Origin: Bacteroidaceae bacterium
GTDB lineage: Bacteria > Bacteroidota > Bacteroidia > Bacteroidales > Bacteroidaceae
DNA: 64,000 bases
Direction: 5' to 3'
NCBI GenBank assembly: GCA_017522785.1
Contig: JAFWYF010000001.1
Location: 186,001-250,000 of the forward strand
Part shown: piece by piece, positions 1 to 64,000 of the stretch
Layout: each line of letters starts with the position of its first letter
Numbering within the stretch: position 1 is the first letter of the stretch
The notes under the pieces: generated by a model
Database searches by the model: none
What the model was told of the DNA's origin: nothing
What the model saw: only the letters and a program-made list of their open reading frames with translations
Program-made: the position numbers and the translations under genes

Positions 1-317
1 CATGCGATTTCCCGGTTGCTGTCGTCGAAAGTGAATGCAACCCAACGGCTGTGTTTGCGTTCCGCGTTGTGCGATATGCTGTATGTGATGTTATCTTTTC
101 CGGCAACTCTTGTTGTGTGTGTGATAAAAATATCGTTGCTGTTTAGCGCCGGAATCTCTATTCGCCTCGAGTAGCTATTTCCTCTGTTTTCGTTCTTGTT
201 CTCCGGGTTTGTAAATTCCTCGCCACTGCCACCACCATCGTTGCTACACGACACAATCAGTAGGGCAGTGCAGTATATATATATAAGGTATAGGGTTGCA
301 GAAAATAGTTTTTTCAT
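1..317 (-). CDS. DNA/RNA non-specific endonuclease-type lipoprotein, N-terminal part
   Basis: This is the 5' part of a minus-strand gene that runs off the left edge of the window. An ATG at 315-317 opens a frame without stops to base 1, about 105 codons. The protein starts with a hydrophobic signal ending in LIVSCSN, a lipobox that would put an acylated Cys at about residue 24. A Gly/Ser/Asn-rich linker follows. Then come segments such as RRIEIPAL, FITHTTRVAG, ITYSIS and HSRWVAFTFDD. These resemble the start of Bacteroidetes secreted DNA/RNA non-specific endonucleases (beta-beta-alpha metal family), in which a HxRWVAF-like segment precedes the catalytic DRGH motif. The catalytic motif lies outside the window, so the family call is from the N-terminal pattern only. 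The gene is probably surface or periplasmic, and rpmE2 with its terminator lies upstream. Confidence 0.6.
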   Translation of the reverse strand, partial: MKKLFSATLYLIYIYCTALLIVSCSNDGGGSGEEFTNPENKNENRGNSYSRRIEIPALNSNDIFITHTTRVAGKDNITYSISHNAERKHSRWVAFTFDDSNREIA

Positions 318-376
318 TTTGTGAATTATAGAGTGCTTTAGAGTTTTCTTGTGCCGCTGTTCTTTCTGTTCATTAA

Positions 377-410
377 AAATGGGTGTGCCAAAAAATTAGC
401 ACACCCATTT
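377..410 (-). terminator. Intrinsic terminator of rpmE2
   Basis: Twelve-bp perfect inverted repeat (AAATGGGTGTGC / GCACACCCATTT) with a 10-nt loop, 20 bp after the rpmE2 stop. Read on the minus strand the stem runs into a short U-rich tail. It separates rpmE2 from the lipoprotein gene downstream. Confidence 0.75.
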
Positions 411-430
411 GTTTGTTATTCGCTCGGAAA

Positions 431-685
431 TTACTTCTTCATAGTTTTACCGTAGCGGCTCATGAACTTATCAACGCGACCTGCGGTATCGACAAGTTTA
501 GCCTTACCTGTGTAGAAGGGGTGAGATGTGTTTGAAATCTCAAGCTTTACAAGGGGATATGTTTCGCCCTCGAACTCAATAGTCTCTTTTGTGTTGCAAG
601 TAGACTGTGAAAGGAAGCAATCGCCGTTTGACATGTCTTTGAAAACAACGGGACGGTATCCTGCGGGATGAATCTCTTTTTTCAT
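431..685 (-). CDS. rpmE2: 50S ribosomal protein L31 type B
   Basis: 84-residue ribosomal protein of the large subunit. It has the type B signature: [15 protein letters not shown] at the start, then [22 protein letters not shown] and a C-terminal [11 protein letters not shown]. The CxxC zinc pairs of zinc-binding L31 are absent, which fits the zinc-independent C-minus class. The start at 685 is preferred over an in-frame ATG further upstream at 751. The family begins at MKKEIHP, and the upstream ATG would fall inside the predicted -7 promoter box (749-756). The gene is monocistronic, with its own promoter and terminator. In other bacteria such paralogues replace the zinc form under zinc limitation; no Zur-type operator was recognised here. 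Confidence 0.95.
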
Positions 686-748
686 TGTTATATTCTGTTT
701 TAATTTATTTGCTGGTAACAAAAAATATGTGTAATGGCTTTCGGAGTG

Positions 749-779
749 CAAAGGTAGTCAAACAATTCGAGATGACAAA
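749..779 (-). promoter_or_regulatory. Bacteroidetes-type promoter of rpmE2
   Basis: On the minus strand: -33 box TTTG (776-779), a 19-bp spacer, and -7 box TACCTTTG (749-756). This matches the primary sigma (RpoD/ABfr) consensus of Bacteroidetes. Transcription should start near 742-745, leaving a leader of about 58 nt. The bases between here and 928 hold no gene; a weak inverted repeat GGCATCT/AGATGCC lies at 806-835. Confidence 0.75.
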
Positions 780-927
780 ATAATTTCTGTAATTATTTTT
801 GTGTTGGCATCTAAAAGTTCTCATCAAAAGATGCCGTCTCTTTTGCTATTCTCTTTTTTACCCTTTTAAACCTCGTTATATAATAAAATATCCTAAAGCT
901 CTACAAATTAATAGATTAACTTTTAGG

Positions 928-2109
928 CTATTCTACGTATAGCACAAGTCCTTTGAGATATTCACCCTCGGGGTGGTAGATATTTACAGGGTGGTCGGCC
1001 GGCTGTGTCAGTTGGTGCAGTATGCGCACTTTGCGCTTTGCCATTGCCGCTGCTGTAAATACTGCTGTACGGAAATTCTCTTTGCTGACAACTTGTGAGC
1101 AGGAGAATGTGAACAGTATGCCTCCGGGCTGTATCTTCTCTATGGCTTTTGCATTCAAACGTCTATAGCCAATGAGCGCATTGCGCAGGCTGTCGCGATG
1201 TTTTGCAAAGGCCGGTGGGTCCAATATTATAAGGTCGTAATTGTTACCCATGCGCTCTAGGTATTCAAAGGCGTCTTCGGCGTATGCGGCATGGCGCTTG
1301 TCGTCGGGGAAATTTATAGCGACGTTGGCATTTGTAAGGTCAATGGCCTTTGATGAACTGTCTACTGAATGTACAAGTTCGGCATTGCCACGCAGTGCGT
1401 AAATGGAAAATCCACCGGTGTAGCAGAACATGTTAAGCAATTTACGTCCTTTGGCATATTTCTCGAGCAAAGCGCGGTTCTCGCGTTGGTCTACAAAGAA
1501 TCCTGTTTTTTGGCCTCGTAGCCAGTCAATATGGAACTTCAGCCCATACTCTGTAGATATGTTGCTTGCATTGCCTCCAAGTAGGTAGCCGTTGTCTTTG
1601 TTTATGTCGGCTTTGTAGGGTAGGGTTGTGTCCGACTTATAATATATATTTTTGAGGCTGTCGCCCAATGTCTCTTTCAGTGCGTCGGCTATAACTTGGC
1701 GATTTACATGCATTCCGACACTATGTGCCTGCATCACTGCTGTGTCGCCATAGATGTCTATTATCAATCCGGGAAGGTTGTCGCCCTCGCCATGTACCAA
1801 ACGATATGTGTTGTTGTTGGGGCTGTTTGCAATGCCTATGCTTGTACGCAGATGATAGGCAATGGCAATGCGCTTACGCCAAAAATCATCGGTAATTGGT
1901 TCGTCTTCGAATGTGAGCACTCGAACAGCTATACTGCCTACCTGTACGTGTCCGCGAGCAATAAACTGCTTGTCGTTGGTGTATACGGTAACAATATCGC
2001 CTTCTTCGGGGTTGCCCTCTATGCGTTGTATGGCTCCCGAAAAAATCCATGGGTGATAACGGCGTAGTGATTCATCTTTTCCTCGTTTCAGTATTACGGC
2101 TTTTTCCAT
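928..2109 (-). CDS. Class I SAM-dependent rRNA methyltransferase, RlmI-like
   Basis: 393-residue cytosolic RNA methyltransferase of the RlmI/PUA-RFM group. RlmI makes m5C1962 in E. coli 23S rRNA. A PUA RNA-binding domain fills about residues 1-75. A central segment contains GQKTGFFVDQREN. The Rossmann methyltransferase domain has the SAM-binding LNMFCYTGGFSIYA, an acidic VDSSS after strand 2, ILDPPAF (motif IV) and FTFSCSQ with the likely catalytic cysteine. Length fits the family. It is the last gene of a minus-strand set with the exonuclease (44-bp gap) and the DUF5063 gene, suggesting an RNA/nucleic-acid maintenance operon. The family is firm; the exact target base in this organism is inferred. 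Confidence 0.88.
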   Translation of the reverse strand: MEKAVILKRGKDESLRRYHPWIFSGAIQRIEGNPEEGDIVTVYTNDKQFIARGHVQVGSIAVRVLTFEDEPITDDFWRKRIAIAYHLRTSIGIANSPNNNTYRLVHGEGDNLPGLIIDIYGDTAVMQAHSVGMHVNRQVIADALKETLGDSLKNIYYKSDTTLPYKADINKDNGYLLGGNASNISTEYGLKFHIDWLRGQKTGFFVDQRENRALLEKYAKGRKLLNMFCYTGGFSIYALRGNAELVHSVDSSSKAIDLTNANVAINFPDDKRHAAYAEDAFEYLERMGNNYDLIILDPPAFAKHRDSLRNALIGYRRLNAKAIEKIQPGGILFTFSCSQVVSKENFRTAVFTAAAMAKRKVRILHQLTQPADHPVNIYHPEGEYLKGLVLYVE

Positions 2110-2153
2110 CTCTTCTTTTTATAATGTTCTTAGCGTAAATGTTCTCTTTATAT

Positions 2154-2753
2154 TCAACACGCAACATTGCCTTTTTTTACCTGCTCCAGTCTGTTGTATA
2201 TATTTAGGCATGCCCATGCGTCGGTTGCAGCATATAGTTTCTGCTTGTCGGTTAGCACGTCTATGTCCCAATTCGATAGTTGCTGGTTCTTTGATATGCG
2301 TTGCCCAAAAACTATTGCATATATTTTTTGTAGGCTCATCTCTTCGATTCCAAACTCCGAGACATGTTTTTGCAGGTCGAGAAAACCGCCGGGAGTGAAG
2401 GCTCTGCGTCTTTTGAGAGCCTGATAATCGTCGTGCAATGATAGCCCCACTTTTGTTATCTCTTTATTCTCCAATAGCTGTATAAGTGCGTCGGGTATTC
2501 CTGTTCGGCACAAACGAAAGAGAAAGCAGGTGTCGGCAGTAGATAGCTGCAAAAGTGATACATTGTAGTGTACTCCTTTTTTGAATGCGGGGCGGGTCTC
2601 GGTGTCAATGCCTATTATTCTCTCTTTTGACAGTGCTTTTACCGCTTTTTCGGTGTCGGCAATTGTATCTATTACAAAAATTCTGCCATCGAATAGAACA
2701 TTTGGCATTGTCGATATTTCGGCCTTTTCTATATGTGCATTAAAAATCTTCAT
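2154..2753 (-). CDS. 3'-5' exonuclease, DEDD family
   Basis: 199-residue protein with a single DnaQ-like/RNase D-type exonuclease domain. ExoI motif: IIGIDTETRP (D and E metal ligands, near residue 50). ExoII region: VGLSLHDDYQALKR. ExoIII region: YAATDAWACLNIY, whose Y-x(3)-D spacing is that of the DEDDy subclass with two metal ions. No HRDC or polymerase domain follows, so it is a stand-alone exonuclease like those often annotated in Bacteroidales. The start overlaps the end of the DUF5063 gene by 14 bp in a different frame, indicating translational coupling. It precedes the rRNA methyltransferase. Whether it acts on RNA or DNA cannot be told from the sequence. Confidence 0.85.
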   Translation of the reverse strand: MKIFNAHIEKAEISTMPNVLFDGRIFVIDTIADTEKAVKALSKERIIGIDTETRPAFKKGVHYNVSLLQLSTADTCFLFRLCRTGIPDALIQLLENKEITKVGLSLHDDYQALKRRRAFTPGGFLDLQKHVSEFGIEEMSLQKIYAIVFGQRISKNQQLSNWDIDVLTDKQKLYAATDAWACLNIYNRLEQVKKGNVAC

Positions 2754-3297
2754 CTCTGCTGTCGTTCTCCTCGTTCTCGTCGTTGCTGTTATATTCTATG
2801 TCGTGAAGGGCACGAAGTGTATTCACCAATGTCTGTCCCCAATATTGGCAAAAATGTTCTTTGCAGTCCAAAATTGCATCGTGCATTGTTTCGTTTATTC
2901 CTAAACGGAACAGACATACAAAATTCTTTATGTCTTGGTATATATCGGCAAGGTCTTCGGATATGGTTTTAGTGATAGGGGTGTCGCTGTACTTCATGTC
3001 TGCAACAAAAACATCCAGATAGGTGTCTTTGTCGGCAAGCAAATCGGCAATTGTCATGCGCAACACCTCGTAACTGTCTTCTGTTACAAATTGCTCCATA
3101 TCCTCGTCGTTGTTCTTTTCGTCTGTTGGCAACATCTGGGCTTTAATATAGAGCAACGGCAACAACTTTAACAGAGTGCCCACAAACTCTTTGCGGGTAA
3201 ACTCGTTTGTACGCTCTAAATAGGCGCAGAATTCGGCTGCTACAGTAACGAATTCGACAGTGTTACGCGAAAATACTATATCCTCTTTTTCTTGCAT
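2740..3297 (-). CDS. DUF5063 domain-containing protein
   Basis: 185-residue soluble, mainly helical acidic protein. It matches the pattern of the Bacteroidetes DUF5063 family: NTVEFVTVAAEFCAYLE near the N terminus, LLKLLPLLYIKAQMLP, then a long helical core. It ends in a very acidic tail (NDENEENDSRDEDF). No catalytic motif is visible and the function is unknown. It is the first gene of the set DUF5063 - exonuclease - RlmI-like methyltransferase and overlaps the exonuclease start by 14 bp. A possible -7 box on the minus strand (TAACTTCG, 3335-3342) lies 38 bp upstream. Confidence 0.8.
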   Translation of the reverse strand: MQEKEDIVFSRNTVEFVTVAAEFCAYLERTNEFTRKEFVGTLLKLLPLLYIKAQMLPTDEKNNDEDMEQFVTEDSYEVLRMTIADLLADKDTYLDVFVADMKYSDTPITKTISEDLADIYQDIKNFVCLFRLGINETMHDAILDCKEHFCQYWGQTLVNTLRALHDIEYNSNDENEENDSRDEDF

Positions 3298-3387
3298 CGT
3301 TTTTGCTATTTTTTCTATCGTGTGAAATTTGTCGCGAAGTTACAAAAAAAATGGTGAAGCCGGCTGTAATGTTATTTATTTTTTCAC

Positions 3388-3395
3388 TATCTTCG
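3388..3395 (+). promoter_or_regulatory. Possible -7 box for the ftsK operon
   Basis: TATCTTCG on the plus strand, a common variant of the TAnnTTTG box, 118 bp before ftsK. No good -33 TTTG is visible at the right distance, so this is tentative. The leader that would follow (about 3402-3512) contains a weak hairpin around AGCTtggcgaatAGCT and T-rich stretches. Confidence 0.4.
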
Positions 3396-3512
3396 CGAAT
3401 GTAAATTTGAGGGAGTAGCGCCAATTCGGTAATATGAGCTTGGCGAATAGCTTTTTTACTCTTTTTTTGTAAAAAGGACGGCTTCCCACCGTTTTTTTAA
3501 TGAATTTGTTTT

Positions 3513-5987
3513 ATGGCAAAAAAGAATATAGCAAAAGGACCAAATATTTTTCAAAGAGCCTTTGGAGCATTAGAAAATAGTAACTTCCTGTTCATATTGG
3601 GGCTCATCGTTGCAACCGTAACAATATATTTAACCTGTTCGTTGTTGTCGTTCTTCTTTTCGGGAGGTGCCGACCAAAGTCTCTATCCTATAGACACTGT
3701 CGCCGATGTTGCAGAGTCTGTCGATGGGGCTGTTGAAAACAGTACAGGTCTTGGTGGCGCTGTTGTAGCAAATTATTTGGTTAATACCTGCTTTGGCTGG
3801 TCGGTGCTCTTTTTTATACCTTTTCTAGTTGCATTGGCATTGCGCCTTATGGATATAAAGGCGCTGCGTCTTACTAGGTGGTTCATCTGCTCGGTGTTCG
3901 GTGTGGTGTGGGGCTCGTTGTTTTCGGCATTCGCTTTTGGCGAATTCATGGCACACAGCTTTATTTCTCCGGGTGGAATGCATGGTAAGAATGTCGTGGA
4001 GTGGTTAATGAACAATATTGGCGGTGTTGGAATATCGTTGCTCTTGCTCATTACATTGTTGCTGTTCATGATATATCTCACCAGCAAAACAATTGTTTGG
4101 CTAAAGAGTCTGTTTACACTTTCTTTTGTCAAGAAGAACAATAGCGATGATGTGCCTGACAACTCCGACGAAGCTGAAAACCTCGAAGATGCCTCGTCGA
4201 ATGAATATATAGAGGAACCTGCAGAGGAGGAGCGGTTTGTTGTCGATTTGTCTGTAGATGATGAACAGAACCATTTGCCCGAAGAGATAGATGAAATTGA
4301 TGACGAAGATGAACCTGTCGACGATAAGGAGCCTGTAGAAGAGATTGAAACTGCTACCGAAAGCACACCTGATGCAAACTCCGACGAAGTACAAATGGAC
4401 GTGGAACAGGCCGAAGGCGATGATGATATGGGTGGTAAAATGTTGCGCCCGATAAATCCGCGCGATGAATTGAGCTACTACAAGGCGCCTACAATAGATT
4501 TGCTCGACAAATACGAGAATGCTACACATTCTGTAGATATGAATGAGCAAACGGCAAATAAGAATAGGATTGTCGAGGTGTTGAAAAATTTCGATATAGA
4601 AATCAGTTCAATAAAGGCAACTGTGGGCCCTACAATTACGCTCTACGAAATAACACCTGCTCCCGGTGTCAGAATAACCAAAATACGTAATCTGGAGGAT
4701 GATATCGCAATGTCGTTGTCGGCGCTATGTATACGTATTATTGCTCCAATACCGGGTAAAGGCACAATTGGTATAGAGGTTCCCAATGCACACAAACAAA
4801 TAGTGCCAATGGCATCGTTGTTGAACAGTCGCAAGTTCAAAGAGACCGATATGGCTTTGCCTCTTGCTTTGGGTAAGACAATCTCGAACGAGGTGTTCAT
4901 GGTTGATATGGCAAAGATGCCTCACCTGCTTGTTGCCGGTGCGACAGGTATGGGTAAGTCTGTAGGACTCAACGCAATAATAACTTCGTTGCTCTACAAA
5001 ATGCACCCTGCCTATCTGAAGTTTGTGATGGTAGACCCCAAAATGGTTGAATTGAGCCTTTACAACGTTATTGAGAAACATTTCCTTGCAAAACTCGATG
5101 GCGAAGATGAGCCTATTATAACCGATGTCCACAAGGTGGTGCGCACACTTAAATCGCTCTGCACCGAAATGGACAACCGATATCGTCTGTTACAGGCGGC
5201 AAGTGTACGTTCGGTAAAAGAGTATAACGAAAAATATTTGAATAAGGAGTTGTTGCCAACAAAAGGGCATCGCTTTATGCCATATATTGTTGTTATAATA
5301 GATGAGTATGGCGATTTGATGATGACTGCGGGAAAAGAGGTGGAGATGCCTATTGCCCGTATTGCTCAGAAAGCACGTGCTGTAGGTATTCACATGATAA
5401 TAGCAACACAACGACCTACTACAAATATCATTACAGGAACAATAAAAGCCAATTTCCCGGCTCGTATGGCATTTCGCGTGATATCCCAAATAGACTCGCG
5501 TACAATCCTTGAACGAACAGGTGCCAATCAGTTGCAGGGTAGGGGCGATATGTTGTTCCTTGCAGGAAACGACCCGGTGCGTGTGCAGTGTGCTCTTGTA
5601 GAGACAAAAGAGGTTGAGCGTGTTTGTGCTTATATTGCAAAACAGCAGGCTTATCCCAGTGCATACATATTGCCCGAACCCGATGAATCTTCAAACGAGG
5701 GTGGTAGCAGTTCGGGCGGTGGCTCGGCTTCGGTGGGAGATTTCTCTTCCGACAAGCTCGATGCTCTGTTTGTGGATGCCGCACGTACAGTTGTAATTCA
5801 TCAGCAAGGCTCGGTGTCGTTGTTGCAACGCAAATTCAATATAGGATTTAATCGTGCCGGACGTCTTATGGACCAATTGTGTCGCACAGGCATTGTGGGA
5901 GAGCAAGATGGTAGCAAGCCTCGTCAGGTGCTTTGTTCCGATGAGGCCGATTTGGAGTTCCGACTAAAGTCTATATTAAACGGATAA
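3513..5987 (+). CDS. ftsK: DNA translocase FtsK
   Basis: 824-residue septal DNA pump that moves the chromosome terminus through the closing division site and supports XerCD dimer resolution. Four hydrophobic segments lie in the first 195 residues (FLFILGLIVATV, LFFIPFLVALAL, SVFGVVWGSLFSAF, ISLLLLITLLLFMIYL). An unusually acidic Asp/Glu linker follows (about 210-300). The alpha/beta motor comes next: Walker A GATGMGKS at residues 476-483, Walker B VVIIDEYGDLMM and the IATQRPTTNIITG segment. A C-terminal winged-helix gamma domain (SDKLDALFVDAARTVV, QRKFNIGFNRAGRLMDQL) recognises KOPS-type sequences. Length is usual for Bacteroidales. Only 4 bp separate it from the lolA-like gene, so the two are co-transcribed, followed by trxB. 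Confidence 0.97.
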   Translation: MAKKNIAKGPNIFQRAFGALENSNFLFILGLIVATVTIYLTCSLLSFFFSGGADQSLYPIDTVADVAESVDGAVENSTGLGGAVVANYLVNTCFGWSVLFFIPFLVALALRLMDIKALRLTRWFICSVFGVVWGSLFSAFAFGEFMAHSFISPGGMHGKNVVEWLMNNIGGVGISLLLLITLLLFMIYLTSKTIVWLKSLFTLSFVKKNNSDDVPDNSDEAENLEDASSNEYIEEPAEEERFVVDLSVDDEQNHLPEEIDEIDDEDEPVDDKEPVEEIETATESTPDANSDEVQMDVEQAEGDDDMGGKMLRPINPRDELSYYKAPTIDLLDKYENATHSVDMNEQTANKNRIVEVLKNFDIEISSIKATVGPTITLYEITPAPGVRITKIRNLEDDIAMSLSALCIRIIAPIPGKGTIGIEVPNAHKQIVPMASLLNSRKFKETDMALPLALGKTISNEVFMVDMAKMPHLLVAGATGMGKSVGLNAIITSLLYKMHPAYLKFVMVDPKMVELSLYNVIEKHFLAKLDGEDEPIITDVHKVVRTLKSLCTEMDNRYRLLQAASVRSVKEYNEKYLNKELLPTKGHRFMPYIVVIIDEYGDLMMTAGKEVEMPIARIAQKARAVGIHMIIATQRPTTNIITGTIKANFPARMAFRVISQIDSRTILERTGANQLQGRGDMLFLAGNDPVRVQCALVETKEVERVCAYIAKQQAYPSAYILPEPDESSNEGGSSSGGGSASVGDFSSDKLDALFVDAARTVVIHQQGSVSLLQRKFNIGFNRAGRLMDQLCRTGIVGEQDGSKPRQVLCSDEADLEFRLKSILNG

Positions 5988-5991
5988 TGTC

Positions 5992-6636
5992 ATGAGAAGT
6001 ATTTTTTTGTCGATATTCCTAGTCGTTCCATTTTTCGCAATGGCAAACGAAAAAAAGGCGGTTGATTTGCTCGATAAGGCTGTGGCAAAAATGCAAGCCG
6101 ATTATCCTTTGCAAATGACATTCTCAATGTCTATATACGACTCCGATACTACGTTGCGCTTTTTCGATGTGGGCACTTTGCGTGTCGATAAAAATAGTTC
6201 GCATGGCTTTGCCGAACGCTATGTGCTGTTGCTTAACAGTATGAAAATCTGGTGCGACGGCACTACTTTGTGGAGCTACATGGAGCAGACCGATGAAATA
6301 TATAAAATGTCGCCCGAGGATGAGGGAGTACAGAATTTCTCGCCTGTATATCTTATGCAGTTATACAAACAAGGCTATAAATGCTCTGTTGAAGATTATG
6401 CCGATGGCAAGGCTGTAACACTGCTCTGCGAAAACTCCGACATGGGAATAGACAAGGTGGTTGTATATCTGCTCGATGAGTGGGTGTTACCCGAAAAAAT
6501 TAAAATTTACATGAACGGCGACGGGTATACCGAACTTGTTATACAGGACTATAATCCGTATGTAACCTTCGACGACTCCATATATCGTTGTCCTGTCGAA
6601 GATTTTCCAAATGCCGAGGTTGTAGATATGAATTGA
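5992..6636 (+). CDS. LolA-like outer-membrane lipoprotein carrier
   Basis: 214-residue periplasmic protein. An N-terminal signal peptide (MRSIFLSIFLVVPFFAMA, cleavage after ANA/NEKK region) is followed by a LolA/LolB-like half-barrel: AVDLLDKAVAKMQADYP, LRFFDVGTLRVDK, LLNSMKIWCDGTTLWSYMEQTDEIY and SPVYLMQLYKQGYK. These match the Bacteroidetes 'LolA-like putative outer membrane lipoprotein chaperone' family. The role would be to carry triacylated lipoproteins from the LolCDE complex across the periplasm. It lies between ftsK and trxB, a neighbourhood common in Bacteroides relatives. The fold call is firm; the substrate is inferred from the family. Confidence 0.85.
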   Translation: MRSIFLSIFLVVPFFAMANEKKAVDLLDKAVAKMQADYPLQMTFSMSIYDSDTTLRFFDVGTLRVDKNSSHGFAERYVLLLNSMKIWCDGTTLWSYMEQTDEIYKMSPEDEGVQNFSPVYLMQLYKQGYKCSVEDYADGKAVTLLCENSDMGIDKVVVYLLDEWVLPEKIKIYMNGDGYTELVIQDYNPYVTFDDSIYRCPVEDFPNAEVVDMN

Positions 6637-6671
6637 TAATATAATAATGTATTAAATAAAAATTAAAGATT

Positions 6672-7607
6672 ATGGATAGAACAAAATGTTTAGTTATTGG
6701 CTCGGGTCCTGCAGGATATACCGCAGCTATCTATGCTTCTCGTGCAAATCTTTCTCCGATACTTATCGAGGGTATGCAACCCGGTGGACAGCTTACCCAA
6801 ACAACAGTAATTGAGAATTTTCCCGGTTTCCCCAACGGAATAACAGGCCCTGAACTCATGGATAACATGCGTCAGCAAGCTGTTAATGTAGGTGCCGATG
6901 TTCGTTCGGGTGTTGTAACGGATGTCGATTTCGAGGTTGCTCCTTACAAAGTAACACTCGATGATGGAAATGTGATAGAGGCAGATACAGTGATTATAGC
7001 TACCGGTGCGGCTGCAAAATATCTCGGACTCTCCGATGAGGTGAAATATCAAGGAATGGGTGTGAGTGCGTGTGCTACATGCGATGGCTTCTTCTATCGT
7101 AAAAAGGTTGTTGCAGTAGTGGGTGGTGGTGATACCGCTTGCGAAGAGGCAAACTATCTTGCATCGTTGGCTTCAAAAGTGTATCTGATTGTTCGTAAGC
7201 CCTTCTTGCGTGCTTCAAAAGCAATGCAAGACCGCACTTTGAACAATCCAAAAATTGAGGTACTTTTCGAACATAATGCCGAAGGCCTTTTTGGCGAAGA
7301 TGGAGTAGAGGGTGTGCACCTTGTAAAACGTCTTGGACAGCCCGACGAAGAGCATTACGATTTGGCTATAGATGGTTTCTTCCTTGCTATTGGACATAAA
7401 CCGAATTCAGATATATTCAAGAAATATTTGAAAACCGATGAGACAGGCTATTTTGTTTCTACCGATGGCAGTGGTGTGAAAACTGTTGTTCCCGGTGTGT
7501 TTGTTGCCGGCGATGTTGCCGATTCTCGCTATCGTCAGGCTATAAACGCTGCGGCAAGTGGTTGTCGTGCCGCAATGGAGGCAGAACATTATCTCACAAA
7601 CAAATAA
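6672..7607 (+). CDS. trxB: Thioredoxin-disulfide reductase
   Basis: 311-residue flavoenzyme that transfers electrons from NADPH to thioredoxin in the cytosol. FAD-binding motif GSGPAGYTAAIYA sits at the N terminus. The redox-active dithiol CATC is at residues 134-137 (GVSACATCDGFFY). The NADPH-binding loop is VVGGGDTACEEANYLA, and the second FAD motif is GVFVAGDVADSRYRQ. All family residues are present and the length is normal. It follows the lolA-like gene by 35 bp and probably shares the ftsK transcript. No clear terminator is visible before the rplU promoter 30 bp further on. Confidence 0.97.
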   Translation: MDRTKCLVIGSGPAGYTAAIYASRANLSPILIEGMQPGGQLTQTTVIENFPGFPNGITGPELMDNMRQQAVNVGADVRSGVVTDVDFEVAPYKVTLDDGNVIEADTVIIATGAAAKYLGLSDEVKYQGMGVSACATCDGFFYRKKVVAVVGGGDTACEEANYLASLASKVYLIVRKPFLRASKAMQDRTLNNPKIEVLFEHNAEGLFGEDGVEGVHLVKRLGQPDEEHYDLAIDGFFLAIGHKPNSDIFKKYLKTDETGYFVSTDGSGVKTVVPGVFVAGDVADSRYRQAINAAASGCRAAMEAEHYLTNK

Positions 7608-7637
7608 TGGTTCGCAGGTAAAAAACTTTTAAAAATA

Positions 7638-7669
7638 TTGCTTGGATAGGAAAAATTTGACTATCTTTG
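7638..7669 (+). promoter_or_regulatory. Promoter of rplU-rpmA
   Basis: -7 box TATCTTTG (7662-7669), preceded by TTG at 7638-7640 with a 21-bp spacer (TTG at 7642-7644 is an alternative with 17 bp). Transcription should begin near 7676, giving a leader of about 80 nt before rplU. Confidence 0.7.
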
Positions 7670-7703
7670 CACCCGATTTAGTCCGTTGGGGTTGAATAAG
7701 TCC

Positions 7704-7729
7704 TGCTCGCGGTGAGCATGCACCTCGCG
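7704..7729 (+). promoter_or_regulatory. Candidate structured leader of rplU-rpmA
   Basis: Two overlapping hairpins that cannot form together. Hairpin A pairs TGCTC (7704-7708) with GAGCA (7714-7718). Hairpin B pairs CGCGGTG (7708-7714) with CACC-tc-GCG (7721-7729, 2-nt bulge). The overlap and the position in the untranslated leader of a ribosomal protein operon suggest autoregulation by a ribosomal protein. This is inference from one sequence only. Confidence 0.35.
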
Positions 7730-7757
7730 GAATTCACAATAAAGCGATTAAAAATAA

Positions 7758-8147
7758 ATGTACGCAATTGTTGAGATTAACGGACAGCAGTTCAAGGCAG
7801 AAGCCGGAAAGAAACTGTTCGTGCACCACATTAAAGGTGCTCAGAATGACACAACAGTGGAGTTTGACCGCGTGTTGTTGTTAGACAAAGAAGGTGCTGT
7901 AACAGTAGGTGCTCCTACTATTGATGGCGCAAAAGTAGTTTGCTATATTGGCAACGTTCGTGAGCAGAAAATCGTTCGTAAGTCTAAAGACGGTCAGAAC
8001 ATCGTAACAACCCGCACTATCGACCCCGCATTGGTTAAAGGTGATAAGGTTTTGGTGTTCCACAAACGTCGTCGCAAAGGCTATCGTAAACTTAACGGTC
8101 ATCGTCAGCAGTTTACCGAACTAGTAGTAAAGGAAATTATCGGTTAA
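7758..8147 (+). CDS. rplU: 50S ribosomal protein L21 with an internal insertion
   Basis: 129-residue protein of the large ribosomal subunit that contacts 23S rRNA. The N-terminal part ([20 protein letters not shown] ... [15 protein letters not shown]) and C-terminal part ([34 protein letters not shown]) are typical L21. Between them, about residues 63-90, lies an extra basic stretch including [19 protein letters not shown]. Bacteroidales L21 as I know it is about 105 residues and goes directly from the VVC strand to the SPLVKGDKV segment, so this is an in-frame insertion of roughly 24-26 residues. The reading frame and neighbouring rpmA are intact, so it is unlikely to be an artefact. Confidence 0.95.
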
Positions 8148-8165
8148 TTTTAAATTCTAAGTATT

Positions 8166-8429
8166 ATGGCACATAAGAAAGGTGTTGGTAGTTCTAAGAA
8201 CGGTCGTGAGTCTGCAAGTCAAAGACTCGGTGTAAAGATTTGGGGTGGCCAGGTATGTAAAGCCGGTAATATCATCGTACGTCAGCGTGGTACAGTTCAC
8301 TATCCCGGTGATAACATCGGTATGGGTAGCGATCACACTCTCTACGCTTTGGTAGATGGCATCGTAACTTTCAAACGTGGTAAGAACGATAAGAGCTATG
8401 TTTCTGTAGCTCCTTTCGAGAAAAACTAA
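8166..8429 (+). CDS. rpmA: 50S ribosomal protein L27
   Basis: 87-residue ribosomal protein whose N-terminal tail reaches towards the peptidyl-transferase centre. It has the conserved start [20 protein letters not shown], then [30 protein letters not shown] and [10 protein letters not shown]. No cleavable N-terminal extension of the Firmicutes type is present. It follows rplU by 18 bp in the usual rplU-rpmA operon and is followed by a strong intrinsic terminator. Confidence 0.97.
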
Positions 8430-8446
8430 TTAAGTTTTGCTAATCT

Positions 8447-8495
8447 AAAAGAGACTGACAAAAGCATGTATATGCTTAGTCAGTCTCTTTTTTTG
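8447..8495 (+). terminator. Intrinsic terminator of rplU-rpmA
   Basis: A 13-bp stem (AAAAGAGACTGAC 8447-8459 with GTCAGTCTCTTTT 8479-8491), capped by a second short helix AAGCAT/ATGCTT (8462-8477) and followed by a T run. It ends the plus-strand ribosomal protein transcript. Confidence 0.85.
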
Positions 8496-8520
8496 TATAC
8501 AGTATTAACAAACATCAGTT

Positions 8521-8562
8521 AAACGAGATAGGCTCAACATTTACGTTGAGCCTATCTCGTTT
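8521..8562. repeat. 18-bp perfect inverted repeat
   Basis: AAACGAGATAGGCTCAAC (8521-8538), 6-nt loop ATTTAC, then its exact complement (8545-8562). No long T run follows on the plus strand. It is the second of three consecutive hairpins in the rpmA-tRNA gap and could be a back-up terminator or a stable RNA structure. Confidence 0.8.
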
Positions 8563-8585
8563 CCCCTATTTTGAATAGTGCATAA

Positions 8586-8617
8586 ACAAAGAGAAAGTCA
8601 AATGACTTTCTCTTTGT
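8586..8617. terminator. 15-bp inverted repeat next to tRNA-Lys
   Basis: ACAAAGAGAAAGTCA (8586-8600) with TGACTTTCTCTTTGT (8603-8617). On the minus strand it starts directly at the tRNA 3' end, so it is probably the tRNA-Lys terminator or a 3'-processing structure. Confidence 0.6.
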
Positions 8618-8689
8618 ACGCCGTCAGGGACTCGAACCCTGGACCCATTGATTAAGAGTCAATTGCTCTACCAACTGAGCTAACAGCGC
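8617..8689 (-). tRNA. tRNA-Lys (anticodon CTT)
   Basis: A 73-nt cloverleaf on the minus strand. Acceptor stem GCGCTGT pairs with ACGGCGT, with wobble pairs G1-U72 and U5-G68. The D arm starts TAGCTCAG. The anticodon loop CTCTTAA gives anticodon CUU, reading AAG. The T arm is CAGGG-TTCGAGT-CCCTG. CCA is not encoded. A consensus promoter lies 23 bp upstream. Confidence 0.95.
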
Positions 8690-8711
8690 AACTCTTAGCC
8701 TTAAGGCGTTG

Positions 8712-8742
8712 CAAAAGTACTACTTTATTTTAACTCTGCAAA
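8712..8742 (-). promoter_or_regulatory. Promoter of tRNA-Lys
   Basis: On the minus strand: TTTG (8739-8742), 19-bp spacer, TACTTTTG (8712-8719). This is a full Bacteroidetes primary-sigma match, placing the start near 8705. Confidence 0.75.
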
Positions 8743-8843
8743 GGTTTTGTCTGTTTTTTTTAGAATTATTTTGTTGCCTTTTTGCATTGTTTACTCTGCT
8801 TTGCTTGCAACTTGTTGATTTGTAACGTACAAGGCTATGGCTA

Positions 8844-11630
8844 CTAAACAATGTTTAGTTTCTCTTTCAAATAGAGCCCTGTATACGATGCGCTACATTT
8901 TGCAATCTCTTCGGGGGTTCCATGTGCAACAACTGTTCCCCCGCCTTCTCCACCTTCGGGGCCCAAGTCTATAACATTGTCGGCACACTTAATAATATCC
9001 ATGTTGTGCTCAATAATTACAAGTGTATGTCCACGTGCTATGAGGCGTTCAAAAGAGTTGAGCAACTTCTTTATATCGTGGAAGTGCAATCCTGTCGTCG
9101 GCTCATCGAAAATGAACATAGTGGGGCGGTCTGTCTGCAGGCTCAGGTAGTAGGCTAGTTTCACACGCTGGTTTTCGCCACCCGAAAGTGTTGACGATGC
9201 TTGTCCCAGCTTAATATATGCCAAACCAACATCTTGCAGTGGTTGCAAACCATTGGCAATGCGTTGTTGTCCATGCTCCTGAAAAAAGTTTATGGCATCG
9301 CCTACAGTCATTTCCAATATGTCAAAAATGTTCTTGTCGTGGAATTTTACCTCAAGAACTTCGTTTTTGAAGCGACGACCATGGCATGCCTCACATTCCA
9401 ACTGCAGGTCGGCCATGAATTGCATGGAGACCGTGATTTTTCCTTCGCCTTTACACTCCTCGCAACGTCCACCTTCGGAGTTGAATGAAAAATACCCGGC
9501 TGTAAATCCCATCTGCTTTGCCAATGGTTGTTGAGCAAATAGATGACGAATTTCGTCGTAAACCTTAAGATAGGTTACAGGGTTTGAACGTGATGATTTG
9601 CCAATAGGGTTCTGGTCCACAAATTCAACTCCTGTGAGCAGTTTTGTTGCTCCTTCTATTGCATCGCATTGTCCGGGGGCTTCGCCACTTTCTCCATATA
9701 TACGTTTCAATGAACGATACAATATGTCGCGTACAAGAGTCGATTTTCCTGAACCGCTAACCCCACTCACTACAGTGAGAACATTTAGGGGTATATCAAC
9801 ATCTATCCCTTTAAGATTATTCTCACGTGCGCCCTTAATGGATATAATATTGCGCGATGTGCGACGTGTTTTTGGCGTGGGAATGGTTTCGCTTCCCAAC
9901 AAATATTTTACGGTATAACTGTTGCTCTCGCTCGGCAAGTTGTCTATTTCGCCTTTAAATACTATGTTGCCTCCGTATGAACCGGCTTTGGGGCCAACAT
10001 CTATAATGTAATCGGCAGCACGAATAATCTCCTCGTCGTGCTCAACAACAACAACGGTGTTACCCAAATCGCGCAAACGGTAAAGTACGTTAATGAGCCT
10101 CTCTGTGTCTCTGCTGTGCAAGCCGATACTTGGCTCGTCGAGAATATATAGCGAACCAACAAGGTTGCTACCCAAAGATGTTACAAGGTTTATGCGTTGG
10201 CTCTCTCCACCCGACAAGGTGTTGCTCAAACGGTTCATGGTCAAATATCCCAGTCCTACGTCGAGCAGGCAGTCTATCCTGTTTCTAATCTCTGTGAGAA
10301 TGCGTTTTGCAATTTCGCTGTCGTGCTCGTCAATCCTAAGATTGTCGAAAAACTCTTTTAGCTCTGTTACAGGCATCTCCACTAGTTCGGTGATACTTCT
10401 ACCATCAATCTTTACATAGCTTGCCTCTTTTTTTAGACGTGTGCCATGGCATGTGGGGCATATTGGCTTGCCACGATAACGTGCAAGCATAACTCTATAT
10501 TGTATCTTGTACTGGTTCTCGCGCACCATCTTAAAGAAGTTGTCTATGCACACTCCTTCTTCGTACTCTTCAATATATGGCCCTGTGTGCCACAAATAGT
10601 CTTTTTGCTCTTGTGTAAGGTTGTAGTATGGTTCAAAGATTGGAAAATTGTCTTTTGGCGCACGACGGCAGAACTCGTTCTTCCACATGCCCATTTTCTC
10701 TCCACGCCAACAGAATACGGCTCCGTCATATATGCTTAGCGATTTGTTGGGTATGACAAGGTCTTCGTCAATGCCGACGATGCGTCCAAAACCTTCGCAG
10801 TCGGGGCAGGCACCAATAGGGGAGTTAAACGAAAACATGTGCTCGGTTGGCTCCTCAAACTCCATTCCATCTGCTTCGAAGCGTATACTGAACGTGTGTG
10901 GCTCCTCTTCGTCGAGGAACTGCAACATACATGTTCCGCCACCTTCGTAAAATGCTGTCTCGGCAGAATCCATTAAGCGACTTATGGCATCGGGGGCATC
11001 AGAAACGGTTAATCGGTCGATAAGCAGGTAGGGTGTGTCGCCTTTCTCAAATGTGTAATCCTCTATGCGCTTTATCTCTTTGTTTATATATAGGCGTGTG
11101 AAACCTTGTTGAAGATATATCGACAGTTGCTCCTGCATGTCGCGACCTTTACGCTTGTTAATTGGTGCCAATAATAGGAAACGTGTCCCATTGTTGTAAT
11201 TCTTTATACACTCTACAAGGTCTTCGGGTCTGTTTTTCTTTACGAGCTTGCCACTTATGGGTGAATAGGTCTTTCCTATTCGTGCATATAATAACTTAAG
11301 ATACTCGTAAATTTCGGTGCTTGTTCCTACTGTTGAACGTGGATTGCGGTTGTTTACCTTCTGCTCAATTGCTATTGCCGGTGGAATACCCTTAATGAAA
11401 TCACATTCGGGCTTGTTCATCTGCCCAAGGAACTGGCGTGCATACGACGAAAGAGATTCTACATAGCGGCGTTGTCCTTCGGCATAAAGCGTGTCGAATG
11501 CCAATGACGATTTTCCCGATCCCGACAAACCTGTTATGACAACAAACTTGCCACGCGGAATGTCTACATCTACATTCTTTAGATTATTTACACGTGCGCC
11601 TCGAATGATTATGCTGTTCTTCTCCTCCAT
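8844..11630 (-). CDS. uvrA: Excinuclease ABC subunit UvrA
   Basis: 928-residue damage-recognition ATPase of nucleotide excision repair; it loads UvrB at lesions. Two ABC ATPase modules are complete. The first has Walker [10 protein letters not shown] and signature [11 protein letters not shown]; the second has Walker [10 protein letters not shown] and signature [12 protein letters not shown], with Walker [12 protein letters not shown]. Zinc-binding cysteine clusters are present ([25 protein letters not shown] ... CEACHGRR). The N-terminal [18 protein letters not shown] and the length are typical. It is monocistronic on the minus strand, with a possible -7 box TATTTTCG at 11657-11664 and a hairpin further upstream that separates it from the FHA gene. 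Confidence 0.98.
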
Positions 11631-11669
11631 CTTCTTCTGCTTCTTGTTTTAACGTGCGAAAATACATAA

Positions 11670-11713
11670 AAAATCGCAACCTTGTAGCGAATAGCATAAT
11701 AGATTGCGATTTT
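11670..11713 (-). terminator. Putative terminator between the FHA gene and uvrA
   Basis: A 10-bp perfect stem AAAATCGCAA (11670-11679) / TTGCGATTTT (11704-11713) with a 24-nt loop and T-rich minus-strand tail, downstream of the FHA gene. A smaller repeat CAAACAG/CTGTTTG at 11766-11790 lies just after the FHA stop. Confidence 0.5.
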
Positions 11714-11802
11714 AAAAAGAAATAAATATCCTAAAAAGCACTATATAATTTCAAGTATATAAATTCAAACAGTCTCTAAATGTCTGTTTGTATTCTGTAT
11801 GA

Positions 11803-12303
11803 TTACTCCAAATCTTCTTCGGGGGTGTGCAGAATTAACGTCGTTGCTCCCAAGGTTATTATTGCCCCATGCTCAATGCGCAAACGTTCACGATTTCCAA
11901 GAATACGGTTCATGACAAATGTACCTGTAACACTTTGGTTGTCTCGTATTGTGTAGACGAGCTCGCCTGCTCCATTGCGCTTTACATTTATTATACAATG
12001 ACGTCTGTCCATGCTGGGGTCGCGTGTCTCAATTGGGTGCGATATTATTGTTCCCTTGTTATATCTGCCAATGAGGTTGTCGCCTTCGTTTAACTGCAAT
12101 GTTTGTTTGAAACAGAAATTGTTCTCCAGCACAACAATGTGCCCAAAATCTTCCTCTTGATACTCCTCTCCGCTATCCCCAATCTTTATAGTGAAACTTT
12201 TTCTGCATTTTTCACACTCAAAGACTACGGACATACCTTCGGGGTAGCCACTGTCATCAAACACTATAGGGTGGTCGCACTTTGGACAGGTAATCTTTTT
12301 CAT
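11803..12303 (-). CDS. FHA domain protein with N-terminal zinc ribbon
   Basis: 166-residue cytosolic protein. Residues 1-40 form a zinc-ribbon pattern (CPKCDHPIVF ... CEKCRKSF). About residues 65-160 form a forkhead-associated domain: LIGRYNKGTIISHPIET, SMDRRHCIINV, YTIRDNQSVTGTFVMN. FHA domains bind phosphothreonine, and the R, S, RRH and N positions expected for the phosphopeptide site are present. The ATG at 12303 is preferred over a TTG two codons earlier because the family starts MKKITCPKC. The gene starts 9 bp after the stop of the HU/SPOR gene and is certainly co-transcribed with it. The binding partner is unknown and no Ser/Thr kinase is in the window. Confidence 0.85.
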   Translation of the reverse strand: MKKITCPKCDHPIVFDDSGYPEGMSVVFECEKCRKSFTIKIGDSGEEYQEEDFGHIVVLENNFCFKQTLQLNEGDNLIGRYNKGTIISHPIETRDPSMDRRHCIINVKRNGAGELVYTIRDNQSVTGTFVMNRILGNRERLRIEHGAIITLGATTLILHTPEEDLE

Positions 12304-12312
12304 AATCAACGA

Positions 12313-13299
12313 TTAGTATTCGAGAATCCAAGCGTCGGGGAATGTCTGTTGAATTTCGGGTAATGCCTCTTGTGCTTCGCCTGCCGATACATAACTGTTT
12401 ATTGCAATGCGATGGCGCTTGCCACACTTAACGACATTGTAATCGGCAACTTTCTTTGCTGTAAGTTCTTTAATTGCAAGCTGTGCGTTGTCGGCATTGG
12501 GAGAACTTGCTACAATAATATAGAACATTGTCTTTGCAGCATCTTCTGTTTTTACTTCCTCTATTGCTACAGGGGCAGTAGGTTGCTCAATGATATTTTC
12601 TGCAATGGCAATATTCTCTGTATTCGAGAATGTTACAGGAGAAATCTCTACAACTGCATCGCTCTCAATACGTACAGGTGCTGTAGAGAGTTGTTGCATC
12701 ATGGAAATCTGCTCCGATGTTGCAAAATTGGTTATAGATGCTTGCTTCTCGCTTTTGAATGCATTGTCGCTTACAGGTGTTACAAAAATGAATGTAAGTA
12801 TTATTGCCGCTACTGCAGCAATGTATTTGCCAATCTCTCTACGCTTTATGGGAATGACAATAGGCTTCTCTTTACACTGGCTCAACAATGGAATGGAGAG
12901 AGGTGCAAAACCGTAGTTTTCAGGGTCGTCTATGCTGTTGGCTTCGGGAATAAAGACTATTTCTCCATTAATGTTCATAGAGAATGTTCCAAGCTCTCCA
13001 AAGCGCACCTCGTCTTTTGTGGATAATTGTTTGCGCAAGGCACTAACCTCGCTCTCTACAACAGATGTAGCTTTCTCGAATGTGATGTTCTCGCTTGTCA
13101 TGTAATGTGAAACAAGCAATGCATCATTCATTGTAACCTGCGAATTAAAGCCAAGTGTACGGTGTGGTGGCATAAAAATCTGTTCCTCGCTATTGTATGA
13201 TGCAGGGATTTTATGCGCCAAGAATGCACCCAAACCGGGCACGATAACACAATTGTGATGTGCTATAAGTTGCGATATATGTCTTTCTAATTTTTCCAC
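12313..13299 (-). CDS. HU-CCDC81 and SPOR domain membrane protein
   Basis: 328-residue hybrid protein. The N-terminal ~150 residues fit the bacterial HU-CCDC81 module (EKLERHISQLIAHHNCVIVPGLGAFLAH, LGFNSQVTMNDALLVSHYM, FGELGTFSMNINGEIVF), related to HU DNA-binding folds. One transmembrane helix follows (YIAAVAAIILTFIFV), then a low-complexity periplasmic linker. The C-terminal SPOR domain (TMFYIIVASSPNADNAQLAI ... KCGKRHRIAINSY) would bind denuded peptidoglycan glycans at the septum. GTG at 13299 is chosen because family members begin at this point (usually M-x-K-L); an upstream frame to 13362 adds an atypical tail. It forms an operon with the FHA gene. It may tether cytosolic partners to the division site; this is inference. 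Confidence 0.85.
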   Translation of the reverse strand: MEKLERHISQLIAHHNCVIVPGLGAFLAHKIPASYNSEEQIFMPPHRTLGFNSQVTMNDALLVSHYMTSENITFEKATSVVESEVSALRKQLSTKDEVRFGELGTFSMNINGEIVFIPEANSIDDPENYGFAPLSIPLLSQCKEKPIVIPIKRREIGKYIAAVAAIILTFIFVTPVSDNAFKSEKQASITNFATSEQISMMQQLSTAPVRIESDAVVEISPVTFSNTENIAIAENIIEQPTAPVAIEEVKTEDAAKTMFYIIVASSPNADNAQLAIKELTAKKVADYNVVKCGKRHRIAINSYVSAGEAQEALPEIQQTFPDAWILEY

Positions 13300-13399
13300 G
13301 TAGCAAAAATAGTAAAAAAGGTAAATATAAACTACTAAGTTTGTCGTTTTTTTCGTCATCAATAGAACTTTCTATAATAAAATTTCATGCAAAATGTTG

Positions 13400-13407
13400 T
13401 ATCTTCG
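13400..13407 (+). promoter_or_regulatory. -7 box of the U32 peptidase gene
   Basis: TATCTTCG on the plus strand, 20 bp before the ATG at 13428. No strong -33 box is visible. The leader would be only about 15 nt. Confidence 0.5.
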
Positions 13408-13427
13408 CAAATATTTAAAAGAAACGT

Positions 13428-15251
13428 ATGTACATGCCCAAGAAAATAGAATTGTTGGCCCCTGCAAGAAATTTGAGTACCGGTATTGCTGCAATAAATC
13501 ATGGAGCAGATGCTGTGTACATTGGTGCTTCGTCCTTTAGCGCAAGACAGGCAGCTGGTAACTCTTTGCAGGATATAGCTTCGTTGGTAGAGTATGCTCA
13601 CACTTTTAATGTAAAGGTGTATGTAACTTTGAATACAATTGTCGAGGATTCCGATATTCCTGCCGTAGAACAACTTATTACCGATTTATACAATGCCGGT
13701 GTCGATGCCTTAATAGTTCAGGATATGGGCATTACTTCAATGAATATACCTCCAATCCCGCTACATGCAAGTACGCAAATGGACAACCGCACTCCTAATA
13801 AGGTTCGTTTCCTTGCCGATGCCGGCTACGGGCGTGTGGTGCTTGCTCGTGAACTCACATTGCAAGAGATAAAAGAGATACATTCTTCTGTTCCCGAAAC
13901 AGAATTGGAGGTTTTTGTTCATGGTGCTCTATGTGTTAGTTACAGTGGGCAATGCTATGCTTCGCAACACTGTTTTGAACGTAGTGCAAACAGGGGAGTG
14001 TGTGCTCAGTTCTGCCGTTTGGCCTTTAATCTGGAAGATGCCGATGGCAATCTCATCTGCAAGGATAAACATCTTCTTTCGCTCAAAGATATGAATCGTA
14101 GCAACCACCTCGAAGCTATGCTTGACGCCGGTGTGGTGTCGTTGAAAATAGAAGGTCGTTTAAAAGATGAATCCTATGTCAAGAATGTTACAGCATATTA
14201 CAGACAAAAACTGGATGAAATTTTTGCAAGACGCTGTGAGTATGTTCGAGCTTCATATGGAACAACATACCCGCAATTTGTTCCGCAACCCGACAAAAGT
14301 TTCAGTCGTGGTTTTACAGACTATTTCCTTGTAGGTGGCAGAGATGGCATAACCTCTTTTGATACTCCTAAATCTATGGGTGAGCACATGGGTGCAGTTC
14401 GTGTGGTGGCTCGCAACTTCTTTACCATTTTGGGAAATAAGGTGTTTGCAAATGGCGATGGTGCATGCTTTATAGGACAAGACGGTAAACTGCATGGCTT
14501 TAGAATAAACAAGGTCGATGGAAACAGAATATTCCCTCAGAGCATGCCACCTTTGTATCAGGGGGCAGAACTATATCGTAATAGCGATATGGAGTTTGAG
14601 CGTTTGATGGCACGTCCCGACAATCCACGTCGTTTGTCGTTGCAACTTGTTTTCTCCGATACAAATAGTGGGTTCCGCTTGTCGGCTAAGGATGAAAGCG
14701 GTGTGCAGGCTTTCATAGATGTCGATGCAAAAAAAGATGTGGCACGTACATCGCAGGCCGAAAATATAACGAAACAATTGGCAAAGTGGGGTAATACACC
14801 GTTTGTGGTTGATGATATAAGTGTAGAACTGTCAGACGATTGGTTTGTCCCCTCTTCGTTGCTATCCGATATTCGTCGTCGCATGTGTGATGCTCTGCTC
14901 GATGAACATAAAAAATCGTATCCTCGTGAAACTGCAGTCATGCCTGAAACCTCCCATTCATATATCTGTTCTTCACTCGATTATCGTGGAAACGTGTCGA
15001 ACAGCAAAGCACGTGATTTCTATGTTAAACATGGTGTGAAAAAGGTTGCGCCTGCATACGAACTGGAACCGGTTGCCTCTGTTCCTATAATGTATTGTAA
15101 ACATTGTATACGATACAGCATGGGCTGGTGTAGCAAAAAAGGAGAAAAAGTCCCTTACAAAGAACCGCTTTATCTTGTTTCGGGCGATGGCAAACGTTTT
15201 TGTCTGGCATTTAATTGCAAGGAGTGCATGATGACCGTAATTGCCGACTGA
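13428..15251 (+). CDS. Peptidase U32 family protein (TrhP/RlhA-like)
   Basis: 607-residue protein of the U32 family. The N-terminal TIM-barrel-like catalytic module runs from KIELLAPARNLSTGIAAINHGADAVYIGA through VYVTLNTIV and DALIVQDMG. The family signature follows: ELEVFVHGALCVSYSGQCY, then CFERSANRGVCAQFCR, with a cysteine set proposed to bind a metal or Fe-S cluster. KIEGRLKDESYVKNV follows. A long C-terminal extension ends in another cysteine-rich segment (YCKHCIRYSMGWC, FNCKECMM). Characterised relatives (TrhP, RlhA) hydroxylate tRNA U34 or 23S rRNA C2501 rather than cleave protein, so an RNA-hydroxylation role is more likely than proteolysis. ATG at 13434 (MPKKIEL) is an equally good start. 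It is a single gene with a bidirectional terminator. Confidence 0.88.
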   Translation: MYMPKKIELLAPARNLSTGIAAINHGADAVYIGASSFSARQAAGNSLQDIASLVEYAHTFNVKVYVTLNTIVEDSDIPAVEQLITDLYNAGVDALIVQDMGITSMNIPPIPLHASTQMDNRTPNKVRFLADAGYGRVVLARELTLQEIKEIHSSVPETELEVFVHGALCVSYSGQCYASQHCFERSANRGVCAQFCRLAFNLEDADGNLICKDKHLLSLKDMNRSNHLEAMLDAGVVSLKIEGRLKDESYVKNVTAYYRQKLDEIFARRCEYVRASYGTTYPQFVPQPDKSFSRGFTDYFLVGGRDGITSFDTPKSMGEHMGAVRVVARNFFTILGNKVFANGDGACFIGQDGKLHGFRINKVDGNRIFPQSMPPLYQGAELYRNSDMEFERLMARPDNPRRLSLQLVFSDTNSGFRLSAKDESGVQAFIDVDAKKDVARTSQAENITKQLAKWGNTPFVVDDISVELSDDWFVPSSLLSDIRRRMCDALLDEHKKSYPRETAVMPETSHSYICSSLDYRGNVSNSKARDFYVKHGVKKVAPAYELEPVASVPIMYCKHCIRYSMGWCSKKGEKVPYKEPLYLVSGDGKRFCLAFNCKECMMTVIAD

Positions 15252-15262
15252 ATTTAACTATA

Positions 15263-15309
15263 TAATTAAACAGAAGTGGTGGAGTAGCTCCACCACTTCT
15301 GTTTAATTA
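15263..15309. terminator. Bidirectional terminator between the U32 gene and clpB
   Basis: A 22-bp perfect stem (15263-15284 with 15288-15309) and 3-nt loop, with A/T flanks giving T-rich tails on both strands. It overlaps the clpB stop codon at 15303-15305, so both convergent genes end in it. Confidence 0.85.
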
Positions 15310-17891
15310 CGGAATTTAAGTCCGACTCCTTCTGAGTCTACTGTTATGCTTTGTTCTCTTGTTACCGTTCCACTAAGAATCTGCTTCGACAGGTCGTTGA
15401 GCAAATAACGTTGTATTGCACGTTTAATGGGGCGGGCGCCAAATTCCGGGTCAAATCCGGCAGATGCTATAAAATCAATGGCTCCCTCTGTAACATCGAG
15501 CGCTATCTCGCTTTCGGCTAGAAGTTTCTTTACTCCATCGATTTGCAGACGCACAATCTCCTTTATCTCTTGCTCGTTTAGTGGTGTGAACATTATTGTC
15601 TCGTCGATACGATTCAGGAACTCCGGACGTATATTCTTTTTCAGCATATCCATTATTCGCTCTTTAGTCTCCTCGATAATCTCCTCTCGATTGCTTTGGG
15701 TTATCTTTTCGAACTGCTCTTGAATGAAACTGCTACCCATGTTACTTGTCATTATAATAATGGTGTTCTTGAAATTAACGGTACGTCCTTTGTTGTCGGT
15801 CAATCGTCCATCATCGAGAACCTGTAACAGAATATTGAATACGTCGGGGTGTGCCTTCTCAATCTCGTCGAATAGTACCACCGAGTAGGGTTTGCGTCTT
15901 ACGGCCTCTGTCAGTTGGCCTCCTTCGTCGTAACCTACATATCCCGGAGGCGCACCAATGAGTCGCGAAACAGAGAACTTCTCTTGATATTCGCTCATGT
16001 CAATTCGAGTCATCAACGACTCGTCGTTGAACAGGTACGACGCAAGAGCTTTTGCAAGTTCTGTCTTACCAACTCCGGTAGTTCCTAAGAATATAAATGA
16101 ACCTATGGGGCGTTTTGGGTCTTGCAAACCGGCTCGGCTACGTCTTACTGCATCGCTCACAGCGGTAATGGCTTCGTCTTGTCCAATAACTCGCTTGTGC
16201 AACTCATCTTCCAAGTTCAACAGTTTCTCTCGTTCGCTCTGTAACATTTTGCTTACGGGAATACCGGTCCAACGCGATACAACATCGGCAATGTCTTCGG
16301 CTGTAACCTCCTCCTTTAGCATTGCTGTGTCGCCTTGTGCCTCGTGCAGTTGCTTGTTGGTCTGTTCAATCTCGTCATTCAACGTTTTTATCTTTCCATA
16401 ACGTATTTCGGCCACTCGTCCGTAATCTCCTTCTCGCTCGGCTTTTTCTGCCTCAAATTTCAGTTGCTCAATTTGCTGTTTTGCATATTGTATACGGTCC
16501 GACAACTCCTTTTCGTGTTGCCATTTGGCGCGTTGCTCTTTCTCTTCCTCCTTTAAAATTGAAATCTCTTTGTTAAGCTCTTTGAGCTTAATCTCGTCGT
16601 TTTCGCGTTTTATGGCTTCACGCTCAATCTCCAACTGTTTAATGTGGCGCGAAATTTCATCCAGCTCTTCGGGCAAAGAGTCGTGCTCCATACGCAACTT
16701 TGCGGCTGCCTCGTCAATTAGGTCGATGGCCTTGTCGGGCAAGAAACGTTCGGTTATATATCTGTCGCTAAGTGTTACTGCAGCAATTATAGCGTCGTCC
16801 TGAATTCGTACTTTATGATGGTTCTCGTAGCGCTCCTTTAGTCCTCGCAAAATAGATATGCTACTCATCTTGTCGGGTTCGTTCACCATAACGGTCTGAA
16901 AACGACGTTCCAATGCTTTGTCTTTCTCGAAATATTTTTGATATTCATCGAGCGTGGTTGCACCAATTGAGCGTAGTTCGCCACGTGCCAATGCCGGCTT
17001 CAAAATATTAGCGGCATCCATAGCACCTTCTCCTTTTCCTGCTCCCACAAGGGTGTGTATCTCGTCGATGAAAAGAATAATTCTGTCGTTAGACTTCAGT
17101 ACCTCGTTAATTACGGCTTTCAGTCTCTCCTCAAACTCTCCTTTGTATTTTGCTCCGGCTACAAGTGCACCCATGTCGAGCGAGAAAATCTGTTTATCTC
17201 GCAAATTGTCGGGGACATCTCCTCTAACTATGCGGTGTGCAAGTCCTTCTATGATTGCCGTTTTTCCTGTACCGGGTTCGCCAATAAGAATAGGATTGTT
17301 CTTTGTTCGTCTGCTCAATATTTGCAATATTCTGCGAATTTCATCATCACGTCCTATTACAGGGTCCAGTTTCCCGCTACGGGCAGCTTCGTTAAGGTCT
17401 ATGGCGTATTTGCTTAATGCCTGATATGTCTCTTCGGCATTTTGCGACTTTACGCTATCTCCTTTTCGCAGTTCTTTTATAGCGGCCTTTAACTCCTTCT
17501 CGTTAATACCTGCATTCTTTAGAAGTGTAGATGCCTTGCTGTTTACTTCGAGCAGTGCTAGCAGTATCGGCTCTATCGACACATATTCATCTCCCAAATC
17601 TTTTGCAATATCACATGCTTTGTTCAGAACACTGTTGCTCTCTCTACTAAGATATGGTTCTCCTCCCGACACTTTTGGCAGTGTAAGTTCTTCTCGCTCG
17701 ATATCGCGTTGCAGTGATACCGGGTTTACTCCATTCTTTTGAAATAGATAGTTGCATACTTGCTCTCCGGTTTTTACTATTGCCGAGAGTATGTGAATTG
17801 GCTCTATGGCCTGTTGTCCAAGAGACTGAGCTCTGTTTACTGCTTGTTGAACAGTTTCTTGTGCTTTGATTGTAAAGTTGTTGAAGTTCAT
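15303..17891 (-). CDS. clpB: ATP-dependent chaperone ClpB
   Basis: 862-residue Hsp100 disaggregase that threads aggregated protein through a hexameric ring together with DnaK. The double Clp N domain covers residues 1-145. The first AAA module has Walker [10 protein letters not shown] and Walker [15 protein letters not shown]. The coiled-coil M domain (about 400-525, many Glu/Lys heptads) is the ClpB hallmark. The second AAA module has [15 protein letters not shown] and [16 protein letters not shown], with [10 protein letters not shown]. Pore loops KYKGEFEER and [13 protein letters not shown] are present. No ClpP-binding loop is seen. A perfect hairpin (17946-17984) lies in the 95-bp gap to nadE, where the clpB promoter must also lie. 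Confidence 0.98.
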
Positions 17892-17945
17892 AGTTGTTTT
17901 TCTCCTTTCGGTGAACTATGAACAAAATCTGAACCAAAAAAGTTT

Positions 17946-17984
17946 TTCAGCCATTTTGTCATTCGTCGCGACAAAATGGCTGAA
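17946..17984 (-). terminator. Terminator of nadE, upstream of clpB
   Basis: A 15-bp perfect stem TTCAGCCATTTTGTC (17946-17960) / GACAAAATGGCTGAA (17970-17984) with a 9-nt loop, beginning 2 bp after the nadE stop. On the minus strand it is followed by a run rich in T. It also lies 55 bp before clpB and could double as an operator. Confidence 0.75.
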
Positions 17985-17986
17985 TC

Positions 17987-19906
17987 TTATAATCTTTCAC
18001 ACTCTGCAAGCCAACCGGCTACATCTGCGTCCGATGGCATTCGCCAATCGCCTCTGGGGCTCAGATTGCAACTGCCAACCTTGGGACCATCGGGCATACA
18101 TGAGCGTTTGAACTGTTGTGTAAAGAAACGGCGGAAAAATATTGTCAGCCATTTTTTTATTGTCTCCTTGCTGTGTATCTCTTCAAACGATTTACAAGCT
18201 ATGTGATATATCTTTGACGGTGTAAATCCGTTACGCAAAGTGTGGTATATAAAGAAATCGTGCAATTCGTATGGGCCCACCAAGTCTTCGGTTTTTTGCT
18301 TAATCTCTCCATTTTCGTGTGCCGGGATGAGCTCGGGAGAAATAGGAGTTTCTACAATGTCCAATAGGGTGGTGCGTGTTGCTTCGTTGTCGCTGTTAAG
18401 AGCAATCCACCTAACCAAATACTTAACTAATGTCTTTGGAATAGACGCATTGACACCATACATGCTCATGTGGTCGCCGTTGTATGTAGCCCAACCCAAC
18501 GCAAGTTCCGAAAGGTCGCCTGTGCCTATAACAAACCCATTTGTTCGGTTTGCTAAGTCCATAAGAATTTGGGTACGCTCTCGTGCTTGTGAGTTCTCGT
18601 ATGTGGTATCGTGTATGTTCACATCGTGCCCAATGTCTTTGAAATGTTGGATACATGCCTCTTTAATAGATACTTCTTGTATGCTTACACCTAAATTCTG
18701 CATAAGGCATAGCGCATTGTTGTATGTCCTGTCGGTTGTTCCAAATCCGGGCATTGTTACTGCCATAATCTCTTTTCTGCTTCTTCCAAGCAAGTCGAAC
18801 GCTTTAACTGTAACAAGCAGGGCCAGTGTGGAATCTAATCCTCCCGAAATACCTATTACGCAACTTTTTGCATTAGTGTGTTCAATGCGTTTTGCCAATC
18901 CAATGCTTTGCATCGAGAATATCTCTTCGCATCTTTCGTTCATGCAATTCTCTTTGGGAATAAATGGCATGGCATTGTATTTGCGTGTTAATACAACCTC
19001 TTTGCTCTCTTCTTGTGCTATATAGCATGTTTTTATACTGTTGTTCCTCGAACTGTTTCTGCAAGAACGGAACGCACTGTTTCTTAGTCTTCTGCTGTTT
19101 AGCAGTTCTGTGTCTATTTCGGATATTAATAGCTGTGGCTGTGTGCTAAAGCGTCTGCTACATGCCAATAGTTCTCCGTTTTCTATTATCAGAGCGTTGC
19201 CACCATAAACATTGTCGCCCGAAGATTCTCCATAGCCACAACCGGAATAAATGTATGCGCTATTAGTCTTTGCGCTGTTTGTAGCAAAAATCTGTTTTAA
19301 ATATTCATGCTTGCCAACGCTTTCACTGCTTGCCGATAAGTTTAAAATAATTTCTGCTCCATTGAGTGCAAGGCTTGTTCCTTGTGAAATGGGTGAGTTC
19401 TCTTCCCCAATTTCTATTCCAAAAGTGTAGGATGGTGTTCTAAATAGCGTGTCAGGTGATATGCACACTGTTTGTTCACATAACGTAATTGTTGCATCAT
19501 CAGGCAATAGTGCTCCCGATGTAAACCAACGTCCTTCGTTCTCGTTGTAGTTTATGATTTTTTTTGGTACAGCACCAATTATCTTTCCGCGATGCAATAC
19601 GACAGCGCAGTTGAATAGGACGCTTCCCAACAGGACGGGCATGCCAATAACTATTATAGTATTGTGCTTAGCACTCTCCTCAACGACTGTTTTCAATGCT
19701 CTCTCAGCTTCTTGTTGTAGATGTTTGTTAAGAAAAATATCGCCACAACTGCACGATGTAATTCCCAGTTCCGGGAATAGAATAAGTTCTACATTCTTTT
19801 CCGATGCCTCTTCTATCATCGACAGCATGCTTTGAGCATTGTATTTGCTGTTGGCAACCTTCACAGATGGTATCGCCGATGCTACTTTAACAAAACCAAA
19901 ATTCAT
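17987..19906 (-). CDS. nadE: NAD+ synthase, two-domain type, with altered glutaminase site
   Basis: 639-residue enzyme of the last step of NAD synthesis (deamido-NAD to NAD). The N-terminal nitrilase-fold glutaminase domain covers about residues 1-270, and the C-terminal ATP-pyrophosphatase synthase domain has the P-loop SGGLDSTLALL. In the nitrilase triad, Glu46 (FPELGIT) and Lys115 (VPKK) are conserved. The nucleophile Cys, normally in a GVEICEDLW-type motif, is replaced by Gly167 (FGIEIGEENS, codon GGG at 19406-19408). The rest of the domain (NLSASSE, GCGYGESSGD) is well kept. Glutamine-dependent activity should therefore be lost and ammonia would have to be the donor. No frameshift is present. 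It has its own downstream terminator. Confidence 0.93.
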   Translation of the reverse strand: MNFGFVKVASAIPSVKVANSKYNAQSMLSMIEEASEKNVELILFPELGITSCSCGDIFLNKHLQQEAERALKTVVEESAKHNTIIVIGMPVLLGSVLFNCAVVLHRGKIIGAVPKKIINYNENEGRWFTSGALLPDDATITLCEQTVCISPDTLFRTPSYTFGIEIGEENSPISQGTSLALNGAEIILNLSASSESVGKHEYLKQIFATNSAKTNSAYIYSGCGYGESSGDNVYGGNALIIENGELLACSRRFSTQPQLLISEIDTELLNSRRLRNSAFRSCRNSSRNNSIKTCYIAQEESKEVVLTRKYNAMPFIPKENCMNERCEEIFSMQSIGLAKRIEHTNAKSCVIGISGGLDSTLALLVTVKAFDLLGRSRKEIMAVTMPGFGTTDRTYNNALCLMQNLGVSIQEVSIKEACIQHFKDIGHDVNIHDTTYENSQARERTQILMDLANRTNGFVIGTGDLSELALGWATYNGDHMSMYGVNASIPKTLVKYLVRWIALNSDNEATRTTLLDIVETPISPELIPAHENGEIKQKTEDLVGPYELHDFFIYHTLRNGFTPSKIYHIACKSFEEIHSKETIKKWLTIFFRRFFTQQFKRSCMPDGPKVGSCNLSPRGDWRMPSDADVAGWLAECERL

Positions 19907-19945
19907 ATATTATATATATTATAAGGTATATCTTTGTTAAATTAA

Positions 19946-19978
19946 AAAGACACTCCCCTTTGGGGAGGGAGTGTCTTT
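19946..19978 (-). terminator. Terminator of the fasciclin gene
   Basis: AAAGACACTCCC (19946-19957) pairs with GGGAGTGTCTTT (19967-19978); an inner CCCC/GGGG pairing is also possible. On the minus strand it runs into a T-rich tail 20 bp after the stop of the fasciclin lipoprotein gene and before nadE. Confidence 0.8.
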
Positions 19979-19997
19979 CTTTATAAATAGTTGTCTA

Positions 19998-22061
19998 TTA
20001 ATGTTTGTCCTCGGGTTTGCTGGCGTTTGTCAGTACACTTCTTGGTACAAGCTCAAGATAGTCGAATGAGTTCTCGTGTGCAGCAGCGCCACCATCCTTT
20101 GTTACGTCTTTAAAACGTATCTTGTGGTTACGTGTTCCGTTTAAGTTCTTTGTGGCAATGATACGACGATAGCAGTTCTCACTATCACGCATGCTTGCTG
20201 AACTTGTTAGCATAATATTGTCTGAACCGCGCATCCAACCTTGGTTTCTAATATTTTTGTCGTAAATATCTTCGTCTTCAATTTCATCAATATCTTTCAT
20301 TACATCGCTAGGCAAATTTCTCATATCTACAGGGATACCGGCAATCTCTCCATCTACATAGAACTGTGTTACACCGCGCTGTGTTGAGACGGAAAAACCA
20401 AAACGAATTTCGTATGTTCCTGCAGGTACAGGAGGAATATTAAATTCGAAATCGAATACACCGTTTGCAAGGAATTCATCTCCTTGGAATACAGCCCAAT
20501 GTCCTGTGCTTGTTCCATGTGGCCATGTAACATATAATGCTGTACTACTGTTTCTCACTGTAATGTCTTTTACATAGTCATTAGGAATGTAATAACCCAT
20601 TTTATCATTCGGTAAAGGAAGTGCCCATCTGATTTCGTTGTTTATAAGTTCGGGGAACAGCGATGTTGAGTTAATACGTATACGCTCATTTAATACCGAA
20701 CTCTTCATTTCTGCTTCGTTATACACCAACATTTTGTCTATTGGGTGAATAACACCGTTTAGGGCCTTTCCATTAAATCCTTCGTTTCTCAAAGAATCGG
20801 GAAGTATTGTTACATTCACAATGTCGTCGTTACCATTATTGGTTCTGGTGTGGTTCAGTACCATTATAGCAACCTCTTCTGTTTTGAAAGGTGCTGTAAC
20901 CTTTATCATTTTGTTGAGTAATGTCTCATAGTACTCATGAATGTCGTATGTGAACTCGCCAAAATGGGTTTCAGGGTTGAATGCGGCATCTTTGTCGTAA
21001 TTTAGGAATACAAACTTGTCGTACGACATACGGCTCTTTAGAATGTGGTATGCGACAAATCTGTTCAAAGGATTGTTGCGCGATGTGTAATCGTCGTAAT
21101 CTACCTCTCCTTCGAAATTGTCGCTACCGTACCACTTGTTTGCAAAATCAATCAAATCATTTAAGTCGTTAATGTTATTCTTTGCCAATGTTGCATCCGA
21201 TTCTACAAACAGAGTGTAACCTTGGTTTTTGCTCTTTGGATAGGGTAGGTCTTTAAAGTTGTTGGTAAATCCAGTTCCGGGGTGTACGGCATCTAAATGC
21301 TCGTGTTTGTAGTTCAAATCGAGAACATAATCGCGAACAGAATCGCTAAGGTTGGTAAGCTCAAGTGCTTCTGAGAAAACTGAATACTCAGTTTGGTTCT
21401 TCAAAAGGTCGCTTACGGTTGAATTCGACAGTGTTATCGTAGACTCCAATGTTTGAACAACGCCGTTCTCAACTTCTGCATCGGCAACCAAAATTCTCGA
21501 TGTGTTGTTTATCATAATATCGGGTCTTCCGGTCTCCTCATTTACAGGCCACGCTATTTCCATAAAGCGGTTGTTCATATTACTCTGAGGAATCTCTCCT
21601 TCGGGAAGGTCTACAGTAAGAAACTCGCGCTCAATAATATGGTTCATTGCGATTTCATTTACCATTGAGTCGCTTAACTCTTCCAAAATGGGTGAGTGCA
21701 CTCCTGTGTCCTCAAAATCCTCTGTTCCAAGTGTTGTTGAATATTTGCGATATTGTTGCGCAATGAAACTGTCGATAGCCTCGTTTGTGGGAGCAAAACA
21801 GGTGTAAGAACCATATGTACTTAATGTTTTAAGCAGGGTCGCTGAAGATGACTTACCAATTTGTGCTCTGCCTAGAATGTAAGTGAATTTGCTGAATAAT
21901 TCGGGTCTGTTCTCCAAATAGTCAGCAACAGTCTCACCTGTAAATGTGTACCTGTTACTTTGGTCAATTTCTTCGGTACAACTTGTGAAAATACCTGTGG
22001 CAAACGCAATGCAACCGACGATTGCCAAAGAACTTAATTTTGAAAATAAGTACTTTTTCAT
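19998..22061 (-). CDS. Fasciclin domain lipoprotein
   Basis: 687-residue predicted outer-membrane lipoprotein. The signal peptide ends in the lipobox GIFTSC with acylated Cys28, followed by TEEIDQS. Two fasciclin (FAS1)-like repeats can be seen. The first is at about 40-220 (TVADYLENRPELFSKFTYIL, YTCFAPTNEAIDSFI, HIIEREFLTVDLPEG). The second is at about 225-455 (SVFSEALELTNL, YTLFVESDATLAKNNI, HPIDKMLVYNEAEM). The last ~200 residues are beta-rich (ALYVTWPHGTSTGHWAVF, PVPAGTYEIRFGFS, DYLELVPRSVL), like a ligand-binding domain attached to Bacteroidetes fasciclin lipoproteins. No SusC/SusD-type partner is adjacent. A cell-surface adhesion or glycan-related role is plausible, but the substrate is unknown. 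Confidence 0.82.
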   Translation of the reverse strand: MKKYLFSKLSSLAIVGCIAFATGIFTSCTEEIDQSNRYTFTGETVADYLENRPELFSKFTYILGRAQIGKSSSATLLKTLSTYGSYTCFAPTNEAIDSFIAQQYRKYSTTLGTEDFEDTGVHSPILEELSDSMVNEIAMNHIIEREFLTVDLPEGEIPQSNMNNRFMEIAWPVNEETGRPDIMINNTSRILVADAEVENGVVQTLESTITLSNSTVSDLLKNQTEYSVFSEALELTNLSDSVRDYVLDLNYKHEHLDAVHPGTGFTNNFKDLPYPKSKNQGYTLFVESDATLAKNNINDLNDLIDFANKWYGSDNFEGEVDYDDYTSRNNPLNRFVAYHILKSRMSYDKFVFLNYDKDAAFNPETHFGEFTYDIHEYYETLLNKMIKVTAPFKTEEVAIMVLNHTRTNNGNDDIVNVTILPDSLRNEGFNGKALNGVIHPIDKMLVYNEAEMKSSVLNERIRINSTSLFPELINNEIRWALPLPNDKMGYYIPNDYVKDITVRNSSTALYVTWPHGTSTGHWAVFQGDEFLANGVFDFEFNIPPVPAGTYEIRFGFSVSTQRGVTQFYVDGEIAGIPVDMRNLPSDVMKDIDEIEDEDIYDKNIRNQGWMRGSDNIMLTSSASMRDSENCYRRIIATKNLNGTRNHKIRFKDVTKDGGAAAHENSFDYLELVPRSVLTNASKPEDKH

Positions 22062-22433
22062 TATTGCTTTATTTAATTATTTATTTTTTGCACTTTTCTT
22101 AATCTCCCTAAATAAGTAAAACACAAACAAATCATAACCCCCATGCAGTATAGTTGCGATATACTCTACATGTCAGCTTTAATTCGCTTATACATAATAT
22201 ATTACCCCTAACAACCTTGGTTAAATTATCTATTATTAACCTAGATTATTATATATTAAGGAGAAAAATCAGTTCCAAATATACAATGTTATATTTTATT
22301 ATCCAAAAAAAAATGACGAATTCAACTGTTTTCAAAAAAAATAAAAAAAAGTTGCAAAAATATTTGCATGATAAATAAATATGTTTTAAATTTGCAATGA
22401 TTTCAAAAATAAAGCGCCTTAAAAATTGTAGAT
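22062..22433. other. AT-rich intergenic region before the Fur-family gene
   Basis: 372 bp, strongly AT-rich, holding the upstream regions of two divergent genes. I see no gene; a 74-codon frame at 22154-22378 has poly-Lys/Asn composition and no family features. The only clear element is the promoter at 22363-22394. No inverted repeat matching a PerR/Fur box could be assigned with confidence. Confidence 0.6.
22363..22394 (+). promoter_or_regulatory. Promoter of the Fur-family regulator and rubrerythrin
   Basis: TTTG (22363-22366), 20-bp spacer, TAAATTTG (22387-22394) on the plus strand: a full Bacteroidetes consensus. The predicted start is near 22401, 33 nt before the regulator ATG. Confidence 0.75.
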
Positions 22434-22853
22434 ATGAGTAGAGTTGAATTGAAAAAAGAATTGATAAGAGCTGGCATCAGACCTTCTGTTCAGCGTTTGG
22501 CGATATATGAATATGTCAAAATGACAAAACATCATCCAACGGCAGAATGTGTATATGAATCGCTACGCGACAAATTGGGCTCTCTTTCGTTGACTACTGT
22601 TTATAATACGCTGAAACTGTTTGTAGATGCTGGTTTGGTGATTATGCTGAACATTGACAATACATTTCATTGCTTCGATGGATATACTCACCCACATGCC
22701 CACTTCAGATGTAACACTTGTGGCAAGATATACGATTTTCCAATGAAACGCGATTATCATGCTTTGGTTGAGGATGCAGAGGGTTTCGATGTTACAGAGG
22801 CACAGCTTTATTTGAAGGGTATATGCAAAGTATGTAAAAGTATAAAAAATTAA
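22434..22853 (+). CDS. Fur family transcriptional regulator, PerR-like
   Basis: 139-residue metal-dependent DNA-binding repressor. The winged helix covers residues 1-80 (GIRPSVQRLAIYEYV, HHPTAECVYESLRD, SLTTVYNTLKLFVDAGLV). The dimerisation domain has a HPHAHF metal-binding segment and two CxxC pairs (CNTCGKIYDF and CKVC) that form the structural zinc site. The gene is followed 38 bp downstream by a reverse rubrerythrin, an enzyme that removes peroxide. That gene pairing points to a peroxide-sensing PerR-type role rather than iron-sensing Fur, but the metal-ligand set alone does not decide this. A consensus promoter lies 40 bp upstream. Confidence 0.88.
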   Translation: MSRVELKKELIRAGIRPSVQRLAIYEYVKMTKHHPTAECVYESLRDKLGSLSLTTVYNTLKLFVDAGLVIMLNIDNTFHCFDGYTHPHAHFRCNTCGKIYDFPMKRDYHALVEDAEGFDVTEAQLYLKGICKVCKSIKN

Positions 22854-22897
22854 AATAATTAAAAAGGCTTAATATTAACATTTAAAAATTTATGACT

Positions 22898-23443
22898 ATG
22901 AAAAAGTTTATTTGTTCAGTTTGTGGTTATGTACATGAAGGTGATGCAGCTCCCGAGAGATGCCCAATGTGTAAAGTTCCCGCCGAGAAGTTCAATGAGT
23001 TGGTGCAGAATGGTAAACTCGAGTTTGTACAAGAGCATGTAATTGGCGTTGCAAAAGGTTGCGACGATGAAATGATAAAGGATTTGAATAACCATTTCTT
23101 GGGTGAATGTACCGAAGTTGGTATGTATCTTGCAATGAGTCGTCAGGCCGACCGTGAGGGCTATCCCGAAATTGCAGAGGCATTCAAACGCTATGCATGG
23201 GAAGAGGCTGAGCATGCCGCAAAATTTGCAGAGTTGTTGGGTGATGTTGTTTGGGATACTAAGACCAATCTCGACAAACGCATGAACGCTGAGAGTGGTG
23301 CTTGCGCTGATAAGTACAGAATTGCAAAGCGTGCTAAAGAATTAAACCTCGATGCTATTCACGACACTGTTCATGAAATGGCTAAAGACGAGGCTCGTCA
23401 TGGAAAAGGTTTTGAAGGTTTATATAATCGTTATTTTAAGTAA
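22898..23443 (+). CDS. Reverse rubrerythrin (NADH peroxidase type)
   Basis: 181-residue di-iron protein that reduces hydrogen peroxide in anaerobes. The domain order is reversed compared with classical rubrerythrin. The rubredoxin-like FeS4 knuckles come first ([20 protein letters not shown], residues 6-25), followed by a ferritin-like four-helix domain. Iron ligands are visible in [31 protein letters not shown] and [16 protein letters not shown] at 22898 is used because family members begin MKKF(I/V)C; an ATG two codons earlier is also possible. It directly follows the PerR-like gene and ends in a strong terminator, so the two form an oxidative-stress operon. Confidence 0.93.
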
Positions 23444-23461
23444 ATTAGTTTTTTGGTGTGA

Positions 23462-23501
23462 ATGCGAGCTACCTGTGAAGGTGGCTCGCATCTTTTTTTT
23501 T
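23462..23501 (+). terminator. Terminator of the PerR-like/rubrerythrin operon
   Basis: ATGCGAGCTACC (23462-23473) pairs with GGTGGCTCGCAT (23480-23491) with one G-U pair and a 6-nt loop, followed by a T run to 23501. Confidence 0.9.
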
Positions 23502-23522
23502 ATGTATTAAAAGGAAATATTT

Positions 23523-24422
23523 TTACAAAATAGATTTGTCTATGTAAGATAGAATCTCCTCTTTGTCGTTGGGGTGAAACCAAGCTATCTCCTCGTCGCG
23601 CCTGTACCAAGTAACCTGCTTGCGTGAATATATACGTGTGTTTTGCTTTATCTTCTCTATTGCAAATGGGAGTTCCCATTCCCCGTCGAGAACTTTGAAA
23701 ATTTCTTTATAACCAACTGTGTTTAATGAATTGTGCTCGCGTAAATGGTAAAACTTCTTAACTTCATTTATAAGCCCCTGTTCTATCATTATATCTACTC
23801 GGCGGTTAATTCGCTCGTACAGTTCTTCTCGGTTACGTTGAAGGCCTATTTTGATGATATTAAAAGGGCGTTGTTTTTCCTTGCGTGTACGAAATGAGGT
23901 ATATGTCTTACCGGTCATATAGCAAATTTCCAATGCGTGCATCACGCGCTTTGGATTTTTTATGTCTGCTTCTCGATAATATTCGGGGTCTATAATTCGT
24001 AACTCTTCGCTAAGTTTTTCCAAACCCTCTTCGGCATACCTCTTTTTAATAAGTTCGCGAGTGTCGTCGTCTACGGTTGGAATATCGTCTATTCCCTTGC
24101 AAACTGCATCGATATATAGCATTGAACCACCCGAAAGCAACATTGTCGGGTGTAGTGGAAACTGTTCTTCGAGTAGCGCCAGCACCTCTTGTTCGTATCG
24201 TGCGGCGCTATAATAGTCGCCCGGTTCGAGTTGCCCGACGAAATAGTGCTTACATCGAGCCAACTCCTCCTTTGTGGGCATTGCTGTACCAATCTCCATT
24301 CCGCGATACATCTGTCTGGAATCTGACGATATTATGGGGCAACCAAGGTGTTCGGCAATCTCTAAACTAACCTCTGTTTTGCCAACTGCGGTAGGGCCAA
24401 TCAGTACGACTAAATTGTTCAT
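23523..24422 (-). CDS. miaA: tRNA dimethylallyltransferase
   Basis: 299-residue enzyme that adds a dimethylallyl group to A37 of tRNAs reading codons that start with U (first step towards ms2i6A). P-loop [15 protein letters not shown] is at residues 8-22. The substrate-binding [14 protein letters not shown] follows, with [15 protein letters not shown] and the C-terminal [10 protein letters not shown]. The length is normal. Its ATG overlaps the stop of the pRiA4b-like gene by one base, so it is translationally coupled and is the last gene of the lipid A cluster transcript. Confidence 0.96.
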
Positions 24423-24988
24423 TAATATAAATCCTCTATGGAATTTGTGTCGGCAATTCCTTCGATGTCAAAACCTGAAAGGTCCAAATCGTCATCGTTG
24501 TAACTGTCGCTTCCATAAAATTCTTCACTTATATCATCGGATATACCTCCAACAGGGTTTTTGCTCATTAACTCGTCGAAATTGAGCGTCTGGGTTGGGG
24601 CATCACCAATGGATTTTACGCAACGTGGAGCTTCCAAGTCTTTGCCAAACTCTATTTTGCTAAGCTCCATGAAAAATACTCTGTCGCCTAGTGGGTCAAA
24701 AACATACATCAGACGCTGTTTTTCTTCTTCGATAAGGTCGCCAATTACTGTTTCTTCCATAACGTAATTGTCCTCGTCGGAACGGCTTCCCATGTCTTCA
24801 AGTGTAATTTCTACCTCTTTAATCCATTTCTCGTTGCAGATGAAAAACGATGTCATCTGGTCGTCGGGGTAGTTTACAGATTCCAAAATTGCTTTATGTA
24901 GTTCAATGAATGTGGCATCGGAGTCTATTTCAATGTCTCTTCTGAAATCCTCAACCTCGTCCGATAACAGTCTGAATTTATAAATCAT
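24422..24988 (-). CDS. pRiA4b ORF-3-like (IS1096 passenger TnpR-like) protein
   Basis: 188-residue acidic protein. The first ~140 residues match the pRiA4b ORF-3-like fold family: [50 protein letters not shown], and [19 protein letters not shown]. Automated pipelines often name such proteins 'IS1096 element passenger TnpR family'. No transposase, inverted repeats or target duplication is present, so the name should not be read as evidence of a mobile element. The C-terminal tail is Asp-rich. It sits in a one-base overlap with miaA and 36 bp after lpxA, and its role in that operon is unknown. Confidence 0.75.
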
Positions 24989-25024
24989 ATCTAGATATAA
25001 TTTCTAATGAATACTCTGGTTTTT

Positions 25025-25795
25025 TTATCCTATAATGCCTCGTGTTGCATCTTTCTCAATAAAGTTAAGGATGTATTCAATTTCGGGGCTTGAAGGTATT
25101 GTCTCTTTAATTTTCTTTACTCCATCTGAAACATTATTACCGCTTTGATATATTAAACGGTAGGCATCGTGTATGCTTTTTATTGTTTCGTTGCTAAAAC
25201 CGCGACGACGCAAACCTACAATGTTCAATCCGCAATAGCGTGCCGGTTCACGTCCTACTATTATATAAGGAGGTATATCTTTGTTCAATCGACTGCCTCC
25301 CTGTATCATAACGTATCCTCCTATGTGTGAGAATTGGTGAACAAGTACGCATGCGCTTAATATTGCATTGTCGTCGATAACAACCTCGCCTGCAATTTTA
25401 CTTGAGTTGCCAATGATGCAGCCACTTCCTATCTCGGAATCGTGGCCAATATGAGAGTTCTCCATGAACAGATTGTTGCTACCAACAACAGTTTTGCCTT
25501 TGGATGCTGTTCCACGATTAATGGTAACATTCTCTCTTATCATATTGTTGTCGCCAATTTCGCAGGTTGTATCTTCTCCTCTAAACTTAAGGTCCTGAGG
25601 TATACCACCTATTACAGCGCCATGGAATATCTTGTTGTTGTTACCCATGCGAGTACCATAGAGCACCGATGCATGAGGCATTATCACACAATTGTCGCCA
25701 ATTACTACATTCTTGTCTATGTATGCAAACGCACCAATTTCGCAATTCTCTCCAATTTTTGCTTCGGGGTCGATGTATGCTAATGGACTTATCAT
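25025..25795 (-). CDS. lpxA: UDP-N-acetylglucosamine acyltransferase
   Basis: 256-residue left-handed beta-helix trimer enzyme that performs the first step of lipid A synthesis, 3-O-acylation of UDP-GlcNAc. Hexapeptide repeats start at once ([20 protein letters not shown]). The catalytic region has MENSHIGHDSEIGSGCIIGN, with the conserved His in SHIGHD. HQFSHIGGYVMIQGGSRLN and the helical C terminus (VGLRRRGFSNETIKSIHDAYRLIY) are typical. It follows lpxC-fabZ by 16 bp in the lipid A operon. Confidence 0.97.
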   Translation of the reverse strand: MISPLAYIDPEAKIGENCEIGAFAYIDKNVVIGDNCVIMPHASVLYGTRMGNNNKIFHGAVIGGIPQDLKFRGEDTTCEIGDNNMIRENVTINRGTASKGKTVVGSNNLFMENSHIGHDSEIGSGCIIGNSSKIAGEVVIDDNAILSACVLVHQFSHIGGYVMIQGGSRLNKDIPPYIIVGREPARYCGLNIVGLRRRGFSNETIKSIHDAYRLIYQSGNNVSDGVKKIKETIPSSPEIEYILNFIEKDATRGIIG

Positions 25796-25811
25796 GATAT
25801 TTTCTTTTTAA

Positions 25812-27200
25812 TTATTTATTCTTAATAATCTGCCCTGTAAATTGTGCCTCTACAGCCAATTTCTCACCAACAAATGCATATCCTTTCATTACAGATATGC
25901 TATGACGTAACGGGCTAACCTGTTCTACGCGGAATACAATGGTGTCGCCGGGGACAACTTTTTTGTGAAATGCTATCTTCTCCATCTTTATAAAATATGT
26001 GGAGTATTTTTTTGGCTCGTCGAGCATGTTCAGAACATGTAATCCTCCACATTGCGACATTGCTTCAATAAGTAGTACGCCGGGCATTACAGGCTCGTCG
26101 GGGAAATGTCCCTGAAAGAATGGCTCGTTGGCTGTAACATTCTTTACGCCTATTATGTAGTTTGAACCAATCTCTGTTATTTTGTCAATGAGCATGAATG
26201 GGTAACGGTGGGGGAGTAATTCGCGAATGCGATTTACATCCATTGCCGGTTCTGCATTGGGGTTGTATGTAGGTGCCTGAATCTGATGCTCGCGTATTGT
26301 TTTACGCATTGCACGCGCAAATTTGTTGTTAATTGTGTGTCCGGGGCATGTTGCTATAATGCGTCCTTGCAGTGGCTTGCCTATAAGTGCCAAATCGCCA
26401 ATTATATCCAATAATTTGTGTCGTGCCGGTTCGTTGTTCCACACCAATGGCTTGTGGTTCAAATAACCCAATTTCTTGGCGTCCATGTGTGGAACTCCAA
26501 TAACATCGGCCAAACGGTTGTATTGCTCTTGAGGCATCTCACGCTCATAAATCACAATGGCATTGTCCAAATCTCCTCCTTTTATAAGGCCGGCTGCCAA
26601 TAGTGGTTCTAATTCACGAACAAATACAAATGTACGACTCGATGCTATTTCTGTTTTGAAATCCTCCATGTCCTCCAATGTCGCATATTGGTTGTAGAGG
26701 ATACCCGACTCATAATGTACAAGCACATTAAGGCTGAACTTCTCGTCGGGAAGTATAATAATTGAGTTGCCGGTCTTTTCGTCTTTAATCTCTATCTTTG
26801 ATTTTATGATAAAGACATCTTTTTCGGCATTTAACTCTTTAACTCCTACACGTTCTATGTTTTCGACATATTGTATGGCGCTACCATCGAGAATTGGAAA
26901 CTCGGGGCCGTTTACCTGCATTAAACAGTTGTCTATTCCCGAAGCAAACAGAGCTGCCATAGCATGCTCTACTGTGCTGACTCTTGCATCGCCTTTTGAT
27001 AAAACGGTTCCGCGTGTTGTTTCGGTAACATTCTCGGCTACTGCATCTATTATGGGTTCGCCGGGTAGGTCGATACGCTGTATCTTATATCCATAGTTCT
27101 CGGGTGCCGGATTAAATGTTACCGTAAGGCTTAATCCTGTGTGCAAACCTTTACCAAATAGTGAGAAACTTCCGTTTAATGTTTTTTGTTTGTTGTTCAT
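25812..27200 (-). CDS. lpxC-fabZ: Bifunctional LpxC / FabZ fusion
   Basis: 462-residue fusion found across Bacteroidetes. Residues 1-305 are the zinc deacetylase LpxC, the committed step of lipid A synthesis: HTGLSLTVTFNPAP, STVEHAMAALFASGIDNCLM, then HKLLDIIGDLALIG with further zinc ligands. Residues 310-462 are the 3-hydroxyacyl-ACP dehydratase FabZ with hot-dog fold: LLPHRYPFMLIDKI (catalytic His) and GHFPDEPVMPGVLLIEAMSQ (catalytic acid). The fusion links consumption of hydroxyacyl chains for lipid A to their dehydration for phospholipids. Both active sites look intact. It lies between lpxD (28-bp gap) and lpxA. Confidence 0.97.
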   Translation of the reverse strand: MNNKQKTLNGSFSLFGKGLHTGLSLTVTFNPAPENYGYKIQRIDLPGEPIIDAVAENVTETTRGTVLSKGDARVSTVEHAMAALFASGIDNCLMQVNGPEFPILDGSAIQYVENIERVGVKELNAEKDVFIIKSKIEIKDEKTGNSIIILPDEKFSLNVLVHYESGILYNQYATLEDMEDFKTEIASSRTFVFVRELEPLLAAGLIKGGDLDNAIVIYEREMPQEQYNRLADVIGVPHMDAKKLGYLNHKPLVWNNEPARHKLLDIIGDLALIGKPLQGRIIATCPGHTINNKFARAMRKTIREHQIQAPTYNPNAEPAMDVNRIRELLPHRYPFMLIDKITEIGSNYIIGVKNVTANEPFFQGHFPDEPVMPGVLLIEAMSQCGGLHVLNMLDEPKKYSTYFIKMEKIAFHKKVVPGDTIVFRVEQVSPLRHSISVMKGYAFVGEKLAVEAQFTGQIIKNK

Positions 27201-27228
27201 AATAGAACTTTTTTATTTGTTAATTCTT

Positions 27229-28263
27229 TTATTTACTATTTTTGAGTGCTTCTAATTCGCGAGTAAGTTCTTTTATCTTCTTATCCAAATCGGGCAATCG
27301 TTTTAAATAGGCCGATGCACGTATATACTCTTTTGCATCGATAGCAGGTGAGCCAAGAAGTGTTTCACCACCTTTGCGATTGCCAATAGTTCCACATTGT
27401 GGGCCTACTGTTGTACGGTCGCCTATTGTGCAGTGTCCCGATATTCCGGCCTGACCACCAAAAATACACCATTCGCCTATCTTTGTCGAGCCTGCCACAC
27501 CTACTTGTGCAGCCATTGCTGTGTGGCGTCCAACTTCGTCGTTGTGTGCTATTTGTACAAAATTATCTAACTTCACTCCGCTGTGTATAACTGTGGCACC
27601 CATAGTTGCTCTGTCTACGCAAGTGTTTGCACCAATCTCTACATCATCTTCAATTATTACAATGCCAACTTGTGGTATCTTTTCATATCCATTGCTTGTT
27701 GGTGCAAAACCAAAACCGTCGGCACCTATTACGCTACCGCTATGTAATATGCAGTTGTTTCCAATGCGACAATCGTGATAGACAGAAACGTGTGCGTATA
27801 ATATGCAACCACTTCCAATTTTTGCTCCATCGCCAATAGAAACTCCATCGTGCAGAACTGTGTTATCGCCAATTTCGCAATTTTCACCTATAACAACAAA
27901 TGGCGCTATATAGCAATTTTCTCCAATCTTTGCAGTAGATGCAATAGATGCAAGTGAACTTACACCCTGTTTCTTTGGTTTGCTGGCTTCGTAGAGAGTC
28001 ATAAGCTTTGCCAAACTTCCATAGGCATTGTCTACTTTAATGAGTGTAGCTTTAATTTCGCCTTTTGGCTCAAAATCGCGATTTACCAACACTATGGTCG
28101 ATTGCGTGTTGTATATATGCTCCTCATATTTTGGATTTGCCAAGAATGATAGTGCTCCGGGAACACCTTCTTCAATCTTTGCAAATGTATATACTTCTGC
28201 GTTTTCATTGCCTAGCACTTCTCCATCGATGAAGGATGCTATCTGTTTTGCTGTAAATTTCAT
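27229..28263 (-). CDS. lpxD: UDP-3-O-(3-hydroxyacyl)glucosamine N-acyltransferase
   Basis: 344-residue enzyme of the third lipid A step. The N-terminal uridine-binding domain ([34 protein letters not shown]) is followed by a left-handed beta helix of hexapeptide repeats. The catalytic region has [21 protein letters not shown], containing the conserved His. The C terminus is a helical [20 protein letters not shown]. It is the first recognisable gene of the lipid A set. The 238-bp gap upstream has a possible -7 box on the minus strand (TATTTTCG, 28372-28379) but no convincing -33 box, and no gene. Confidence 0.97.
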
Positions 28264-28501
28264 AATCTACTGTAATTTAATTATAAAACTTCAAAAACAA
28301 TTGCACTTTTTGTATGCTCTTGCAACTCTGTTGCGAATCGTTTTATCTTTTGTAATTAATCCTTTATTTTGCGAAAATAGTGAATATTTACCAAAGCAGG
28401 TTGTGTTTTTGCACAAAAAAATGAAATAGGTACAATTTTTACCAATTCTTATAAAAGAGTGTACTGAAAAAACTCTATTAATTATTAAAGTAGTGGCTAT
28501 A

Positions 28502-29335
28502 TTACTTTATAACGCCTTTTGCCAACAACTCTTTTTCCATCTGTTGTTGGTAGTCGTGTGCTTTTTCTCCTGCAACTGTCGCAAAATTCTCACTGCCATC
28601 GGCAAAAATAACGGCACGGCTTGCATTTACCAACAGTCCACATTCGTCGTTCATGCCATATTTGCAAACCTCTTCGAGTGAGCCTCCTTGTGCGCCTACA
28701 CCGGGAACCAGCAAAAAGTGGTTTGGCACAATATTACGTACATTCTCAAACGATTTACCTTGTGTTGCACCAACTACGTACATCATGTTTTGGTCGCTTC
28801 CCCATTTTTGTGATGTGCGTAACACTTTCTCGAAGAGCATTTCGCCATTCTCGTCTTTGGTTAATTGGAAATCGTGTGAACCGGGGTTCGATGTAAGTGC
28901 AAGAACTATAACCCATGCATCGTCGTATGAAAGGAAGGGAGAAACACTGTCCTCGCCCATGTAGGGTGCAACAGTCAGTGCGTGCACCTTCATCTCTCCA
29001 AAGAATGAACGTGCGTAGAGTGCCGATGTGTTTCCGATATCACCACGTTTTGCATCTGCTATAATAAATATTTCGGGGTAGTTGTCTTTAATGTATTGAA
29101 CAGTTTTCTCCAAACTAATCCAGCCCTTTACACCTGTTGCTTCGTAAAACGCTAAATTGGGTTTGTAAGCAACTGTGTATGGTGCTGTTGCATCTATTAT
29201 GGCTTTGTTGAATTCAAATACGGGGTCTTCGCTGTCCATTACACATGCAGGCAGTTTTTTTATGTCGCTGTCGAGTCCTACACAAAGAAATGAACGTTTC
29301 TCTTTAATTTGGTTTACAAGTTCTTGCTTGTTCAT
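28502..29335 (-). CDS. pyrF: Orotidine-5'-phosphate decarboxylase
   Basis: 277-residue TIM-barrel enzyme making UMP from OMP. It belongs to the longer class that carries [14 protein letters not shown] at the start and the catalytic [22 protein letters not shown], with Lys and Asp residues of the charge network. [12 protein letters not shown] and [16 protein letters not shown] (phosphate binding) are present. It is the last gene of the purM-prfA-pyrF run, 21 bp after prfA. Confidence 0.96.
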
Positions 29336-29356
29336 GGTTATATGTTTTTATAGATT

Positions 29357-30466
29357 TTATAATTCGTTTTCTTTCATTCGTTCGGTGTTTTCGGCTACAA
29401 TAAGATGGTCTATGCAATCTTGTATGTCGCCATTCACGAATGCTTGTAGGTTGTATATTGTGTAGTTTATACGGTGGTCGGTTATACGTCCTTGTGGGTA
29501 GTTGTAGGTTCGTATCTTTGCCGAACGGTCGCCTGTAGATACCATTGTTTTGCGTTTGCTGGCAATGTCATCGGCATAGCGCTGATGTTCACGGTCGTAA
29601 ATGAGTGTACGCAAACGTGCAAGTGCGCGCTCTTTGTTCTTTGGCTGGTCGCGTGTTTCGGTACATTCAATGAGAATCTCTTCTGTTTGTCCTGTTTCGG
29701 GGTTTAACCAAGGATAGCGCAAACGTACTCCCGATTCCACTTTGTTCACATTTTGTCCTCCTGCGCCGCTGGAACGGAATGTATCCCATTTAATGGCGCT
29801 CTCGGTTATTTCTACATCAAAAGGTTCTGCTTCGGGAAGTACGGCCACCGATGCGGCTGAGGTATGTACACGTCCCTGTGTCTCTGTCGCCGGTACACGT
29901 TGTACACGATGTACGCCCGATTCATATTTTAATGTTCCATACACCTTCTCACCCGAAACGGTGCATATTATCTCTTTGTATCCACCCGATGTTCCTTCGC
30001 TGAAACTCGATACCTCCATGCGCCATCCTTTGCTCTCGCAATATTTGCTATACATGCGATAAAGGTCGCCTGCAAATATGGCGGCCTCGTCGCCACCTGT
30101 TCCACCGCGTATTTCGAGTATCGCATTTCTGTCATCTTGTGGGTCGGCAGGAATTAGCAATATTTTAATCTCTTCCTCCAAAGAGGGAATTTCGTTGGTG
30201 CAACGCTCCAGCTCTTCGCGCGCCATTTCGCGCAACTCGTTATCGCTTTCGTTGGCAAGCAGGTCTTTAGCCTCTTTTTGTCCTTCGAGAAGAGCAATAT
30301 AACGCTTGCGGGCATCCATAATCTGTTCGAGGTCGCGGTACTCCTTGTTTAGTTTTACGTAACGCTTCATGTCGGCCACTACTGCGGGGTCGGTAATGAG
30401 CAGTGCAACCTCTTGAAAACGGGCTTCCAAGTCGTTGAGCTTATTTAATAGTGAATTATTTTCCAT
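29357..30466 (-). CDS. prfA: Peptide chain release factor 1
   Basis: 369-residue factor that releases peptides at UAA and UAG. The GGQ catalytic loop is in RSSGAGGQNVNKVESGVRL. The codon-recognition region has HRVQRVPATETQGRVHTSAA, ending in the RF1-type context rather than the SPF anticodon of RF2. The N-terminal helical domain is complete. It lies between purM and pyrF on the same strand, a common Bacteroidales arrangement, with 56 bp and 21 bp gaps. Confidence 0.96.
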   Translation of the reverse strand: MENNSLLNKLNDLEARFQEVALLITDPAVVADMKRYVKLNKEYRDLEQIMDARKRYIALLEGQKEAKDLLANESDNELREMAREELERCTNEIPSLEEEIKILLIPADPQDDRNAILEIRGGTGGDEAAIFAGDLYRMYSKYCESKGWRMEVSSFSEGTSGGYKEIICTVSGEKVYGTLKYESGVHRVQRVPATETQGRVHTSAASVAVLPEAEPFDVEITESAIKWDTFRSSGAGGQNVNKVESGVRLRYPWLNPETGQTEEILIECTETRDQPKNKERALARLRTLIYDREHQRYADDIASKRKTMVSTGDRSAKIRTYNYPQGRITDHRINYTIYNLQAFVNGDIQDCIDHLIVAENTERMKENEL

Positions 30467-30522
30467 TGAAAGAGTGATGTTCTGTATGTGAATTGTTTAT
30501 TTTTATAGAAACTCTTTAATGG

Positions 30523-31689
30523 TTAATATTTGAATGTACCGTAGGGGCTCTCAATTATCAATTCGTTCTTTTCGGCAGCTTCTACACGTCCAACTATCTG
30601 AGCGTCTACTCCAAAACTCTTGCTTATAGCAATGACCTCTTCGGCATGCTCCGGGCTCAAATATACCTCTAAGCGGTGTCCCATGTTGAATACCTTGTAC
30701 ATCTCGGCCCAATCGGTACCACTTTGCTCTTTAATGGTCTTGAATAGTGGAGGAATAGGGAATAGGTTGTCCTTTATCACTCGTTTGTTCTCGACAAAGT
30801 GCATAACCTTTGTCTGCGCTCCACCGGAACAGTGTACCATGCCATGAATTTGAGGACGTAGCGCATCGAGTAGTTTTTTTACTATGGGTGCGTATGTTCG
30901 GGTAGGTGATAGTACCAATTTCCCGGCATCCAATGGAGAACCTTCTACTGCATCGGTCAGTTTAAGATTGCCCGAATATATTAATTCTGCAGGCACTCCG
31001 CCATCGTAGCTCTCGGGATATTTCTCTGCAAGATATTTCCCAAATACGTCGTGGCGGGCCGATGTTAATCCGTTGCTACCCATGCCACCGTTGTACTCTT
31101 TTTCGTATGTTGCCTGTCCGTATGATGCAAGTCCTACAATAACATCGCCTGCGGCAATGTTTGCATTGTCTATGACATCGCTACGTTTCATTCGGCATGT
31201 TACGGTGCTGTCTACGATTATGGTACGTACAAGGTCGCCTACATCGGCAGTCTCGCCTCCGGTTGCATAAACTCCAACACCCATGTCGCGTAACTCGGCA
31301 AGTAATTCATCGGTTCCGTTAATGATGGCCGAAATAACCTCGCCCGGAACAAGCAGTTTGTTGCGTCCTATGGTTGATGAAACCAAAATGTTGTCTGTAG
31401 CACCAACGCATAACAGGTCGTCGATATTCATAATCAGTGCATCCTGAGCAATTCCCTTCCATACAGAAACATCACCTGTTTCTTTCCAGTAGAGATAGGC
31501 TAAAGACGATTTTGTTCCTGCACCGTCGGCATGCATAATGTTGCAATATTCGGGGTCTCCACCCAAAATGTCGGGAATAATTTTGCAGAATGCTTTGGGA
31601 TATAATCCTTTGTCTATGTTCTTTATGGCATTGTGAACATCCTCTTTCGATGCCGATACACCACGCATCATATAACGTTGATCGCTCAT
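30523..31689 (-). CDS. purM: Phosphoribosylformylglycinamidine cyclo-ligase (AIR synthase)
   Basis: 388-residue enzyme of purine synthesis that closes the imidazole ring to give AIR. It is the divergent Bacteroidetes PurM form. The AIR synthase N-terminal domain has MHADGAGTKSSLAYLYWKETG, DALIMNIDDLLCVGA and YATGGETADVGDLVRTI. The C-terminal domain has GLASYGQATYEKEYNGGMG and MVHCSGGAQTKVMHFV. The phosphate- and ATP-binding acidic and glycine-rich motifs are intact. A -7 box on the minus strand lies 47 bp upstream. It starts the purM-prfA-pyrF run, joining nucleotide synthesis with translation termination. Confidence 0.92.
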   Translation of the reverse strand: MSDQRYMMRGVSASKEDVHNAIKNIDKGLYPKAFCKIIPDILGGDPEYCNIMHADGAGTKSSLAYLYWKETGDVSVWKGIAQDALIMNIDDLLCVGATDNILVSSTIGRNKLLVPGEVISAIINGTDELLAELRDMGVGVYATGGETADVGDLVRTIIVDSTVTCRMKRSDVIDNANIAAGDVIVGLASYGQATYEKEYNGGMGSNGLTSARHDVFGKYLAEKYPESYDGGVPAELIYSGNLKLTDAVEGSPLDAGKLVLSPTRTYAPIVKKLLDALRPQIHGMVHCSGGAQTKVMHFVENKRVIKDNLFPIPPLFKTIKEQSGTDWAEMYKVFNMGHRLEVYLSPEHAEEVIAISKSFGVDAQIVGRVEAAEKNELIIESPYGTFKY

Positions 31690-31735
31690 GTTTTATATTT
31701 TAATGTTGTTATCTTAGTGAATTGTATATTTTTTG

Positions 31736-31743
31736 CGAAGATA
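31736..31743 (-). promoter_or_regulatory. -7 box of purM
   Basis: TATCTTCG on the minus strand, 47 bp before the purM ATG. The expected -33 region falls inside the right flank of the hairpin at 31748-31792. Confidence 0.5.
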
Positions 31744-31747
31744 ATGC

Positions 31748-31792
31748 AAACCGAGCGAAAAGGCAAGAAAACTGCGACTTTTCGCTCGGTTT
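31748..31792 (-). terminator. Terminator after the glutaredoxin-like gene
   Basis: A 15-bp perfect stem AAACCGAGCGAAAAG (31748-31762) / CTTTTCGCTCGGTTT (31778-31792), loop 15 nt, between the glutaredoxin-like gene and purM. It overlaps the likely purM promoter, so it may also influence purM. Confidence 0.65.
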
Positions 31793-31856
31793 GAATGTGT
31801 GCTTTTAAAAAGAATTTTTAAAATCTCGAAAAACGGCAATATTCAATACCTGCTTT

Positions 31857-32117
31857 TCATTCCAATACTTTATTAAGAATATTCTTTACTTCTTCTTTGG
31901 TTATGCCACCTTCGTGAACTTTCTCTCCATCTACATAGAATGTTGGCACATAGTAGTAGTCGAAAGCATTGGCATAATCAACCTCTATAGTCTCCTCAAT
32001 GCATTCCGGTTCAATTAAACGAAATGTTTCGTGCTCCTCCTTCAGTTCATCGATGTACCTGAATGCCTTTTTGCAGAACGGACATCGTTCTTGGTAAAAA
32101 ATCTGTAATTTCTTCAT
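31857..32117 (-). CDS. Glutaredoxin/thioredoxin-fold small protein
   Basis: 86-residue thioredoxin-fold protein with the CPFCKKA active-site motif at residues 12-18, the cis-Pro segment YVPTFYVDGEKVHEG, and a C-terminal helix. It resembles Bacteroidales glutaredoxin-like proteins used in thiol reduction. The CxxC and cis-Pro loop support redox activity. It is a single gene with a hairpin terminator 65 bp downstream and no functional neighbour. Confidence 0.85.
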   Translation of the reverse strand: MKKLQIFYQERCPFCKKAFRYIDELKEEHETFRLIEPECIEETIEVDYANAFDYYYVPTFYVDGEKVHEGGITKEEVKNILNKVLE

Positions 32118-32245
32118 AAGTTTTTCATTTATGTTGTTTCATTTGTAAAAGTAATATTTTTATAACAATTATATTCAACAAACGAGCAAAAAATATGAGG
32201 CTTACTTCAATTTTTTTTTAACCGTCAGTATAGAATATAAGATGA

Positions 32246-33337
32246 TTATTTCTTAGAGTGTATTTTGAATACAGCCATGTCGCCGTTTGTCCCTATACGA
32301 AACGGAGGCCCCCATAGAGAAATTCCGCTCGATACATAAACATGGGAGTGGCTCCATTTTCTATATCCGTTACTCTGTTCATATATCATATTTGTTACAA
32401 TGTTACCGGGCCAAATTTGTCCGTTATGAGTGTGTCCGCTAATCTGTAGGTCTATCCCCAGTTCGTTTTTTCTTGTTATGCCATGTGGCTGGTGGTCTAC
32501 CATTATCATTGGCTTGCTTCCATCTGTTCCCGAAATCAAATCTTCGAGTGGCATACGTTCTCTGTTGAAAAAATCGTCGCGTAAGATAAGTTGAATGCCA
32601 TTTGGCAGCTCCACAACGCTATCGCAAAGCATTTTTATTCCGCAGTTTGAAATAAATTGCTTGCTCTCTTCAATACCACTTATATATTCATGATTTCCCG
32701 GCACCATATACACTCCCATTGGCGCATCCAACTCTTTTAGTTCTTTCTCCATATGCTCGTTTTGCAACGGCAGTAAACTATTGTCAATGAGGTCGCCTGC
32801 AATGAGTATCAAATCGGGTTTTTCGTGCTTTATCATTCTAACAAACTTCTTCAGTCGCTCCTTGCCTGTTCCATAACCTAAATGCATGTCGCTAAGTGCT
32901 ACAATGGTCATGCTGTCTCCTTTAAAAGGCTTTTCAATGGCTATATCTATTCTGTTAATTCTTGGGTTAAGATAATTGATATATCCATAAAGCAATATAA
33001 TGGTTGTAGTAGCAACTGCATACCAAAAGATATACTTAATATTGGGTGCAAAAAAATACTTTATAACATCTAATGCGAAAAGAATAAGCGACATATATAG
33101 AATTATCACCATCCATGTACTGCCAATCTTGAATAATGTCTTTGGGAGAAATTCGGGTAGGTTGGCATGTCGCAATGCAAGTACAATGAATAGTGATATT
33201 GCCGATAGCCAAAAAAGGATACCAAAAAGAATTTTAATATATAATGGTGTGCCGGAGATTGCTTGTAGGGAGCGAATAAATACATAGCTATTTCCTATGA
33301 AGAAACAGGTAAGTACTAATGCAAGTAGTGTTGTCAT
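32246..33337 (-). CDS. Membrane-anchored metallophosphoesterase
   Basis: 363-residue protein with three to four hydrophobic helices in the first ~125 residues (LLALVLTCFFIGNSYVFI, ILFGILFWLSAISLFIVLAL, WMVIILYMSLILFAL, YAVATTTIILLYGYI). A calcineurin-like phosphoesterase domain follows. Metal-binding motifs are complete: LSDMHLGYG, LIAGDLIDN, VPGNHEYISG, and ISGHTHNGQIWPG. It resembles YkuE/YaeI-type enzymes, some of which act on lipids (for example UDP-diacylglucosamine). The substrate cannot be told here. The catalytic domain should face the cytosol or periplasm depending on the number of helices. Confidence 0.85.
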   Translation of the reverse strand: MTTLLALVLTCFFIGNSYVFIRSLQAISGTPLYIKILFGILFWLSAISLFIVLALRHANLPEFLPKTLFKIGSTWMVIILYMSLILFALDVIKYFFAPNIKYIFWYAVATTTIILLYGYINYLNPRINRIDIAIEKPFKGDSMTIVALSDMHLGYGTGKERLKKFVRMIKHEKPDLILIAGDLIDNSLLPLQNEHMEKELKELDAPMGVYMVPGNHEYISGIEESKQFISNCGIKMLCDSVVELPNGIQLILRDDFFNRERMPLEDLISGTDGSKPMIMVDHQPHGITRKNELGIDLQISGHTHNGQIWPGNIVTNMIYEQSNGYRKWSHSHVYVSSGISLWGPPFRIGTNGDMAVFKIHSKK

Positions 33338-33362
33338 GTAGTTTCTATTTTTCTATCAAAAA

Positions 33363-33401
33363 AACGACAATATGAGACTTTTGTTGTCTTATATTGTCGT
33401 T
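33363..33401 (-). terminator. Terminator of the DPP-IV-like gene
   Basis: A 16-bp stem with one G-U pair (33363-33378 with 33386-33401), loop of 7 nt. The minus-strand side ends in a T6 run. It begins 22 bp after the stop of the peptidase gene. Confidence 0.85.
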
Positions 33402-33423
33402 AAATTTTGTTTATGGAAATTTC

Positions 33424-35625
33424 TTATTTCAGGTTCTCGATAAAGAAATTGGTCATGCGCTCGAACAGATGATAGCGTGTGTTGCTTCCAAAGAAGATGC
33501 TGTGGTTGCTGTCGGGGTATAACGCCACTTCGTGTTGCTTGCCTGCTTGGTTAAGAGCATGTATGTAGCGAAGCATGTTACGGAAATGTACATTGTCGTC
33601 GGCTGTACCATGAATGAGCAGTAGATTGCCATTTAATTTGTTGGCATTTACTATTGCCGAACCTATATCGTAGCCCTCTTTGTTCTCTTTTGGGGTACGC
33701 ATATATCGCTCGGTGTAAATAGTATCGTAGAAACGCCAATCGGTAGGCGCCGCAATGGCCACACCTGCTTTGAATACTGCGTCGTCCTGACTCATGGACA
33801 TTATTGTGTTGTATCCGCCGAAACTCCAGCCCCACATTCCAATATTCTCTTTATTGACATAGGGCAGTGTCCCTAAATATTTTGCGGCCTCTACTTGGTC
33901 TTTGGGCTCATAAACTCCCAACTGCATATATGTACATTTTCCGAATTCGGTTCCTCTACCTCCGGTTCCACGTCCATCTACACACACCATAATAAATCCC
34001 TGCTCTGTCATATATGCTTCGTACATTGCTCCGGGATACATTCCTGTGTACCATGTATCTTTTACACTTTGTGAATAGGGACCGCTGTATTGGTGCATAA
34101 TAACAGGGTATTTCTTGTTTGCATCAAAATCGTGTGGCTTAATCATCCAGCCATTTATCTCTACTCCATCGCTAGTGGTAAATGTAAAGAACTCTTTTTG
34201 TGGTGTGTTTACACTCTTCATCTTATCACTTAAACGACTGTTGTCTATGAGAGTTCTTATGGTCTTTCCATTGTTGTCGTTTGTGGTAACAATGGGTGGT
34301 GTGGTAAGGTTGTCAAAAGTATTTATGAAATACTTCATTCCTGTTGAAAATACAGTGCTGTTTGTTCCATCGCCCATAGTCAGACGGCTCTTTTTGCCTT
34401 TACCGTTTATCTTATATACATTGTCGCGTAAAGGAGAACCTTCGTTGCTCTGATAGTAGAACTCATTCTTCTTCTCGTTCCAACCAAAGAAATTTGTTAC
34501 CTCATATTCTCCCTCTGTAATTGGACGTACAAAGTCGCCACCTAATGTGTAAAGGTATAAGTGATTGTATCCGCTACGTTCGCTATGTATAACAAAATGC
34601 TTGTCGTAGAATACTATTTTGGAGAATGTTGCTTCGTTCAAATATTTATCACTCTCTTCGCGTAGTATTCGTTTACATAATCCCGACAATGGGTTTGCGG
34701 CAAATATATCCATTACACTTTGATGGCGGTTAAGGGTTACAATTGCCAGCATGTTCGGGTCGTTGGTGAATTGTATGCGTGGAATATAATCTTCATTGCC
34801 AATCTCCAATTTCACTTGACGTGTTACCTTGCTTTTTACATCGAATGTGTGAACAGATACTTTTGAGTTGTCGGCTCCTGCAATGGGATATTTGTAGCTG
34901 TATGGTGCAACATAAGGGTCATATTCCACTTTGCTCTTTGTAGGGATATACATAGGCATGTCGTAGTTCATAACGTTGCTTTCGTCGTAACGTATATATG
35001 CCAATATTTTGCTGTCGGCACTCCAATCATACGAGCAGTTGGTGCTGAACTCCTCCTCGTAAACCCAGTCGGGAATACCGTTCAATACTTTACCAAATTC
35101 ACCATCTTTAGTTACTTGCGACTCGCTATTGTCAAATAGTAGTTTTATAATGAAAATGTTATTATTGCGTACAAAAGCAATCATTGTTCCGTCGGGCGAA
35201 AACTTGGGAACCTGTTGTGCCCCGTTTTGCGACAGAGGAGCAACCTTGTTATTCTTGCGCGAGAAAATATAGTGCTCGGCAGTGAATGAACGACGATAAA
35301 TAGGAGTAGTTTTTGTTTGAATGAGCAATCGGGCCTCGTCGGGAGAAAATTGATAGCCATCGATACGCTTCTGATTGAATCCGCGTGCTGTTGCGGCATT
35401 AAATATTGTATCAACTACCTCGCCGGTTTTGAATGAATATTGTAGTACCATGCTACGGTCGCTGCTTAAACGGGCAAAATGTTCTCCATCGGCCATTGGC
35501 TTTATCGCAGAATAGGTTTCGGGCCAATAGGCGTAATTTATTACATCGCGTAAATTAAGATTGTTACCGGCAAATATCGATATTGCAAAAATTGCCAATA
35601 GTAGAATTGTGAAAGTACGTTTCAT
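33424..35625 (-). CDS. S9 family dipeptidyl peptidase IV-like protease
   Basis: 733-residue secreted peptidase that removes X-Pro or X-Ala dipeptides from peptide N termini. A signal peptide (MKRTFTILLLAIFAISIFA) leads into a beta-propeller of about 450 residues (YQFSPDEARLLIQT, YDWSADSKILAYIRYDES with the Glu motif region EEEFS). The C-terminal alpha/beta hydrolase has nucleophile Ser601 in GWSFGGY, Asp in HGTADDNVHF and His in PDSNHSIFF. ATG at 35625 is preferred over an upstream ATG at 35673, because a -7 box lies between them and the signal peptide starts here. It fits a periplasmic peptide-degradation role in an asaccharolytic or mixed diet. Confidence 0.93.
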   Translation of the reverse strand: MKRTFTILLLAIFAISIFAGNNLNLRDVINYAYWPETYSAIKPMADGEHFARLSSDRSMVLQYSFKTGEVVDTIFNAATARGFNQKRIDGYQFSPDEARLLIQTKTTPIYRRSFTAEHYIFSRKNNKVAPLSQNGAQQVPKFSPDGTMIAFVRNNNIFIIKLLFDNSESQVTKDGEFGKVLNGIPDWVYEEEFSTNCSYDWSADSKILAYIRYDESNVMNYDMPMYIPTKSKVEYDPYVAPYSYKYPIAGADNSKVSVHTFDVKSKVTRQVKLEIGNEDYIPRIQFTNDPNMLAIVTLNRHQSVMDIFAANPLSGLCKRILREESDKYLNEATFSKIVFYDKHFVIHSERSGYNHLYLYTLGGDFVRPITEGEYEVTNFFGWNEKKNEFYYQSNEGSPLRDNVYKINGKGKKSRLTMGDGTNSTVFSTGMKYFINTFDNLTTPPIVTTNDNNGKTIRTLIDNSRLSDKMKSVNTPQKEFFTFTTSDGVEINGWMIKPHDFDANKKYPVIMHQYSGPYSQSVKDTWYTGMYPGAMYEAYMTEQGFIMVCVDGRGTGGRGTEFGKCTYMQLGVYEPKDQVEAAKYLGTLPYVNKENIGMWGWSFGGYNTIMSMSQDDAVFKAGVAIAAPTDWRFYDTIYTERYMRTPKENKEGYDIGSAIVNANKLNGNLLLIHGTADDNVHFRNMLRYIHALNQAGKQHEVALYPDSNHSIFFGSNTRYHLFERMTNFFIENLK

Positions 35626-35662
35626 TATATCTCTCTTTTTAAATTTTATTCTATATAATTTG

Positions 35663-35670
35663 CGAAGATA
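35663..35670 (-). promoter_or_regulatory. -7 box of the DPP-IV-like gene
   Basis: TATCTTCG on the minus strand, 38 bp before the chosen ATG at 35625. It argues against the longer frame starting at 35673. Confidence 0.5.
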
Positions 35671-35832
35671 CATAGAATTATCGAAAAACTAAAATATTAA
35701 TAAAATTAAACAGTTTCTATGAGAGTGTTGGAATTTATAACCTCGAAACTTTTTATAGTAGTTTATTATCTGAATTAACTAATTCGAACATCTTTTTTTA
35801 TTACATTCGCAATTTGAATATAAATAGTACGT

Positions 35833-36762
35833 ATGTCGGAACAACGTTTTTATTATAACGATTTCAGCACCTATTTGCGCAAACGTTTTGGTTGCAAGGT
35901 GCAAAAAATCACTCTCGATGGTGGTTTTACTTGTCCTAATAGAGATGGCACTGTTGGTCGTGGAGGATGTACTTTCTGTAATAATCAAACATTCAATCCT
36001 GCATATTGCCACAGAGAAAAGCCAATTCGTGAGCAAATGAGCGAAGGTATAGCCTTTTTTGCTCATAAATATCCCGAGATGCGCTATCTGGCATATTTTC
36101 AGGCATATACAAATACCTACGATTCGTTGTCGGCATTACAACGTCGCTACGAAGAAGCACTCTCTGTTGATGGTTGCCTAGGGATTGTCATAGGCACTCG
36201 ACCCGATTGCATGCCCGGTGATTTGCTCGATTATTTACAACGTCTATCGGAACAAACATTTGTTCTTGTGGAGTATGGTGTTGAAAGCACATGCGATGCT
36301 ACGCTGTCGCGCATAAATAGAGGTCATGATTATGCTGTTGCAGTAGATGCTGTAACACGAACTGCCGAACGAAATATCCCAGTTGGGGTACACATGATTT
36401 TGGGATTGCCGGGCGAGACTCGTCAAGATATTATGAAACAGGCTTCTGTTTTGTCGAAACTGCCTATTACCACTCTTAAACTGCATCAGTTACAGTTGAT
36501 ACGAGGAACACGTATGGCTCGGGAATTTGAAGAAGTGCCGTCCGATTTTCATCTTTTTACTCTCGATGGCTACATAGAGACAGTTGTCGATTATGTGGAA
36601 CGTTTACGCCCCGACATTGTTTTGGAACGCTTTGCATCGCAATCGCCAAAAGAACTGTTGATTGCACCCGATTGGGGCATAAAGAACTACGAACTTGTTG
36701 AGATGGTGAAGCGTCGCATGCGTGAGCGTGATACTTGGCAAGGACGTCTGTTTGTTGGCTAA
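35833..36762 (+). CDS. Radical SAM protein, TIGR01212 (YhcC) family
   Basis: 309-residue radical SAM protein. The Fe-S cysteines are C34, C46 and C49 in CPNRDGTVGRGGCTFC, with the longer C-x11-C-x2-C spacing of the TIGR01212 family instead of CxxxCxxC. TIM-barrel motifs follow: YLAYFQAYTNTY, IGTRPDCMP, VEYGVEST, GVHMILGLPGET and LKLHQLQLIRGT. The C-terminal ELVEMVKRRM region is typical. Members are widely conserved, and E. coli YhcC lies near gltB. No substrate is firmly established, although RNA modification has been proposed for the group. It is a single plus-strand gene convergent with the carbonic anhydrase gene (6-bp gap). Confidence 0.92.
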   Translation: MSEQRFYYNDFSTYLRKRFGCKVQKITLDGGFTCPNRDGTVGRGGCTFCNNQTFNPAYCHREKPIREQMSEGIAFFAHKYPEMRYLAYFQAYTNTYDSLSALQRRYEEALSVDGCLGIVIGTRPDCMPGDLLDYLQRLSEQTFVLVEYGVESTCDATLSRINRGHDYAVAVDAVTRTAERNIPVGVHMILGLPGETRQDIMKQASVLSKLPITTLKLHQLQLIRGTRMAREFEEVPSDFHLFTLDGYIETVVDYVERLRPDIVLERFASQSPKELLIAPDWGIKNYELVEMVKRRMRERDTWQGRLFVG

Positions 36763-36768
36763 TGTTTT

Positions 36769-37281
36769 CTATTTATACCACGATGCATACATAACGTAAT
36801 CGTTGGCTATGCGCTCTACAATCTCTTTTTGTTGTTCGGGGCTCACCTCCTTTATCTTTTTTGCAGGTACTCCGGCATAAATAAAACCGCTTTCGACGCG
36901 CATGCCCGATGTTACAAGAGCATTTGCCGCAACAATTGCGCCACTCTCCACAACGGCATTGTCAAGAATTGTTGCACCCATGCCTATTAAGCAATTGTCC
37001 TCAATTGTGGCACCATGTATTGTTGCATTGTGTCCAATAGAAACATTGTTTCCTATAAATGTCTTGGAACGTTGGTAAAGGGTGTGTACTACAGCTCCAT
37101 CCTGAATGTTCACTTTGTTGCCAATGGTAATGCTGTTTACATCGCCTCGCAGTACAGTGCCAAACCAAATAGAACAGTCGTTGCCCATTGTAACATCTCC
37201 TATTATGGCTGCAGTCTCTGCCAAATAGCAATTCTCTCCAATTTTGGGCATAAAGCCTCGTACCTCTTTTATTATAGCCAT
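36769..37281 (-). CDS. Gamma carbonic anhydrase family protein
   Basis: 170-residue left-handed beta-helix protein. Hexapeptide repeats run from FMPKIGENCYLAETAAIIG through DCSIWFGTVLRGDVNSITIG. The metal-binding histidines are in GAVVHTL, SIGHNATIHG. A C-terminal helix (EQQKEIVERIANDYVMYASWY) ends the protein. ATG at 37281 (MAIIKEVRGF) is chosen because it gives the family's normal length. The frame upstream to 37341 starts with GTG and would cover the -7 box TACCTTTG (37318-37325). Activity may be CO2 hydration or a related acyl transfer; the family includes both. Confidence 0.9.
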   Translation of the reverse strand: MAIIKEVRGFMPKIGENCYLAETAAIIGDVTMGNDCSIWFGTVLRGDVNSITIGNKVNIQDGAVVHTLYQRSKTFIGNNVSIGHNATIHGATIEDNCLIGMGATILDNAVVESGAIVAANALVTSGMRVESGFIYAGVPAKKIKEVSPEQQKEIVERIANDYVMYASWYK

Positions 37282-37317
37282 GCTCTTTTTGAATGATTTT
37301 ATATTTCGCTTACGTGG

Positions 37318-37325
37318 CAAAGGTA
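37318..37325 (-). promoter_or_regulatory. -7 box of the gamma carbonic anhydrase gene
   Basis: TACCTTTG on the minus strand, 37 bp before the ATG at 37281. A partial -33 element (TTGG) lies about 20 bp further upstream, inside the end of the next gene. Confidence 0.55.
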
Positions 37326-37337
37326 ATGAATAATTTA

Positions 37338-37583
37338 TCACTCACCAACACCTTTTAGGGTTTGACGTAGAAGCATGTCGATATTGTCGTCGCTATTTTC
37401 TCTCTCCTTGTTCAGTTTTACAAGAAAATCGGCCATAGTCTTTAGTACCTGATTAATAGTCGAAGGGTCTTCGCAGTTGTGTGTGAGTTTCTCTAATCGT
37501 CTTATCAAACGTCTAAAGAGGGTCAGTGTCTCCTTCTGTACATCATCGATGGTAATTTTTTCTCTCTTTTTCTCTGTTGTCAT
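37338..37583 (-). CDS. Small helical protein of unknown function
   Basis: 81-residue charged, probably all-helical cytosolic protein (MTTEKKREKITIDDVQKETL, LFRRLIRRLEKLTHNC, DDNIDMLLRQTLKGVGE). I do not recognise the family; it does not match exonuclease VII small subunit. It is transcribed divergently from the phage-like genes, with 143 bp between the starts, and ends 56 bp before the carbonic anhydrase start. Its position at the left edge of the phage-like block makes it a candidate regulator or packaging accessory of that block, but it could equally be a host gene. A possible -7 box TAACTTCG (minus strand) lies at 37604-37611. Confidence 0.6.
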   Translation of the reverse strand: MTTEKKREKITIDDVQKETLTLFRRLIRRLEKLTHNCEDPSTINQVLKTMADFLVKLNKERENSDDNIDMLLRQTLKGVGE

Positions 37584-37726
37584 TTCAATAATCTTTTAGA
37601 ATACGAAGTTACAGCTACAAACCCTTTTGTAAGTTGTTGTATTGATACTTTTAAGGAAAATAGTTATTATAATTCTGCAACCCCTTTCCATAGTTTACTG
37701 CTTTCTTTTGCACAAAAATTCAAACT

Positions 37727-38317
37727 ATGGTTAAAACTAATTTATTAAACGGATTGACCGGTGCTTTAGGGCTTTATTCCGGTGTAAAAGGGCTGTTCGA
37801 TTCAGCCTCGCTGGCACGTAAACAGAAACGTCTGCTGGCAGATGCAAAGGCCGAAGAGTCGGCATGGTTCAAACGTAATTATTACGGTAACTATCTCGAA
37901 AACAGCATGGCTAAGGCTGCGCTTAAGCGTGTGGAAAATACACTTCATAGACAAAATGCTCAGAACAGGGCTTATGCTCGAGTGAATGGTGCCACACCTG
38001 AACTAACGCGTGCTCGCAATGCACAAGGGTTGCGCTCAATGGAAAATCTAATGACAAATATGGCTACTCAGAGCGATACCCGACGTGAAAATATCTACGC
38101 ACAGCACATGCAAAACAAAAATGCCTTCCGAAACAGAGAACTAGCGATGTTACAAGACGAAGAACAACGTGCCGGGAACAGCATGCTTGGTGGTGCACAG
38201 TTGGTGAAAAATGCTCTCCTAGGTATGAATTGGGGTAAACAAAAGAGTGATAACATAAAGGATGAAGGAGTTTATGGAGAGACGAAAGAACAATATCCTG
38301 TTTGGGACTGGGGATAA
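37727..38317 (+). CDS. Phage DNA-ejection-like helical protein
   Basis: 196-residue protein. A short Gly/Ala-rich hydrophobic start (TGALGLYSGVKGLFDSASLA) is followed by long charged helices: KQKRLLADAKAEESAWFKRN, YYGNYLENSMAKAALKRV, TLHRQNAQNRAYARVNGATP. The combination of hydrophobic N-terminal segment, Ala/Gln/Arg-rich helices and the GATPELTRARNAQ segment resembles internal virion or DNA-ejection proteins of Bacteroidetes podovirus-like prophages (T7 gp14-like role). This is pattern recognition without alignment. It is the first gene of the cluster, and its end overlaps the next gene by about 44-56 bp in another frame. Confidence 0.6.
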   Translation: MVKTNLLNGLTGALGLYSGVKGLFDSASLARKQKRLLADAKAEESAWFKRNYYGNYLENSMAKAALKRVENTLHRQNAQNRAYARVNGATPELTRARNAQGLRSMENLMTNMATQSDTRRENIYAQHMQNKNAFRNRELAMLQDEEQRAGNSMLGGAQLVKNALLGMNWGKQKSDNIKDEGVYGETKEQYPVWDWG

Positions 38318-38819
38318 TTCGATGTTGCCCTATGATGACGAGTATGATGGGCATAAGGAGCATGTAGATAATATAAAAAAGGATTTGTATATGCTCAACC
38401 GTGCACGAAACAGAGCTTTGGTAAGCGATTTTGCATCGGGACTAGTGAATTTAATTGCTCGTCGAAAGGGTAGTCGTGTCGTTCTGCCAACAGATTCTAC
38501 CGAGAAATATAACAAGGTTTTGTTGCAGTTGAACGATAAACTGCACATGGCACAAAGAGATTATGATGGAGAAATAGCACGCAAAAAGGTCTTTACACAG
38601 CAACCAAAGCAAACTGCTGTAGCAACCCCCAATCAAAACAGTGCTACCAACAACTCACTGCCAAAGGTAACGCTCTTGAAACCAATCTCGTCGTTCTCGA
38701 TAAGACAAGCAAACAGCAAAAATAGTATCAATAACAGTATGAAAGTAGTAGAGCAGTGGAGAAAAGAAAAAATGATACTGCCTAATTGGTATTCTAATAA
38801 GTCAAACAAAAAGAGATAA
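38274..38819 (+). CDS. Small basic protein of the phage-like cluster
   Basis: 181-residue basic, low-complexity protein (Asn/Gln/Ser/Lys-rich second half) with no recognised domain. The start is uncertain. ATG at 38262 gives 185 residues; ATG at 38274, used here, is preceded by AAGGAG; ATG at 38322 would avoid overlap with the previous gene. A central segment RARNRALVSDFASGLVNLIA may form an amphipathic helix. It ends 18 bp before the giant gene. Position between two ejection-like genes suggests a virion-associated or scaffolding role, inferred from context only. Confidence 0.55.
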   Translation: MERRKNNILFGTGDNSMLPYDDEYDGHKEHVDNIKKDLYMLNRARNRALVSDFASGLVNLIARRKGSRVVLPTDSTEKYNKVLLQLNDKLHMAQRDYDGEIARKKVFTQQPKQTAVATPNQNSATNNSLPKVTLLKPISSFSIRQANSKNSINNSMKVVEQWRKEKMILPNWYSNKSNKKR

Positions 38820-38837
38820 TCTAAAAATTTTACAAAT

Positions 38838-41800
38838 ATGTTACAGAATTACGAAAATTCGAAAAAGAGAAAAGAGAAACAGAATAGCTTTTCTTTTGCA
38901 AATGAACAAGATGCATTTGAAGCGGATAGCTTAATGGAGCAACCCGATTTTTCCGATATACAGCGGAATATGCAAAACGCTTCGGCATCCATGCGACAGT
39001 CGCAACAATATATCGATGCTCTTGGTAATAAACCGCAGCGTGAAGAGTATTATCGTAGCCAAATGCGCGATTATCTTGTTCCACAAGATACCGAGATGCG
39101 TCGTCGCCGACAGTTTGTTATGTCGAAAAATGCAATAGATGATGCTCTTGACGATTATTACAACAACGAGGTCTATCCCGAATTTGAGGCACAACGCAAG
39201 GCGGCTTACGACAAAGGACGTAAGGATTTTGAAAGTTTTGCTCGTGTTCCGGGAGCAAATCCACATGCGGCATTGGCAGGGATGCAAAGAAATAGCGACC
39301 CCGAGAAGGTTATAAATAGCACTATGTCTTCTCTTAATGATAAAGGATTGGACGATATCTCGGGTGCGTATGCCCGTTATGCGGGACTCGACCCCGAAAC
39401 CTATCGCGAGACGGTGCTTAAACCAAATATTTATAACCGAATGGTTAATAAGTATGTCGATGATGCAACTCCACGTAACTCTGCGGAATATATATATCGT
39501 GGAGTAGTCGGTAATTCTCTAATAGGAAAGGCCGGCGCATTAGGACAAAAACTGTACACAGGGAAAAACAGTGAACAGTTTATTGATGATGAGGGTATGG
39601 CCAATTATGGGGCAAACCGCATGGAGAATTTTGCGGTAGGTGTAGGCTCGTTAATGCTCGATGCGTCCATGTTTCATGGTATTGGTGCCGGTGCAGGAAA
39701 AGTAACAAAAGGTGCTACCTCGTTGGCACAAAAGCATCTTGCCGGAAAACTTCTTGCAAAAGGCGCAGAAAACGGTATTACTGTTGCCGGAGCCGATGCT
39801 ATGGCTAAGAAGATGATAACCAACAGCCTGAAAGCAAAAATTGCACAAAGTTCATTAACGCAAGGTTTGACATTGGGCGCTTATGATGCGGCCAATAGCG
39901 TTGCCGATGATATTCTGCACGACCAATCTGTAAACGTTGGCAAAGCTGCGGGTTCCTTTGCTAAAGGATTTGGTACGGGTGTTGCTCTTGGTGCGGTAGG
40001 TACTCCGTTGCGTGAGCAGGCGCGTGGCCTCACGGGGCTGAAAAAAGTCGCTGCGTCAGCAGGTGTTCTCAGTGCAGAATCGGCTGTATTTACAGCTGCA
40101 ACAGAGGCGGAAAAATTGAGTATGGGAGTTGAGATTGAACCAATAGACCTTATTCACGATTTTGGAGAGAGCATGGCAACTTTGGCATCTATGCGCATGT
40201 TTAATTGGCGACCGGTACGTGGAAAAAGTGCATTGAACTCAGTGGGACGTTTGAAAGAGGAGTTACGATTTACGCCTACAGAGAAAGAGGAAATAGCCGA
40301 TGCCGGTGTAGAACCCGAAACATTTATCTCTAAATTGGAAAAGGCATTGAATGTGTCGTCGAAAGGACTGTCAGTCGAAGGCATTGATGTAAAGGATGAT
40401 TATATAAAATTGATGTCCGACCCGGAACTATCGGCTTCGGCACGTTCAAAATTGTTGTACATAGTAAATGGAAAGGTAACATCGACACCTCCTGTTGCTG
40501 TAGATTACACTCTCGAAGAGTTACCCGACGGCAAGGCAAGAGCAACACTTTACGATATTACAGGTGGAAAAATAGAAACAATGGAACTACAAAATAGAAG
40601 CTCCATTGAGGGTTTCTTGCTGATGAAAGCAGGTGCATTGCGTCGTAACCGACTTGCAACGTACGAAGAAATCTTACAACGTAACTACAATACACAGGAT
40701 TTCTTCAGACAGGCCGGTATATATGCAAAAGAGAAGGGTATAAGTAGCGATGCTGTTTCCGATGCCATGTATAAAAAGGCAAAGAAAGAGCCGTTGAGCA
40801 ACGAGGAAAACAATATGCTCGACGAAATTTTGCAACGCACCGGATATGGCGAAAGTGAATTGGGCAAAATGTTGCTGGGAATGCGTCGTTATGTGGAAAA
40901 TGAGTATAATCTTTTCCCCGGTACTTTGGCTGCAAATAGCGATAAACCAACATATCGTATCTCTAAAAATATAAATGCCGCTCTTGAAAAATATGAGAGT
41001 TTGATGCGAGAACAAATAGATGTTTTAAACGGTAAATTACCACGCGAAAAATCATTTGTTTCCTATCTTAGTGAAACTGACAAAATGTACTCCGATATGA
41101 GCAATAGCGACATATTGGATATGGAGCGCAATAACTATGAACGTGGAATTACAGATAGCAATTCGGCAATACTTGAATATGATGAAGTTCCTGATATCAC
41201 CGAGGGACTTGGCATTAAAAAGGACGATTATGGCTTGCATCCACAAAAATGGAACAAACGATATAAATGGAACGTCTATGGCTATAGAAACACTCCCGAA
41301 AGAATGGAGGACTTTGCAAAACTAGCCAAGAAAGTCGCTGCAGAATATGGTATGGATGTCGAATTTATTCGTGACGAAAGGCAAATTCCATATAAAGGTA
41401 ATCCGGAATATAAGCATATGATTGTAGCACGTGGATGGTATAGTTCAAAAGATAATAAAGTTGTACTAAACCTCCCTAATATGCTCGACTCTCACGAGGT
41501 AGAAAGAACTATTTTCCACGAGGTGGTAGGACACTATGGCTTTGGTCGTGTTTTTGGAGTCTATTATGAACGTTTTCTCGAAGATGTCTATCGTAGAGCT
41601 ACCCCCGAACTTAAACGAAATATACACGAAAAATCGAGGTCGTATGGAAATTCGTTGCATACTCTTGTCGATGAATATATTGCCGACCTTGCAGAATATC
41701 CGCCAAGTAACCGTGAACAACGTTCGGTGTTACGTCGTTTCAAAGATTTTGTGAAAAATATGCTTCGTAAAAATGAAACTTATCGTTACAATAGTTCCAT

Positions 41801-43316
41801 TTCTTATAATGAATTAAAAGAGTTGATTGATTTGCATAATAATGCAATGAAAAAGAACAGAAGCTCCGAATGGGAACGTAAAAACGTTTTTAAGGATTTC
41901 AGAGATTCTTATTATGCTAATGAGGATTATACCGATAGCGATAAATATTACGAGAATGAGGTAAAACTCTACGATAACGACCCAACAATGAGCTATGTTG
42001 CAGAACCCTTCCGTGCACGACGCAAATTGCATGTCGATATACGCAAACAGTGGAATGCGGCTCATGGCAAGAATGCAACAGATAACAGTGTTACAAATGG
42101 CAACAGCTATCGTTTTGTGGGTGTAAAAGGCTTGGAGAATTTAGAGAGAACTATTGGCCGAAAATCGGAAATGCATGCAAAACTCGACAGAGCAAAAGAG
42201 ATGTATGCAAAAAATCAGTCGCCTCGATTGATAAAGGCTGTTACAGGCTGGGAAATGGGTGCCGATGGTGAGTGGCGCATGGAAATAGACGACAACATAG
42301 CGTTGAATGATTATATTGGAATATCTCTTAAGGCTTCCGATGACATACTCTATCCTACATACAAACAGATAATGCGTAAATCGCCCGAAGAACGTTCTGT
42401 GCTCGATAACGAAATGATGGAGGCGATATATGAAAGGGTAACTCCAGTCGATAAGTTTGCACGACTCGATTATATAGTCAATGATAATAGGTTTTTTACT
42501 CTCTATCCCGAATTACGCGACGTTCCGGTGAAATTTGAGAATATGGGTGGTGAATTGTGCCGATATGATACCAGAAATGGAGTTCTCTATTTGGATAAAC
42601 GTGCATTGCATGACCCTGCTCTGAGTGATGAACTGCTTGTTCCCATGCAGCAGATGGTACAAGAGTATGAAAATTTCTCGCGTGGCAGAGATGCAAAAGG
42701 GTATGCGCTTGATAGTGAGATTGCCGATTATGAAGATGCCTGTTACATTGCAGATGTGCTTACAAAAAATGAAAACAATCCCGATTTCGACAAGCGTTTT
42801 ATGAAAGCACGACGCGACTTTCGTGCCAATTTTGGAATGCCATATTCGCAATTTCGAAAAATCTTTCCCAGTGTCAATGAGTATGTCAATTATTTACGTA
42901 CCGGAAAAACCAGAGCTACTATTGGCGATGTGGAACTTCGTAATGTAAGACGTCGTAAGGATACTCCAATGTATACCCGTTCTGTTATGACTGCCGAGAG
43001 TACCGAAGATTATCCTCGTAGTGGTCAGGTTCGTAATGCTCGCCCACGTACTGTAAAGAATTATTTGCAAGGTCCGCTCGATATAATAAAGGAGAGAATG
43101 TTCTTCCTGAACGAACAGGACAATGCTATTGGCCGTTTGCGCGGAGAAATAATGAACAGGGAAATTCCTGTCGACGAAGTGATGTCAAATGATATGTTCG
43201 ATGGCATGAATCGAGATATTTATCGCAACGATATAAAAAATCTGCGCGATAGAATATCTAAAAGTAGAGAGAACCTCGATGCAATATTGCGTATGCGAAG
43301 AAAAAGATTGAACTAA
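38838..43316 (+). CDS. Giant phage-type protein with zincin metallopeptidase motif
   Basis: 1492-residue protein, by far the largest in the window. The N-terminal ~230 residues are charged and helical. Residues about 260-450 are Gly/Ala-rich and membrane-active looking (NFAVGVGSLMLDAS, GIGAGAGKVTKGATSLAQK, AAGSFAKGFGTGVALGAVG), as in internal virion proteins that form a trans-envelope channel. A zincin motif HEVVGHYG lies at residues 894-901 (His894, Glu895, His898), with a candidate third ligand Glu946 in VDEYIADLAE. This HExxGH...EEYxA pattern is known from large polyvalent phage and conjugative proteins. The C-terminal ~500 residues are charged and unassigned. One continuous frame suggests selection. 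No signal peptide is seen. Confidence 0.7.
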   Translation: MLQNYENSKKRKEKQNSFSFANEQDAFEADSLMEQPDFSDIQRNMQNASASMRQSQQYIDALGNKPQREEYYRSQMRDYLVPQDTEMRRRRQFVMSKNAIDDALDDYYNNEVYPEFEAQRKAAYDKGRKDFESFARVPGANPHAALAGMQRNSDPEKVINSTMSSLNDKGLDDISGAYARYAGLDPETYRETVLKPNIYNRMVNKYVDDATPRNSAEYIYRGVVGNSLIGKAGALGQKLYTGKNSEQFIDDEGMANYGANRMENFAVGVGSLMLDASMFHGIGAGAGKVTKGATSLAQKHLAGKLLAKGAENGITVAGADAMAKKMITNSLKAKIAQSSLTQGLTLGAYDAANSVADDILHDQSVNVGKAAGSFAKGFGTGVALGAVGTPLREQARGLTGLKKVAASAGVLSAESAVFTAATEAEKLSMGVEIEPIDLIHDFGESMATLASMRMFNWRPVRGKSALNSVGRLKEELRFTPTEKEEIADAGVEPETFISKLEKALNVSSKGLSVEGIDVKDDYIKLMSDPELSASARSKLLYIVNGKVTSTPPVAVDYTLEELPDGKARATLYDITGGKIETMELQNRSSIEGFLLMKAGALRRNRLATYEEILQRNYNTQDFFRQAGIYAKEKGISSDAVSDAMYKKAKKEPLSNEENNMLDEILQRTGYGESELGKMLLGMRRYVENEYNLFPGTLAANSDKPTYRISKNINAALEKYESLMREQIDVLNGKLPREKSFVSYLSETDKMYSDMSNSDILDMERNNYERGITDSNSAILEYDEVPDITEGLGIKKDDYGLHPQKWNKRYKWNVYGYRNTPERMEDFAKLAKKVAAEYGMDVEFIRDERQIPYKGNPEYKHMIVARGWYSSKDNKVVLNLPNMLDSHEVERTIFHEVVGHYGFGRVFGVYYERFLEDVYRRATPELKRNIHEKSRSYGNSLHTLVDEYIADLAEYPPSNREQRSVLRRFKDFVKNMLRKNETYRYNSSISYNELKELIDLHNNAMKKNRSSEWERKNVFKDFRDSYYANEDYTDSDKYYENEVKLYDNDPTMSYVAEPFRARRKLHVDIRKQWNAAHGKNATDNSVTNGNSYRFVGVKGLENLERTIGRKSEMHAKLDRAKEMYAKNQSPRLIKAVTGWEMGADGEWRMEIDDNIALNDYIGISLKASDDILYPTYKQIMRKSPEERSVLDNEMMEAIYERVTPVDKFARLDYIVNDNRFFTLYPELRDVPVKFENMGGELCRYDTRNGVLYLDKRALHDPALSDELLVPMQQMVQEYENFSRGRDAKGYALDSEIADYEDACYIADVLTKNENNPDFDKRFMKARRDFRANFGMPYSQFRKIFPSVNEYVNYLRTGKTRATIGDVELRNVRRRKDTPMYTRSVMTAESTEDYPRSGQVRNARPRTVKNYLQGPLDIIKERMFFLNEQDNAIGRLRGEIMNREIPVDEVMSNDMFDGMNRDIYRNDIKNLRDRISKSRENLDAILRMRRKRLN

Positions 43317-43356
43317 TATGCTCGAACAAGCATGTGTTAAGTAAATTTGTAATGTG

Positions 43357-45357
43357 ATGAATAGATTTTTAAATAGAAAAGTGAAGGCAACCTCTCGAAA
43401 GAATATAGAGCAACCTATAGTAGAGGAGAGTGGCATGGCTGTCGATTTTTTGAACGAGTGTGCTGCTTGCTGGAACGCCCTTGATGAGGCTCGTCGCAAA
43501 TTGCGACGAAGCCTCATGTATAGTTACGGCGATCAGTGGGGCGATTATGTGCTCGACCCCGACACAAACAACTATATAACAGAAGGTGAACTAATAAAAA
43601 AGAACGGCAAGGTGCCATTGAAAAATAATATGATAGCACCTATTCTAAACAATGTCGACGGACAGTTGCGTCAAAATCTTATGCGTCCTGTGTGCATAGC
43701 ACGCGACCAAAGTGAAAGCAAGATAGGCGAAATGATGTCTATTGCTATTGAATATGTTCATGATATAAACGAATTGGAAGAGGTCGATTCTGCCTCTATG
43801 CGTATGCTCCTGAATGGAGGTATGACAGCTCAACGCATAGAATTTGGTGTAAATCCTTCGCGTAACAAACAAGATGTATGGGTGTACGAGGTTAATCCTT
43901 CGCGACTCTTTTTCAATACCAATCTCGAGGATGTGCGCATGTGGGATGTAACCTGCATAGGAGAATTATTTGATATCCCTCTCGATGATTTGTTGGCTCA
44001 TTTCGGTCGTACACCACATGAAAAGGAGAAACTAAAACTCATCTATGGCGGTGCTACAAACTACTCCTATGTGGCAAGCAGGGGTGTGCAAGGCGATGAG
44101 TCGCGCCTGCTCTCTTTTTACTCTCCTTCGCGTAACGATCTTTGCAGGGTCATCTTGGGGTGGCGTTTGGAGTCGCGCGATGCCTACTATTGGAACGATA
44201 CCATGCATGGCACATGGGGCTATTTGCCCTATAACGAAGAGAGTCGCAAAGGGCTTGATGCCGAAAACGAGAAACGTCGCGAAGATGCAAAAAAAGAAGG
44301 TGTAGAGGATGACGATGTTCTAACAATAGAGTACACCTATTCTACTGAACGATATTGGTACTATCGTTATATGTCGCCTTATGGGCATGTGCTAAAAGAG
44401 GGGCGTAGTCCATACTGGCATGGCGAGCATAATTATGTGTTGCATCTCTATCCTCTTGTGCAGGGTAAATTGGGTAATTTTGTGGAGCAGTTTATAGACC
44501 AACAACGTGCTATAAACCGAACTGCCACACTCATAGATTTTATTCGTGGAACTTCGTCAAAAGGTGTTTTGGTCGTTGATGATGAGGCTTTTGAAAGCAT
44601 GACTCGCGAAGAGGTCGTCGATGAATATGTACGTTATAACGGAGTGCTTTTTGTGAAACTGAAGCCGGGTCAAAGCATTGATGGAGTAGTACGACAATAC
44701 AATAGTGGTGCGTCGGTAGCCGGAGATTTTGAATTGCTTAGTCTGCAACTGCGTTTGATAAATGAAATCTCAGGTGTAAATTCGGCTATGCAAGGACAAG
44801 CACCAAAAGCCGGAACTCCTGCGAGTTTGTATGCTCAACAGGCACACAACTCCTCTTTGAACCTAAAAGGGCTATTCGATAATTTCCGTACTTTTCGTCG
44901 TCGTCGCGATAACAAACTGATGAAAACCATACAGCAGTTTTATACCGAAAATCGCTATATAGATATAGCAGGTAACGACTACAGCGAAGAGGCAAAGTGG
45001 TATAATCCCGAAAAGGTGCAAAATGCCGAAATAGATTTAACTATCTCCGAAGGGTATAATACTCCTGCTTATCAAATGCTTGCAAACGATTTTCTTATGG
45101 AACTATTCAGAGCGCAAGCGTTGGATGTGAAAACATTGCTCGAAAATACATCCTATCCATTTGCCGATAAGATATTAGAAGCAATTAAACGTAACGAAGA
45201 ACAGATGGCGCAAGGAGCACCAATGGGTGGAATACCTCCCGAAGTCATGCAACAGTTACAGATAGGTCAGGGCTCACCTAATGAACAATCGCCACCTACC
45301 GATGTTGATACACAAATGCAAGAACAATATTCAGAGACTAATTTACCACAAGTGTGA
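43357..45357 (+). CDS. Phage portal-like protein
   Basis: 666-residue protein resembling portal proteins of short-tailed phages (P22/crAss-like style). Typical elements: an N-terminal helical segment with YSYGDQWGDY, VPLKNNMIAPILNNVDGQLR, a wing/stem region with VNPSRLFFNTNLEDVRMWD, LHLYPLVQGKLGNFVEQFID, QRAINRTATLIDFI, ISGVNSAMQGQAPKAGTPAS. A Gln/Pro/Gly-rich C-terminal tail (EEQMAQGAPMGGIPPEVMQQ) is common in portals. A portal forms the dodecameric DNA channel at one capsid vertex. ATG at 43357 is used; a GTG one codon earlier is possible. No terminase or capsid gene is adjacent. The call is by pattern and needs profile confirmation. Confidence 0.72.
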   Translation: MNRFLNRKVKATSRKNIEQPIVEESGMAVDFLNECAACWNALDEARRKLRRSLMYSYGDQWGDYVLDPDTNNYITEGELIKKNGKVPLKNNMIAPILNNVDGQLRQNLMRPVCIARDQSESKIGEMMSIAIEYVHDINELEEVDSASMRMLLNGGMTAQRIEFGVNPSRNKQDVWVYEVNPSRLFFNTNLEDVRMWDVTCIGELFDIPLDDLLAHFGRTPHEKEKLKLIYGGATNYSYVASRGVQGDESRLLSFYSPSRNDLCRVILGWRLESRDAYYWNDTMHGTWGYLPYNEESRKGLDAENEKRREDAKKEGVEDDDVLTIEYTYSTERYWYYRYMSPYGHVLKEGRSPYWHGEHNYVLHLYPLVQGKLGNFVEQFIDQQRAINRTATLIDFIRGTSSKGVLVVDDEAFESMTREEVVDEYVRYNGVLFVKLKPGQSIDGVVRQYNSGASVAGDFELLSLQLRLINEISGVNSAMQGQAPKAGTPASLYAQQAHNSSLNLKGLFDNFRTFRRRRDNKLMKTIQQFYTENRYIDIAGNDYSEEAKWYNPEKVQNAEIDLTISEGYNTPAYQMLANDFLMELFRAQALDVKTLLENTSYPFADKILEAIKRNEEQMAQGAPMGGIPPEVMQQLQIGQGSPNEQSPPTDVDTQMQEQYSETNLPQV

Positions 45358-45399
45358 TAATTTTTTAAAGAAACAAAACATCTTGTTAAATAAAAATAT

Positions 45400-45407
45400 T
45401 ATCTTCG
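45400..45407 (+). promoter_or_regulatory. -7 box of the small lipoprotein gene
   Basis: TATCTTCG on the plus strand, 60 bp before the ATG at 45468. It shows that the lipoprotein has its own promoter and is not simply the end of the phage-like operon. Confidence 0.5.
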
Positions 45408-45467
45408 CACTCGATATATGAATTTATGATAATATAGATGTTTAACCCTAAATACAAATATTATTTT

Positions 45468-45890
45468 ATGAAGAGAATATTTACATTTACAGTGATGATT
45501 TTGATGCTTGTTGCAACAATCTCCACAACTTCGTGTAGTACAGCAAAATCCGTGAATAGTGCATTTGCAAAGAATGGTTATATCATGGAAATGCTTTCTC
45601 CTGCTCAGCAGGCACAATTGGCACCTGTTTTGTCGGCCTTCCCCGCTTTCAATCAGGATGCTATGGGCTATTTGCAAACTGCCGGTGCTACAACATTTGT
45701 ATATGCTGTAGATGAGGCAACATGGAACTCCTATTGCAATACACTCATGAGAAATGGTTTCTCAAATATGGGAATAGGCCTTGTGAAAGCCGACAAAACC
45801 AATAATGTAACTTACAATGTTAGTGGTAAATTCACTACTATTTACAAACAGACATATCTTCTGGTAACATACACACACGCAGGTTTCTAA
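45468..45890 (+). CDS. Small lipoprotein of unknown function
   Basis: 140-residue lipoprotein. The signal peptide ends in a lipobox (TISTTSC) with acylated Cys23, followed by STAKSVNSAFAKNG. The mature part has YIMEMLSPAQQAQLAPVL, FVYAVDEATWNSYCNTLM and a C-terminal YLLVTYTHAGF. I do not recognise a family. ATG at 45468 is chosen over one ten codons upstream because the signal peptide starts here. It lies between the phage-like cluster and ligA with its own -7 box and terminator, so it is probably a host envelope gene rather than a phage gene. Confidence 0.75.
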   Translation: MKRIFTFTVMILMLVATISTTSCSTAKSVNSAFAKNGYIMEMLSPAQQAQLAPVLSAFPAFNQDAMGYLQTAGATTFVYAVDEATWNSYCNTLMRNGFSNMGIGLVKADKTNNVTYNVSGKFTTIYKQTYLLVTYTHAGF

Positions 45891-45919
45891 TAGTATAAGA
45901 ACAGGAGTTGTAATACTTT

Positions 45920-45960
45920 ATCAGAGAGCGTCATTTTTTTCTATTGACGCTCTCTGATTT
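45920..45960 (+). terminator. Terminator after the small lipoprotein gene
   Basis: A 14-bp perfect stem ATCAGAGAGCGTCA (45920-45933) / TGACGCTCTCTGAT (45945-45958) with T residues following, 30 bp after the stop. Confidence 0.85.
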
Positions 45961-46019
45961 AATTTATATTTTGTAAATTCGCGTTTGAAAATTAAGAAAT
46001 TCTTAAATACGTGGTTTAA

Positions 46020-48062
<2,043 letters not shown>

Positions 48063-48121
48063 TTAAAATATAATGTTTTTATAATATTTTGATGTATTTT
48101 TGTGGTCGCTAAGAAAATAAC

Positions 48122-49033
48122 ATGGAATTTATGATGCGAAAAAGATTAACAGGCATGGGTGTGGCTCTTATAACACCTTTTACAGATTCCGGTGAGGTGG
48201 ATTATGCAACACTCGAAAAACTTGTAGAGATGCACCTTGCTTGCGGAACAGATTTCCTTTGTGTGTTGGGTACAACAGCAGAAACTCCTACTTTAACAAA
48301 AGAGGAAAAACGTAATATACGAAAGTGCGTCATAAATAAAGTAGCTGGTCGCATTCCAATTCTTTTAGGAATGGGAGGAAATTCTACTCATGCTTTGGTA
48401 GATGAAATAAAAAGTGAAGACCTCACAGGTGTAGATGCTATACTGTCGGTAGTGCCTTATTACAACAAACCCAGTCAAGAGGGTATGTATAGACACTACA
48501 AAGCTGTAGCAGAGGCTACAGAGTTGCCAATATATCTCTACAATGTTCCCGGTCGTACCGGAGTTAATATGCTTCCCGAAACAGTAGCACGTTTAGCAAA
48601 CGACTGCAAAAATATTGTGGCAGTAAAGGAGGCTTCGGGAAATTTGGAGCAAATAAAGAAAATTATAGATATAACCCCAGAAGATTTCGATGTTCTGTCG
48701 GGCGATGACGGACTAATTTGCGATATAATTAAATTGGGCGGTGTAGGTGCCATTACCGTATTCGGAAATGCATATCCAAAAGAACTCACTCAAATGTTGC
48801 ATCTTTTGCAAGAGGGTAACTATGCCGAAGCAGATAAGTTGAATACTATGTTTGCCGATGTCTATCGTCTGCTATTTGCCGATGGAAATCCCGGTGGTGT
48901 AAAATCTTTAATGTCCTATCAAAAAAGAATTTCAAATAACTTGCGTTTGCCATTAGTGCCTGTTCGCTCCGAGGTGGCCGATGCAATGTTGGTCGCAATG
49001 AATAAGCTCGACCAAGATTTGGCTTCTTTATAA
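48122..49033 (+). CDS. dapA: 4-hydroxy-tetrahydrodipicolinate synthase
   Basis: 303-residue TIM-barrel enzyme that condenses pyruvate with aspartate semialdehyde on the way to lysine and diaminopimelate. Motifs: GMGVALITPFTDSGEVD, CVLGTTAETPTLT, YNVPGRTGVNM (active-site Tyr) and NIVAVKEASGNLEQ, with the Schiff-base lysine. Start options are 48122 or ATGs 9-12 bases downstream. A -7 box TATTTTTG lies at 48095-48102. The product feeds the cell wall, and the next genes follow closely (18-bp gap). Confidence 0.96.
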   Translation: MEFMMRKRLTGMGVALITPFTDSGEVDYATLEKLVEMHLACGTDFLCVLGTTAETPTLTKEEKRNIRKCVINKVAGRIPILLGMGGNSTHALVDEIKSEDLTGVDAILSVVPYYNKPSQEGMYRHYKAVAEATELPIYLYNVPGRTGVNMLPETVARLANDCKNIVAVKEASGNLEQIKKIIDITPEDFDVLSGDDGLICDIIKLGGVGAITVFGNAYPKELTQMLHLLQEGNYAEADKLNTMFADVYRLLFADGNPGGVKSLMSYQKRISNNLRLPLVPVRSEVADAMLVAMNKLDQDLASL

Positions 49034-49051
49034 CAGCTAATCCACATAACG

Positions 49052-50035
49052 ATGAAGCCGAAAGTCTTGATAACATACAACATCTTCGGTGAACTCTACC
49101 GCGAGATATTAAAAGATTTCGAGGTAACAATGCCTGTTTCAGGTGTCGATAGTTTTACATACGAAGAGGTACTTGCCGTAATAGGTGAGTACGATGCTTT
49201 GTTGTCTATGTGGAACTTCCCTGTAAATGAACAATTGCTCAAAGCCGGAAAACATCTTAAGATAGTTGCAAACTATGCGGTAGGATTCGATAATATAGAT
49301 GTTGCAACGGCTACTAAGCTGGGTATAACGGTGGCAAATACCCCCGATCCGGTTGTGGAACCAACAGCCGATATAGCAATGGGACTAATATTATCGCTCA
49401 TGCGTGGAATTCCCAATTTTGACAAACGCCAGCGCAAAGGAAATTATGTTAAGGGCATAATGAACAATTTAGGACATTCGCTAGAGGGCAAACTGCTTGG
49501 AATATATGGAATGGGACGCATAGGTAAGGCGCTAGCTCGTCGTGCTAAAGCGTCGGGTATGAATATAGCATACCACAATCGTCATAGATTATCATTGCAA
49601 GAGGAACAACAAATAGGTGCGGAGTATTTGTCGCTTGAGGAACTAATTTCTACAAGCGATGTTTTGTCGTTGAATGCCACATTGACAACAGAAACCCATC
49701 ATGTGATAAACGAACAGCGTTTGTCGATGATGAAGCCCGATGCTTATCTGATAAATACGGCACGTGGTCCTTTGGTCGATGAAAAGGCACTTGTTGTGGC
49801 ACTACGAGAAAATAGAATTGCAGGTGCAGGGTTAGACGTGTATGAGTTCAACGACACAGTCAGTAGCGAATTGTTGCAACTCGAAAATACAGTTTTAACA
49901 CCACATGTGGGAACGCAAACTGTTGAGGGTCGTCGCGAAATGGCACGTTTTGCCTCTACAAACATACGTAATTTCTTTTTTGGAGGAAAAGTTGCGCGTG
50001 TTAATTCAACTAAAAGTGAGCAGTGCGATGAATAG
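49052..50035 (+). CDS. D-isomer specific 2-hydroxyacid dehydrogenase
   Basis: 327-residue NAD(P)-dependent dehydrogenase reducing 2-keto acids, of the glyoxylate/hydroxypyruvate reductase-like group. Substrate domain: IVANYAVGFDNIDVATATK, then TPDPVVEPTADIAMGLIL. Rossmann domain: LLGIYGMGRIGKALARRAKA, followed by YHNRHR, where the basic residues after strand 2 suggest NADPH preference. Catalytic Arg, Glu and His are in INTARGPLVDE, AGAGLDVYEF and TPHVGTQT. It is translationally coupled to the next gene by an 8-bp overlap. The physiological substrate is not clear. Confidence 0.9.
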   Translation: MKPKVLITYNIFGELYREILKDFEVTMPVSGVDSFTYEEVLAVIGEYDALLSMWNFPVNEQLLKAGKHLKIVANYAVGFDNIDVATATKLGITVANTPDPVVEPTADIAMGLILSLMRGIPNFDKRQRKGNYVKGIMNNLGHSLEGKLLGIYGMGRIGKALARRAKASGMNIAYHNRHRLSLQEEQQIGAEYLSLEELISTSDVLSLNATLTTETHHVINEQRLSMMKPDAYLINTARGPLVDEKALVVALRENRIAGAGLDVYEFNDTVSSELLQLENTVLTPHVGTQTVEGRREMARFASTNIRNFFFGGKVARVNSTKSEQCDE

Positions 50036-50792
50036 ATTAAAGCAGTTGTTAGACGAAAAAGTGTTGCAATATAATTGTAAGGAATTTATTGCAAACGACC
50101 CGGTGCAATTTCCACACTGTTTCACAGAACAGCGCGATGTGGAAATTGTTGCACTGCTGGCTTCGGTCATTGCATGGGGAAACAGAACCATGATTATTCG
50201 TTCCGGCAAAAAAATGTTTTTTGAAATCATGGATGGTAAGCCCTACGATTTTTTGATGGGTGGCAAATGGAACGAATTTGATGAAAAAAATAATATACAT
50301 CGAACGTTTTTTGTTCGCGATTTAATATATTTGTGTCGAGGACTTCAGATGCTATATTTGGAACACTCTACAATGGAGAAATTGTTTGTTAATGTAGATA
50401 CATGGAACGGAATAGCCCGTTTACGTGCGTTACTTGCTTCGGCAAATAACGATGTATCAACAAAACATATATCAAACCCTGTTGCCGATAAAGGTAAACC
50501 GGCATCGGCATGTAAGCGTTTGCACATGATGTTGCGTTGGCTGTGTCGAAAAGATGGTATAGTCGATTTGGGAATATGGAAAAATGTGTCTCCATCATCC
50601 TTAATGATACCACTTGATGTGCATGTGGCCCGAATAGGTAGGGAACTAGGTTTGATAACCCGCAAACAGAACGATAGAAAAACGGTAGAGGAACTTACTG
50701 CACATCTGCGTGAGTTTGCTCCCGACGACCCTGTTCGCTACGATTTTGCTCTTTTTGGAGTAGGTGTTAGCGGATTAAATTATGAATTATAA
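50028..50792 (+). CDS. TIGR02757 family protein
   Basis: 254-residue protein of the conserved Bacteroidetes family TIGR02757 (function unknown). Motifs: VQFPHCFTEQRDVEIVALLA, IAWGNRTMII, DFLMGGKWNEF, CKRLHMMLRWLCRKDGIVDL, IPLDVHVARIGRELGLI and DPVRYDFALFGVGVSG. The helical fold and late DVHVxR pattern recall helix-hairpin-helix DNA glycosylases, but no catalytic assignment is safe. ATG at 50028 (MNRLKQLLDEK) is used rather than an upstream in-frame ATG buried in the dehydrogenase gene. It overlaps the dehydrogenase stop by 8 bp and precedes maeB by 19 bp. Confidence 0.85.
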   Translation: MNRLKQLLDEKVLQYNCKEFIANDPVQFPHCFTEQRDVEIVALLASVIAWGNRTMIIRSGKKMFFEIMDGKPYDFLMGGKWNEFDEKNNIHRTFFVRDLIYLCRGLQMLYLEHSTMEKLFVNVDTWNGIARLRALLASANNDVSTKHISNPVADKGKPASACKRLHMMLRWLCRKDGIVDLGIWKNVSPSSLMIPLDVHVARIGRELGLITRKQNDRKTVEELTAHLREFAPDDPVRYDFALFGVGVSGLNYEL

Positions 50793-50811
50793 ATAAAAAG
50801 TTTATAAGTAT

Positions 50812-53088
50812 ATGGCTAAAATTACAAAAGAAGATGCGTTGAATTATCACGCAGGGAAGCGCCCCGGAAAAATAGAGGTGGTTCCTACAAAACCATATTT
50901 TACTCAAACCGATTTGTCTCTCGCATACTCTCCCGGAGTTGCAGAGCCATGTTTGGAAATTCAGAAAGACCCTAAAAATGCATATAAATATACAGACAAA
51001 GGAAATCTCGTTGCCGTTATATCCAATGGAACAGCAGTATTGGGCCTTGGTAACATTGGTGCAATAAGTGGTAAACCTGTAATGGAGGGTAAAGGACTGC
51101 TTTTTAAAATTTATGCAGGAATAGATGTCTTTGATATCGAAGTCGACGAAAGCGACCCCGACAAGTTTGTTGAGGCAGTAAAAGCAATTTCTCCTACATT
51201 CGGTGGCATAAATCTGGAAGATATAAAAGCACCTGAATGTTTCGAGATAGAGCGTCGCCTAAAAGAGGAGTTGGATATTCCTGTTATGCACGACGACCAA
51301 CATGGCACAGCCATAATCTCCGGTGCCGGTCTGTTGAACGCACTCGAAGTGAATGGCAAAGATATTTCAAAAGTTAAGGTCGTGGTAAACGGTGCCGGTG
51401 CTGCAGCTATTTCGTGTGCCCGATTATACGTCGCTCTTGGTGTTAAAAAAGATAATGTACTAATGCTCGACAGCAAGGGTGTTTTGAGTAGTGATAGAAA
51501 AGATTTAACACCCGAAAAAATAGAATTTGTAACCGAACGTCGCGATGTACACACACTTGCCGAGGCTATAAAAGACGCCGATGTGTTCTTGGGTTTGTCA
51601 AAGGGTAAAATTCTTACAAAAGATATGGTACGCTCAATGGCAAAAGACCCCATTGTCTTTGCTTTAGCCAATCCGGAACCCGAGATTACATACGAAGAAG
51701 CTATGGATAGTCGCCCCGATGTACTCATGAGTACAGGACGTTCTGACTATCCCAACCAAATAAACAATGTAATAGGATTTCCCTATATTTTCCGCGGTGC
51801 GTTGGACACAGCTGCTACAGCCATAAACGAAGATATGAAGTTGGCTGCAGTTCATGCTATTGCCGATTTAGCAAAGAAACCGGTGCCAGAAATTGTGAAC
51901 AAAGTCTACAGTGTAAATAACCTTACTTTTGGGCGAGACTATTTTATACCAAAGCCTGTTGATCCACGACTCTTGGTCGATGTCTCAACAGCTGTAGCAA
52001 AAGCTGCAATAAAGAGTGGTGTAGCACGTAACGAAATTACCGATTGGGATGCATATAGAGAGCATCTACTCGAATTTATGGGACGTGAGTCTAAATTGAC
52101 TCAGCAAATATTCGATGTTGCACGCTCAAATCCCAAACGAGTGGTATTTGCCGAGGGTGTACATCCTTCTATGATGAAAGCGGCTGTGAGAGCAAAAGAA
52201 GAGGGGTTGTGTTATCCAATATTGCTAGGAAACGACGAACGTATAGAAAAACTTGCCAAGGAACTCGATTTGAGCCTCGATGGTATAGAAGTAGTTAATC
52301 TCAGACACGATAGTGAGGCTTCACGTCGCGAACGTTATGCACGTATATTAACAGACAAACGTCAGCGCGAAGGTTATACCTTTGAAGAGGCTAACGATAA
52401 GATGTTTGAGCGCAACTATTTTGGAATGATGATGGTAGAGACTGGTGATGCCGATGCGTTTGTAACAGGTCTGTATACCAAATATTCAAATACAATCAAG
52501 GTTGCCAAAGAGGTCATTGGTGTACAAGAGGGTTTCTCGCATTTTGGAACAATGCACATACTAAACTCAAAGAAAGGAACATACTTTGTTGCCGATACTT
52601 TGATAAACCGACACCCAAATACCGATACATTGGTAGATATAGCCCGATTGGCAGAAAAGGCTGTACATTTTTTTAACCACGAACCGGTTATGGCAATGGT
52701 TTCATACTCAAACTTTGGAACAGACAAAGGTGGAAGTGCCGGCAGTGTCCACGAGGCTGTTGCACGTCTGCATCGCGACTATCCTAGTTGGGCTGTCGAT
52801 GGCGAGATGCAGGTAAATGTTGCTATAAACACCGAACTGCGAGATACAAAGTATCCGTTTACCAAACTTAAAGGGAAAGATGTTAATACACTTATATTCC
52901 CTAGTCTTGGTGCTGCGAACTCATCATATAAAATGATACAGGCATTGAGTCCCGACACCGAAATTATTGGACCAATTCAGATAGGATTGAACAAACCTAT
53001 TCATTTTATAGACTTTGAAAGCTCTGTACAAGAGATATTGAATGTTACAGCAGTTGCAGTTATTGATGCTATGGTCAATAACAAGTAA
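50812..53088 (+). CDS. maeB: NADP-dependent malic enzyme with phosphotransacetylase-like domain
   Basis: 758-residue MaeB-type enzyme converting malate to pyruvate with CO2 release and NADPH formation. Malic domain about residues 1-430: [74 protein letters not shown]. The C-terminal ~330 residues are a phosphate acetyltransferase-like domain ([36 protein letters not shown]) that in MaeB proteins serves allosteric control by acetyl-CoA. The length matches the fused class. It supplies NADPH and pyruvate, next to dapA, which consumes pyruvate. Confidence 0.96.
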
Positions 53089-53144
53089 ATTTCCAAAAAT
53101 GCTTAAAACACTTTTTTAATTTATAAACTAAAAACCTATTATTT

Positions 53145-55001
53145 ATGAAAAAATTATTACTTTTCTTCTTTTGCTTGGTAGCATTTACCATTGCCAAGGC
53201 TGATGAGGCTGTGTTTACATTTACAGAGCCTACAGGATTAACACCTTCTGTTACACCGGCGGAAAAAGATGGTGTTTCAATTAATGATGTTGAGTTTACA
53301 TCGGGTGAAGCAACATTTGTTGCAACTAAAGGTTCTACTACAGATGCAAGAATTTGGACAGGTACAAAAGGGTACGATTTACGTGTCTACACAGGTGGAA
53401 CAATGACAGTTTCTGTTCCCGAAGGCTATTTTATCACAACTATCAATTTTACCGGTGGTAAGATTAAGACTTTTGCACCAGCAGAGGGTACATACGCAAG
53501 TGGTGAATGGAGTGGAAAATCAAGCAGTGTATTGTTTAATGTAACAGGAACACTTAATATAAACACTATCACTGTTACATATATTTCAGAAGAGGCTGCA
53601 GCAAAAACAGTAGCAGTTCCCGTAATTGCTCCTGAATCGGGTGATATAACTGCAGAGACAGAAATCTCAATCTCTTGCGAAACAGAAGGTGCAACAATCT
53701 ACTATACTACTGATGGAACAGAGCCTTCTAAAGAATCATCTGTTTACAATGCACCCTTTACTGTATCAGGCGATGCCATTGTAAAAGCTTTTGCTGTGTT
53801 GGATGGCTTTACAGATAGCGAAGTTGCTGTAGCAGAATATGAAATTCCTGTATTAGCTAAATATGGATACGTAAAGAGCATTACTTCGGGCAAAACATAC
53901 CTGCTTTATAACGATGGCAGAGCAATCAATGGAGTGCTTAACAGTGGTGCTTATGGCTATATGCAAACAGATGAGGTAGCAGAGGAAGAGGGTTATATCA
54001 ATGCCGATGTAGATTGTGCTCTTACATTTACAGCAGTTGAAGGTGGTTATACAATCCAAAATGCGGCCGGTGAGTATCTCTATCAAAAGGGTACATATGA
54101 TAACTTTAGCAAATCTACAGATGCAAATGTCGAAGGTGCTGTTTGGACTGTTGAACTACAAGATAATGGTGCATTCAAAATTACAAATGTTCTGAAAGAG
54201 AAATATATTCAATTTGAGTCTTCATACAAGAACTATGGTTCATATGCTACTGCAAAAGGATTGTTGCCCTATCTTTACGAGGCCGGTGCAACATCGGCAG
54301 ATGTACCTGTTGAGGAGTTAGATGTTGCTGAAAATATTTTATCTTTCTATGAATTGACAGAGGGTGGTGCAAAGGCAATCATAGGTTTCGACCTAACAGT
54401 AATAGCTGTTGCAGGTTCTAATGTATTTGTTACCGATGGTACTAATTTCAGTTGCTTGTATGCAAACAATCACAACCTGAAAGCACAAGATGTTGTAAAG
54501 AGTGGATGGACAGCAACATATGGTAATTATAAAGGTTTACACGAGTTGTGCCCTGTAGATGTTGCAGAACTCACTACAACAGGTGCTGTTGCAACACTTC
54601 CCGAACCACGCGATGTTAAGGCTGCTGACCTCGTTACAGAACTACAATCTGTATATGTACGTATTGTAGATGTTGAGGTTGAGCCTCTTGCAACAGGTAA
54701 CTTTACCGGTAAGGATGTAGATGGTGGCGATATTAAGTTCTATAATAAATTCTCTCTTGAGCTTCCCGAAACAGGTCTTGCAAAATATGATATTTTGGGT
54801 GTTGTTAACGTGTACGGCGAAGATATACAAGTGTATCCTCTTTCATATACATGCAAATCGGAAACAGCTATCGAAGGCGTAGAGGATGAGACAGTTTCTG
54901 CTGAGTACTACAACTTGTTGGGAGTAAAAGTAAGCAATCTCGAGAGTGGTGTATACTTGAAGAAACATGGCGATAAAGTAGTTAAGGTATATGTTAAGTA
55001 A
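53145..55001 (+). CDS. Secreted protein with chitobiase-like domain and T9SS-like tail
   Basis: 618-residue exported protein. A signal peptide (MKKLLLFFFCLVAFTIAKA) is followed by a beta-rich N-terminal domain (about 20-150). A CHB_HEX_C_1-type repeat sits at about 160-235 (PVIAPESGDITAETEISISC, GATIYYTTDGTEPSKES). A RICIN- or lectin-like beta region is at about 240-390 (SGKTYLLYNDGRAINGVL, YTIQNAAGEYLYQKGTY). An OB-like region follows. The last ~30 residues (YYNLLGVKVSNLESGVYLKK ... KVVKVYVK) look like a Bacteroidales type A sorting domain for the type IX secretion system. No enzyme active site is visible; a surface carbohydrate-binding or adhesion role is likely. No T9SS genes lie in the window. 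Confidence 0.8.
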   Translation: MKKLLLFFFCLVAFTIAKADEAVFTFTEPTGLTPSVTPAEKDGVSINDVEFTSGEATFVATKGSTTDARIWTGTKGYDLRVYTGGTMTVSVPEGYFITTINFTGGKIKTFAPAEGTYASGEWSGKSSSVLFNVTGTLNINTITVTYISEEAAAKTVAVPVIAPESGDITAETEISISCETEGATIYYTTDGTEPSKESSVYNAPFTVSGDAIVKAFAVLDGFTDSEVAVAEYEIPVLAKYGYVKSITSGKTYLLYNDGRAINGVLNSGAYGYMQTDEVAEEEGYINADVDCALTFTAVEGGYTIQNAAGEYLYQKGTYDNFSKSTDANVEGAVWTVELQDNGAFKITNVLKEKYIQFESSYKNYGSYATAKGLLPYLYEAGATSADVPVEELDVAENILSFYELTEGGAKAIIGFDLTVIAVAGSNVFVTDGTNFSCLYANNHNLKAQDVVKSGWTATYGNYKGLHELCPVDVAELTTTGAVATLPEPRDVKAADLVTELQSVYVRIVDVEVEPLATGNFTGKDVDGGDIKFYNKFSLELPETGLAKYDILGVVNVYGEDIQVYPLSYTCKSETAIEGVEDETVSAEYYNLLGVKVSNLESGVYLKKHGDKVVKVYVK

Positions 55002-55021
55002 ACATTAACTATATAAACCAT

Positions 55022-55058
55022 AAAAAAAATCACACAAATTTATTTGTGTGATTTTTTT
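55022..55058. terminator. Bidirectional terminator
   Basis: A 16-bp perfect A/T-flanked stem (TCACACAAA / TTTGTGTGA core) with a 4-nt loop and poly-A/poly-T ends, between the convergent secreted-protein and TPR genes. It can act on both strands. Confidence 0.9.
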
Positions 55059-55074
55059 TATGCTCTCCTTCTCT

Positions 55075-57267
55075 TTATCCTATTATATCGCAGAGTAGGG
55101 TTATATCTTCTTCGTTTATGCCACGTGATATAAGAGCCTCTCTGTCATTTAGTATTTGAGGTATAATCCCCTTGTTGCCACTCATCTCCTTAGCTTTTCT
55201 GTATAGTAAAATTGCTTGTGAGATGTTGTTGTTTACAAACTGTACATGTGCCGCATTTAGAAAATCGTCGCTAACAGTTTTTGTGGAATTTAGGATTTTC
55301 TCATAATATCGTTCTGCCTGTTCGTCTTTGCCAACAAGGAATGAACACCATGCTATTGCGCGCCACGCTTTTAACGATTGAGGGCTTGCAAATTCAACTT
55401 TAAAGAAACGCGCAAAAGCTTCGTCGTATCGCTTTTTTATTGTATAACATTCACCTATTTGCATTAAAAGTGTATTGTTCTCGGGAGCAAGCTTTTCGGC
55501 TGTTTCGTAGTAGTGTAATGCGCTACTCAACTCTCCCAGCAAACGATAACATTGTGCTATGTGACGAATAGTCCACAATGTGTCTGGCTTTATAATGTCT
55601 GCTTTTGTGTAGTAATCAATAGCTTTTCTATATTCTCCCTGCTTCTGAAGAGAATATCCCATCTTTTGATAGAAAAGTGCATCGCACTCTTCTGCACTGC
55701 AACGTGTTTCGCATTTTACTCCAACGTTGTATGCTTCGCTGTAATACTCTTTTTCTATCAGGTAGTTGAATATATGCGCCAATGTTTTGCTCTCGTCTAC
55801 AAGAAACGATATGGATGAACTCTCTACAATATTAAGAGGTAGAGTAAAGGGGTCTATGAAATCTTTGCGAAAATCCGATATCTTAAAGAAACGATATAGG
55901 TCTTGTATGTATTGGTTGCTCTGTTGCTCTGCAATTTTTTCTTTTGGAACAACAGTGTTGCTGTCTATTGCTTCGGGGTCGTTCCCTTCGGTTATCTGTT
56001 GCATAAGCATATCGCGCTGTTCTTGTGGAACCTGTTTGAATGTAAAGCAAAACGAGTATTTATCACTGTTGCAAAATACACGCGATGCACATATAGCGCC
56101 TAATATGCTCTTGTTGCTTCCACTGTTACGTGGCATTATTTCTGCAATTTGAGGTATGTTGGTGTCAAAAGGACGCACCCAGTTGCATATCTCCGAGAAG
56201 AACGGGAAACGTTTTAGTTGTGAGAAGGTGCTCATATATACGTCGGCACCTTCAATTTGCCATTTGGTCATCTCCTCGAGTTTGTCCTTTATCTTATCTT
56301 TTTCTATCCACTCTTTCCATTCGGGGTTTTGGTCATTTTCCTCCAGCTCTTTAATAATGTCCATGCCCATTTTGGCATCTCCCAAGCCGGGGTTTTTCAT
56401 CATAGCGGGGATAATCTCCTCTCGCATCTTTCGGTCTATCTTCTGCGTTTCTCTGCACCGTAATAACTGAATTTGAGTTGTTGCTATGCGTCTTGTAATT
56501 GTACCATCTTCTTTCAGTGTTTGCAGAGCCGACACAATCTCGGGATAAAATTTAATTCTGTTTTCATGTACTAATATGGCAATCAGCACTCCGGTGAGTG
56601 AACGTATTGCAATTTCAGTCTCTTTGTGCTGAGCCAAACGACATAGTGTAATAACTTTAATTGGTTCAAAACATTTTAGCAGTCCCAAGAAAATGGCACT
56701 TACAAGTGTAGCTCTGTCGTTTACGTCAATTTCGTCGTTGGTAAGCATCTCTAATACTCCTTCGCTCTCATTACGTCGCCAGCCACTGCTACACCAAATT
56801 CTGTAATATGCCTCTTGAAGTATTTTTTCGTGTTGTTCCTGTAGCTCTTTCTCGGTATGTTCTTTGTCCTTTAGTAAATTGGCAACAGCAATATTTGCCG
56901 CATTTTCGCTAAAACGTTTTTGCAGGTTCTCAATAGCTGTCTCATTTTTATATTTACGTTTGTATTGTGAATATACTGCAAACGATTTTTCTGCCATGCG
57001 CGATACGGCAATTTCGTCATTAAGTACAAAACATTTTCCAATAAGTTCTTTGTGTAGTTTATGACGCTCGGGGTCGTGCATCCCTTTTTCAAAGTACTCT
57101 AACAAATAACCATAAGAGGTGGATATCTCGCTGTAGCGTGAGCGTAATTCCCAATCGCTTAGTGATTCAATATCTTCACCAAGTGCTTCTATTGCTTTTT
57201 TTAGTTGTTGCGATTGCAATAGAATAGAAACTTTTCTTTGTATGTCGATTATTTGTTTCTCTTCCAT
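55075..57267 (-). CDS. Large tetratricopeptide repeat protein
   Basis: 730-residue soluble, mostly helical protein. TPR-like helix pairs are clearest at about residues 545-695 (YYQKMGYSLQKQGEYRKAIDYYTKADIIKP, YRLLGELSSALHYYETAEKL, YDEAFARFFKVEF, AWCSFLVGKDEQAERYYEKI). The N-terminal ~500 residues form a charged helical region found in Bacteroidales homologues but without a named domain to my knowledge. No signal peptide or membrane helix is seen, so it should be a cytosolic scaffold. It is a single gene between two strong terminators, and no partner is suggested by neighbours. Confidence 0.8.
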   Translation of the reverse strand: MEEKQIIDIQRKVSILLQSQQLKKAIEALGEDIESLSDWELRSRYSEISTSYGYLLEYFEKGMHDPERHKLHKELIGKCFVLNDEIAVSRMAEKSFAVYSQYKRKYKNETAIENLQKRFSENAANIAVANLLKDKEHTEKELQEQHEKILQEAYYRIWCSSGWRRNESEGVLEMLTNDEIDVNDRATLVSAIFLGLLKCFEPIKVITLCRLAQHKETEIAIRSLTGVLIAILVHENRIKFYPEIVSALQTLKEDGTITRRIATTQIQLLRCRETQKIDRKMREEIIPAMMKNPGLGDAKMGMDIIKELEENDQNPEWKEWIEKDKIKDKLEEMTKWQIEGADVYMSTFSQLKRFPFFSEICNWVRPFDTNIPQIAEIMPRNSGSNKSILGAICASRVFCNSDKYSFCFTFKQVPQEQRDMLMQQITEGNDPEAIDSNTVVPKEKIAEQQSNQYIQDLYRFFKISDFRKDFIDPFTLPLNIVESSSISFLVDESKTLAHIFNYLIEKEYYSEAYNVGVKCETRCSAEECDALFYQKMGYSLQKQGEYRKAIDYYTKADIIKPDTLWTIRHIAQCYRLLGELSSALHYYETAEKLAPENNTLLMQIGECYTIKKRYDEAFARFFKVEFASPQSLKAWRAIAWCSFLVGKDEQAERYYEKILNSTKTVSDDFLNAAHVQFVNNNISQAILLYRKAKEMSGNKGIIPQILNDREALISRGINEEDITLLCDIIG

Positions 57268-57339
57268 GATTTTTTATTATAGAACAAATTTGCTCCTTAA
57301 AATAAGTGTTTTATAAGATTATTTTTATAAATCTTAAAA

Positions 57340-57367
57340 GGGTTGCACCAAAATTTTGGTGCAACCC
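57340..57367 (-). terminator. Terminator of pgk
   Basis: A 28-bp perfect palindrome (GGGTTGCACCAAAA and its complement, 57340-57367), 24 bp after the pgk stop, with a T-rich minus-strand tail. Confidence 0.85.
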
Positions 57368-57391
57368 TCCATTTTATAAATTCAAATAGAA

Positions 57392-58642
57392 TTATTCGCC
57401 TTTGATTGCAGCAACACCGGGAAGCACCTTACCTTCGATAGCCTCGAGAAGAGCACCACCACCGGTTGAGATGTAAGATACCTGCTCTGCCATGCCGAAC
57501 TTGTTGATACATGCTACAGAGTCGCCACCACCAATGAGTGAGAATGCACCGTCTGCTGTTGCTTTAGCAATAGCCTCTGCGATAGCACGTGAGCCGGCTG
57601 TGAAGTTGTCGAACTCAAATACACCTGCGGGACCATTCCAAAGGATTGTTTTTGCACCCTCGATTGCGGCAGCAAACAATTTTCTGGTTTCGGGACCTGC
57701 ATCCAAACCTTCCCAACCTTCGGGAATTTCGCCAACAGGAACAACCTGTGTATTAGCATTGTTCGAGAAATCATCTGCAGCAACACAGTCTGTACCAAGA
57801 ACAAGGTTTACACCTTTTGCTTTAGCCTGCTCGATGATGTCAAGAGCCAACTGCAATTTGTCGTCCTCAACAATAGAGTTACCTACATGACCACCTTGTG
57901 CTTTTGCAAATGTGTATGTCATACCACCACAAAGAATAAGGTTGTCAACCTTGTCCATAAGGTTCTCGATGATACCAATTTTGGTAGAAACCTTTGAACC
58001 ACCCATGATAGCGGTGAAAGGACGTTTGATATCTTTCAAAATGTTGTCAACAGCCTGAACCTCTTTCTCCATCAAGTAACCGAGCATCTTGTTCTCCTCG
58101 TCAAAGTAGTCAGCGATAACAGCTGTTGATGCATGACGACGGTGAGCTGTTCCAAATGCGTCGTTGATGTAGCAATCGGCATAAGAAGCCAAAGTTTTAG
58201 AGAACTCTTTCTGAGACTCTTTCATAGCTTTCTTTGCATCTGCATATGCAGGGTCTTCTTTATCGATACCAACAGGCTTACCCTCTTCCTCGGGATAGAA
58301 ACGTAGGTTCTCGAGCAAAAGTACCTCACCTTGTTTTAGTGCTGCTGCAGCATCTGCTGCTTTTGCACAATCGGGAGCAAACTGAACGGGAACACCCAAT
58401 TTCTCCGATACAGCATCTACAATCTGGCTCAAAGAGTATTTTGCATTTACTTTTCCTTTGGGTTTACCCATATGCGACATGATGATGAGTGCACCGCCGT
58501 CTGCCAACACTTTTTTAAGTGTGGGAAGTGCACCACGAATACGTGTGTCGTCGGTAATTTTACCCTCTTCGTTCAAAGGTACGTTAAAGTCAACGCGAAC
58601 GATTGCTTTTTTACCATCAAATTTAAAATTGTCGATAGTCAT
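57392..58642 (-). CDS. pgk: Phosphoglycerate kinase
   Basis: 416-residue glycolytic enzyme making ATP from 1,3-bisphosphoglycerate. N-domain motifs: [49 protein letters not shown] and [21 protein letters not shown]-domain nucleotide site: [33 protein letters not shown] and the glycine-rich [16 protein letters not shown], with [15 protein letters not shown] at the end. The length is normal. Codon choice is strongly biased, as expected for a highly expressed gene. A -7 box lies about 70 bp upstream. Confidence 0.98.
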
Positions 58643-58713
58643 GGTTTGAAATATTTAGTTAATGAATAAATTGTTTTCGGTATGTGAGTTTTAAAAATTT
58701 GGCACATGTTTTG

Positions 58714-58721
58714 CAAATGTA
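58714..58721 (-). promoter_or_regulatory. -7 box of pgk
   Basis: TACATTTG on the minus strand; the predicted start is near 58707, giving a leader of about 65 nt. The -33 region (58740s) is only weakly matched. Confidence 0.55.
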
Positions 58722-58755
58722 ATATTTAAAAATAAGAAATCCACGAATGAGCGAT

Positions 58756-59409
58756 TTATTTTTTTAAATTATTTATTTTTATATACTCTTTGCATATATT
58801 GGTTAAACCGCATGATTGGCAGTCGGGAGTACGTGCTTTGCATGTATAACGCCCATGCAATATAAGCCAATGATGCGCTTTGGGAATGAGGTCGGCAGGA
58901 AAATACTTTGTAAGTTCCATTTCGACGCTATATGGCGTTGTACATCGTTTGGGGACAAGGCCAATTCTGTGGCTAACACGAAACACATGGGTGTCTACTG
59001 CCATTGCCGACTTGTTAAAAACTACCGACTGAATGACATTGGCAGTTTTACGTCCAACACCGGGTAGTGTAACTAACTCCTCCAAAGTATCTGGAACTTC
59101 TCCACCAAAATCGCTACACAATTTCTGTGCCATGCCTACAAGATGTCTGGCTTTGTTGTTGGGGTAAGAAATACTCTTTATGTAATTGAATACCTCATCG
59201 GGGTGTGCCTCTGCCAATTCCTCGGGTGTAGAATAGCGCGCAAATAGGTCGGGGGTTACCATGTTTACACGTTTGTCGGTACATTGTGCCGAAAGTATTA
59301 CTGCAATTAGTAACTCGTAGGGAGTGCTGTAGTTCAGTTCTGTTTCCGCAATGGGCATTGCTTTTTCAAAGTATTCTATTACCTGTTTATAGAGCTCGGC
59401 CTTTTTCAT
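58756..59409 (-). CDS. nth: Endonuclease III
   Basis: 217-residue base-excision-repair glycosylase/AP lyase for oxidised pyrimidines. The helix-hairpin-helix LPGVGRKTANVIQSVVF carries the catalytic Lys, and AVDTHVFRVSHRIGL carries the catalytic Asp. The [4Fe-4S] cluster motif C-x6-C-x2-C-x5-C is complete near the C terminus (CKARTPDCQSCGLTNIC). Length and residues are normal. It follows pheS on the same strand after a hairpin terminator. Confidence 0.96.
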   Translation of the reverse strand: MKKAELYKQVIEYFEKAMPIAETELNYSTPYELLIAVILSAQCTDKRVNMVTPDLFARYSTPEELAEAHPDEVFNYIKSISYPNNKARHLVGMAQKLCSDFGGEVPDTLEELVTLPGVGRKTANVIQSVVFNKSAMAVDTHVFRVSHRIGLVPKRCTTPYSVEMELTKYFPADLIPKAHHWLILHGRYTCKARTPDCQSCGLTNICKEYIKINNLKK

Positions 59410-59429
59410 TTATATATAATTTTAAAAAA

Positions 59430-59468
59430 AAGGCATATGTATCAATGTGTCATTGAGTCATATGCCTT
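59430..59468 (-). terminator. Terminator of pheS
   Basis: AAGGCATATG (59430-59439) pairs with CATATGCCTT (59459-59468), with an inner TCAATG/CATTGA helix and a T7 run on the minus-strand side. It starts 23 bp after the pheS stop. Confidence 0.85.
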
Positions 59469-59491
59469 ATCTTTTTGTAATAAATCATTTC

Positions 59492-60511
59492 TTAATTAGC
59501 ACTCTCGAAGAGTCGCAAGAAACGTACGTCGTTCTCACTGAACAGACGCAAATCCTTAACCTGATATTTTAGGTTTGTAATACGCTCAATTCCCATTCCG
59601 AATGCATAACCCGAATAAACCTTGCTGTCTATTCCGCATAATTCCAAAACGTTGGGGTCTACCATACCACAACCCAAAATCTCAACCCAACCGGTTCCTT
59701 TACAGAAAGGACATCCTTTTCCTCCGCAGATGTTACAGCTTATATCCATTTCGGCCGATGGTTCTGTAAATGGAAAATATGATGGACGCAGACGAATTTT
59801 TGTATCTGTTCCAAACATCTCCTTTGCAAACAGCAGAAGCACCTGCTTTAGGTCGGTGAAAGAGACATTCTTGTCGATATAAAGTCCCTCTAACTGATGA
59901 AAGAAGCAGTGTGCACGATAGCTGATTGCCTCATTACGGTAAACACGTCCGGGAGCCATGATGCGAATAGGGGGTTGTGTGTTCTCCATTACACGACTCT
60001 GCACGCTACTTGTGTGTGTACGCAGAATTATATCGGGATGCGCCTCAACAAAGAATGTGTCCTGCATATCACGAGCAGGGTGGTCTTCGGCAAAGTTCAT
60101 CGATGAGAATACATGCCAGTCATCTTCTACCTCGTAGCCGTCGGCAATAGAGAAACCAAGACGTGCAAAAATATCGACAATCTCATTTTTTACAATAGAA
60201 AGCGGGTGGCGTGTGCCCAAAACCGAAGGATACGATGGACGTGTAAGGTCTATTTCCAACTGCTCCTCTTCGTTGTTGGCTAGTTGCTCCTTGAGGGCGT
60301 TGAATTGCTCCTGAATGGCATTTTTTAATTCGTTCAAACGAACACCAACCTCTCTCTTTTGCTCTGCGGGAACCTCGCGGAATTGAGCCATAAGCCCATT
60401 TATAATACCCTTTTTGCTAAGATATTTAAGTCTGAGTGCCTCCAACTCCTCTGCATTTCCTGCAGTGAGACATTTTACCTCTTCAAACAGTTTATTTATC
60501 TGTTCAATCAT
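59492..60511 (-). CDS. pheS: Phenylalanine-tRNA ligase alpha subunit
   Basis: 339-residue catalytic subunit of the heterotetrameric synthetase charging tRNA-Phe. An N-terminal coiled coil (about 1-90) contacts tRNA. Class II motif 2 is represented by HTSSVQSRVMENTQPPIRIM and RVYRNEAISYRAHCFFHQLE. Motif 3 is YAFGMGIERITNLKY. RPSYFPFTEPSAEMDISC and the following CxxC pairs (CNICGGKGCPFCKGTG), a zinc-knuckle-like insert seen in this group, are present. pheT is not adjacent, as is usual in Bacteroidetes. The 254-bp gap upstream separates it from the divergent RSH gene; it is AT-rich and holds no gene that I can see. Confidence 0.97.
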   Translation of the reverse strand: MIEQINKLFEEVKCLTAGNAEELEALRLKYLSKKGIINGLMAQFREVPAEQKREVGVRLNELKNAIQEQFNALKEQLANNEEEQLEIDLTRPSYPSVLGTRHPLSIVKNEIVDIFARLGFSIADGYEVEDDWHVFSSMNFAEDHPARDMQDTFFVEAHPDIILRTHTSSVQSRVMENTQPPIRIMAPGRVYRNEAISYRAHCFFHQLEGLYIDKNVSFTDLKQVLLLFAKEMFGTDTKIRLRPSYFPFTEPSAEMDISCNICGGKGCPFCKGTGWVEILGCGMVDPNVLELCGIDSKVYSGYAFGMGIERITNLKYQVKDLRLFSENDVRFLRLFESAN

Positions 60512-60765
60512 AATATATCGTCTGTTTATATTTTCTAATTAGAATAAAATCGTCGCGAAGTTAATAAATTTGCTCCAAATATCATCTTAAGTCGCCATAT
60601 AATTTAATATTAAAGTGGGATTGTATGTAAAAATAAAATAATTTTATCAAAATTTATTTGCTTAATGATAAATTTTTGCCAAATTCGCACTTTGTCCACA
60701 TTGTATATTGGCATGTTTTGTTTTTATCTAAAAAGGGCCTTTGTCTAATATAATTTAATAGAATT

Positions 60766-62631
60766 ATGGAGTACAGGGAAATAGATCGTGGAGTAGAGGA
60801 CTTGCTTGCTACGTTGTCGCGTCGTTTGTCATCGGAAGATGTAAACCGAATTAAAGATGCCTATTTGTTTGCCAAAGAGGCTCACAAGGAACAGCGCAGA
60901 AAATCGGGTGAACCATATATTATGCATCCATTGGCTGTGGCACGTATTGTTGCCGAAGAACTATCATTGGGTGCCAATCCCATTATAGCGGCATTTCTTC
61001 ACGATGTAGCCGAAGATACTCAATATACAATTGAGGATATAAAAGAACGTTACGGCGAGGATGTTGCCTTTCTTGTGAATGTTGTAACAAAGAAAAAGAA
61101 GAAACAGTATGAGTCGTCGAAGCAGATAGATAACTACAAGCAGATGCTTGCTTCGCTACACTACGATATTCGTGCATTGCTCATAAAACTTGCCGACCGT
61201 TTGCATAATATGCGTACACTAAGTAGTATGCGTCCCGATAAACAGATGAAAATAGCCGGGGAAACCGATTACTTCTACGCCCCTTTGGCACATCGTCTTG
61301 GACTATATCACATTAAACGCGAACTCGAGAATCTCTCTTTCCGCTATCGTTGCCCAAGAGAATTTGCGCAGATAGAGCAAAAAATGGCCGAGGAGTACAC
61401 CGAGAAAGAGAAAGCTCTTGCTGGTTTCATGGCAAAAATAGAAAAGATGCTCGAAGACAACGATATTATGTTGGCACGTACAGAATTACAATGTCGTGGA
61501 CCATATAATGCATGGAAAAAGATGCATGCTTCGGGTTGTGATTTTAATCATGTCGAAGGAAAATTCTATATAAGAATAATTTATCCCTATGGACACGACT
61601 ACTCCGAAAAGGATATGAGTCTAAAAATATACTCAATGCTCACCGATCGCTTTAAAGAGAAACCGGGTAGTGTTGCAAACTATATTGACTCGCCGAAAGA
61701 GAATGGTTATCAGAGTTTTCATGTGAAACTACTAACCGATGCCGGTACATGGGAAGAGATTCACATATCATCGGAGCGCATGGTGCGTAAGTCGCAGTTT
61801 GGATGTCTATCAGAACGTACCGAGGGTAATATATCCAATTGGATAGAAAAATTCAAACAGTTGTTAAGGGATATCGCTTCCCACGGAAAAGAGATGGAAT
61901 ACATGGAAGGTGTAACATCATCTTTCTATAACGACGATATAATGGTGTTCACTCCCGAAGGTCGTGGCGTGATACTTCCAAAAGATGCTACAGCTCTCGA
62001 CTTTGCATTCGAGATACATAGCCAGCTGGGGGAACATGCGCAATATGCTCGTGTGAATGGTATATTGTCGTCGGTGAAAACTGTCTTGCATCGAGGCGAT
62101 TGTGTAGAAATTGGAACAAACGAGAATGTTGTTCCAACGCAGGATTGGCTCGAACATGTATCCACCTATAAAGCAAAATCGCACCTCCATTCATTCTTGA
62201 AAAAACAGAAGAAATTGATGTATGTGCGTTGTGAAAATTGTCATCCTTTGCCCGGCGACGAAGTGATAGGATTTAAGACCGATGACGATAAAATTATTTT
62301 ACACCGACGCGATTGCAAATCTGCTATACGTTTGGCATCGCAAAAAGGAGACGATATTGTTGCAGTGAATTTCGAAGAAGACAGCGATTTTCTATATCCG
62401 GTTAAGATAAGTATAACAGCAATAGACCGATACCATCTGTTGAGCGATATAATGGATTGTATAACCAACCGTTTAAAACTATCGTTGAGCGATTTGGTTA
62501 CAAGTTGTGTAGACCAAATAGTTACATGCACTATGGTTTTTGCGGTACATTCGGCTGCAGAGTTACAAGAGGTTATATCGCATATATCAGCTATTGAGAG
62601 CGTCGATGAGGTTAAACAGCATCTCGACTAA
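60766..62631 (+). CDS. RSH family (SpoT-like) protein with degenerate synthetase domain
   Basis: 621-residue alarmone enzyme, shorter than the ~735 residues usual for bifunctional Bacteroidetes RSH proteins. The HD hydrolase domain is intact: His54 (IMHPLAVA), His79-Asp80 (FLHDVAEDT), Asp144 (KLADRLHNMRTL). The synthetase domain (about 230-345) keeps its outline (NGYQSFH) but has lost key residues. The GRPKxIYSIxxKM segment reads CRGPYNAWKKM; the catalytic Asp of the FDLIAIR motif is Gly265 (EGKFYIR); the EIQIRT strand reads EIHISS. TGS (about 390-450), a CENC...HRRDC zinc-finger-like segment and a C-terminal ACT domain follow. It should therefore degrade but not make (p)ppGpp, so a separate synthetase would be needed elsewhere. 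Confidence 0.88.
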   Translation: MEYREIDRGVEDLLATLSRRLSSEDVNRIKDAYLFAKEAHKEQRRKSGEPYIMHPLAVARIVAEELSLGANPIIAAFLHDVAEDTQYTIEDIKERYGEDVAFLVNVVTKKKKKQYESSKQIDNYKQMLASLHYDIRALLIKLADRLHNMRTLSSMRPDKQMKIAGETDYFYAPLAHRLGLYHIKRELENLSFRYRCPREFAQIEQKMAEEYTEKEKALAGFMAKIEKMLEDNDIMLARTELQCRGPYNAWKKMHASGCDFNHVEGKFYIRIIYPYGHDYSEKDMSLKIYSMLTDRFKEKPGSVANYIDSPKENGYQSFHVKLLTDAGTWEEIHISSERMVRKSQFGCLSERTEGNISNWIEKFKQLLRDIASHGKEMEYMEGVTSSFYNDDIMVFTPEGRGVILPKDATALDFAFEIHSQLGEHAQYARVNGILSSVKTVLHRGDCVEIGTNENVVPTQDWLEHVSTYKAKSHLHSFLKKQKKLMYVRCENCHPLPGDEVIGFKTDDDKIILHRRDCKSAIRLASQKGDDIVAVNFEEDSDFLYPVKISITAIDRYHLLSDIMDCITNRLKLSLSDLVTSCVDQIVTCTMVFAVHSAAELQEVISHISAIESVDEVKQHLD

Positions 62632-62674
62632 GTTAGTTCCTGTAAAGAGTGATATATGACATAGTTATATATAC

Positions 62675-62708
62675 AAAAAAATGCAACAAAATTTTGTTGC
62701 ATTTTTTT
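62675..62708. terminator. Bidirectional terminator between the RSH gene and tmRNA
   Basis: A 17-bp perfect palindrome around ATGCAACAAAATTTTGTTGC, flanked by A6 and T6 runs. It ends the RSH transcript on the plus strand and the tmRNA precursor on the minus strand. Confidence 0.9.
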
Positions 62709-62709
62709 G

Positions 62710-63103
62710 TGGAGCTAGAGGGAGTCGAACCCTCGTCCAAACGAGGAAACCATATGCTTTCTACACGCTTAGTCATCGGTAAAGTTTTCGAGTATAGGCA
62801 AGACCGCGACAACCAACCTATACCTTATCCTCTAAAATTTCACCGTAACATCGAGGCCTGTTACGATTAGTCCCGATTTGCCTGCACCACCATTTCGGAT
62901 TGCTTCGGAACAACTGCGTCCGGGTGATGTCTCGTTCCAACACCTAGTATCGGAATAAAGCTAATCTACTGTACTTCGATTAAGCAGCGAGAGCATAGTT
63001 ATTTTCGCCAGATAATTGTTGACGGCTCAGATTATAGTGCAAACCAACGAGGCACTGCGTGCTTACATACCTTTTCTACCCGCTGTCAAATCCAGATAGC
63101 CCC
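62710..63103 (-). ncRNA. ssrA: Transfer-messenger RNA (tmRNA)
   Basis: 394-nt one-piece tmRNA that rescues stalled ribosomes. The 5' end GGGGCTATCTGGATTTGACA (from 63103) pairs with the 3' acceptor strand TAGCTCC (62711-62717), and the T arm reads GAGGGTTCGACTCCCTC. The tag frame at 62980-63009 reads GGC GAA AAT AAC TAT GCT CTC GCT GCT TAA. The tag is therefore GENNYALAA (with the tRNA alanine added first), ending in the LAA degron for ClpXP-type proteases. Pseudoknot-like G/C segments lie between the tag and the 3' end. CCA is not encoded. A consensus promoter lies 42 bp upstream. Confidence 0.97.
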
Positions 63104-63144
63104 TTGAAAAGGTTAAATCATATTGCTATGATACAAATTCGGCG

Positions 63145-63176
63145 CAAAATTACTAACTCATTTGCAATGTGCCAAA
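63145..63176 (-). promoter_or_regulatory. Promoter of tmRNA
   Basis: On the minus strand: TTTG (63173-63176), 20-bp spacer, TAATTTTG (63145-63152). The predicted start is near 63138, leaving about 35 nt of 5' leader to be removed by processing. Confidence 0.75.
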
Positions 63177-63210
63177 AAATATGATGGAATAATTTTATTC
63201 CATCATATTT
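63177..63210 (-). terminator. Terminator of the glutaminase gene
   Basis: Inverted repeat AATATGATGGAATAA / TTATTCCATCATATT with a very short loop and a T-rich minus-strand tail, 18 bp after the glutaminase stop. Its end touches the -33 box of the tmRNA promoter. Confidence 0.75.
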
Positions 63211-63227
63211 TTGTCCGACATTTTTTA

Positions 63228-64000
63228 TCAGTTGATAATATCTTCGGTTTGGGCAATGCTCACCGCTTCGCTGCTGTAGATATTAAGGTTTAATGATTTT
63301 GCAATATACCTAATAGCTTTCTGCGCCTTTACAGAATTACCAGCTTTGTCTATTGGTGGTGCAAAAGCAGCAATTCCAAGTACACCCGGAAGAACACCCA
63401 TGATACCACCGCCCACACCACTCTTAGCCGGTATTCCCGACATGAACATCCAATCGCCACTATGTTCGTAGAAACCTACAGCCGCAATCATGGATACAAT
63501 CTTTGGTGTAATTGTTTCTCGGAATACCCGCTTGTCGCTTATAGGGTTCACTCCGTTATTTGCTATTGTTGCTGCGCAAATGGCAAGTTGCTCGGTTGTT
63601 ACTCCTAATGAACATTGGCGAGTGTATAGGTCGAGAGAGATGTCGGGGTCGTCATAAATTCTGTTGTAGCTTCTCAACAGCCAAGCTATTGCACGATTGT
63701 TAAAGTTGCTTACACTCTCCGACTTATATAACTCTTCTATCAGTGGCAGTTCACTTCCACATAGGTTGGTTAGGTTTTTGAGAATACTGTTCCATTTCTT
63801 CTTGCTGTCGCCCACAGGTGCACCATGCTGACTGCCGATATTGCTCCTGCATTAACAAGCGGTGTCGAAGGATGGTCGTTTTCGAGCAAGATTGCCATAA
63901 TGGAGTTGAATGGCATGCCGGTGGCATCGGCACCAATCATGTTCATTATGGTTGCGGCGCCATACTCCTCGAGAACTAATATTGCTGTCGCAACTTTTGA
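63228..64000 (-). pseudogene. glsA: Glutaminase A with a single-base frameshift, partial
   Basis: Beta-lactamase-fold glutaminase (glutamine to glutamate and ammonia), running off the right edge. Two minus-strand frames join into one protein. From 64000 to about 63824 one frame reads ATGMPFNSIMAILLEN, PLVNAGAISAVSMV. From about 63822 to 63228 another frame reads APVGDSKKKWNSIL, LCGSELPLIEELYKSE, VSNFNNRAIAWLLRS, TIANNGVNPIS, MFMSGIPAKSGVGGGI. The family continues directly from SAVSMV to the PVGDS segment, so one base is missing near 63818-63824 (context ATGGTGCACCTG). The ATG at 63815 is not a genuine start. This is either a true pseudogene or a sequencing/assembly error; the intact remainder favours a recent event. 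Confidence 0.8.

Follow-up and report, generated by a model that had tools for sequence, protein, structure and literature searches.

Gene transfer agents (GTAs) have been proven in few lineages. For the Bacteroidales, which are major members of gut communities, none was described in the literature searched. According to the available part of PMC11841831, GTAs tend toward multiple loci, which can lie up to hundreds of kb apart and some of which hold one or two genes, and the available part of PMC6821227 assigns 17 genes of the Rhodobacter capsulatus GTA (RcGTA) to one cluster and seven to four further loci. As far as the available text of PMC12946183 goes, FpGTA I and II of Faecalibacterium represent a gut GTA with two operons and short-tailed-phage-like parts, for which particles and proteomics were shown, and for Bacteroides/Bacteroidales lateral transduction, not GTAs, is reported there.

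The block of four genes discussed here lies in a stretch of 64,000 nucleotides from a Bacteroidaceae bacterium (the window). Judged from its sequence, it probably belongs to a domesticated head and DNA-packaging system of podovirus type that has at least three unlinked loci; this system is most likely a GTA. As in RcGTA and its relatives, phage-derived head and packaging genes are found at several loci, are inherited vertically and are under purifying selection. Unlike in RcGTA, the portal gene is unlinked even from the capsid and terminase genes, the portal is of P22-type and the capsid SU10-like, a CI-like repressor and a late-promoter element are present, the host belongs to another phylum, and the system is known from genes alone. 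In FpGTA, which also belongs to a different phylum than the genus studied here, a single operon contains portal, terminase and capsid according to the same partly available source.

The window block and its phage relatives

Cluster 1 (window positions 37727-45357) consists of four plus-strand open reading frames (ORFs). The last of them (43354..45357, 667 aa) encodes a P22-type portal, as matches to Pfam P22_portal (PF16510; 4.5e-43), to the PHROG family phrog_156 'portal protein' (3.4e-63) and, for profile A1, to three solved portal chains confirmed what a preliminary description of this DNA had suspected. The P22 match, in which the portal was the only part compared, extends over nearly its whole length. 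Upstream of the portal lies a large polyvalent protein (38838..43316, 1492 aa) with similarity to LPD23 (Pfam; 4.6e-10) and to phrog_14770 (7.6e-15), a PHROG family of unknown function; it is presumed to be an internal or ejected virion protein. The cluster is opened by a small protein, p196 (37727..38317, 196 aa), which is followed by p185 (38262..38819, 185 aa). As the ORF of p185 overlaps p196 by 56 nt, its start is uncertain, and counterparts (32-40% identity) were found in some relatives only. Neither p196 nor p185 matched any Pfam or PHROG family. Of the proposed DNA-channel and injection block the portal therefore stands, whereas the ejection role of the first two ORFs would follow from their position only.

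The block is of phage origin, as had been suspected. In the free phage BS-TP4 a big polyvalent protein likewise lies directly before the portal, so that the gene order does not deserve to be called unusual for a phage, as it had been. Phage versions of the polyvalent protein often exceed this length by far, with 5391 aa in BS-TP4 and 2930 aa in a prophage stretch of genus genome G009. Homologues of portal, terminase, p138, scaffold, capsid, p155 and p219 occur in Bacteroides podovirus-type phages and prophages (BS-TP4, BKO1-TP3, BF1-TP2, the B. timonensis prophage L130 and the IMG/VR entries L178-L185), and the best IMG/VR matches found were 61% for the portal and 63% for the large terminase (TerL). 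These phages have contiguous genomes with adjacent and convergent portal and terminase genes, whereas in the genus set both are unlinked: in all 60 viral loci containing both genes they are at most 4.7 kb apart, while in the stretches read the portal was near the genus TerL at none of 34 loci.

The contiguous head, packaging, replication and integration genes of a temperate phage or prophage are not found here, because portal and terminase are unlinked, housekeeping genes flank the block (on one side ligA, on the other a hexapeptide-repeat protein that resembles carbonic anhydrase on visual inspection) and no direct repeats of at least 16 nt surround cluster 1 (window 36700-46100). In these respects the preliminary description, which had seen neither flanking repeats nor an ordinary prophage between the housekeeping genes, was right. 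None of the 30 genus loci under comparison showed a full set of phage genes beside the block; true related prophages are located elsewhere in two genus genomes (G009, contig C6; G016, contig C128).

Further loci and a common promoter element

The block had been regarded as an orphan lacking capsid and terminase, which does not hold, as both are encoded on another contig (C10) of the same assembly. This cluster 2 (C10 219198-230939) occupies both strands: the minus strand carries TerL and three small genes, the plus strand a scaffold-like protein, the major capsid protein (MCP), small genes, a holin-like protein and p964. The terminase was recovered only with a related-prophage terminase as query, and the Terminase_6N profile (PF03237) yielded zero matches in the own genome. 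The capsid is assigned by homology to phage capsids and to a solved capsid matched by profile A3; with SU10_MCP (PF17236) it scored 20.9 bits, below the cut-off of 24.1. The scaffold-like protein is assigned by homology and position, and p138, which occupies the small-terminase position in phages and in genus loci, is a candidate by position. No match among solved structures was obtained for p964. Portal, TerL, capsid and scaffold-like protein are phage-derived proteins of the virion head and of DNA packaging, as belong to a GTA. The fact that no endolysin, tail or small terminase was identified weighs against the GTA reading.

As the assemblies are drafts, separate contigs by themselves prove nothing, and an ordinary prophage broken over contigs might look similar. 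Such an artefact is hardly conceivable, as housekeeping genes flank both clusters within their contigs, the same neighbour genes recur in relatives, and in G260, a genome of the second lineage described below, two genes of the set are 953 kb apart on one contig.

A regulator locus on contig C7 (~134.3-135.7 kb) encodes a CI/LexA-like repressor with a Peptidase_S24 domain (PF00717, 2.2e-9; phrog_4, 4.7e-18) and a divergent small gene. A lone gene of 266 aa (C7 ~94.6-95.4 kb) is a fourth candidate locus. Its identification as a tail fibre, which a motif had suggested, was rejected: neither Pfam nor phage records yielded a match, the PHROG value was 0.11, and three weak matches came from IMG/VR.

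Upstream of cluster 1, on the plus strand, lies a late-type promoter element, TTATAATTCTGCAACC (37667..37682), which is identical to one before the C10 capsid cluster. It is the single exact copy in the window, and in the whole own genome the exact 16-mer occurs only at this site and at C10:222755. A TTTG (37707..37710, plus strand) of what we take to be the Bacteroidota -7 box follows at a distance of 29 nt from the initial C of CAACC. Exactly this spacing is found in all 29 cluster-2 promoters of the genus and in 22 of 29 cluster-1 promoters; among the latter the element was not found in five and the spacing differs in two. Promoters of the unlinked loci covary, with 16.13 of 18 positions shared within the same genome versus 14.99 otherwise (p=5e-5, 20,000 permutations), the best shared 18-mer being the element in 16 of 23 genomes and another, mostly A+T-rich one in seven. 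Eight genomes contained 57 near-matches (reversed control: 2), of which several among those examined lie inside genes and look fortuitous. The repressor locus also carries the element, and the 266-aa gene and a 363-aa gene of G023 have the same promoter type. In addition, a TAGCCA-N4-TGGCTA dyad is common to the repressor locus and cluster 2. All 19 repressor intergenics contain it with at most two mismatches, as do 21 of 29 cluster-2 intergenics (shuffles: 0.10 and 0.25); it occurs in none of 29 cluster-1 intergenics. Scattered gene sets evade detection methods that rely on clusters. A common promoter code makes an asset of the scatter, as it identifies all parts of one device per genome and offers a way to find more.

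The nearest Bacteroides podovirus-type phages (L178, L180, L182) carry the same late promoter. Together with the retained phage-type repressor, this would also fit a phage or satellite whose genome persists in separate pieces in the chromosome or depends on a helper phage for its mobilisation. The host-like inheritance of the pieces, the lack of repeats around the block and the fact that no closely related viral contig was found in IMG/VR make this idea very improbable.

Distribution, inheritance and selection in the genus

The portal is present in 34 of 37 genus genomes, and genus-type terminase and capsid are each present in 42 of 44. For both, 43 genomes gave any match, and G016 was left out, as its terminase match is its own prophage (the query) and its capsid copies reach only 38% and 26%. 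The gene order of cluster 2 is kept in the genus loci read. The position of cluster 1 is conserved as well: at 19 of 30 genus loci the portal is followed by ligA, which at the other 11 was not found beside it. Distances correlate between portal and ligA (r=0.74, n=20), TerL and ligA (0.87, n=16) and MCP and the 50812 gene (0.93, n=13), the reference pair ligA and dapA giving 0.77 (n=18), and the third-position GC of the portal tracks that of a host gene (r=0.93, n=18). Portal, TerL and capsid evolve like housekeeping genes, with a vertical type of inheritance.

Based on 2-11 close pairs per gene, median dN/dS was 0.054 for the portal (4 pairs), 0.061 for TerL (3) and 0.040 for MCP (11), compared to 0.047 for ligA (3) and 0.042 for dapA (10). 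The polyvalent protein exhibited 0.157 (3 pairs) and is, like scaffold, p155 and p964, fast-evolving. Purifying selection, as expected of a GTA, is thus seen on the conserved core and is weaker for accessory genes, with few pairs for each. The earlier idea that the open frames are kept by selection was right. Terminase motifs are intact throughout (32/32 and 24/24 sequences): Walker A, the Walker B-like motif and DVGG were found in 32/32 TerL sequences and HDDR in 31/32. GTAs have been reported to have a lower carbon content. Here it is lower in portal and TerL and reversed in MCP, a mixed signature obtained with kinship ignored.

Some observations could be taken as signs of neutral remnants of an old prophage that was split by rearrangement and is decaying. 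Several accessory proteins diverge fast, and in draft genomes the TerL of G018 and the MCP of G022 contain one stop each, the portal of G011 is in two pieces and the scaffold of G005 is short; both points weigh against the GTA reading, too. In addition, no integrase or replication genes were noticed among the ORFs of the three loci and of the adjacent regions (by eye, partial family scans). Neither relaxed selection nor a sporadic distribution was observed, however; the genus-wide presence, the ligA-like dN/dS of portal, TerL and MCP and the promoter covariation between unlinked loci render decay quite improbable and contradict the recent remnant considered in the preliminary description. On the grounds of selection, distribution, flanks and unlinked loci, a neutral remnant, an ordinary prophage and an assembly artefact were each rejected.

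Possible function and a second lineage

The genes of this set co-occur and show a vertical type of inheritance, their core is under purifying selection, the terminase motifs are intact, and loci have a promoter element and a dyad in common. A domesticated delivery device, one of several early guesses, is the one favoured by this evidence. By analogy to other S24 repressors, the repressor might be relieved, perhaps by self-cleavage on DNA damage, whereupon the clusters would be transcribed together. Proheads would form, host DNA would be pumped into them by the terminase via the portal, and particles released by the cells would carry this DNA to kin. Because its genes lie dispersed and the loci showed no neighbouring integrase or replication gene, the set probably cannot favour itself.

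Alternatively, the head and packaging genes could have been domesticated for another use, such as phage interference by decoy capsid, portal or terminase, or the lysis or killing of kin. Phage parts can disturb phage assembly, a target exists in the related true prophages of these genomes (G009, G016), and small genes stand under the same promoter type. This is unlikely, as a single part would suffice for a decoy, whereas here the whole head-packaging chain (TerL, portal, capsid, scaffold) is kept with intact terminase motifs and joint promoters. It seems that this group of gut bacteria domesticated a virus in the distant past. Genes for its shell, for DNA pumping and for control were kept at scattered chromosomal sites, where they are inherited jointly and presumably switched in concert, and what they make is probably particles that move DNA between cells.

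A second, more scattered chromosomal lineage was found in seven other Bacteroidales family codes; relatives of p196 also adjoin the terminase there. A single origin or domestication for both lineages was rejected (AU p=8e-9). With more viral terminases included, this lineage still lay on one side of a branch, with support down to 67 and the viral contig L350 basal. We lean toward the view that related podoviruses were tamed at least twice in the Bacteroidales, the earlier time in the lineage of the seven other family codes and another time in the ancestor of this ruminant-gut genus, and that their head, portal and packaging genes were scattered over the chromosome as co-regulated GTAs. As part of the same view, portal, terminase and capsid of the second lineage may each stand alone among housekeeping genes while one promoter code is kept. 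The two promoter codes read CAACY-N24-TTTG and TATCGCA with TTTG at +33.

If true, genes would have a hidden route of transfer throughout the order, which prophage finders would miss because these look for contiguous clusters. Two separate domestications would allow the reasons why cells keep GTAs to be compared, and cultured relatives from the second lineage (e.g., Barnesiella sp. An55, L164) make the question testable at the bench.

Two gene clusters on separate contigs

The four consecutive open reading frames at 37727–45357 of the window (cluster 1: p196, p185, a polyvalent protein and a portal; p-numbers give the length in amino acids) are present as proposed in the preliminary description. 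The last of them is indeed a P22-type portal according to Pfam and PHROGs, and among solved structures a portal profile finds three portal chains. The polyvalent protein encoded 5′ of it carries LPD23, and p196 and p185 yielded no family matches in Pfam or PHROGs. The G + C content of the block is unremarkable compared with the rest of the window, and the reported lack of flanking repeats was confirmed, with no direct repeats of at least 16 nt around it. A small gene between portal and ligA (45438–45890) is lipoprotein-like by eye; its relatives (42–66%) adjoin the portal in many genomes, and it may be a host gene or a part of the device. A tmRNA gene (62709–63103; tag GENNYALAA) lies 17 kb downstream of the block, with no connection seen.

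The block had also been described as an orphan lacking capsid and terminase. This does not hold for the genome, which encodes both on contig C10 (cluster 2; 219198–230939, both strands, from the open reading frames read in this stretch). The large terminase (TerL; 219225–221210), found using the terminase of a related prophage in genome G016 (L062) as query, is located on the minus strand with p162, p170 and p138. The plus strand encodes a scaffold-like protein, the capsid protein, p155, p219, p93, a holin-like protein, p143, p964 and p138b. TerL matches phrog_2 (1.1e-21) and, as profile, T4 gp17; a weak SU10_MCP match lies 3.4 kb from the terminase, and the profile for the capsid protein finds a major capsid of solved structure (1.8e-16). 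The holin-like protein matches Phage_holin_4_1 at 1.2e-3, under the family cut-off. Cluster 2 is flanked by a beta-eliminating lyase and, by eye, a RelA/SpoT gene. Genome G001 contains a second polyvalent reading frame of 1714 aa (locus L034, contig C28, 127–5271; 26–27% to the polyvalent protein of the window) upstream of DUF1573-like and RelA/SpoT-like genes. As these adjoin cluster 2 in the own genome, this arrangement hints that both clusters were once near each other.

The portal was found in 34 of 37 genomes of the genus (pairwise identity 70–99%). Terminase and capsid each had a match in 43 of 44 genomes and were of the genus type in 42; for the terminase, this is because the match in G016 (86% complete, about 380 contigs) is only its own prophage. 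G006, which is 63% complete, contains neither. Of 30 other genus loci, 19 have ligA downstream of the portal (18 close, one 9 kb off) and the remaining 11 have different neighbours or a contig end. The gene order of cluster 2 is maintained in the genus loci read. Portal and terminase were absent from all three genomes sampled from other genera of the same family code.

A shared promoter element and a repressor

An identical 16-mer, TTATAATTCTGCAACC, precedes p196 and the scaffold gene in the own genome, and relatives carry their own version of it at both cluster promoters. CAAC(C/T) lies ahead of TTTG in 29/29 cluster-2 and 24/29 cluster-1 upstream regions, the spacing being exactly 29 nt in 29 and 22 of them, respectively. 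Promoter pairs from the same genome are more similar than cross-genome pairs (p = 5e-5; 23 genomes, 20,000 permutations), with the best shared stretch differing from the element in seven of these genomes. Across the whole own genome, the exact element occurs only at the two cluster promoters, and its degenerate form with one mismatch has 11 sites versus none for the reversed control.

Element plus spacing occurs at eight sites in 250 kb (window and fetched stretches). The own genome accounts for four: both clusters and, on contig C7, the divergent region of a repressor and a lone 266-aa gene (L469 4147–4947; about 94,646–95,446 of C7). By eye the latter resembles a tail-fibre end, a reading that Pfam, PHROGs, phage records and solved structures did not support. 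Further single genes behind the element with 29-nt spacing occur in L465 (4038–5129; G023:C52), L462 (G011:C56), L463 (G004:C46) and L460 (G031:C76). The products in these relatives (363 aa; 168 aa with DUF6973; 81 aa) are possibly extra cargo, lysis or effector proteins of the same regulon. The near-relative phages L178, L180 and L182 carry the late element with equal spacing 5′ of their scaffold gene, so this control region is of phage origin.

The C7 repressor has a Peptidase_S24 domain, matches phrog_4 and was found in 20 genus genomes among the fetched loci, often beside cluster 2. The dyad TAGCCA-N4-TGGCTA (at most two mismatches) is present in 19/19 repressor intergenic regions and 21/29 cluster-2 regions, compared with 0.10 and 0.25 in shuffles, and in 0/29 cluster-1 regions.

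Separation from phages, inheritance and selection

Among 50,697 phage records, three contain portal relatives (36–37%). The top IMG/VR matches reach 61% for the portal (best 80 of 251 relatives) and 63% for the terminase (15 of 15 matches), compared with at least 70–71% within the genus. Terminase trees group the genus in a single clade next to Bacteroides phages and a true prophage in G009. This prophage-like region (C6, about 25–62 kb; L134/L059, L096) has a capsid of 71%, a terminase of 59–64%, a portal of 58% and a very long polyvalent gene; the scattered set is present in G009 as well. In 60 viral loci with both genes in the stretch fetched, the distance between portal and TerL does not exceed 4.7 kb (under 1 kb in 44). 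For the 34 genus TerL loci, no portal occurs in the stretch fetched; stretch lengths vary, and viral ones are confined to flanks of 10 kb. Among the closest phages both genes are adjacent and convergent, and the genus set is broken exactly at this junction, the portal being followed by ligA and TerL by the lyase.

For portal, TerL and capsid, distances between pairs of genomes correlate with the corresponding ligA distances and with those of the gene at 50812 of the window (r 0.74–0.93), a correlation similar to that between housekeeping genes (r 0.77–0.84). Third-position GC tracks the host gene (r 0.71–0.93). Median dN/dS was 0.054 for portal (4 pairs), 0.061 for TerL (3) and 0.040 for capsid (11), with 0.047 for ligA (3) and 0.042 for dapA (10) as housekeeping comparison; the polyvalent protein (0.157, 3 pairs), p964 (0.10, 2) and p155 (0.25, 8) are looser. 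TerL motifs are intact in 32/32 sequences, and HDDR in 31/32. As counter-evidence, TerL of G018 and the capsid of G022 contain one stop each, the G011 portal is in two pieces and the G005 scaffold is short.

A second lineage and a probable gene transfer agent

Of 247 evenly sampled Bacteroidales genomes, 21 contain portals, and 20 of these also terminase relatives. In 18 of the 20, the nearest pair lies on different contigs (10, partly a draft-assembly effect) or is separated by over 11 kb (8, including the phage-like G055). In the terminase tree, 24 second-lineage sequences, drawn from seven family codes, group in a single clade that contains no viral rows (SH-aLRT 95); with 16 extra viral rows in the tree the group persists at a support of 67, with viral contig L350 at its base. 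A single clade joining this lineage and the own genus was rejected (AU p = 8.0e-9). Within genus g22 of this lineage, portal, terminase and capsid occur in 9/9 genomes, at three separate sites: portal alone, TerL with p196 and a polyvalent gene, and scaffold-capsid-p219, which adjoins one conserved gene in 8/8 loci read. In six g22 genomes, TTTG follows at exactly +33 for 17 of 138 TATCGCA sites, 16 of which precede scaffold, portal or p196 (start codons partly assumed); all three genes are preceded by such a site in five genomes, and only the scaffold in G057. Some second-lineage portals contain stops (G261, G181). In family code f26 of this lineage, a shortened portal (459–485 aa) adjoins the capsid (414–432 aa; L331/L332 in G260, L333/L334 in G076), and in G260 the terminase lies 953 kb from both on the same contig.

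The genus set is a complete head-packaging core which is under selection, unlinked and wired to one promoter code. No small terminase, endolysin or receptor-binding part could be confidently identified in it. Judged by its sequence, the set is probably a gene transfer agent (GTA). Expression would be under repressor control and linked to stress, proheads would assemble and be filled with host DNA, particles would be released via the holin-like protein and other lysis genes, and kin would take up their DNA. A review (PMC11841831) describes GTAs as commonly spread over multiple loci and as having arisen several times; the string "bacteroid" does not occur in its text. In Faecalibacterium, the GTA genes are divided between two operons (PMC12946183). 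The literature searched, with preprints and most subscription papers outside its scope, contained no GTA in Bacteroidales.
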